Source of the DNA: Thermoanaerobaculum aquaticum
GTDB taxonomy: Bacteria > Acidobacteriota > UBA4820
Length of the DNA: 33,923 bases
NCBI GenBank assembly: GCA_020722885.1
Contig: DYJZ01000011.1
Coordinates: forward strand, 1-33,923
Direction of reading: 5' to 3'
Shown here: piece by piece, positions 1-33,923 of the stretch
Layout: every line of letters begins with the position of its first letter
Numbering within the stretch: position 1 is the stretch's first letter
Translations under genes and position numbers: made by a program
Notes under the pieces: generated by a model
The model's database searches: none
What the model saw: only the letters and a program-made list of their open reading frames with translations
Told to the model about the DNA's origin: nothing

Positions 1-43
1 GTTTTAACTGGCTTAATACTCTATGTTAGATGTATAAGTAGTA

Positions 44-135
44 TAAGGTGGCGGTGCAAAAGTTTAGAGGTTTCAGATGAATTTGTCTTGCTGCCTTTCC
101 TTCCCAAAAAGTTTCAAATGTTGTGGACTTCAACA
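44..135 (+). repeat. 92-bp dispersed repeat, left copy
   Basis: This segment matches the reverse complement of 33726-33817 over 92 bases without gaps. I count 9 mismatches, about 90 percent identity. It ends 5 bases before a TTGAGT that may act as a -35 element for the ankyrin gene at 190. A reading frame open from base 1 runs through it and stops at TGA 142-144. The other copy has an in-frame TAG near its start in the same frame, and substitutions are spread over all codon positions, so coding function is not supported. Its nature (mobile-element remnant, regulatory element or ncRNA) is unknown. Confidence 0.85.
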
Positions 136-140
136 AAAAA

Positions 141-167
141 TTGAGTATTTTTCAATAATGTTATAAA
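141..167 (+). promoter_or_regulatory. putative promoter of the ankyrin-repeat gene
   Basis: TATAAA at 162-167 is preceded by TG at 159-160, which gives an extended -10. A possible -35, TTGAGT at 141-146, has a short spacer of 15 bases. The gene's AAGGAGG ribosome site follows at 179-185 and its ATG at 190. The -10 is reasonable; the -35 is weak. Confidence 0.4.
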
Positions 168-189
168 CTTAAATAGCAAGGAGGATAGG

Positions 190-957
190 ATGAAATTGAC
201 AAAAGTTTTCCTCTGTCTTTTTTTCTTTACTCTTACACTCTGGGGCAATAAAAAGGCAGATGAACTTCTTCTTACTTCAGCAACAGAATGTAATATTGAA
301 GGGGTAAAAAGAGCATTAAGAGAAAAAGCGAGTGTAAATGCTAAAACATCTTACAATGATACAGCACTTATGTTTGCGGCACAAAAGGGTTGCCTTGAAG
401 CAGTAAAAATTTTAGTAAAAAAGGGAGCCAATGTAAATGCTTCAAATAAATGGGGAGACACTGCTCTTCATATGGCAGCAATGAGTGGCAACCTTGAGTT
501 AATCAAGTTTCTTGTAAGCAAAAAAGCAGACATATACAGTAAAAACTATCTTAAATATACGCCGATGTTTTATGCTGCAATAATGGGACATCTTGAATGT
601 CTCAAATATTTTGTTGAAGAGTGTAAAATGGATATTGAAGAGAGAGACAAGATCGGTCTGACACTTTTAATAAGAGTTGCCTACCAGAAAAATGAATATC
701 TTGAGATTGTGAAGTATCTTGTAGAAAAAGGTGCTTTTGTCAACGCTAAAAGCTGCAATGGAAAGTATAGGGCTCTTCATTATGCTGCTATGAGGGGGCA
801 TAACCAAATTGTAGAATTTCTATTAAAAAATAAAGCCAATGTAAATGCAAAAAGTGTCTTTGGGGAGACTGCTCTTGACCTTGCCTTAAAAAATAAAAGA
901 ATACTTGCTGCTAAAATAATAAGAAGGTATGGCGGGGTTGAAGGAGCAAAGTATTAA
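190..957 (+). CDS. secreted ankyrin-repeat protein
   Basis: This is a 255-residue protein with an N-terminal signal peptide (Lys at positions 2 and 5, then a Phe/Leu-rich core to about residue 19). The rest is about six or seven ankyrin repeats of roughly 33 residues. Recognisable repeat cores include 'TALMFAAQKGCLEAVKILV', 'TALHMAAMSGNLELIKFLV' and 'RALHYAAMRGHNQIVEFLL'. Ankyrin repeats mediate protein-protein contacts and no catalytic domain is present. With a signal peptide and no later membrane segment, a periplasmic or exported role is inferred; the partner is unknown. The start is supported by an AAGGAGG site a few bases upstream. It appears to be a single-gene unit, because the next gene has its own promoter at 1003-1030. 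Confidence 0.85.
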   Translation: MKLTKVFLCLFFFTLTLWGNKKADELLLTSATECNIEGVKRALREKASVNAKTSYNDTALMFAAQKGCLEAVKILVKKGANVNASNKWGDTALHMAAMSGNLELIKFLVSKKADIYSKNYLKYTPMFYAAIMGHLECLKYFVEECKMDIEERDKIGLTLLIRVAYQKNEYLEIVKYLVEKGAFVNAKSCNGKYRALHYAAMRGHNQIVEFLLKNKANVNAKSVFGETALDLALKNKRILAAKIIRRYGGVEGAKY

Positions 958-1002
958 AATAAGAAGTATAAAAATTTTTTCTATGATTACTAAAAGCAGT
1001 TG

Positions 1003-1030
1003 TTGCCTTTTATTTTAAGTGTATTATAAT
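1003..1030 (+). promoter_or_regulatory. sigma-70-type promoter of the DUF1015-serA-serC operon
   Basis: A -35 TTGCCT (1003-1008) and a perfect -10 TATAAT (1025-1030) are separated by 16 bases. The first gene's ATG is at 1076, leaving a leader of about 40 bases. The promoter also shows that an upstream in-frame start around 1019 would lie inside the -10 region and is not the real start. Confidence 0.7.
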
Positions 1031-1075
1031 AGATTATACGCTGTTTATGGCGTAAATTTAATTAAGGGGGTTTAT

Positions 1076-2314
1076 ATGGCGATAATTAAACCATTTAAGG
1101 CGTATCTGCCACCAAAACAGATAGCAGATAAAATAGCAGCCCCTCCTTATGATGTAATTTCTTCTGAGGAGGCAAGGGATTATGCAAAAGGTAACGAACT
1201 ATCTTTTCTTCACATTTCAAAGCCGGAAATTGACCTTGAAAAGGGACATCCTCTTTATGATGATGCTGTTTACCATAAAGGCGCTGAGAACCTGAAAGAA
1301 TTTGTCAGAAAAGGATATTTAAAACAGGATACAAAGCCCTCGTTTTACATTTACAGGCAGATTATGGGAAACCATACTCAGGACGGTTTTGTCTGCCTTT
1401 CGTCTGTAAGGGAGTATGAAGAGGGAAAAATAAAAATCCACGAATACACAAGAAAAGACAAGGAAGACGATAGAACAAGGCATTTGATTGAGCAAAAAGC
1501 AAATGCTGAACCAGTTTTTCTGACATACCGTTCTGTAAAAGAGATTGATTTACTTGTAAATGAAGAGAAGAAAAAAGAACCTCTTTTCGATATTAAAACT
1601 GACGATGGAATAAGTCATAAACTGTGGGTTGTAAGCGATGATTCTGCTGTTAAGAAGTTTATAAAACTTTTTGAATCTGTTCCTGCTCTGTATGTTGCGG
1701 ATGGTCACCATAGAACTGCGGCGGCAGTAAGGATGGGACAGCACTTCAGAAAAATGAAAGGGTCAGACGATCCTGATGCTTACTACGAATTTTTTATGGC
1801 TGTTCTATTTCCACACGATCAACTTCAGATAATGGATTACAACAGAGTCGTAAAAGACCTTAACAACTTGAGTGAAGAAGAGTTTTTGAAAAAACTCTCC
1901 GATAAATTTGTCATTGAAAAAGCATTGTCACTGAAACCTGAAAAGCAGCACACTTTCGGGATGTATCTGAACAAAACAATTTATACTCTTACCGCTAAAC
2001 CGCAAATTTTTGACGAAAAGGACCCAATTGATTCTCTTGATGTATCTGTACTTCAAAAAAATGTGCTTGCTCCAATACTTGGAATTGAAGACCCAAGAAC
2101 AGATAAAAGAATTGATTTTGTAGGAGGAATAAGAGGAATGGGAGAGCTGATTAAGAGAGTTGATGAAGGGTGGGCAGTTGCTTTTGCCCTTTATCCCACA
2201 ATGCTTGATCAGCTTTTAAATGTTGCTGATTCTCAGAAAGTTATGCCGCCAAAATCCACCTGGTTTGAACCAAAATTAAGATCGGGTTTATTTGTCAGAA
2301 TTTTAGAAGATTAG
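1076..2314 (+). CDS. DUF1015 family protein (COG4198-like), possible serine-related enzyme
   Basis: This 412-residue protein has the features of the DUF1015 family. These are an N-terminal 'IAAPPYDVIS' segment near residue 25 and a central 'YVADGHHRTAAA' segment with Asp209-Gly-His-His-Arg213. The ATG at 1076 is chosen because AAGGGGG lies 5 bases upstream and the promoter sits at 1003-1030. It is the first gene of an operon with a SerA-like dehydrogenase (10 bases downstream) and SerC, so a link to serine metabolism is likely. The DGHHR motif recalls ParB/Srx-fold free-serine kinases, but that resemblance is an inference from a short motif. No signal peptide is seen, so it is probably cytoplasmic. 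Family assignment is firm; the biochemical role is not. Confidence 0.85.
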   Translation: MAIIKPFKAYLPPKQIADKIAAPPYDVISSEEARDYAKGNELSFLHISKPEIDLEKGHPLYDDAVYHKGAENLKEFVRKGYLKQDTKPSFYIYRQIMGNHTQDGFVCLSSVREYEEGKIKIHEYTRKDKEDDRTRHLIEQKANAEPVFLTYRSVKEIDLLVNEEKKKEPLFDIKTDDGISHKLWVVSDDSAVKKFIKLFESVPALYVADGHHRTAAAVRMGQHFRKMKGSDDPDAYYEFFMAVLFPHDQLQIMDYNRVVKDLNNLSEEEFLKKLSDKFVIEKALSLKPEKQHTFGMYLNKTIYTLTAKPQIFDEKDPIDSLDVSVLQKNVLAPILGIEDPRTDKRIDFVGGIRGMGELIKRVDEGWAVAFALYPTMLDQLLNVADSQKVMPPKSTWFEPKLRSGLFVRILED

Positions 2315-2324
2315 GGGGGTAAAA

Positions 2325-3197
2325 ATGAAAATTCTATTAGCAGATTCTTTTGATCCATCACTTCCAGGAAGGTTATCGGAATTTGGAGAGGTTTTAACAG
2401 ACATTTCAAAACTTTCAGAAGCAGATGTTCTTCTTGTCCGATCAAAGACAAAAGTTACAGAAGAGTTTCTTCAAGGTGCTCCCAATCTTAAACTTGTAAT
2501 AAGGGGAGGAGTTGGATTAGACAATGTTGACAAAAAAGCCTGTGAATCGAGGGGAATTAAAGTTATGAACACGCCGGAAGCTTCATCCGTTGCGGTTGCT
2601 GAACTTGCAATGGCTTTGATGCTTGCTGTTCCAAATAAGCTTATTGAGGCACACAATTCAATGAAGGAAGGCAAATGGCTGAAGAAAGATATCAAGAGAA
2701 CCGAACTTTATCAGAAGACACTCGGACTTCTTGGAGTAGGAAGAATCGGAACTGAAGTTGCTAAAAGGGCTAAAGCCTTTGAGATGGAGATTATTGCTTA
2801 TGACCCATTTGTTAAAGAGCATCCTTTCGCAAAAATGGTTACGCTTGAGCAACTTTTAAAAGAATCAGATTACATAAGTATTCATACTCCGCTTACCGAT
2901 GAAACAAGGGGAATGATAAACGCTCAAATGTTTGCAAAAATGAAGGACGGAGTAATAATTATAAACACAGGCAGGGCAAAGGTTTTTGATGATGCAGCTT
3001 TATTTGAGGCTCTTAAGTCAGGAAAAGTGGGCTATTATGCTACAGATGTCTGGCCCTCAGACCCTCCACCAGAAAATTATCCGCTGATTTCAATGCCAAA
3101 TGTGTTGATGGCTCCGCACATTGGAGCGAGTTCAAAAGAGAATCTTTTGAGAATTGGTGATAGGATTGTTGAAATAATTTCAAACTACAAAATTTAA
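2325..3197 (+). CDS. serA: D-3-phosphoglycerate dehydrogenase-like 2-hydroxyacid dehydrogenase (short form)
   Basis: This 290-residue NAD-dependent D-isomer 2-hydroxyacid dehydrogenase probably oxidises 3-phosphoglycerate to 3-phosphohydroxypyruvate, the first step of serine synthesis. Visible features are the 'GGVGLDNVD' segment, a Rossmann nucleotide site 'GLLGVGRIG' (residues 134-142), the Arg217 region 'NTGRAKVFDD', and catalytic His265 in 'APHIGAS'. The usual C-terminal ACT regulatory domain is absent, so feedback by serine through ACT is not expected. The catalytic acid position, normally Glu in a DVFxxEP segment, reads 'DVWPSDPPP', that is Asp. Its position between DUF1015 and serC, 15 bases before serC, supports the serine-pathway role. 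Another hydroxyacid substrate cannot be excluded from sequence. Confidence 0.88.
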   Translation: MKILLADSFDPSLPGRLSEFGEVLTDISKLSEADVLLVRSKTKVTEEFLQGAPNLKLVIRGGVGLDNVDKKACESRGIKVMNTPEASSVAVAELAMALMLAVPNKLIEAHNSMKEGKWLKKDIKRTELYQKTLGLLGVGRIGTEVAKRAKAFEMEIIAYDPFVKEHPFAKMVTLEQLLKESDYISIHTPLTDETRGMINAQMFAKMKDGVIIINTGRAKVFDDAALFEALKSGKVGYYATDVWPSDPPPENYPLISMPNVLMAPHIGASSKENLLRIGDRIVEIISNYKI

Positions 3198-3212
3198 TAA
3201 AAGGAGAGAAAA

Positions 3213-4304
3213 ATGAGAAAGATAAATTTTTATGCAGGACCTGCGGCGCTTCCGCTTGAAGCCCTCAAGAAGGCACAGGATGAGCTTCTTGATTTTGAGG
3301 GTACAGGAATGTCTGTTATGGAAATCTCTCACAGGGCAAAAGAGTATGACAATGTCCACAACGAGGCTATTGCCCTTATAAAGGAGCTTTTAAACATTCC
3401 TGATAATTATAAGATTCTTCTTCTTCAGGGAGGCGGAAACCTTCAGTTTGCAATGCTTCCAATGAATATCCTCTGGGGAGGAAGAAAAGCAGACTACATT
3501 GTAACAGGTCAGTGGGCAAAAAAAGCTTACAAGGAGGCGGTGATAGTAGCAGGGGAAAATGCAAGAAGCATAGCTTCTACAGAAAATGAGCAGTTCAGCC
3601 GACTTCCAAAAGAGGAAGAGATAAAAGTCAACGATAATGCTACCTATGTGCATATCTGCACCAACAACACCATTTACGGTACGCAGTGGAAAAAATTCCC
3701 GAAGACAAATGGGATTCCCCTTGCAGCGGATATGTCCTCTGATTTTATGTGGAGGCCCTTTGATGTAAGACCCTTCGGCTTTATCTACGCAGGAGCACAG
3801 AAAAATCTCGGTCCCTCCGGGCTTGTTGTGGCAATTATAAGAGACGACTTCCTTGAGATGTGCTCGGATAAAATTCCAAGTATGCTTCAGTACAAAATCC
3901 ACGCAGAGAAAAACAGCCTCTACAATACACCTCCCTGTTTTTCGATTTACATTTTGAGAAATGTTCTTGCCTACAATAAATCAATAGGAGGTCTTGAGGT
4001 AATTTATAAAAACAACCTTAGAAAAGGAGAACTTTTATACGGATGCATTGATAAATATCCCGATTTTTACAGAGGCTTTGTGAAAGTCAAGGAAGACAGA
4101 TCCTATATGAATGTTGACTTTTTCCTTCCTGACGAAGAACTGACAACAAAGTTTATTGGCGAAGCAAAGAAAAACAATATGGTTGGTTTGAAGGGTTATA
4201 GAACTCTTGGCGGAATAAGAGTTTCAATGTATAATGCAGTTACCGTAGAAAACATTGAAACACTCGTTTCTTTTATGGAGGATTTTGTAAAAAGAAACGG
4301 TTAA
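3213..4304 (+). CDS. serC: phosphoserine aminotransferase
   Basis: This 363-residue class-V PLP aminotransferase converts 3-phosphohydroxypyruvate and glutamate to phosphoserine and 2-oxoglutarate, the second step of serine synthesis. The typical family length is about 360. SerC hallmarks are 'NFYAGPAALP' at the N-terminus, 'GTGMSVMEISHR' near residues 30-41, 'LLLQGGGNLQFAM', 'ADMSSDF', and the PLP lysine Lys197 in 'AGAQKNLGP'. The ATG has an AAAGGAG ribosome site. It is the last gene of the DUF1015-serA-serC operon and is followed directly by a strong hairpin terminator. No serB phosphatase gene is present in the window. Confidence 0.96.
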   Translation: MRKINFYAGPAALPLEALKKAQDELLDFEGTGMSVMEISHRAKEYDNVHNEAIALIKELLNIPDNYKILLLQGGGNLQFAMLPMNILWGGRKADYIVTGQWAKKAYKEAVIVAGENARSIASTENEQFSRLPKEEEIKVNDNATYVHICTNNTIYGTQWKKFPKTNGIPLAADMSSDFMWRPFDVRPFGFIYAGAQKNLGPSGLVVAIIRDDFLEMCSDKIPSMLQYKIHAEKNSLYNTPPCFSIYILRNVLAYNKSIGGLEVIYKNNLRKGELLYGCIDKYPDFYRGFVKVKEDRSYMNVDFFLPDEELTTKFIGEAKKNNMVGLKGYRTLGGIRVSMYNAVTVENIETLVSFMEDFVKRNG

Positions 4305-4321
4305 TTTTTTTACGATGATAG

Positions 4322-4349
4322 GGGGATTGCGAGAGCAATCCCCTTTTTT
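4322..4349 (+). terminator. intrinsic terminator after serC
   Basis: A perfect 9-bp stem, GGGGATTGC (4322-4330) and GCAATCCCC (4335-4343), is closed by a GAGA tetraloop of the GNRA type. It is followed by six T (4344-4349). On the opposite strand no T run follows the stem, so it serves serC rather than the convergent pepA. Confidence 0.9.
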
Positions 4350-4362
4350 ATTTACAAGCGAA

Positions 4363-5829
4363 TCATTGTTTCATAGCGTAGGTGGTGAGGAGTCTGACTC
4401 CAAACCCTGCCCCTTCAGCGCGATGGTTTTCATTTAAATCGTCATCTCTGAAAGCGGGTCCAGCGATGTCTATATGAGCCCATTTAACATTGTTTTCAAT
4501 GAACATTTTCAGGAAGAGTCCTGCCGTAATTGCTCCTCCCCACCTTACTTTTGAAATGTTGCATACATCGGCAATTGGTGATTTTATGTAGCGAAAATAG
4601 TTTTCCTCGAGGGGCAATTCCCAGAGAGCATCTCCAGTTTTTTTGGAGATTTTAAGAAGATTTTCAATGAGATTATTGTCATTTCCCATTATTCCTGCAA
4701 TGTCCGTTCCGAGAGCAACCATACAGGCACCTGTAAGAGTAGCAAGGTCAATTACCTCATCGACATTTTGTTTTTGCACATAGGTTAGAGCATCTGCGAG
4801 AGTCAGTCTTCCTTCTGCATCTGTGTTTTGAATTTCTATTGTTTTTCCGCTCATACTCTTAATAACATCTCCAGGGCGCATTGCATTACCGGATGGCATA
4901 TTTTCACAGGCTGCTACTACCATTTCTATATTTACACAGGGCTTGAGTTCACCAACTGCTTTCATTGCTCCAAGAACTGCAGCAGCTCCTGCCATATCGC
5001 TTTTCATAGCACCCATTCCTTCTGCAGGCTTTAGCGAAATGCCTCCGCTATCAAAGGTAAGCCCCTTTCCAACAAAACCTATTGTTTTCTTTGCACCTTT
5101 ACCTTTGTATGAAAGATGAATGAACTTCGGTTCGTTTTGAGAGCCCTTTGCAACTGCAAGGAAAGCCCCCATTCCCATTTTTTCACACTCCTCTTTGTCA
5201 AAAATTTTTGCCCTGAAACCGTATGCTCTGGAAAGACTCAATGCTTCTTCAGCAAGATATTCAGGTGTAATTTCATTTGAAGGAGTGGTTATAAGGTCTC
5301 TCGAAAAGAAAACTGCTTCTGAAAAAATTTTTCCTCTATTTAAACCTTTTTTATAATCCTCATCATCTTTTTTTATTTTTATATAGACTTCTTCAAGACC
5401 TTTTATAATTTTATCTTTATCGGTTATAAATCTTTGATATCTCGAGTTCGTTAAAATAATTCCTTCTGTAACTGCTGAAACAGTTTCTAATTTTTTGTCT
5501 CTTGATTCTTCAATGTTCAAATTAAATTCTGCAGAGGAGATGTTTCTTTCCTGAAGCTTTCTTATTGCAAGAGATGACGCAATTCTTGCCTTAAAAGCGT
5601 TAAAATCACTCTTTTTCCCGAGCCCCACAAAAAGAATTGTTTGAGGTGGATTGAATAGGCGATCGGGATAGAAAAAAAACTCTCCAACTTTTCCATTGAA
5701 TTTTGACTTTTGTGATTCTTTTCGAAAATCGGGAAAATCTTTTTGATTAAATTCGAGGTTTTCAAAAATGCCAATAACAATACTTTCACTCTTAACTTTC
5801 TTTTTGTCGGTTTCAAGAAAAATTTTCAT
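4363..5829 (-). CDS. pepA: leucyl aminopeptidase, M17 family
   Basis: This 488-residue cytosolic aminopeptidase removes N-terminal residues from peptides using two metal ions. The C-terminal catalytic domain shows the M17 signatures: 'VGKGLTFDSGGISLKP' with the metal-binding Lys and Asp, 'MKSDMAGAAAVLGAM', and 'NTDAEGRLTLADAL' containing Glu339. The N-terminal ~170 residues form the more variable domain. The ATG at 5829 has AAAGGA upstream and lies 13 bases after the dxs stop, so it is the last gene of the tamB-tamA-dxs-pepA run. It converges with serC. I see no clear terminator on the minus strand after its stop. PepA proteins in some bacteria also bind DNA; nothing here tests that. Confidence 0.95.
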   Translation of the reverse strand: MKIFLETDKKKVKSESIVIGIFENLEFNQKDFPDFRKESQKSKFNGKVGEFFFYPDRLFNPPQTILFVGLGKKSDFNAFKARIASSLAIRKLQERNISSAEFNLNIEESRDKKLETVSAVTEGIILTNSRYQRFITDKDKIIKGLEEVYIKIKKDDEDYKKGLNRGKIFSEAVFFSRDLITTPSNEITPEYLAEEALSLSRAYGFRAKIFDKEECEKMGMGAFLAVAKGSQNEPKFIHLSYKGKGAKKTIGFVGKGLTFDSGGISLKPAEGMGAMKSDMAGAAAVLGAMKAVGELKPCVNIEMVVAACENMPSGNAMRPGDVIKSMSGKTIEIQNTDAEGRLTLADALTYVQKQNVDEVIDLATLTGACMVALGTDIAGIMGNDNNLIENLLKISKKTGDALWELPLEENYFRYIKSPIADVCNISKVRWGGAITAGLFLKMFIENNVKWAHIDIAGPAFRDDDLNENHRAEGAGFGVRLLTTYAMKQ

Positions 5830-5842
5830 TTTTATTCCTTTC

Positions 5843-7750
5843 TTATATTATTTCTACAATTTTAGACTTTTTTTGCTTTAAACAAATTAAAATCTTTTCC
5901 GCAATTTTTTGAGCAGTGAGCCCTATCTCTTCAAGAAGGAGCTCTCTTTTGCCGTGTGTTATGAATCTATCTGGAATTCCCAAAGACAATCTTTTAACTT
6001 TAATGTCCAGATTCTGAAGACTAAGGTCAAAGTATGCGCCGAAGCCTCCAATTTGTGAGTTTTCTTCTGCTGTAATAACCATTGAAAAAGATGGAATTCT
6101 CTCCTTGATAAATTTTTCATCAATGGGTTTAAGGAATCTTGCATTGACAACTTCAGTTGAGATTCCGTTTCTTTCAAGTATTTCTGCACTTTGAAGGGCT
6201 ACTTTTACCATTGGTCCGACTGCTATTATGACAATATCATTGCCCCGTGAAACAATTTCCCAGCTGCCAATTTCTAACTCAACTGGTTCTTTGTTCTCGT
6301 CATAAGGTTCTGCCACCGATTTTGGATATCTTATGGCAAATGGACTTTTATCGTGCTTTAGAGCAGTAAACATTAGATTTTTAAGTTCATTTCCATCTTT
6401 TGGTGCGGAAACAACCATATTGGGAATATGGAGAAGATATGAAATATCAAAACTTCCGTGATGTGTTGAACCGTCTTCTCCGACAATGCCAGCTCTATCA
6501 ATACAGAAAATGACGGGAAGGTTTTGCAAAGCGACATCGTGTATAACTGGATCGTATGCCCTCTGTAGAAAAGTGGAATAGATAGCAATAAATGGTTTCA
6601 TTCCTTTTACAGCAAGCCCTGCAGCAAAAATTATTGAATGTCCCTCTGCAATTCCCACATCAAAAGACCTTTCTGGGAATTTTTCGAAAAAGGGTGTAAT
6701 TCCTGTTCCAGAAGGCATTGCTGCTGTTATTCCGACAACCCTTTCATCAAGTTTGCCGAGACGACAGAGTTCTTTTCCAAAAACATCCTGGAAAAGAAAG
6801 AGTTTTGGCCCGGTTTCTACAAGACCTTCTTCGGGGCTGAAGGGTTTTACGCCGTGGTAACCTTCAGGTGATGCTTCGGCTGGTGCGTAGCCCTTTCCCT
6901 TTACCGTTGTAATATGAAGAAGGACAGGATGGTCAGTGTCTTTTAGATTGTTTAATGTCCTTATTAGTTCCTTTATGTTGTGTCCATCAATTGGACCAAT
7001 GTAGTCAAAACTGAGAGCTTCAAAGAGTGCTCCTGATGTGAGGATTCCCCTTGCGCCTTCCTCGATTCTCCTTGCGAGAAAACTCATTTGTTTACCGATC
7101 CTCGGAAATTTTTCAAGCCCTTCCCTTACCCTTCTTCTGAATCTGTTGTAAAGAGTTGTCTGGGCAAAATTGTTGAGATATTTGTTTATAGCCCCAACAT
7201 TTTCAGATATTGACATCTTATTGTCATTAAGTATGGCTATGAACTTCGGAATATTGCTTGAACCTATATTATTTATTGCTTCATAACATAGACCGCCGGT
7301 AAGAGCCCCGTTGCCGAATACTGAAACGACCCTGTGATTTTCATTTTTTCTGTCCCTTCCAACCGCTATTCCATAAGCGGCAGAAAGGGCTGTTGAGGCG
7401 TGACCTGCCCCATAATTGTCGTACTCGCTTTCATTTCTTTTGAGAAAACCTGAAATACCTCCATACTGCCTCAGGGTATGGAAGCGGTCTCTTCTTCCAG
7501 TCAAAATCTTATGGGCATAAGCCTGGTGACCAACATCCCAGACAATAACATCCTCGGGGGTGTTAAAGACATAATGGAGTGCTACGGTAAGCTCTACAAC
7601 CCCGAGACTTGAGGCAAGGTGCCCTCCGGTTTTTGAAACATTCTCGATTAAAAATGACCTTAATTCTTCACATAATAAGACAAGTTCATCTTCAGAGAGC
7701 TTTTTTAAGTCTGAAGGTAAGTTTATTTTTTCAAGAATCCTGTAACTCAA
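5843..7750 (-). CDS. dxs: 1-deoxy-D-xylulose-5-phosphate synthase
   Basis: This 635-residue thiamine-diphosphate enzyme condenses pyruvate and glyceraldehyde 3-phosphate to DXP. That is the first step of the methylerythritol phosphate isoprenoid pathway and also feeds thiamine and pyridoxal synthesis. Length and motifs fit: 'VWDVGHQAYAHKIL' near residue 70, 'LNDNKMSISENVGA', 'YIGPIDGHN', Glu369 in 'VGIAEGHS' and 'AYDPVIHDVALQ'. One oddity is that the metal/ThDP motif is GNG (Asn147, codon AAC at 7312-7310) instead of the usual GDG. The usual AEQH is AEGH. The start is a TTG at 7750 with GGAG several bases upstream. It follows tamA by 64 bases on the same strand and is probably co-transcribed with it and pepA. 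Confidence 0.95.
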   Translation of the reverse strand: MSYRILEKINLPSDLKKLSEDELVLLCEELRSFLIENVSKTGGHLASSLGVVELTVALHYVFNTPEDVIVWDVGHQAYAHKILTGRRDRFHTLRQYGGISGFLKRNESEYDNYGAGHASTALSAAYGIAVGRDRKNENHRVVSVFGNGALTGGLCYEAINNIGSSNIPKFIAILNDNKMSISENVGAINKYLNNFAQTTLYNRFRRRVREGLEKFPRIGKQMSFLARRIEEGARGILTSGALFEALSFDYIGPIDGHNIKELIRTLNNLKDTDHPVLLHITTVKGKGYAPAEASPEGYHGVKPFSPEEGLVETGPKLFLFQDVFGKELCRLGKLDERVVGITAAMPSGTGITPFFEKFPERSFDVGIAEGHSIIFAAGLAVKGMKPFIAIYSTFLQRAYDPVIHDVALQNLPVIFCIDRAGIVGEDGSTHHGSFDISYLLHIPNMVVSAPKDGNELKNLMFTALKHDKSPFAIRYPKSVAEPYDENKEPVELEIGSWEIVSRGNDIVIIAVGPMVKVALQSAEILERNGISTEVVNARFLKPIDEKFIKERIPSFSMVITAEENSQIGGFGAYFDLSLQNLDIKVKRLSLGIPDRFITHGKRELLLEEIGLTAQKIAEKILICLKQKKSKIVEII

Positions 7751-7814
7751 ATGTCACTCCACAAATATAGAATAAAACCAAAAGCAAAATATGTCAATAA
7801 AAGAGTAATTTTTA

Positions 7815-9599
7815 CTAAAAGGCATAGCCAACAAAAAGGAAAATCTGGAAAGGACTTGATGAGTATTCAGCCTTGTTTAGCCTGAAAGCTATGTCCATTC
7901 CCACCGGTCCTACAGGAGTTATATATCTCAGACCAAATCCTGTGTCTGATTTAAAAGGAGCCCCCTTACTAAAAGGATTGCTTTTTGTTGTAACTCTTCC
8001 AGTTTCGAAAAAAGCGATTCCTTTGAATTCATCTTTTAATGGGAACCTGTATTCAACAGAGGATTCTACAACTCCTTTTCCTCCTTCAAGAGAATGGTTT
8101 TCTGAAAGGGGAGATAATGATGAAAACCTGTACCCTCTAAGTTTAGTCTGTCCACCTGTAAAAAATCTATAGGGATATGGAATTTCAGCAATTGAATTTT
8201 TGGTCACAAGCGAACCAGCCTTTAGCCTGAAAGCGAGGACAGAATTAGAATTTATTGAAATGTATTTTCTGAAGTCAATGAGGAATTTTCCAAAAGATGA
8301 ACAATTTCCTACCCTGCTTCCTTCAACCTCACCATTGACAAAAAATCCTTTTGAGGGGTCTAAAAGATTGTCAGTTTTGTTAAAAGAAAAGTTTAGCCTG
8401 ATAAAGAATGTATGGGGGGTCAGGGCATTGTCCTTTACTCTCGGAGGAGGATAAGAAAATTTTATTCTATCTATTGTTTCAAAGTTTGCATCAGCAGAAA
8501 ACTTTAAATTTGAAATTTTTCTTTCAATTCCTGAGGTCAACAATGTTGATTCAAATTCTGTTTGAACCCAATAGCTGGTTTGTTTTCTTGCTGTTAAATA
8601 AAATGAGTAATCTGAAATTGCGTAGGGTCTTACAAGATAGAACCTGAAAGATTCTTCAAGAGAACTTTTCTTTAAGTTAAAGCCTGCCCTGATATGTCTG
8701 TCAAAAAGACGGAGTGTTTCAAGACCTGTCTCCACCCTCAATTTTTCATCAGCACCGTAGCCAAGTGAAATCTTTACCTTTTTATGTCTTCCCTCTTTAA
8801 GAATTATTTTAATAAAAACAGAATCTGGTTCACCCTTCTTCTTAACTTTTATCGTAACAATGTCAAAGAGCCCGGTGGAGTAAAGAGCCTCTTTTGTTTT
8901 CTCGATTTTTGAAACCTGGAAAATTTCGCCTTCATTATATTGAAGGAGTTTTCTCAAAATTCTCTCTTCTGTATGTACAATTCCTTCAAATGCAGTTTTC
9001 CCGAAAACTGCCTTTTCCTGTTCATCAATAGAATATGATACTTTCACACATTTTTCTTTTGAATTGACTTCTGCTCTTTCAACCACCCTGACGAAAGGAT
9101 AACCTTCGTTACCGAAAGTGTCTTCAAGAAGGCGTTTTGTTGCTTCATAATCTTCAACCCTGAATCGCTTTCCCTTTTTCAAAAGAAACTTTTCCTCAGC
9201 CTCATTAAGGATTCTTTTTGCATCTTCACTGTTTTTTGATAATGTGCATACAATTTTATCCGTTAAATATTCTTTCCCCTCTTCTATGACAACGAGAAAC
9301 TCTTTATCATTCTGGCTTTTTTCTATTGATACATCGAAAAAACCTTCTCTCCTATAAAAGGTTGAAAGAACTTCTACAAACTCAATGCACGCCGCTTCCG
9401 TAATTTTTATTTTATTTTTATTCAATCTTCTTTTCTTTAATTTTACTCCACACTCTTTTAATAACTTATTCCTATCAAAAGCAGTGTTTCCTTTTAAAAT
9501 AAGTTCCTTTCTTAAATTTTTATCCGTACCTACTTTTGATGAAAGAGGCAAATAAAATAAAAAGATTGATAAGAGTAAAATTAAAACTTTCTTTCCCAT
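7815..9599 (-). CDS. tamA: TamA/BamA-family outer membrane protein (POTRA + beta-barrel)
   Basis: This 594-residue Omp85-superfamily protein begins with a signal peptide (MGKKVLILLLSIFLFYLPLS). POTRA-like repeats fill roughly residues 30-260. A 16-strand-type barrel follows and contains the family's lid-loop motif 'FFTGGQTKLRGY' near residue 480. The chain ends in Phe ('FVGYAF', TAG stop), as outer-membrane barrels usually do. The family inserts or helps assemble outer-membrane proteins. Length and the direct overlap with a TamB gene (19 bases shared with its end) favour TamA rather than BamA, though BamA-like function cannot be excluded. The ATG at 9599 has only a weak GGA upstream, so translational coupling to tamB is likely. 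Confidence 0.88.
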   Translation of the reverse strand: MGKKVLILLLSIFLFYLPLSSKVGTDKNLRKELILKGNTAFDRNKLLKECGVKLKKRRLNKNKIKITEAACIEFVEVLSTFYRREGFFDVSIEKSQNDKEFLVVIEEGKEYLTDKIVCTLSKNSEDAKRILNEAEEKFLLKKGKRFRVEDYEATKRLLEDTFGNEGYPFVRVVERAEVNSKEKCVKVSYSIDEQEKAVFGKTAFEGIVHTEERILRKLLQYNEGEIFQVSKIEKTKEALYSTGLFDIVTIKVKKKGEPDSVFIKIILKEGRHKKVKISLGYGADEKLRVETGLETLRLFDRHIRAGFNLKKSSLEESFRFYLVRPYAISDYSFYLTARKQTSYWVQTEFESTLLTSGIERKISNLKFSADANFETIDRIKFSYPPPRVKDNALTPHTFFIRLNFSFNKTDNLLDPSKGFFVNGEVEGSRVGNCSSFGKFLIDFRKYISINSNSVLAFRLKAGSLVTKNSIAEIPYPYRFFTGGQTKLRGYRFSSLSPLSENHSLEGGKGVVESSVEYRFPLKDEFKGIAFFETGRVTTKSNPFSKGAPFKSDTGFGLRYITPVGPVGMDIAFRLNKAEYSSSPFQIFLFVGYAF

Positions 9600-12500
9600 A
9601 TGATATCCGCGCCGCTGTGTCCCTGTGTGGAAGAATTTGTTTCAATGCTTAAGTTTCTGTTTATTCTGTATTTCAAATTTATGTTGCTTTCCGGCAATGC
9701 ACCGAATGTTTGTTGATACTCAAGGACGAGTTTGTCGCTCAAATATTTGCTGAACCCGAGTTGTGGGTCGCCTCTTTCTGAAGTTCCCATTCCAATTGTG
9801 TCAAATTTCATTTTCTTTGAAACCGAATTAAAAAGTGGCGCGGCTTCATAATTGAATGCAATAACCGCTGCTGCTCCTCCCCACTTTGCGTTTTCATCCG
9901 GGTTTAGATTTTGTAAGGTTCTTCCAAAAAGGATAAGAGATAAGATTTCTCCCTGTTCAAGCGGAGGGGTTGAAGAAAGAGTAAGAGTTGGTTTCTCAAC
10001 ATTACCCTGAAGCCTGATTACTACTATGTGGCCAGAAATTTCTTTTTCTGCATGGATGTCAAGCAGCGGAAGAAGATCCTTTCCTGAAGAGAAATAAAAA
10101 GAAGAATTTTTTAAATCAAACTTGTTTCCTGAAAGGAAAAACCTTCCTTCATCAACAGACATTTTTCCTTCAGGCTGAATTCCTTCTTTTGTGAAATTTA
10201 TGAGAACATCTCCTGAAATTTGTGCCAGGAGGTCTTTTCTAACAAGCCACAATTTTTTTCTTGCTCCGATTTTCAATCTGCCTCTCAACTTTCTAAAAAA
10301 CTCTCTTATCATTGAATTTTGTTCTTTTGGAAGTGGTTTACCTATAAAAACAATGCTTTCTGGAAGGCTTTGAGCGAAAGATTCTTTCAGCTGGATTCTT
10401 CCCTTAAGAATGTTTATAGAACCTTCTATATGTGGTTCATTAAAGTTACCGAGTAAAGAAATTTCTGCATCTAAGACACCTGAAAAAAGACTTTTGTATG
10501 CTACTGAAAGATCTTGAGCAAGTAGTTTTATGTCAAGATATGCATTGTCATAAGAAATGTTAATAGTTCCGCTTAAATTTAAATCACCCTCTTTAGATGT
10601 GGTTAAATAACCTTTTGTTATAATTTTATCTTTTTCAAAACTGGCTTCTAACATTCCAATAAATTTTGTTTCACTTTCAGGAATTTCATAAACAAAGTTT
10701 CTCAAAAGAAGGTTTCCAGAAAATTGTGGTTTTTTTAGTTCTCCTTTGATGGAAAGGGATGCGTCAAACCTTCCAGAAAGTGCGTTGGGGATGTTAAGAA
10801 AAGGAATTAGAACAATTGAAAAATTATCCATATTGATTTGTGCATCAATTTTTGAATCTTCATCTGTTTTTTCGATTGAACCCTCTAATAAGAATTTTGA
10901 GTTTCCGCTCTCTAATTGAAAATTTTTCAAAGATATTAAATTTTTTGAGGCTTCAATGGTTGCCTTTTTTGTAAGGTAGAGACGCCGCTTTTCCATTTCA
11001 AAAATAAGAGATGCCAGAAAAACTGAAAGATTTTTCTTATCTTTGTCAAAACTAAAATCTCCTCTTGCCGATATTTTGTTTCTGTCATATTTTGTGGCAA
11101 GCTCAAATGTGCCTTTTTCTCCCGCCTTTTTTATAGAAGAGGTAAAACGGGTAAAGGTATTCCCTGAAATTGAAAGAAAATCGGATTCTACTGATAAATC
11201 AAGATTGATGTCTCCATCTTTTAAAATTACATTTCCTCTCCCTTTCAGGCTAAAGAATTCTCCATTTCCAATTTTTAACTCATCAGAGAAGAAACTGCCA
11301 GAAAAATTTATTGAAGAAAAATCTCCTTTGAAGGAGAAGTCTCCTGTTGAAATTTCTCCGTCGAGAGAAGAATCAAGCTTATTTAAATCTAACTTTTCGA
11401 TAAAGGCTTTCCCACTGTAGAAACCATTTTGGGCAAGTTCACCCTTTATTCTTGCCTTTCCAAAAGAGAAAGCCACATCAGTTTCAGGCAAAAGGAGTTT
11501 TCCTGATCCAAAGATTTTTGCTTCTGAATTTATTGGACCAATTTCAATTTTTTCAAAATTAAAATAAACATCTTTTAGCAGAAAATTGACATATTCTGTT
11601 TTTTTAAAATCAAAAAACATATTTCCCGATAAAAGTAGCGGGACTTCAATTCCCCACGAGCCTGTATCAACTTTTTCAGCTAATACGGATAGTTCTTGCA
11701 ATCTGGCATCGTAAAAATCTAAATAAACAGAATAATCTCCATTTCTGTCATCCTTTGCGTCCATTGAAATCACTATTCTATTGTTTTCAAAAAGAATTTC
11801 AGCAAGTTTGAAGTTGAACATTCCTGATGAAAATTTAAGAGGATCTGGAAGAGGAACATCAATTCCCAGAATGTTCAAAATTTTCAACGGATATGTTTCT
11901 GAAGTCTTAAATCTTATATCGGCTTTACCATTGAAAAAATTGTAATCTACCTCAACATCTCCTTTCCCTGCTTCAGGAGAGATAAAAGAAGAAAAAACAT
12001 TTAATGATTTATTGTCAATGGTTAATTCCGCTTTTCCTGAAGAGACATAGATCCCGAGCACTTTGCTTTCTTTATAATCTCCTTTAAGTTTTGCATATAA
12101 GATCTTGTTTTTATAATTGTAAGAGTATTCTCCATCAAGGCTGGCGTTAATTTCCAGTTTATCAGATTTAATTTCGTTTATTGAAAGGGTATAAAAAAAT
12201 GGGGAGGAGGAAATGAAAACCCTTCCGGTTAAAACATTATTTTTTATTTTGCCTTCCGATTTTATTGAAAATCTGCCGTAAGTTTCCTCGTCAAAGTTTC
12301 CCTTGATTCTTAGTTTTTCCCCTGAAAAATAAAATTCAGCATCACAACGAATTTTTAAATCGGGGAACTCAGTGAAACCTTTTAAATCCTTCAGGTTAAG
12401 AAGAAAGCTTTCGAGTTTGCCTTCAATATTTGCATCACCTTTTTTTCTTTCATAAGAAATGATTATTTTTCCGAAGCTATCGCCGTAGTTTAATTCTCCT

Positions 12501-13114
12501 TTTAGTTTTATAAAATTGCCTGCTTTTGCTTCTCCATTTCCCAAAAATTCAATCCTGTTCTTTAAAGGTGATCTGTCAATGCTTATAGACAAATCGTTAA
12601 ACTCAAACCTCGAAAGAATATGATTAAAATTTGTTTTTATAATGCAATTTTCAAAGATTTGACTTTCTGCATCTGATACAACTTCAACTCTTTTGACTTT
12701 AATAAAAACATTTTTTGCAAAGACTGTTAACCAGAGCGGGATTTCAAAGTTGCTTTTCTTGCCCTCCTGTCTTTCCACTTTTATTACGGCTACAATGTTT
12801 TCTATTTTAAGTTCTTTTATTAAGAAACTTCCCCAGAGGATAGGAGTCCTTCTTGACCTTACAAAAATCCTATCCGCCTCTATTTTTGTCTTTCCTTTTT
12901 GAAAAATCGGTTTTTCTATTGTTATTCCCTCTCTTATGTTTCCGCTGAAACTTTGAGCAGAAAAAGAGACTCCGTTTTTCTGAAGGCTTTTTATTATGAA
13001 ATAAAGAGTCAGTTTCTCCGGGTAGCCCTTCTGAACAACCAGCCACAGGGAAGCAAGAATTAAAAAAATTATTGCAAAAGGCAAAAGAAGAAATCTAAAT
13101 TTCATAAAATCCAT
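9581..13114 (-). CDS. tamB: TamB / AsmA-like inner-membrane-anchored translocation protein
   Basis: This protein of about 1177 residues has a single N-terminal membrane anchor ('FRFLLLPFAIIFLILASLWL'). Then comes a long, repetitive beta-rich body with many 'sGN...G' strands, typical of the periplasm-spanning groove of TamB/AsmA proteins. The C-terminal ~300 residues match the TamB (DUF490) domain: 'GRIQLKESFAQ', 'LPLLDIHAEKEISGHIV', 'VEKPTLTLSSTPPLEQGEIL' and a final Phe. Proteins of this family move phospholipid or help barrel assembly between the two membranes. The start is uncertain: GTG 13135, ATG 13114 and ATG 13105 are in frame, and none has a good ribosome site. I chose 13114. It is the first gene of the minus-strand run; no convincing promoter was seen. 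Confidence 0.88.
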   Translation of the reverse strand: MDFMKFRFLLLPFAIIFLILASLWLVVQKGYPEKLTLYFIIKSLQKNGVSFSAQSFSGNIREGITIEKPIFQKGKTKIEADRIFVRSRRTPILWGSFLIKELKIENIVAVIKVERQEGKKSNFEIPLWLTVFAKNVFIKVKRVEVVSDAESQIFENCIIKTNFNHILSRFEFNDLSISIDRSPLKNRIEFLGNGEAKAGNFIKLKGELNYGDSFGKIIISYERKKGDANIEGKLESFLLNLKDLKGFTEFPDLKIRCDAEFYFSGEKLRIKGNFDEETYGRFSIKSEGKIKNNVLTGRVFISSSPFFYTLSINEIKSDKLEINASLDGEYSYNYKNKILYAKLKGDYKESKVLGIYVSSGKAELTIDNKSLNVFSSFISPEAGKGDVEVDYNFFNGKADIRFKTSETYPLKILNILGIDVPLPDPLKFSSGMFNFKLAEILFENNRIVISMDAKDDRNGDYSVYLDFYDARLQELSVLAEKVDTGSWGIEVPLLLSGNMFFDFKKTEYVNFLLKDVYFNFEKIEIGPINSEAKIFGSGKLLLPETDVAFSFGKARIKGELAQNGFYSGKAFIEKLDLNKLDSSLDGEISTGDFSFKGDFSSINFSGSFFSDELKIGNGEFFSLKGRGNVILKDGDINLDLSVESDFLSISGNTFTRFTSSIKKAGEKGTFELATKYDRNKISARGDFSFDKDKKNLSVFLASLIFEMEKRRLYLTKKATIEASKNLISLKNFQLESGNSKFLLEGSIEKTDEDSKIDAQINMDNFSIVLIPFLNIPNALSGRFDASLSIKGELKKPQFSGNLLLRNFVYEIPESETKFIGMLEASFEKDKIITKGYLTTSKEGDLNLSGTINISYDNAYLDIKLLAQDLSVAYKSLFSGVLDAEISLLGNFNEPHIEGSINILKGRIQLKESFAQSLPESIVFIGKPLPKEQNSMIREFFRKLRGRLKIGARKKLWLVRKDLLAQISGDVLINFTKEGIQPEGKMSVDEGRFFLSGNKFDLKNSSFYFSSGKDLLPLLDIHAEKEISGHIVVIRLQGNVEKPTLTLSSTPPLEQGEILSLILFGRTLQNLNPDENAKWGGAAAVIAFNYEAAPLFNSVSKKMKFDTIGMGTSERGDPQLGFSKYLSDKLVLEYQQTFGALPESNINLKYRINRNLSIETNSSTQGHSGADIIWERKF

Positions 13115-13415
13115 TTTAATACATTTTGGTATCACATCTGTCCAAAATAAATTTTGACAGAACCATCTAAGAAGTCAAGGGGTAAGGGAAATAGTTGAGC
13201 CATTTTCGGATAAAATAATATTTTCCTGAAAAGGAAACTATAAAACTCTTAAATGAGGTTCAACCATAGCTGAATAAGTGCACTCTTTGAGGGGAAACCA
13301 AAATTTTAATGACTATCCCATGTACCTTATTTTCAAACCCCCTTAATACCAGTCCAAAACCCTCTTTTTTAACGATAAACCTGCTGCTTTCAAATTATCC
13401 CGGACAGCAGTGTTA
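13115..13415. other. intergenic region between tamB and the HIT gene
   Basis: These ~300 bases separate divergent tamB and the HIT gene. They hold one arm of a 23-bp inverted repeat (13133-13155). They also hold a stretch at 13354-13371 (CCAAAACCCTCTTTTTTA) that nearly repeats the 3' half of the HIT-gene terminator at 13948-13965 but lacks the matching 5' stem. A TTGACT on the minus strand (13178-13173) has no good -10 at the right distance. No gene is supported. Confidence 0.5.
13133..13155. repeat. 23-bp inverted repeat, left arm
   Basis: CACATCTGTCCAAAATAAAT plus TTT at this site matches the reverse complement of 14366-14388 with one mismatch (22 of 23). The two arms enclose about 1.2 kb holding the HIT gene and the GTCATTGCGAG repeat cluster. 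Part of the arm is AT-rich, but the CACATCTG-CC end is not. No transposase lies between the arms. The left arm overlaps an alternative upstream GTG start of tamB (13135). Confidence 0.65.
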
Positions 13416-13424
13416 TGGTATAAT
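13416..13424 (+). promoter_or_regulatory. extended -10 promoter of the HIT gene
   Basis: TGGTATAAT at 13416-13424 is an ideal extended -10 (TG-n-TATAAT). No good -35 is seen 17 bases upstream, which is common for extended -10 promoters. The AAAGGAG ribosome site (13433-13439) and ATG (13446) follow directly, so the leader is very short. Confidence 0.6.
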
Positions 13425-13445
13425 TTAAAAAGAAAGGAGATAAAG

Positions 13446-13868
13446 ATGAGTTGCATTTTTTGTAAAATTGCTGATGCAGAAATACCAGCAAAAGTAGTTT
13501 ATGAAGATGAGTATGTTCTGGGTTTCCTCGACATAAAGCCGATAAATCCTGGACACACTCTTGTAATCCCCAAAAATCACTTTGAGTCACTTTCTGATGT
13601 GAGCGAAGAAACTCTTGCAAGAATGGCTTCTGCTTCAAAAAAAATTGCTTCTGTCTTAAAGGAAGCACTCGCTTCAAAATGCGAAGGGATAAACCTTCAC
13701 CTTGCAGACGGAAAGGCTGCGGGGCAGGAGGTTTTTCACATACATCTTCACATCATACCGAGATACACCACTGACAGTTTCGGATTGAAGTTCCCTCCCC
13801 ATTACGGAAAAATCACCACTGAAGAGATAGACTCTGTTTACAGAAAATTAAGGAATTTGCTTGAATAA
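13446..13868 (+). CDS. HIT-family (histidine triad, Hint-like) nucleotide-binding protein
   Basis: This 140-residue protein of the HIT superfamily has the N-terminal 'CIFCKIADAEIPAKVVYED' segment and the catalytic triad 'HIHLH' (His98, His100, His102) followed by 'IIPR'. Hint-type members hydrolyse purine nucleoside phosphoramidates and related AMP conjugates; the physiological substrate is usually unknown. The ATG at 13446 is supported by AAAGGAG and by the extended -10 just upstream, so an earlier in-frame GTG at 13410 would precede the promoter and is discarded. It is a single-gene unit with its own promoter and terminator, in the middle of a repeat-rich region. Confidence 0.95.
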   Translation: MSCIFCKIADAEIPAKVVYEDEYVLGFLDIKPINPGHTLVIPKNHFESLSDVSEETLARMASASKKIASVLKEALASKCEGINLHLADGKAAGQEVFHIHLHIIPRYTTDSFGLKFPPHYGKITTEEIDSVYRKLRNLLE

Positions 13869-13918
13869 AAATAGAACAGAGTCACAATTTTAAAGTGGAA
13901 ACAGAATCCTGAAAAACT

Positions 13919-13964
13919 GAGGGTTCTGGGAAGGTTCAAATACCCATCCAGAACCCTCTTTTTT
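13919..13964 (+). terminator. intrinsic terminator after the HIT gene
   Basis: An 11-bp stem, GAGGGTTCTGG (13919-13929) and CCAGAACCCTC (13948-13958), is followed by TTTTTT (13959-13964). The loop is long (18 bases) and contains a GGTTCAAAT that only superficially resembles a tRNA T-arm. Confidence 0.85.
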
Positions 13965-13997
13965 ACTGAATTACTTTTCCGAATTCCAGTTTATCGC

Positions 13998-14197
13998 AGT
14001 CATTGCGAGCAGAAGTAACCTGTCATTGCGAGTCCTCCTTCGGAGCCTAATCCTGCGAAGCAATCTTCCACTTTTCAACAAAGGAAGATCACTTCGTTTG
14101 CCACCCCTCGAAGCACTCCTCGTGATGACAGTCAATTATTATTAATGCAGTCATTGCGAGTGCTTCTTCGTGGGAAAGTCCCCCGAAGCAATCTTCC
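13998..14197. repeat. cluster of GTCATTGCGAG...GAAGCAATCTTCC-type palindromic repeats
   Basis: There are four related units. A partial direct copy lies at 13998-14020 (GTCATTGCGAG then divergent). A full direct copy is at 14022-14069, an inverted copy at 14081-14129 (reads GTCATCACGAG...GATCTTCC on the minus strand), and a full direct copy at 14150-14197. The adjacent direct and inverted copies could form a stem or cruciform of about 110 bases. Short elements with the core GTCATTGCGAG...CGAAGCAATCT are dispersed in many bacterial genomes. The rest of 13965-14400 holds no gene that I can support. Confidence 0.8.
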
Positions 14198-14257
14198 TTA
14201 TTGTGTCTTACACAAATTTGAGATCAACATTAGACAAATCAACTCCGCCCGCAGGCT

Positions 14258-14296
14258 GGGATACATATCCCGATTTGTGCGAGGATAGGTATCCTC
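14258..14296. repeat. two tandem perfect small hairpins
   Basis: GGGAT-ACAT-ATCCC (14258-14271) and GAGGAT-AGGT-ATCCTC (14281-14296) are perfect stem-loops with 4-base loops, 9 bases apart. They lie between the GTCATTGCGAG cluster and the pruA terminator. No T run follows, so they are not terminators. They may be part of another dispersed repeat family. Confidence 0.4.
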
Positions 14297-14365
14297 ACCT
14301 ACGAATTCTTAAACGATGGATGGCAAATTGGTATTATTTCTCTTCCCCTGACCTGCTTTTATATT

Positions 14366-14388
14366 AAAATTTATTTTGGGCAGATGTG
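14366..14388. repeat. 23-bp inverted repeat, right arm
   Basis: This is the partner of 13133-13155, in inverted orientation with a single mismatch. It lies 13 bases before the pruA terminator stem. Similarity ends sharply on both sides of the 23 bases. Confidence 0.65.
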
Positions 14389-14401
14389 GGGCAAAGTTAA
14401 G

Positions 14402-14429
14402 AAAAAAGGCGCCAAAAGGCGCCTTTTTT
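14402..14429 (-). terminator. intrinsic terminator after pruA (possibly bidirectional)
   Basis: AAAAAAGGCGCC (14402-14413) and GGCGCCTTTTTT (14418-14429) pair around an AAAA loop. On the minus strand the stem is followed by TTTTTT directly after the pruA stop (14430-14428). The structure is symmetric, so it could stop transcription from either side. Confidence 0.85.
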
Positions 14430-16059
14430 ATTCTTCCTTCATAAATGGATAACTGAAGTGGGTTGGTGGGAGGAATGTTTCTTTTATTGCTCTCATTGAT
14501 GTCCACCTTATTAAGTTGAGGTACGAGCCTGCCTTGTCGTTGGTTCCAGATGCCCTTCCGCCTCCAAATGGCTGTTGTGAAACCACAGCACCGGTTGGCT
14601 TATCATTGATGTAGAAATTGCCAGCAGAATGTCTTAATGCGTCCATCATCTTTCTCAAAACTTTTCTGTCTGTTCCGAAAATTGAACCGGTTAAAGCATA
14701 GGGGCTTGTTGTATCACAAATTTCAAGAGTCTCATCCAGTTTTTTGTCATCATAAACATAAATTGTTAGAACAGGGCCAAAAATCTCCTCTTCCATGAGT
14801 TTATGTTTTGGATTGTCTGTCAAAACTACCGTTGGTTCAATAAAGTATCCTGCTGAATCGTCGCCCTTTCCACCACAGAGAATTTTGCAATCGGGAGAAT
14901 TCTTTGCCATTTCTATGTAGGACATATGATCCGAAAACGCTTTTTTATCTATAACTGCAGTCATAAAGTTTCTAAAATCAGTGGGATCTCCCATCTTTAT
15001 TTCTGAGACCTGATTTAAAAGTTCTTCTTTTGCTTTTTTCCAGATAGACTCCGGGATATATGCCCTTGAGGCTGCTGAGCATTTCTGTCCCTGATATTCA
15101 AATGCTCCTCTTACAAGAGCGGTTGCGAGGGCAATCGGGTCTGCGCTTGCGTGGGCGAATACAAAATCTTTTCCTCCCGTTTCTCCTACAATTCTTGGGT
15201 AAGATTTGTATTTTGGAAGGTTTTCACCTATCTTTTTCCACATTGCTTTAAATGTCGATGTTGAGCCGGTGAAGTGGATTCCAGCAAAATGGGGATTGTC
15301 AAGAACAGGGTCTCCAACCTGAGACCCTCTTCCAGGAATGAAATTGATGACACCCGGCGGAAGTCCCGCTGATTCAAGAAGTTTGTAAATTATGTAACCC
15401 GAGAAAACAGCAGTCGAAGCAGGCTTCCACAAAACAACATTTCCCATCATCGCTGGAGAAGTTGGAAGATTTCCGGCGATGGATGTGAAGTTGAAAGGAG
15501 TTACTGCAAATATAAATCCTTCAAGTGCCCTGTATTCAGAATAATCCCAGATTCCTTTGACACTTTCAGGTTGTGATTCATAAATTTGCCTCATATAAAA
15601 AGGATTGAACCTGTAAAAATCAATTAGTTCACAGGCAGAATCAATTTCTGCCTGAAAACAGGTTTTTGACTGGTTGAGCATGGTTGCAGCGTTTGCTACG
15701 AAGCGATATGGTCCTGAGAGAAGTTCTGCCGCTTTAAGAAAAATTGCTGCCCTGTCCTGCCACGCCATATTTGACCATTCTTTCCAGGCTTCAAGTGCTG
15801 CCTTTACAGCCATTTCAACTTCTTCTGGACCTGCTTCGTGGTATGTGGCAAGAACATGTTTGTGATCGTGAGGGCAGATTGCTTTTGATATTTTTCCTGT
15901 TCTGACTTCTTTTCCTCCTATAATAAGAGGAATCTCAATTTCATTCTTCAGTAGTTCGCTCAGTTTTTCCTTCAGAGCTACCTTTTCGGGCGAACCTGGA
16001 GCGTAAGATAAAACCGGTTCATTTTGGGGTCTGGGAACATGAATAATTGCATTCGACAT
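14428..16059 (-). CDS. pruA: 1-pyrroline-5-carboxylate dehydrogenase (ALDH superfamily)
   Basis: This 543-residue NAD(P)-dependent aldehyde dehydrogenase is predicted to oxidise glutamate semialdehyde/P5C to glutamate, the second step of proline breakdown. Evidence: the active-site Glu293 in 'VGETGGKD', catalytic Cys327 in 'EYQGQKCSAASR', 'FNFTSIAGNLP', and the length of ~540 typical of the single-function ALDH4-type P5CDH. It also has the N-terminal 'PVLSYAPGSPEK' segment of that subgroup. The ATG at 16059 has a perfect AAGGAGG upstream; longer in-frame extensions would overlap the divergent gene at 16192. No proline dehydrogenase (putA/prodh) is in the window. Its leader carries a small GGCGC/GCGCC hairpin at 16082-16093. 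Confidence 0.92.
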   Translation of the reverse strand: MSNAIIHVPRPQNEPVLSYAPGSPEKVALKEKLSELLKNEIEIPLIIGGKEVRTGKISKAICPHDHKHVLATYHEAGPEEVEMAVKAALEAWKEWSNMAWQDRAAIFLKAAELLSGPYRFVANAATMLNQSKTCFQAEIDSACELIDFYRFNPFYMRQIYESQPESVKGIWDYSEYRALEGFIFAVTPFNFTSIAGNLPTSPAMMGNVVLWKPASTAVFSGYIIYKLLESAGLPPGVINFIPGRGSQVGDPVLDNPHFAGIHFTGSTSTFKAMWKKIGENLPKYKSYPRIVGETGGKDFVFAHASADPIALATALVRGAFEYQGQKCSAASRAYIPESIWKKAKEELLNQVSEIKMGDPTDFRNFMTAVIDKKAFSDHMSYIEMAKNSPDCKILCGGKGDDSAGYFIEPTVVLTDNPKHKLMEEEIFGPVLTIYVYDDKKLDETLEICDTTSPYALTGSIFGTDRKVLRKMMDALRHSAGNFYINDKPTGAVVSQQPFGGGRASGTNDKAGSYLNLIRWTSMRAIKETFLPPTHFSYPFMKEE

Positions 16060-16172
16060 AATTTTTACCTCCTTAAAAATTGGCGCAAGCGCCTTTAATA
16101 CATTAGAGGATTTTACTTTAACAGAAGAGAAATAGCAAATTGAATTAAAAAAAATGTAATTTTGTGTTAAAT

Positions 16173-16178
16173 TATAAT
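16173..16178 (+). promoter_or_regulatory. -10 element of the TPR/cNMP-def-fmt-rsmB operon
   Basis: A perfect TATAAT lies 13 bases before the ATG at 16192, followed by a GGAGG ribosome site at 16182-16186. No good -35 is found at 16-18 bases. Transcripts would have almost no leader. The motif sits in a palindromic AATTATAATT, so the other strand could also be read. Confidence 0.45.
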
Positions 16179-16191
16179 TGTGGAGGTTTAA

Positions 16192-17004
16192 ATGGCATTT
16201 TTTTTTAGAAAAGAAGAAAACTACCTGACGCTTATTCAAAAAGGAGATTTCAAAAAGGCAATAAAAGTAATTTTTACGAAACTTAAAGATTTTCCAGGTG
16301 ACCTTACTCTAAAATTAAAACTTGCTGAATGTTATGAGGGACTTAAAGACACCGAAAACGCCGTCAGAGTTTATCTTGATTCTGCAGACGAATTTATAAA
16401 AACTGGAGAGAAGGAAAAAGCGTTTGCGTTATTGAAAAAGGCTCAAAAGATAGATCCTGATAATGAAGAAGTTAATATGAAACTAAATGCTCTTGAAACA
16501 AAAAAAGAGGTTGAAAGTTTTTCTTTCGACATTGAAGTTGAAAAAGGTTCGGAAAGTAAACTGACTTTAAAGCAGCAGGAAATCAAAGAGGTTCTTAAGA
16601 CTATTTTTCCAGTAGGAGAAAACGCTATTTCAAAAATTGCCGAAGCTTTTGAACCAATCTCTTTGCAGGACGGAGAGACGCTTATAAAAGAGGGAGAGGA
16701 AGGGAATTCTCTTTTTGTTGTTATTGAAGGGGAATTGAAGGTTTTCTCAAAAGATTTCGGGGAAGAGCCGATTCAAGTCCTAAATAAAGGAGAAGTGGCT
16801 GGAGAAGTATCTTTTTTAAAGGGTGTTCCGAGAACAGCCACTCTTGTATCTGAAGGAGAAACGAAAGTTGGAGAGCTCAAGGGCGAAAAGGCAAAGGATG
16901 TTTTGACTCCGTTTCCAGAGCTGATGAAAATTCTTGAAGAGATACTCGAAAAAAGGGTATATTTACTGATATCAAAAATGAAGGATGAAAAATTATGGCG
17001 ATAA
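16192..17004 (+). CDS. TPR and cyclic-nucleotide-binding-domain protein
   Basis: This 270-residue cytoplasmic protein has two parts. Residues ~10-105 form tetratricopeptide-like helices ('GDFKKAIKVIFTKLKDFPGD', 'KLAECYEGLKDTENAVRVYL', 'EKAFALLKKAQKIDPDNEEV'). Residues ~135-255 form a cNMP-binding domain with 'IKEGEEGNSLFVVIEGELKV' and a phosphate-binding-cassette-like 'GEVSFLKGVPRTATL' that keeps the Glu and Arg used for cyclic nucleotide binding. There is no helix-turn-helix or kinase, so it is not a CRP-type regulator. It may be a scaffold whose contacts respond to a cyclic nucleotide. It opens the def-fmt-rsmB operon and overlaps def by 10 bases. Function in translation maturation is not established. 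Confidence 0.85.
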   Translation: MAFFFRKEENYLTLIQKGDFKKAIKVIFTKLKDFPGDLTLKLKLAECYEGLKDTENAVRVYLDSADEFIKTGEKEKAFALLKKAQKIDPDNEEVNMKLNALETKKEVESFSFDIEVEKGSESKLTLKQQEIKEVLKTIFPVGENAISKIAEAFEPISLQDGETLIKEGEEGNSLFVVIEGELKVFSKDFGEEPIQVLNKGEVAGEVSFLKGVPRTATLVSEGETKVGELKGEKAKDVLTPFPELMKILEEILEKRVYLLISKMKDEKLWR

Positions 17005-17528
17005 GAGAAATTGTGCTTTATCCATCAGAAGTATTGAGGGAAAAAGCGAAAGAAGTCGAAGTATTTGATGATGAACTTCAAAAACTTCTTGACGATATGG
17101 TCGAAACAATGAGGCATGCGAAAGGCGCAGGGCTTGCTGGAAATCAGGTTGGAGTTCCATTAAGGGTTATTGTCGTTGATTTTGGTGCTTTAGAGGGAAA
17201 AGAGGACATAAAATTCTTTATAAACCCGGAAATTGTTTCAGAGGAGGGTGAGCGTAAAGACACCGAAGGCTGTCTCTCATTCCCGCAAATTTTTGTTGAG
17301 GTGAAAAGACCCAAAAAGATAAAAGTAAGAGCACTCGATAGAGAGGGAAAACCTTTTGAAATAGTAGGGGAAGATTTCCTTTCAAAAGCCTTAAGTCACG
17401 AGATAGATCACCTTAACGGGGTTTTGATGATTGACCATCTTTCTCCCCTGAAGAGGGAATTAACGAAAAAAAGAATAAAAAAAATGATAAAGGAAGGGCA
17501 ATGGGACGATCCTTATCCCCAAAAATAG
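16995..17528 (+). CDS. def: peptide deformylase
   Basis: This 177-residue metalloenzyme removes the formyl group from N-terminal formylmethionine of new proteins. All three family motifs are present: 'GAGLAGNQ' (residues 44-51), 'EGCLS' with metal ligand Cys93 (91-95), and 'HEIDH' with ligands His135 and His139. The sequence 'MAIREIVLYPSEVLREKAKEV' is a standard N-terminus, so the start at 16995, inside the end of the preceding gene, is sound. It is translationally coupled to fmt, whose start overlaps the last 28 bases. The def-fmt order is widely conserved. Confidence 0.97.
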   Translation: MAIREIVLYPSEVLREKAKEVEVFDDELQKLLDDMVETMRHAKGAGLAGNQVGVPLRVIVVDFGALEGKEDIKFFINPEIVSEEGERKDTEGCLSFPQIFVEVKRPKKIKVRALDREGKPFEIVGEDFLSKALSHEIDHLNGVLMIDHLSPLKRELTKKRIKKMIKEGQWDDPYPQK

Positions 17529-18448
17529 TTTTTATGGGGTCGCCCAAATTTGCGGGGGGGATTCTTGAGAGTTTAGTAAAAAAAGGGATGGTTCCTTCTG
17601 CTGTTTTTACTCAGGAAGACAAGAAGGGTGAAAGAGGAAGAAAAATTCTTGAAACTGATGTGAAAAAAATTGCGAAATCATATAGTATTCCTGTTTATCA
17701 ACCTAAAAAACTAAACGATGATGAAGTAATTCAAAATCTGAAAAAATTGGAACCAGATTTTATTGTAGTTGCCGCTTATGGAAAAATTTTGCCAGAAACT
17801 GTTCTCAAGATTCCCGGAATTGCTCCCGTAAATGTTCACGCATCTATTCTTCCGAGATGGAGAGGGGCCTCTCCAATACACCATTCGATCCTGTACGGAG
17901 ACAAATCTACAGGAATAACAATAATGAAAATGGATAAAGGAATTGATACAGGACCACTCTATTTTGTTAGTAAAGAGTTAGAAATAGACAAAAAGGATAC
18001 GCTTCTTACACTCACTGAAAAACTTACAAAACTTGCGGCTGAAATTCTTCCGGAAATTCTTTTAAAAATAAAAGATGGAGAACTGAAAGAAACCGAACAA
18101 AAGAAAGAGGGGATTACCTATGCTCCAAGAATTAAGAAAGAGGATGGACATATTGACTTTTCAAGGGAAGCTGAATTCATTGAAAGGATGGTAAGAGCAT
18201 TTAATCCCTGGCCGAGATGCTATTTCTTTCTTCAAGGAAAAAGAATAACCGTTTATGAATCAGAAATTGTTTACGATATTAAAAATAGTGATTATGGGAT
18301 TCTTCTTTCGTCTAAAGATATGGTTTTTTCCTGTGGAAATAAAACAGCGATAAGATTCTGCAGGGTTCAGATGGAAGGGAAAAAAATTGTTTCGGGAAAA
18401 GATTTTCTAAGAGGATTTAAAGTTGATGCGGGGGAAAAAGTCAAATAA
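17501..18448 (+). CDS. fmt: methionyl-tRNA formyltransferase
   Basis: This 315-residue enzyme formylates initiator Met-tRNA using 10-formyltetrahydrofolate, the reaction whose product def later acts on. Evidence: N-terminal 'IVFMGSPKFAGGILE', the catalytic region 'NVHASILPRWRGASPIHHSI' with His113, and 'MDKGIDTGP' with Asp149. A C-terminal OB-like domain follows at ~205-310 ('INPWPRCYFF'-type segment). Family length is about 310. The ATG at 17501 is chosen because AGGAAGG lies just upstream and because the conserved IVFMG strand needs residues before the next ATG at 17534. It overlaps def by 28 bases and rsmB by 23 bases. Confidence 0.96.
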   Translation: MGRSLSPKIVFMGSPKFAGGILESLVKKGMVPSAVFTQEDKKGERGRKILETDVKKIAKSYSIPVYQPKKLNDDEVIQNLKKLEPDFIVVAAYGKILPETVLKIPGIAPVNVHASILPRWRGASPIHHSILYGDKSTGITIMKMDKGIDTGPLYFVSKELEIDKKDTLLTLTEKLTKLAAEILPEILLKIKDGELKETEQKKEGITYAPRIKKEDGHIDFSREAEFIERMVRAFNPWPRCYFFLQGKRITVYESEIVYDIKNSDYGILLSSKDMVFSCGNKTAIRFCRVQMEGKKIVSGKDFLRGFKVDAGEKVK

Positions 18449-19823
18449 AGCAATTAAAAACAGGAAAAATGTTGAAGTAATAAAATCTTCTGCTTTCAAC
18501 CTTCGTCTTATGGCGGCTGAAATCCTTAATGATATTCTTTTTAAGGGAAAAAAACTTAAAACATTGATTGAGGAAAAACAGGGAATTTTTCAAAAAGAGA
18601 GCGACAGGGCGCTTTTGAAAGAGATTGTTTACGGTTCTTTGAGACAGATACCTTTCCTCGATTTCGCAATTGAGAATTTTGCAGAAAGAAGTTTGTCTGA
18701 AACAGAACCAATTATCTTATCAATTCTAAGAATAGGTGCATACCAGATTTTTTTTCTCGAGAAAATACCTTTTTATGCTGCCGTCAATGAATGCGTTGAG
18801 GCGACAAAAATTCCTGGATTTAAAAAAGCTGCGGGGTTTGTAAATTCTATCTTAAGAAAAATAGCCGAGAAAAAGGAAGAGCTATTTTCTCTTTCATATT
18901 CAAAACCATTTCCCGACTCTCTTGCCATAAAGTATGGAATGCCGCTCTGGATAGTAAAAAGATACATTAAAATATTTGGTGAGGAAGAGGCGGAAAAAAT
19001 ACTTGAAAGCTATAATACGCCTTCAAAAAATTCTATAGTTTTTACCTCTGTCAAAGATTTTGTTGCCTCTCAATGCTATTTAAAAAACTTAATTCTTGAA
19101 AAGAATGAAATTTTTGACTTAACTTTCTGGGTTAAAAACGGAAATGTTTCACAAAATGAGGCTTTTAATAAAGGCCTGTTTTACATTTGCGATCCAGCTT
19201 CTCAAATACCTTCGATTGCACTTCCTGTCAAAGAAAATTCTTTTTCACTTGATTGTTGTGCCGCACCAGGGACGAAGACCATTTTAATCTTAAAAAAACT
19301 CCCCCCAAATTCTTTTCTTTTTTCTTCAGATTTTTCAAAGGGAAGACTCAAGCAATTAAGAGAAAACAAAGAGAGATACTCTCTTGAAAATGTTTACATA
19401 GTTGCAGGAGATATGGTAAACGGTTTTTGTTTTAAAGAAAAGTTCTTTTCGGTTTTACTGGACGCTCCCTGCTCATCGATGGGAACTTTAAAAAAAAACC
19501 CGGAAATAAGGTGGCAGATTAGCGAGGAAAGAATAATCAGGGAGAGCCAAAGGCAGATAGAAATGCTAAAAAAGGCGGCAGAAACTGTGTGCAAAGGAGG
19601 GTTTCTTCTTTATTCTGTATGTTCGATTGAAAAAGAGGAAACACTGGATGTTATAGAGCAGTTTTTAACGGAGAATAAAGAATTTTCAAAGGGAAAACTT
19701 GAAATTGACGAGAAAATCAAAAAAGCCTTTACTATGATTGAAGATTTTTCAATTATTAGCAAACCATATCAGCACCGGGGAGATGGTTTTTTTGTGGCTC
19801 TTTTAAGGAAAAAAAATGGCTAA
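18426..19823 (+). CDS. rsmB: 16S rRNA (cytosine-C5) methyltransferase RsmB
   Basis: This SAM-dependent methyltransferase of 465 residues modifies a cytosine of 16S rRNA (C967 in E. coli). An N-terminal NusB-like RNA-binding domain (~residues 22-150, 'RLMAAEILNDILF', 'AVNECVEATKIPGFKKAAGFVNSILR') precedes the Fmu/Nop2 catalytic domain. That domain has the SAM site 'DCCAAPGTKT' near 276, 'LDAPCSSMGTLKKNPEIRW' with Cys349, and 'YSVCSIEKEE' with Cys399, the two conserved cysteines of the family. The ATG at 18426 follows a TTG at 18423; either could start translation inside the end of fmt. The def-fmt-rsmB order is a common arrangement. Confidence 0.94.
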   Translation: MRGKKSNKAIKNRKNVEVIKSSAFNLRLMAAEILNDILFKGKKLKTLIEEKQGIFQKESDRALLKEIVYGSLRQIPFLDFAIENFAERSLSETEPIILSILRIGAYQIFFLEKIPFYAAVNECVEATKIPGFKKAAGFVNSILRKIAEKKEELFSLSYSKPFPDSLAIKYGMPLWIVKRYIKIFGEEEAEKILESYNTPSKNSIVFTSVKDFVASQCYLKNLILEKNEIFDLTFWVKNGNVSQNEAFNKGLFYICDPASQIPSIALPVKENSFSLDCCAAPGTKTILILKKLPPNSFLFSSDFSKGRLKQLRENKERYSLENVYIVAGDMVNGFCFKEKFFSVLLDAPCSSMGTLKKNPEIRWQISEERIIRESQRQIEMLKKAAETVCKGGFLLYSVCSIEKEETLDVIEQFLTENKEFSKGKLEIDEKIKKAFTMIEDFSIISKPYQHRGDGFFVALLRKKNG

Positions 19824-20454
19824 CATAGAAATAGAAATAGATGAAATAAAAATTGGCTTGCTCTTTATCAAGAATGCAGATGTCTTTAAAAGTGATAATT
19901 TATTCAGGGAATTTTTAATCCAGAATATTTCAGAAACCATAAGATCTGAAAGAGATGAAATCTTAAAAAAAAGCGTAAGAGATATGTTGAGGTATGGGAA
20001 ATATAGACCCTCTGGAAGGGGAAAACCAGCGAGCGAATATCTATGGGAAGCGGCACAAAAAGGCAGCTTTCCTTTTATTAACAATTTTGTTGATGCATTA
20101 AATTTCGTTTCTCTCAAAAGCGGTCTTCCTGTTTCACTTATTGATACAAAAAAAGCGGGGACAGAAAATTTCAGAATAAGAAGGGGACGAGAAGGCGAAT
20201 TTTATGATTTCAATAGTTCGGGACAGATTCTGCACCTTGAAGACCTGCTTCTTGCAGCCACTCTTGAGGAAGATATGCCTGTAGCAACTCCGGTGAAAGA
20301 TAGCCAGAAAACAAAAATTGATGAAAAAAGTAAGGAATTTGTTGCCTTAATTTACTCTCCTTTAAGTGCAGGAAAGTTTCTCAGAGAGGTGGTTGAAACT
20401 CTCTCAGATTACTACAAAAAATGGGGTGAAGTTTGTGAGCAAAAAATATTCTGA
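19816..20454 (+). CDS. B3/B4 tRNA-binding-domain protein (PheRS beta-like)
   Basis: This 212-residue protein resembles the B3/B4 domain found in the beta subunit of phenylalanyl-tRNA synthetase and in stand-alone COG3382-type proteins. Indicators are 'FINNFVDALNFVSLKSGLPVSLIDTKKAG', 'IRRGREGEFYDFNSSG' and 'VKDSQKTKIDEKSKEFVALIYSP'. Stand-alone B3/B4 proteins lack a catalytic synthetase core, and their role (tRNA editing or binding has been suggested) is not settled. The ATG at 19816 overlaps the rsmB stop by 8 bases, so it is the last gene of the translation-maturation operon. A new promoter for the pilin genes follows at ~20535. The family call rests on pattern recognition. Confidence 0.75.
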   Translation: MANIEIEIDEIKIGLLFIKNADVFKSDNLFREFLIQNISETIRSERDEILKKSVRDMLRYGKYRPSGRGKPASEYLWEAAQKGSFPFINNFVDALNFVSLKSGLPVSLIDTKKAGTENFRIRRGREGEFYDFNSSGQILHLEDLLLAATLEEDMPVATPVKDSQKTKIDEKSKEFVALIYSPLSAGKFLREVVETLSDYYKKWGEVCEQKIF

Positions 20455-20532
20455 TATGTTACAAAAGGTATCAATATTAGAAAAAATTTTTTTATCCTGT
20501 ATTTAAGTTTTTTAATTTCAACTAGTTAAGTT

Positions 20533-20541
20533 TGGTATGAT
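20533..20541 (+). promoter_or_regulatory. extended -10 promoter of the minor-pilin operon
   Basis: TGGTATGAT at 20533-20541 is an extended -10 in the 116-base gap before the first pilin gene. A weak TTAATT lies 18 bases upstream of the hexamer. The GGAGG ribosome site is at 20561-20565 region and the ATG at 20571. Confidence 0.45.
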
Positions 20542-20570
20542 GATTGCTTATTTTAAAAACGGAGGCTGAA

Positions 20571-21284
20571 ATGGTTAGTGGCTATTTTAAAAAAGAAAAA
20601 GGTTTTACATTGCTTGAGGTTCTTATTGTTCTTGTTATCCTGTCGATAATTGCGATGATAGCTACAATCAATGTTAGCAGTGCTCTTAAAAGAAGCAGGC
20701 TCGAAGCGGCAGGGAACCAGGTTCAAAGCTTTGTTGAAAGTGCTTCTATTTATGCAAGAGAAAAGTCAAGAGGAGTTTTTGTCTGGTTACACAATGCTCC
20801 GGCTCCAGGTGGGGGAGGAGGCAACTGGTGGTATTGCTACCTTATTGAAGATACTAACAGAAATGATACTTTAGATTATCAAATTATCAATCCCAATGCT
20901 GTTCCTCCGGGGGCAGGAACCGCGGCTGACGGGGATAACTATATTATGTCAGAAAAAGTAGGTATTGAAGGAGGGGTAGCATTGCCCTCTGACATTGTTA
21001 TTGCTAACACGAATCAGGCAGATCCAACTTCCTGGGGAGGCAGGCATACCTGGCCCGTTCCCAATGCTTTTCCAGACGATTATCTTCTTCTATGTGATCC
21101 GAGGGCTCTGGCTTTCAATCCAAATAGCGGGACACAGATTATGCAACCTTCCATAATTTCTCTTACCCATATAGAAATGCTGGATGATACAGGAAATCCT
21201 GGAGGTTCACTTCATCCCAATTTTAGATTTGACTTAACCGTTTCCCCGCTCTGGCACACAAAACTTGACAAGGTTTTATATTAG
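20571..21284 (+). CDS. FimT/GspH-like type IV minor pseudopilin
   Basis: This 237-residue prepilin-like protein has a 10-residue charged leader, a peptidase site 'KEKG|FTLLEVLIV' with Gly11 before cleavage and Glu at +5, and a hydrophobic helix to about residue 35. The C-terminal part resembles GspH/FimT pseudopilins ('ARALAFNPNSGTQ' type region, short acidic loop 'DTNRNDTLD'). Such proteins prime pilus or pseudopilus assembly at the inner membrane. The ATG at 20571 is preferred over an upstream in-frame TTG because GGAGG lies 6 bases before it. It heads the operon of four prepilin-like genes plus pilY1; the next gene begins 13 bases after its TAG stop. Confidence 0.85.
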   Translation: MVSGYFKKEKGFTLLEVLIVLVILSIIAMIATINVSSALKRSRLEAAGNQVQSFVESASIYAREKSRGVFVWLHNAPAPGGGGGNWWYCYLIEDTNRNDTLDYQIINPNAVPPGAGTAADGDNYIMSEKVGIEGGVALPSDIVIANTNQADPTSWGGRHTWPVPNAFPDDYLLLCDPRALAFNPNSGTQIMQPSIISLTHIEMLDDTGNPGGSLHPNFRFDLTVSPLWHTKLDKVLY

Positions 21285-21297
21285 GAGGAAGTTTGCT

Positions 21298-21864
21298 ATG
21301 GAAGAGAAGAGAAAATTTATTAAACTGGTAAATATGGTTCTAAAAGTATTTAAGAGCAATTTAGAGAAAGAAAAAGGAAGCAGCCTCGTCGAGATCCTCT
21401 TTGCAGTTGCGATATTGTCAATTTTGATGATAGGAATACTTCAAATGTTTTCCTATGCATTCGTAATTAACCAGAGGTCATCTCAAAAAACTTTTCAGGC
21501 TTATAAATGCCAGCAGGTTGCTGAACTTATAAGGCTTGACAGACAACTGGAAATACAATGGGAAGTTGTTCCCAATAATGGAGTTGTTTTTGCTGATAAC
21601 ACAATCTATGCCTTACCCTATGTAGCTTCAGACCCAAACTGGGATTATTGGGGTCCTGGTGGTGCCAATGTGATAGAAGAGCCAGGTGGGCAGTACAGAA
21701 TATTTGTCAGGGTGAACCAGCCAGCCGGAACATCTGTGTGGGATGTGAGAATAGCGGCTGTTTCTGCAAAAGAGTATCTTGAAAAGGGATCACCGGCTAA
21801 TCCTTGGGAAGGTGCCGGAATCGCATTAAGGAGGGTTGAATATGTTACAAGAATACCGCAGTAA
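21298..21864 (+). CDS. pilV: PilV-like type IV minor pilin
   Basis: This 188-residue protein has a class-III prepilin signal 'KEKG|SSLVEILFAVAILSIL': Gly27 before cleavage, Ser at +1 and Glu at +5, then one hydrophobic helix. The leader of 27 residues is long for a type IVa pilin. The ATG at 21298 has AGGAGG 8 bases upstream, so the long leader appears genuine. By order (after FimT/GspH, before PilW) and the 'SLVEILFAVAILS' type of N-terminus it corresponds to PilV. The globular part is not diagnostic. It overlaps the pilW-like gene by 23 bases, so coupling is likely. Confidence 0.8.
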   Translation: MEEKRKFIKLVNMVLKVFKSNLEKEKGSSLVEILFAVAILSILMIGILQMFSYAFVINQRSSQKTFQAYKCQQVAELIRLDRQLEIQWEVVPNNGVVFADNTIYALPYVASDPNWDYWGPGGANVIEEPGGQYRIFVRVNQPAGTSVWDVRIAAVSAKEYLEKGSPANPWEGAGIALRRVEYVTRIPQ

Positions 21865-23086
21865 AAAAGAAAAAGGATTTACTCTCATAGAAGTTTCAGT
21901 TTCACTTTTAATTCTCGTCATTGTTCTTGCTCTTTCTTTGTCGCTTCTTTTTTCTATGCAGGGATTTGCGAGAAGGCAGAGGCAGTTTGCAGAGCCGAGG
22001 CAAGGTGCCAGAAGGGCAATGGATTATATAAGCAGTTATTTGAGAGCTGCTACTGATGGAAACTATAATCGTGAAAATCCCAATGCCATTGTTGTCTGGT
22101 ATAAAATTGGAGAAACTCCCACTCAGGCAACTTACAACAATGTTATAGATCCCAATCTTGCAGAACCAGGAACTGATCTTATTACATTTGGAAGGAGTGA
22201 AGGTGGAGGAAACATAATGATTTCTCAATGGTCAGGGGGGGGTACCTTTTCTAACGCATCAAGTATAAGAGTTCATTTTAGAGAAGGTTGCCCCGATATG
22301 ATTACGGGAGGGAATAATCAACTCAATATGCTTAAATTTATGCAAGTGACCGGCTGCACAGGAGATCCGAGTTGTCATACGGGTAATTTCCCCTGTCCTT
22401 CCTGTACCAGTAAAGTTCTGACTGTTGTTGATCCACAGGGAGATTACGCCTTTTTGCAGATAACGGGATACCAGCGCAGCGATTGTAATCCTTCTCAACC
22501 CTTTTAGGAAATACGCGTTACCGCAAATCCTGGTCAATCACAGGTCAACCCTCCAGGAGATAGGGGAGTATCCTGCGCAACAGGTGTTACAAGTACCACT
22601 GCCCCCTCCTGCAAAATCGGGGAAGGGGTCAATTATATGGCTTTCAGAATAAAGAGGGACAACAACGGTATCCCTCAACTTCAGCAGAAGGATGGGCTCT
22701 TCAATCCAAACACCGACAATGGAGGAGCACAGGACACTTTTGTTCCCCTTCTTGACAATATAGAGGATTTGCAGATCGCATATATTTACAATGACGGTCA
22801 GATTTTTAACGATGGAATACAGAATCTGATCGATTTAGGCTATAGTGGTGGGGTGCCTTCTCAGGCTAACACTCAGGCACCTGTTCCACCACAAGATATA
22901 ACAAATGTCATTGGAATAAGGGTTTCAGTAACTGCTCTTGCAAACACACCAGTTTCTTTTACCGAAAGAGCAAAATTTTTCAGACCCGCTTCTGAAGACA
23001 GAGCCGAAGATCAAAACAGGGATAGGTTTTATCACTATCGTCTTACAAATAGTGTAATGCTTAGAAACAGGAACCTTGGAGGTTGA
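21842..23086 (+). pseudogene. pilW: PilW-like minor pilin gene interrupted by one in-frame TAG
   Basis: The first part (21842-22504, 221 codons) starts at an ATG with AAGGAGG upstream and encodes a prepilin: 'KEKG|FTLIEVSVSLLILVI', Gly12 before cleavage, Glu at +5. A TAG at 22505-22507 interrupts it. The same frame then stays open from 22508 to the TGA at 23084. It includes 'NIEDLQIAYIYNDGQ', 'VIGIRVSVTALAN' and the terminal 'NSVMLRNRNL', typical of PilW-type C-termini. Only one base separates the two parts from a single 414-codon gene. An ATG at 22637 with AAGGGG upstream could re-start translation of the distal part. Possible readings are a nonsense mutation, a sequencing error, a split gene with re-initiation, or stop read-through. 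TAG ends other genes here, so the code itself is standard. Confidence 0.8.
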
Positions 23087-23087
23087 T

Positions 23088-23759
23088 ATGAAAACAAATA
23101 ATGAAAAGGGAAGTGCTCTTATAACGGTAATTCTTGTTGTTCTCGTTCTTACTATGGTTGGGATAGCCTCACTCTTCTTTATGACCACAGAGGAGAGAAT
23201 AACAAATACAGCAAGACTCGAGAAAATTGCTTTTTATGCTGCTGAAATAGGCTTGAGAAGGGCGGAGACATCAATTCGTAGTCAATATAGCGTCAATCCT
23301 AATTGTCTTACAAATATGCTATCTTACAATCCAGGGGTGCAAAGCGAGTGGACAGTGCTTCAAGTTCCAGGTTGTGCGGCAACAACTTCAATGCACGATA
23401 CGGCTGTCGTTTTTACCGACCCAACGGATCTTGAAGTGCAGGCTCAAAGGCAGGATCCTGCTTTAGCTTTAATTGATCCAGATAATTCTGCTATCCCCCC
23501 GGCAGAAATGAGAGGATTTCTTGTGGATAATCAGGGATATGTAAGCACTTACAATCTTTACTTAAGAAATGACGATGATGAGTCGAGCGACACTATAGAT
23601 GGAAACGGTATAGTAAATGCTATTTCTGTTGGGCTTGTGGTGACACCCACAGGACAGGTGATTAGAAAGGTTCTTGAAGAAGGAATTGCCCCTGTTGGAG
23701 CTGGAGGCGCGGGCTTCCTGTTTCAAAAGGGAAGAAATATGGGCGGAACAGGCGCATAA
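23088..23759 (+). CDS. pilX: PilX-like type IV minor pilin
   Basis: This 223-residue protein has a very short leader and site 'NNEKG|SALITVILVVLVLTMVG' followed by 'TTEERITNTARLEKIAFYAAEIGLRRAE'. That is the PilX N-terminal pattern: no Glu at +5, and a conserved 'A..A.E.GL..A' helix after the membrane segment. PilX is part of the minor pilin complex that primes pilus assembly together with PilV, PilW and PilY1. The ATG at 23088 has GGAGG 5 bases upstream and begins 1 base after the pilW-frame stop. pilY1 begins 14 bases after its own stop. Confidence 0.85.
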   Translation: MKTNNEKGSALITVILVVLVLTMVGIASLFFMTTEERITNTARLEKIAFYAAEIGLRRAETSIRSQYSVNPNCLTNMLSYNPGVQSEWTVLQVPGCAATTSMHDTAVVFTDPTDLEVQAQRQDPALALIDPDNSAIPPAEMRGFLVDNQGYVSTYNLYLRNDDDESSDTIDGNGIVNAISVGLVVTPTGQVIRKVLEEGIAPVGAGGAGFLFQKGRNMGGTGA

Positions 23760-23773
23760 GAAGGGAGGCGGCA

Positions 23774-26700
23774 ATGAAAAGAGTATTGTTTTCTGTTGTT
23801 TGTTTGTTTGTTTTTCTGGCTTCAGTTTACGGTGAGGAGGGATATGACCCTCTAATTCAAATAACCCACCAGTTTGCAAAACCAAATATGCTGATTGTCC
23901 TTGATGTTTCAGGTTCTATGGCGTGGAATATGTCAGGTTCAAATCACAATGTTGGTGTGGATTCCACTGGCTTTCCTTACTGGTCGCTTAGTAGAACCAC
24001 TGGCTCTCCCTGTCAAAGATATAAATTTCTTGCGACACTGGTTAATAAGGACCCGAGCAGAATGGTTATATTGAAAAACGCCCTCGGGAATTCTGTTTCA
24101 TATTACGAGATGAATTTTAACGCAGTTTCAGATGCTACCTGGATGAGTATCCCGTTAAATTCTGGATGGCAGTGGAAAGGTAAAGATGGAAGTGGTAGGC
24201 CTCAATGGCTTTACTGTTCAAATTCATCATCATCTCCAGCTTCAAGACCATTTACGGTAACAGAAAGTTGCCCGGGGTTGACTACTCATCCTCCCAAGGA
24301 CCTGATAGGTCAGACAAGGAACAGCGTTAACTGGGCACTTGTCATATACTCTGGTGACAGAGGGAATTGTAGTTCGGCATCCATTAAAACACAGTTTGAC
24401 CTTTCAGAAATGGGAGATGTTACAGTACTTGAAAATCTTCTTAAGCTTAAATCAGCTGGAGGGCTTGGGACAGGTGGTGCTACACCAACAAGGGGAGCAA
24501 TGACTTTTGCAAAGACCTATCTTAGAGCAGCCCTCGCTGGCTCAACGATTAACGATTTTGATGAGCCAAACACGAATGACAAGAATACATGGACTTTTAC
24601 TCAGGATTCAAAGTTTTTTGCCTGCGACAGGGCTTACGGAGCTATTCTTGTAACTGACGGACAATCCAACAATTGTAATCCAAGCAATAATGAATGGAGC
24701 AACTGCCCGACAAACTGGTCTTCATATCCTCCTGGAGCTATAAATCAATTGTATTTTGACCCGGCTTATTCTTTAACATACGGTGGGCTAGTTTATAAAC
24801 CAATAATCAAAACGTGGGTAATAGGTGTTAGTCCGGAGGTTAGCCGCTGTGAAATCAATTTTAATGCCTATATGGGAAGAACAGATGCAAACGCACCGGC
24901 AGGTGATGCAGGTTTTGATACTTCAAAAGACCTTGATAGACTTCCTCCAATGAATACTTATGTAGAAGGGGAAAATCAGCTCCACCCCGGCAGAATCCAC
25001 TATACAACTTTAATTTCTGGCCATGAGCAGGACAATTTTAATCCAGGTCTGGATTACGGGTATTTTGCTAGTGACGCAGAGGCCCTTGCGGATGCTTTTG
25101 CCGCAATTGTTGCTGGAGTTGCAACGGGAGATTACACAACTTCTTCACCAGTTGCAAGCCCTCTGTCAACTTCTACAAGCAATCAGGCTTTTCTTGCAAG
25201 CGCAGAATTTCCTTCCTGGAATGGGCATCTTTATTGTTTTGACACGACAGGTGATGTCGGGGTTCTTGTTTATGATGCAGGCGAAAAATTGGCGGCTCAG
25301 CCTTCAAGTGCAAGAAGAATCTACACCTGGGACACTTCAGGTCAGCTAATAGAAGTTACTGCGGACAACCTCAACCTTTTGAAGATCATTGCCACAAGTT
25401 TTAATCCTACTTTTGATTCTTCCACCCTGACGACACAGGTTATAGATTTTATTAGAGGAAACGATGGCAATGGCATTTCGAGGGAATGGAAGCTCGGTGG
25501 AATAATAAATTCAACTCCTACCATTGTCAACGCTCCAGAAATGTATAAGCAGAATACAGTGGATGTTAGTCACAATCAGTTTACCGCTTTATATTCCTCG
25601 AGGAAACCATTAATGTATGTAGGAGCGGACGACGGAATGCTTCACTGTTTCCTTATAACGGACGAATCTGAGGATGGAACAAAACCCTATTTTGGTGAAG
25701 GATATGAACTCTTTGCTATTCTTCCTCCTAATCTCCTTTCCAAACAGCCGACGCTATATTCCAATTTTGTTAACAACGGAATTGTAACCGGACAGGAAAA
25801 ACAGCCCAAAAACCATATTTATGGTATTGCCAACTCTCCGAGATACGGTGATGTTTATCTGGGTAATGGAGTGTGGAAGACAGTTCTTTTCCTTACTGAA
25901 GGACCCGGTGGGGAGATGCTCGCTGCTCTTGACATTACAGATCCATTGGGAAATCTTTTGAAGAGTCCACCTGAACCCCCCACATCCATCCTGTGGTACC
26001 ACACGCCTTTAACCTGTCCTTATTTGAGAAAGACATGGAGCATTCCAGCCCTCGCTTCTGTTAACAGTCAGGATTTAATTGGAATTATTGGAAGCGGTTA
26101 TGATGAGGCAAGTTCTACATCTCCAAAAGTTTTTGTTTTTGACGCAAAGAATGGAGCGTTACTGGACACGGAAAGCATTTCTGCGGCTGCAGGAACAACA
26201 TGGGTCAAAAATCAGTCTTTTGCTGATTCTCTTTTACTTCAGACGCAAATAGGTAAATACAGTCCTGACAACCTTGCAGATATTGGAATACAGGCTGATC
26301 TCCACGGCAGGTTGTGGTTTTACGATGTTACAAGCAAAACCATTCTTGGAAATATTGATGCCTCGGCAAAAGCAGGGTGTTCTCAGCCAATATACTATCC
26401 TCCAGCAGCCTCTGGTTACTATATTTCAGATTCCAAGAATTATGATATTTATGTTTTTGCCAGCGGGACACCTTATGAAAAGGATGTGGATGTTACAGGA
26501 CCCAATGTCGGGTTGACTTCAGGTTCTCCAAAACCATTTATGCCATCAATATATGTTGCAATTCAAAATCCCTGGCAAAAAAATCCACCCGCTTCTACAA
26601 AGGTAATCCAGATTCCGATTCAAGACCTGACATGGAAAGACAATGATGGAGTCGTCCATAATTTCGGGAGAAGAACACAGGTTACGAGTCCACCAATGAT

Positions 26701-27028
26701 GATTGTGCCGGAAACTTCAGCAGGGTCATCAAAACCCACTGCTCTTTTCTCCCTCTATGACCCTGACACTACTGACTGTGCAGGAACGAGTTATGTAATT
26801 GTTTTAACCATAGACATAAGTGAGACAGGAAATGCGACTGTAAGCCACAGCGGATACAGTGCAGGTTCAGGAGCGGCATCAGGATTTGCAATCATTGGAA
26901 GAAGCGTGGTAGTTGCAAAATCTGGAATCGGGGAAGGGAAAAGAGCTTCTGTGTCAAAGGTTCCAGGTGTGACACCAACCTGGAACACGGGTCAACCAGC
27001 ACCTGTAATGTGGCGTGAACTTCAATAA
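23774..27028 (+). CDS. pilY1: PilY1-like type IV pilus tip adhesin (vWA + beta-propeller)
   Basis: This 1084-residue exported protein has a signal peptide ('VLFSVVCLFVFLASVYG', to ~20). A von Willebrand A-type domain follows with a full metal site: Asp44-x-Ser46-x-Ser48 in 'LIVLDVSGSM', the 'TPTRGAM' Thr near 237-239, and Asp295 in 'AILVTDGQSNNC'. The C-terminal PilY beta-propeller begins near residue 600 with the family signature 'MYVGADDGMLHCF' and includes 'ANSPRYGDVYLGNGVWKTVLF' and 'AALDITDP'. PilY1 proteins sit at the pilus tip or cell surface and act in pilus extension, adhesion and surface sensing. Several Cys residues in the vWA part suggest disulfides. It is the last gene of the minor-pilin operon and is followed by a strong terminator. 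Confidence 0.92.
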   Translation: MKRVLFSVVCLFVFLASVYGEEGYDPLIQITHQFAKPNMLIVLDVSGSMAWNMSGSNHNVGVDSTGFPYWSLSRTTGSPCQRYKFLATLVNKDPSRMVILKNALGNSVSYYEMNFNAVSDATWMSIPLNSGWQWKGKDGSGRPQWLYCSNSSSSPASRPFTVTESCPGLTTHPPKDLIGQTRNSVNWALVIYSGDRGNCSSASIKTQFDLSEMGDVTVLENLLKLKSAGGLGTGGATPTRGAMTFAKTYLRAALAGSTINDFDEPNTNDKNTWTFTQDSKFFACDRAYGAILVTDGQSNNCNPSNNEWSNCPTNWSSYPPGAINQLYFDPAYSLTYGGLVYKPIIKTWVIGVSPEVSRCEINFNAYMGRTDANAPAGDAGFDTSKDLDRLPPMNTYVEGENQLHPGRIHYTTLISGHEQDNFNPGLDYGYFASDAEALADAFAAIVAGVATGDYTTSSPVASPLSTSTSNQAFLASAEFPSWNGHLYCFDTTGDVGVLVYDAGEKLAAQPSSARRIYTWDTSGQLIEVTADNLNLLKIIATSFNPTFDSSTLTTQVIDFIRGNDGNGISREWKLGGIINSTPTIVNAPEMYKQNTVDVSHNQFTALYSSRKPLMYVGADDGMLHCFLITDESEDGTKPYFGEGYELFAILPPNLLSKQPTLYSNFVNNGIVTGQEKQPKNHIYGIANSPRYGDVYLGNGVWKTVLFLTEGPGGEMLAALDITDPLGNLLKSPPEPPTSILWYHTPLTCPYLRKTWSIPALASVNSQDLIGIIGSGYDEASSTSPKVFVFDAKNGALLDTESISAAAGTTWVKNQSFADSLLLQTQIGKYSPDNLADIGIQADLHGRLWFYDVTSKTILGNIDASAKAGCSQPIYYPPAASGYYISDSKNYDIYVFASGTPYEKDVDVTGPNVGLTSGSPKPFMPSIYVAIQNPWQKNPPASTKVIQIPIQDLTWKDNDGVVHNFGRRTQVTSPPMMIVPETSAGSSKPTALFSLYDPDTTDCAGTSYVIVLTIDISETGNATVSHSGYSAGSGAASGFAIIGRSVVVAKSGIGEGKRASVSKVPGVTPTWNTGQPAPVMWRELQ

Positions 27029-27031
27029 AAA

Positions 27032-27056
27032 GGGGCGGGAACCCGCCCCTTTTTTT
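27032..27056 (+). terminator. strong intrinsic terminator after pilY1
   Basis: GGGGCGG (27032-27038) pairs with CCGCCCC (27043-27049) around a GAAC-type loop and is followed by TTTTTTT. It lies only ~40 bases before the giant secreted-protein gene, and no promoter is evident in that gap. Confidence 0.92.
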
Positions 27057-27091
27057 CTTTTAGAAATGATTTTTTTAAGAAGGAGGGCAGG

Positions 27092-30000
27092 ATGAAAAAT
27101 TTGATTAAAATTTGGGTTTTTCTTATTTTGTTTTTTACTCTTTCGTATGGGGTTTTTGGCAACCCGGTCATAAGCAATGTGCAGATTTCGAGGGTTTTTT
27201 CTGACACCGCACTCATAACCTGGGAAACCGATGTTGCTGCTACAAGCAGGGTAACTTATGGAAAAACCACTCCACCCAGCATCAATGAAGACATAAGCGA
27301 TATGACTTTAGAACATTCAGTATTGTTGACCGGTCTTGATTCCTGTTCAACTTACTATTTCGAGGTTACATCGAATGATGGCCAGGGCTCAACAACGGAC
27401 AACAACGGTGGCTCTTACTACACATTTAATACAGGAAATTCTGAACTAACTGCAACCTATTCGGCAAGTGATGTTCCACTTACAATTCCAATGAATGGTA
27501 CAGCCTCCTCAGTTATTTATGTTGGTGATAATATGACAATTGAAGATGTTGATGTTACCATAGGAGAACTCCTTAAAGATTTTGTCTGGACAATCAGAGT
27601 TTATCTGATTGCTCCGGATAACACAAAAATTCTTCTGGCAAAGGATCAGGGAGAGGATATTAGCACTGAGAACCCCAACTTTGAGGGACTTACCTTTGAT
27701 GATGATGCATTTTATTATATGCAGGATGCCACCATTCATCCCCCCTACACGGGAAGGTTTAAACCACTTGTGAGCCTCAGTCATTTCTACGGAAAAAACG
27801 CCCAGGGTAACTGGACACTGGAAATAACAAATATTGATACTTCAAGAACAGCGACATTGAATTCCTGGAGTATTAAATTTCATTATGGATATGAGTACTG
27901 TTCTGCCCATTCCAGAATAGAATCATATCAAGTAACAGATGCCTGTACGGGAACAGGAAATGGAAATAACGACGGAGTAATCGATGCTGGAGAGTCAATC
28001 CAATTGGGGATAACGCTATATAATGATGGAAATGTAAACCTCACCTCAGTATCTGGAACTCTTACTACATCAACATCAGGAGTGACTGTTGTAAACGGAA
28101 GTTCCAGTTTCCCGAATATAGCAAAAAGGGCACAGGGCACTTCTAATTCAAATTTCAGTTTTAATGTTGATATAAGCAAGGTGTGCTCAGACACGATAAG
28201 CTTTAACCTTCATATTACTTCAAGTGAAAAGCCTTCAGGATGGGATGTTCCATTAACTCTGAAAATAGGTAATGAGCCTTCTGAGGATATAGTTTTGATA
28301 GATGAAGACCTTGCTTTCGGGATGCCAACAACCTGGACTATCATTGATGGTGGGGATAATGATAGTGCTCCCGAGGCAGTGTGGACCTGGACAGACCAGA
28401 ACCCCTGTTCGGGAGAATTATATACAACTCGTGATATTTCTCCTCCTGTAAGTGAGCCATTTATGATAGTTGACAGTGATTGTGCTGGAGAGTATGCGAC
28501 TCAGGATGAACAACTAATATTACCACAACTTGATTTTTCTAATGCAGGTTCGGCTTATCTTGAATTTGATCACCATTTTTATTCTAACGATCAACAGGAG
28601 GTGTGCTATGTTGATATAAAATCCTCTCTAACAAGTAATGAATGGTTGAACTTGTGGAACCTGAGTTTACCCCCATTAGAGTCAGCAGGAGGACACATTG
28701 TCATAAATATTACTGATTATGCAGCGGGGGCAAATAATGTCCAGATAAGATTTCGTTATGTCGACCCCGCCTGGGGTTGGTGGTGGGTAGTAGACAACAT
28801 CAAAGTTCATTACACGCCTTCTTACTACTGCAATATGAACAGGTGTTGCCCTACTATGACAACACCGGTTATTACAAATATTACCGATGATAACCTTTGT
28901 AGCCAGACAGGAATAACAATAACCTTTACCTCTTCTTCTCCTGCAACAAGGCACGATCTGTATGTTGATGGCACTCTTGCACAAAGCAATGTTACAAGCC
29001 CGATAAGTTACAATCCTGGGGATAAAAATAGTCACAGCTACAAAATAGGAGCAATAAATTATTATGAAGATTGCTACATAGAATCCTCACCTTCAACTTT
29101 TACAGACGAAGATAGAACTCCCGGAACTCCTTCTGCCCCGACCGTTACAGATGTAACTCCCTGTTCAACAAATGGGGTTCAGATAAGCTGGGGAGCTGTT
29201 TTGCAGGCGACCTATTACGACCTTCTTGTAGATGATACAATTCTGGTAAATAATGTAACCAGCCCACATACCTATGAGCCAGGTGACAATAACTCTCACA
29301 ATTACAAAATAAGAGGGAGAAATGATGATTGCACAGGGGGATGGTCTGTTGCAACATCTGGAACCGATTTAGATCAAACACCAGCAACTCCATCAACTGC
29401 TCCCACCGTTACCGATAAAGATGCCTGCCAGACAAATGGTGTAAATATAACCTGGTCTTCTGTAAATGGAGCGAATGCTTACGATTTAAGAGTTGATGGA
29501 ACAACTGTAATTGAAAATGTAACTTCTCCATACACCTACACTTCAGGTGACAACAACCAGCACTCATATGAAATAAGGGGAAAATATGTAAATAGTAGCC
29601 CATCTTACACCTGTTACGGCGGGTGGTCTCCTTCACAGAACGGAACAGATATAAACGATACGCCTGGGGCTCCATCGATTACAGCTATAACAGACAACGA
29701 TGCCTGTGCGACAAGCGGGGTTACGATAACTTTTACCGCAGGAAATGGAGCAACTTCCCACGATTTATACAAAGATGGAAGCATTGCGGTAAGCAATTTT
29801 ACTTCAGGCTCAACATATCAGCCAGCAGATAACGCTTCACACAACTATGTAATAAGAGCAAAGAAAAACACCTGCTACAATGATTCAACAGGAGTTGCTG
29901 GAACTGATGTAAACGATACTCCAGGACAGCCTGTAATAACTGGCATTGTGGATGTCAGTGCATGTGCTACAAGCGGGATTCAAATTAATTACACTTCAGG

Positions 30001-32956
30001 TTCAGGAGCGACATCACACGATTTGTACAGAGATGGGTCAATTGTTGTAACCAATTATGTTTCAGGTGCTACATATCAGCCAGGAGACAACAATTCACAC
30101 AATTATGTTATAAGGGCGAAGAAAAACACCTGTTACATTGATTCGACACAGGTTGCTGGAACTGATGGTAACGACACACCCGGAACGCCCACAATTTCTT
30201 CGATAACAGATTTAAATAATTGTGCTTCTTCTGGTGTATCAATAACGTGGGGAGCTGTAAGTGGAGCAACTGCATATGACTTATATGTTGACGAATCTAT
30301 TTTGATTAGCAATGTGACGAGTCCATACACTTATGTTCCTTCAGATGGAAACAATCATTATTACCAAGTAAGGGGGAAGAATTCCTTCTGTATAGGTGCT
30401 TGGTCGGCTTCTGCCATGCCTTCATATACAAATGAAGGCGGAAGCGGGAATCGTACCTCACTTATAACTGTAACCTCAGATATTGTAAATGGGAATGCGA
30501 ACCAACTTGTAGATGGGAACAATACAAGCAGTGGTATATATTTTAATCCTGTTTCAGTTGTGGGGAGATATGTTAGTTTTGATTTTGGGAGTGGAGCGTC
30601 AAGAGTAATCACAGAAGCGAAATATTATCAGGGCACTTCCCATACGCACGGGACATGGAAATGGCAGGGTTCGAATGATGGTAGTAGTTGGACAGATATA
30701 GGAGGGGAATTCACACTTGGAGGGAGCACGATACAAACGATAACAGTATTATCTGGTAATGCGAATGAGTATAGGTATTATCGAATACTTGGTGTTTCAG
30801 GAACTGCAAGTGCAGCACCTTGGATTTACGAATTTGAATTTAAAATTAGCGGCTTAGCAGTTGGTAGGGATATTAATTACACCCCATCTGCGATAACTAT
30901 TGGAAATATAGTTGATGAGGATCCATGTCAAACGAGTGGTATTAGAATATATTTCACAGGTGGAGAAGGAGCGGATAATTTTGTGCTTGTGGATAACTCT
31001 GTGGAAGTTGATCAAAATTATACTAGTGGAAAGTTGTACAATCCTGGAGACAATGCTTCGCATACATATGTGATAAGGGCGAAGAAAAACACCTGTTACA
31101 ATGATTCAACAGGAGTTGCTGGAACTGATGTAAACGATACTCCAGGACAGCCTGTAATAACTGGCATTGTGGATGTCAGTGCATGTGCTACAAGCGGGAT
31201 TCAAATTAATTACACTTCAGGTTCAGGAGCGACATCACACGATTTGTACAGAGATGGGTCAATTGTTGTAACCAATTATGTTTCAGGTGCTACATATCAG
31301 CCAGGAGACAACAATTCACACAATTATGTTATAAGGGCGAAGAAAAACACCTGTTACATTGATTCGACACAGGTTGCTGGAACTGATGGTAACGACACAC
31401 CCGGAACGCCCACAATTTCTTCGATAACAGATTTAAATAATTGTGCTTCTTCTGGTGTATCAATAACGTGGGGAGCTGTAAGTGGAGCAACTGCATATGA
31501 CTTATATGTTGACGAATCTATTTTGATTAGCAATGTGACGAGTCCATACACTTATGTTCCTTCAGATGGAAACAATCATTATTACCAAGTAAGGGGGAAG
31601 AATTCCTTCTGTATAGGTGCTTGGTCGGCTTCTGCCATGCCTTCATATACAAATGAAGGCGGAAGCGGGAATCGTACCTCACTTATAACTGTAACCTCAG
31701 ATATTGTAAATGGGAATGCGAACCAACTTGTAGATGGGAACAATACAAGCAGTGGTATATATTTTAATCCTGTTTCAGTTGTGGGGAGATATGTTAGTTT
31801 TGATTTTGGGAGTGGAGCGTCAAGAGTAATCACAGAAGCGAAATATTATCAGGGCACTTCCCATACGCACGGGACATGGAAATGGCAGGGTTCGAATGAT
31901 GGTAGTAGTTGGACAGATATAGGAGGGGAATTCACACTTGGAGGGAGCACGATACAAACGATAACAGTATTATCTGGTAATGCGAATGAGTATAGGTATT
32001 ATCGAATACTTGGTGTTTCAGGAACTGCAAGTGCAGCACCTTGGATTTACGAATTTGAATTTAAAATTAGCGGCTTAGCAGTTGGTAGGGATATTAATTA
32101 CACCCCATCTGCGATAACTATTGGAAATATAGTTGATGAGGATCCATGTCAAACGAGTGGTATTAGAATATATTTCACAGGTGGAGAAGGAGCGGATAAT
32201 TTTGTGCTTGTGGATAACTCTGTGGAAGTTGATCAAAATTATACTAGTGGAAAGTTGTACAATCCTGGAGACAATGCTTCGCATACATATGTGATAAGGG
32301 CGAAGAAAAACACCTGTTACACCGATTCTGAAGGATATGCCGGAACCGACATTAACAACACTCCTTCTCCAATTTCCCTTACTGCTTCTGATAACGGTAG
32401 CGGGTGCGGAATTCTGGTTTCATTCAGCGGTGGGTCAGGGGCAACGCAATTTGACCTTTATGTTGATGGAGTGTTAAAAGCAACCAGTATCACTTCAGGA
32501 TATGTCTATGAACCTGCAGACAGTAATTCTCATAACTATGTGGTAAGGGGAATCAACGGTTCATGCTATACAGATTCGAACACATCATCAGCTTCTGACC
32601 CGGGGTGCGGTGTCCCGCCTGGAGAAGTTGGTAACGGAGCAAATTTCACATGGACTGCAAATCAGACATCACAAACTTTCAGCTGGAACAGTGATCCCGT
32701 TGCTGATGGATACAGGGTTTACAGGGGAGTTAAAGCAGAGCTTGGTAACCTTTGCGATGCCAGTACCGATTTTTGCATGAGGTACGAAGGGACGAATACA
32801 AATCTGGATGTCACATCTGATTCCCCTGCGACAATTGATTCAGCTAACAGAGTAGTTTATTATCTAATAGTTGCCTACAACGGAGCAGGGGAAGGAACAT
32901 CTGGAAATGCTACCTGCGGAACAAGACAGATTAACTCAACAGGAAACTGCCCCTAA
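27092..32956 (+). CDS. giant secreted modular protein (Fn3-like, P-domain, discoidin domains)
   Basis: This 1954-residue protein has a signal peptide (to ~23). The order of modules is as follows. An Fn3-like domain lies at ~25-115 ('ALITWETDVAATSRVTYG'). A proprotein-convertase-type P domain is at ~125-270 ('DVDVTIGE...DFVWTIRVYLIAPD', 'NAQGNWTLEITN'). A domain with 'NNDGVIDAGESIQLGITLYNDG' is at ~290-390, and a jelly-roll-like domain 'LEFDHHFYSN' at ~400-575. About ten Fn3-like repeats of ~88 residues follow from ~590. Each has a Cys near the start (as in 'ACATSGI') and one near the end (as in 'KKNTCYIDS'), suggesting a disulfide. Two identical discoidin (F5/8 type C)-like domains lie at ~1120-1256 and ~1527-1663. 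A last Fn3 domain ends the protein. No catalytic site or sorting tail was recognised. AAGGAGGG precedes the ATG. Location after pilY1 suggests a surface adhesin or binding protein. Confidence 0.9.
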   Translation: MKNLIKIWVFLILFFTLSYGVFGNPVISNVQISRVFSDTALITWETDVAATSRVTYGKTTPPSINEDISDMTLEHSVLLTGLDSCSTYYFEVTSNDGQGSTTDNNGGSYYTFNTGNSELTATYSASDVPLTIPMNGTASSVIYVGDNMTIEDVDVTIGELLKDFVWTIRVYLIAPDNTKILLAKDQGEDISTENPNFEGLTFDDDAFYYMQDATIHPPYTGRFKPLVSLSHFYGKNAQGNWTLEITNIDTSRTATLNSWSIKFHYGYEYCSAHSRIESYQVTDACTGTGNGNNDGVIDAGESIQLGITLYNDGNVNLTSVSGTLTTSTSGVTVVNGSSSFPNIAKRAQGTSNSNFSFNVDISKVCSDTISFNLHITSSEKPSGWDVPLTLKIGNEPSEDIVLIDEDLAFGMPTTWTIIDGGDNDSAPEAVWTWTDQNPCSGELYTTRDISPPVSEPFMIVDSDCAGEYATQDEQLILPQLDFSNAGSAYLEFDHHFYSNDQQEVCYVDIKSSLTSNEWLNLWNLSLPPLESAGGHIVINITDYAAGANNVQIRFRYVDPAWGWWWVVDNIKVHYTPSYYCNMNRCCPTMTTPVITNITDDNLCSQTGITITFTSSSPATRHDLYVDGTLAQSNVTSPISYNPGDKNSHSYKIGAINYYEDCYIESSPSTFTDEDRTPGTPSAPTVTDVTPCSTNGVQISWGAVLQATYYDLLVDDTILVNNVTSPHTYEPGDNNSHNYKIRGRNDDCTGGWSVATSGTDLDQTPATPSTAPTVTDKDACQTNGVNITWSSVNGANAYDLRVDGTTVIENVTSPYTYTSGDNNQHSYEIRGKYVNSSPSYTCYGGWSPSQNGTDINDTPGAPSITAITDNDACATSGVTITFTAGNGATSHDLYKDGSIAVSNFTSGSTYQPADNASHNYVIRAKKNTCYNDSTGVAGTDVNDTPGQPVITGIVDVSACATSGIQINYTSGSGATSHDLYRDGSIVVTNYVSGATYQPGDNNSHNYVIRAKKNTCYIDSTQVAGTDGNDTPGTPTISSITDLNNCASSGVSITWGAVSGATAYDLYVDESILISNVTSPYTYVPSDGNNHYYQVRGKNSFCIGAWSASAMPSYTNEGGSGNRTSLITVTSDIVNGNANQLVDGNNTSSGIYFNPVSVVGRYVSFDFGSGASRVITEAKYYQGTSHTHGTWKWQGSNDGSSWTDIGGEFTLGGSTIQTITVLSGNANEYRYYRILGVSGTASAAPWIYEFEFKISGLAVGRDINYTPSAITIGNIVDEDPCQTSGIRIYFTGGEGADNFVLVDNSVEVDQNYTSGKLYNPGDNASHTYVIRAKKNTCYNDSTGVAGTDVNDTPGQPVITGIVDVSACATSGIQINYTSGSGATSHDLYRDGSIVVTNYVSGATYQPGDNNSHNYVIRAKKNTCYIDSTQVAGTDGNDTPGTPTISSITDLNNCASSGVSITWGAVSGATAYDLYVDESILISNVTSPYTYVPSDGNNHYYQVRGKNSFCIGAWSASAMPSYTNEGGSGNRTSLITVTSDIVNGNANQLVDGNNTSSGIYFNPVSVVGRYVSFDFGSGASRVITEAKYYQGTSHTHGTWKWQGSNDGSSWTDIGGEFTLGGSTIQTITVLSGNANEYRYYRILGVSGTASAAPWIYEFEFKISGLAVGRDINYTPSAITIGNIVDEDPCQTSGIRIYFTGGEGADNFVLVDNSVEVDQNYTSGKLYNPGDNASHTYVIRAKKNTCYTDSEGYAGTDINNTPSPISLTASDNGSGCGILVSFSGGSGATQFDLYVDGVLKATSITSGYVYEPADSNSHNYVVRGINGSCYTDSNTSSASDPGCGVPPGEVGNGANFTWTANQTSQTFSWNSDPVADGYRVYRGVKAELGNLCDASTDFCMRYEGTNTNLDVTSDSPATIDSANRVVYYLIVAYNGAGEGTSGNATCGTRQINSTGNCP
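29876..32321 (+). repeat. 1221-bp in-frame tandem duplication inside the giant protein gene
   Basis: Bases 29876-31100 recur at 31097-32321 with a period of 1221 bp (407 codons). I found no difference in the stretches compared, and the encoded residues are identical. Each unit carries two Fn3-like repeats, one discoidin-like domain and a third Fn3-like repeat. Similarity breaks off at 29875 (C versus T) on the left and at 32322 on the right. Confidence 0.93.
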
Positions 32957-32983
32957 AGTTTTTTGCATATAAGAGAAATGAAA

Positions 32984-33008
32984 GGGGCTGAGAACCAGCC
33001 CCTTTTTT
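32984..33008. terminator. intrinsic terminator between convergent genes
   Basis: GGGGCTG (32984-32990) pairs with CAGCCCC (32996-33002) around AGAAC. AAA and TTT flanks lengthen the stem, and a T run follows (33003-33008). It ends the giant-protein transcript. A T-rich stretch also follows the stem on the minus strand, so it may serve the convergent zinc-ribbon gene too. Confidence 0.88.
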
Positions 33009-33633
33009 ATTTTTTTGGTTTGAGCCCGAACAACGACCCAAGCCCTCCCTTTTTTTTCTTTAACTCAATAAGTTCTATATCGCAGTCTTTGCACATAAAA
33101 TGGTCTGCTCCTCCAACAACAAAAGGCTTGTTGACTGCGCAATCTTTGCAGAAATATTTTCTGCATTTCGGACAGAACCATTTGGATGAAACAGATGGGT
33201 GATAAACGCAATGGTCTTCATCTCCATATTTTTCTCTGTCTTTTAATACTTTTTGGGCAAAAAGGGGATCCATGGCAGGAATCGCTTTCATTGGAAGCCA
33301 GTTACCAACTCCTTCAACCATAGCTTCGTCTTCCATGGTTATTTTATCTTCCAGAATAAACTCAAGAATTTGGGCAAGATTGAATGGGCCTTGAGGAACG
33401 ATGGTTCCTGTGGATTTGAGTCTTACTCTCCAGATAGATGGATCGTCTTTTTTTTCTGGCGGAGGTGAAGAAACATTTGTGTTTTGAGAAGCAGGAATTG
33501 CTCTTCCGTCAGGAAAAACCACAAGCTTATTGTTGCACCTCTTACAGGTTCCCCTGCTTCCATCTGGATTTAATTTTTCTGCTTCAAGCTGGAATCTGTT
33601 TCCACAGAAAGGACAGGTAAAATTTATTATCAT
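33007..33633 (-). CDS. zinc-ribbon / GYF-domain / treble-clef Cys-rich protein
   Basis: This 208-residue protein of unknown function has three parts. Residues 1-40 form an MJ0042-type zinc ribbon (Cys7, Cys10, Cys30, Cys33; 'INFTCPFCGNRF', 'TCKRCNNKLVVFPDG'). Residues ~66-118 resemble a bacterial GYF_2 (DUF4339) domain ('QGPFNLAQILEFI', 'VEGVGNWLPMKAI'). Residues 142-184 hold a second Cys/His cluster (Cys142, His145, Cys154, Cys157, Cys162, Cys165, Cys181, Cys184), B-box-like. A Lys-rich tail ends it. No signal peptide or membrane segment is seen. The ATG at 33633 is chosen over an upstream in-frame ATG at 33675 because GGGGAG lies 5 bases before it. MJ0042-type fingers occur in motility and envelope proteins of some bacteria, but no role can be assigned here. 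Confidence 0.82.
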   Translation of the reverse strand: MIINFTCPFCGNRFQLEAEKLNPDGSRGTCKRCNNKLVVFPDGRAIPASQNTNVSSPPPEKKDDPSIWRVRLKSTGTIVPQGPFNLAQILEFILEDKITMEDEAMVEGVGNWLPMKAIPAMDPLFAQKVLKDREKYGDEDHCVYHPSVSSKWFCPKCRKYFCKDCAVNKPFVVGGADHFMCKDCDIELIELKKKKGGLGSLFGLKPKK

Positions 33634-33691
33634 ACTACTCCCCGTTACTGACTTATTTGAGTCAAAAGCAATCAATTGTGCGCAAGATTAA

Positions 33692-33720
33692 ATTTTAAAA
33701 AAATAAAATATTTTTGTCAA
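33692..33720 (-). promoter_or_regulatory. sigma-70-type promoter of the zinc-ribbon gene
   Basis: On the minus strand, a perfect -35 TTGACA (33720-33715) is followed after exactly 17 bases by -10 TAAAAT (33697-33692). The ATG is at 33633. The -35 begins 5 bases after the end of the 92-bp dispersed repeat. Confidence 0.75.
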
Positions 33721-33725
33721 ATTAA

Positions 33726-33817
33726 TGTAGAAGTCCACAATATTTGAGACTTTTTGGGAAGGAAAGACAGCAAGACAAATTCATCTGGGACCTCCATACT
33801 TTTGCACCGCTACCTTA
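33726..33817 (-). repeat. 92-bp dispersed repeat, right copy (inverted)
   Basis: The reverse complement of this segment matches 44-135 at about 90 percent over 92 bases without gaps. It lies directly upstream of the promoter of the minus-strand zinc-ribbon gene, so both copies point the same way relative to the gene they precede. Confidence 0.85.
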
Positions 33818-33821
33818 ACCT

Positions 33822-33868
33822 CTTATTGCGAGTGCTCCTTCAAAGCATAATCTTGCGAATCAATCTCC
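33822..33868 (+). repeat. GTCATTGCGAG-type palindromic repeat, diverged copy
   Basis: CTTATTGCGAGTGCTCCTTC and its continuation to CAATCTCC align with the copy at 14022-14069 at roughly 80-85 percent over 47 bases. It directly abuts the 92-bp repeat. Confidence 0.7.
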
Positions 33869-33923
33869 AGGCGCATTCAAGTTCCAAGCGCAACACTTTG
33901 ATTGTAGAACAATGCCCCAAAAA

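Follow-up and report, generated by a model that had tools for sequence, protein, structure and literature searches.

The closest known kind of protein to the one analyzed here is the Periscope Proteins, whose defining feature is variation in repeat number (Whelan et al., 2021, PMC8201768; reviewed in PMC9704523). Like Periscope Proteins, our 1954-aa protein appears to be of surface type and, in this assembly, is encoded by long tandem blocks of highly identical DNA that code for what are probably Ig-like beta-sandwich domains; intragenic recombination, their proposed mechanism, is likewise the one proposed here. A second point of comparison is the classic tandem duplication, which arises when short direct repeats undergo exchange or slippage and which shows homologous ends and a hybrid junction, as this locus does. 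A first search of the literature on duplication paired with Fn3 returned nothing. The explanation that we consider likely is that 407 codons of the protein's stalk, a unit containing a CBM32-like domain, were truly duplicated in tandem and in frame through the pairing of two paralogous repeats, a and d.

The window, i.e., the whole 33,923-nt stretch of Thermoanaerobaculum aquaticum DNA that was analyzed, corresponds to contig C7 in an assembly of 107 contigs and 1.90 Mb, and all genes, domains and sites located in it below are on its forward (+) strand. The gene (27092-32956) encodes a hydrophobic, signal-peptide-like N-terminus (recognized by eye), a proprotein-convertase P-domain (aa 167-263, 27590-27880; Pfam P_proprotein, E=3e-10), a series of ~86-aa repeats that follow the P-domain and were recognized by a repeat profile built in the present analysis, and a conserved C-terminal part; a cell anchor was not identified. 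Directly upstream (20544-27028) lie three N-methylation pilin-like genes and PilW-like, PilX-like and PilY1-like genes. This order is kept in sister genomes, namely in G002 (same genus) and, as far as read, in G003 (same family), where PilW, PilX and PilY1 neighbors are retained beside the corresponding gene on contig C93. Because the order of the pilin/PilY1 cluster is kept in both, the compared genes are orthologous by position. The 1954-aa product is probably a secreted, pilus-associated protein, for which we infer a surface location. Rfam and tRNA searches of the window gave zero matches. As a separate observation, an interspersed repeat of ~60-140 bp with the core TTTGAGACTTTTTGGGAAGGAAAG lies in opposite orientation at the contig's two ends (34-135 and 33717-33866); repeats with this core occur in about 40 places in the genome, many of them contig ends, and have no Rfam match.

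When the window was compared with itself, positions 29876-31100 and 31097-32321 were found to agree over 1225 bp without a mismatch, the longest exact run at an offset of 1221; nowhere else in the window is a direct repeat of at least 30 bp exact, and the match is far beyond chance. The run is bounded by mismatches at 29875 (C vs. T) and 31101. With a period of 1221 bp, or 407 codons, and both copies within the single uninterrupted ORF 27092-32956, the in-frame tandem duplication described in an earlier, sequence-only reading is confirmed in the assembled sequence. Unit copy 1 (29876-31096) comprises the end of repeat a, repeats b and c, the CBM32-like domain, and most of repeat d, and unit copy 2 (31097-32317) is the same in the present assembly, with the identity extending to 32321. 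No second location of the unit was found across the assembly, where a weaker, 77% paralogous stretch lies just upstream in the same gene; a search of plasmid DNA gave no match, and the junction sequence was not found among viral contigs.

The ends of the unit lie in paralogous repeats. The left parental exchange site, AAGAAAAACACCTGCTACA (29861-29879), belongs to repeat a, and the right one, AAGAAAAACACCTGTTACA (32303-32321), to repeat d, while the hybrid junction between the two copies (31082-31100) again reads AAGAAAAACACCTGTTACA, its left side being as at 32303 and its right side as at 29876, with the switch within TACA (31097-31100). On re-examination of these sites, the coordinates given previously and the shared AAGAAAAACACCTG-TACA proved correct. 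A junction at which the end of a unit is followed by its start is tautological for any tandem duplication; the informative evidence is the homology of the parental sites. These are alike at 18 of 19 bases in the core and at 75 of 101 (74%) around it, in the same repeat phase, and their longest uninterrupted identity is 14 bp, or 19 bp even with C misread as T. When position pairs within the gene were counted with one of the units omitted (9.8 million pairs), those with 18 of 19 bases matching made up a fraction of 1.9e-6, and all are in frame. The hybrid d/a repeat at the junction (30884-31150) is still complete by the repeat profile and is predicted to be all-beta (AlphaFold2, mean pLDDT 88); against the PDB it gave Ig/Fn3-like matches that were weak and non-significant (best E 0.09). 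The repeats missed the cut-off of Pfam fn3 (PF00041), with aa 27-100 alone reaching a weak 14.2 bits vs. 25. Since they fall below this cut-off, the hybrid is all-beta, and its non-significant PDB matches are of this kind, we refer to the repeats as Ig/Fn3-like.

From these sites, recombination guided by the repeats is well supported as the origin of the duplication. Repeats a and d, which are ~2.4 kb apart in the present array, would have been 1.2 kb apart before the event, and would have paired in register through the 19-bp, near-identical linker, whereupon unequal exchange or replication misalignment would have produced a fusion whose left part comes from d and whose right part comes from a. 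Since the high-similarity pairings in the gene are all in frame, the product would retain both reading frame and domain phase, and the event would have doubled a phage-tail-type CBM32-like head and lengthened the stalk. Uninterrupted homology of 14 bp is short for RecA-type recombination. Of the unequal crossing-over between paralogous Fn3 repeats proposed in the sequence-only reading, the in-register, in-frame exchange is supported, as it explains the length, the ends and the hybrid junction, but crossing-over in the strict sense is doubtful, and strand slippage or template switching at replication would serve as well. The present array contains five copies of the 19-bp site, including one in repeat b (30119-30137) and its duplicate (31340-31358), which are possible sites of further exchanges.

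How the two copies are to be read depends on the assembly. Among the 87 contig ends read, shared terminal sequence was exactly 55 bp and never longer (pairs C15/C3, C13/C19, C36/C75, C24/C12, and C85/C29), a pattern that marks the assembly as one made from a de Bruijn graph with k=55. By default, metaSPAdes goes up to k=55, and this program was presumably the assembler of the present genome. metaSPAdes collapses bulges and strain-level differences, then resolves repeats with strain paths (PMC8021871, which reviews metagenome assembly). That the copies are perfectly identical had been taken to mean that the duplication is either very recent or strongly homogenized. However, in a k=55 graph the 1225-bp repeat is one path from which both copies are read, so that their identity may have been made by the assembler and provides no date for the event; given this type of assembly, identical copies were rejected as proof of recency. 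In general, a "perfect" kilobase duplication in a short-read metagenome assembly says little about age, since the assembler may equalize the copies. Elsewhere in the present genome, contigs end within further repeat genes of this family (ends of C3, C15, and C86), a point that weighs against the favored duplication.

The same graph bears on whether there are two units at all. The exact repeat, at 1225 bp, exceeds the usual insert length of short-read libraries, so that no read pair need span a unit, and the second copy may be a traversal of a loop by the assembler, both of which count against the duplication that we favor. Under an artefact, only one unit would exist, and a chimeric or erroneous junction would have looped the k=55 graph, the assembler walking the loop once too often. 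The repeat exceeds k by over twentyfold, the exact identity of the copies is what a walked loop would yield, and chimeric self-loops are a described class of artefact in SPAdes RNA assemblies (PMC6736328). However, the join requires reads in which the left part of d is fused to the right part of a, and the exact sequence common to the parental sites is too short for an assembler to join them at k of at least 21, which implies that junction-spanning sequence existed in the original reads. Moreover, a chimera exactly in register and in frame would be expected only if it, too, were driven by homology, and an orthologue carries a block duplication whose copies differ and so were separately assembled. 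On this evidence, an artefact is unlikely.

A real duplication through repeats a and d could nonetheless be larger than it appears. Because a k=55 assembly does not settle copy number, the "two" units may mean two, more than two, or a mixture. A real array of at least three units, or a population in which individual cells carry one, two or more, could be displayed as two; it would have the same origin and would be a sub-case of the favored explanation. Further exchanges could take place at the five copies of the 19-bp site, and similar surface proteins as a rule vary in repeat number (PMC8201768; PMC6868369); we give this version a minor but appreciable chance. Variation between cells, as suggested in the sequence-only reading, is not supported by an assembly of this type.

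Orthologous genes indicate that growth of this kind is not confined to the present genome. The orthologue of G003, which represents a sister genus (contig C93; locus L020, 4100-6700), contains its own in-frame block duplication of 1293 bp, or 431 codons, that comprises five repeats. Its block copies are 92.3% identical, with 66 of the 98 substitutions at third codon positions, and in a tree its repeats pair across the block (7-12, 9-14, 10-15, and 11-16; repeats 8 and 13 are also near each other). In G002, the unit is absent and two adjacent repeats, 8 and 9, are near-identical, and a G001 contig likewise has near-identical single repeats. Together, the block duplication in G003 and the near-identical repeats in G001 and G002 show that growth by in-frame duplication recurs in the gene family, involving a different unit on each occasion. 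In addition, long stretches of ~70-95% identity were observed in G003 (contig C31, locus L028) between 10609-11800 and 16081-17270, which are offset by 5472 bp and belong to two neighboring ORFs.

These comparisons also bear on the age of the duplication, which could be old, its copies kept alike by gene conversion or, having diverged, equalized when the assembler collapsed small differences. Such a collapse by metaSPAdes can erase real differences (PMC8021871), and in the repeat tree the family repeats cluster by gene more than expected by chance. Against an old duplication, the block is absent from the same-genus orthologue (G002), and the block in G003 has drifted to 92%, so that homogenization there is not strong. 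We regard an old duplication as quite improbable.

The cargo of the unit was overlooked in the sequence-only reading. Each unit contains one domain of 141 aa (30446-30868 in copy 1 and 31667-32089 in copy 2) that resembles the CBM32/F5-8C (discoidin-like) type. Its score against PF00754 (F5/8 type C) is 23.6 bits (E=6e-5), below the curated cut-off of 28.2, and for this reason we call it CBM32-like and not a member of PF00754. The domain was predicted by AlphaFold2 with a mean pLDDT of 92.7 to adopt a discoidin-like beta-sandwich fold, and the model matches CBM32 structures with a TM of about 0.6-0.7; on this predicted fold, the possibility that this part is an ordinary Fn3 repeat was rejected. 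The domain probably binds sugar.

None of the other orthologues or loci that were read contained the domain, and in a survey of 297 genomes of the phylum a full match was found in the present genome alone, with weak partial matches in G009 and G092. Most relatives of the domain are tail proteins of phages and prophages. Relatives were found at 27 IMG/VR loci and, among roseophages, in four records as virion or hypothetical proteins. The best BFVD match was a Roseobacter phage virion protein (E=7.5e-13), and the virion protein of Roseobacter phage RD-1410Ws-07 is 40% identical to the domain over 95% of the query. Relatives occur in five places on genome contigs, four of which (L050, L051, L053, and L054) either adjoin phage tail genes or are part of proteins of tail type. 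The closest of these is in a DUF2793 tail-type protein (L050, 5080-6795) that adjoins a gene-transfer-agent TIM-barrel tail gene. The invariant motif WKWQGSND of the domain is partly a search bias, being itself one of the scan patterns. A tree of the domain did not resolve the donor. The simplest reading of these sequences is that the domain was probably captured from a phage or prophage and subsequently duplicated. A bolder proposal, which we offer as speculation with little expectation that it holds in full, is that a phage receptor-binding-type CBM32 domain was captured into a pilus-linked stalk and that the dose of this head varies between cells through in-frame exchanges at the 19-bp linkers. 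If true, the protein would be Periscope-like, but with a variable unit that served as a binding head in addition to being a spacer.

Measured against known systems, the locus differs from Periscope Proteins in that no strain-to-strain variation in repeat number was seen in the one assembly analyzed, in that repeats beyond the block have diverged and a CBM32-like domain forms part of what was duplicated, and in that the search for features of the protein revealed no cell-wall anchor. Periscope repeats are rod-forming folded domains of over 50 residues with high DNA identity; here the 407-codon units are identical in the assembly, possibly as a product of k=55, and the repeat is predicted to be all-beta. 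With CBM32 / F5/8 type C (PF00754) the domain shares the predicted fold, but its sequence is sub-cut-off and it falls in a phage-tail-type subgroup. The virion protein of phage RD-1410Ws-07 and similar phage and GTA tail proteins contain the same domain, there in a tail or virion and here in a bacterial Ig/Fn3-like array. Unlike in classic tandem duplications, the ends here lie in domain repeats of a single gene that have diverged from one another, so that frame and domain phase are kept. A long repeat gene in an uncultured lineage can thus grow by whole domain blocks with the frame unbroken, and a block of this kind can raise the number of a binding domain that was probably acquired laterally. 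Next to these systems the mechanism is ordinary, and it is the cargo domain that is the interesting part.
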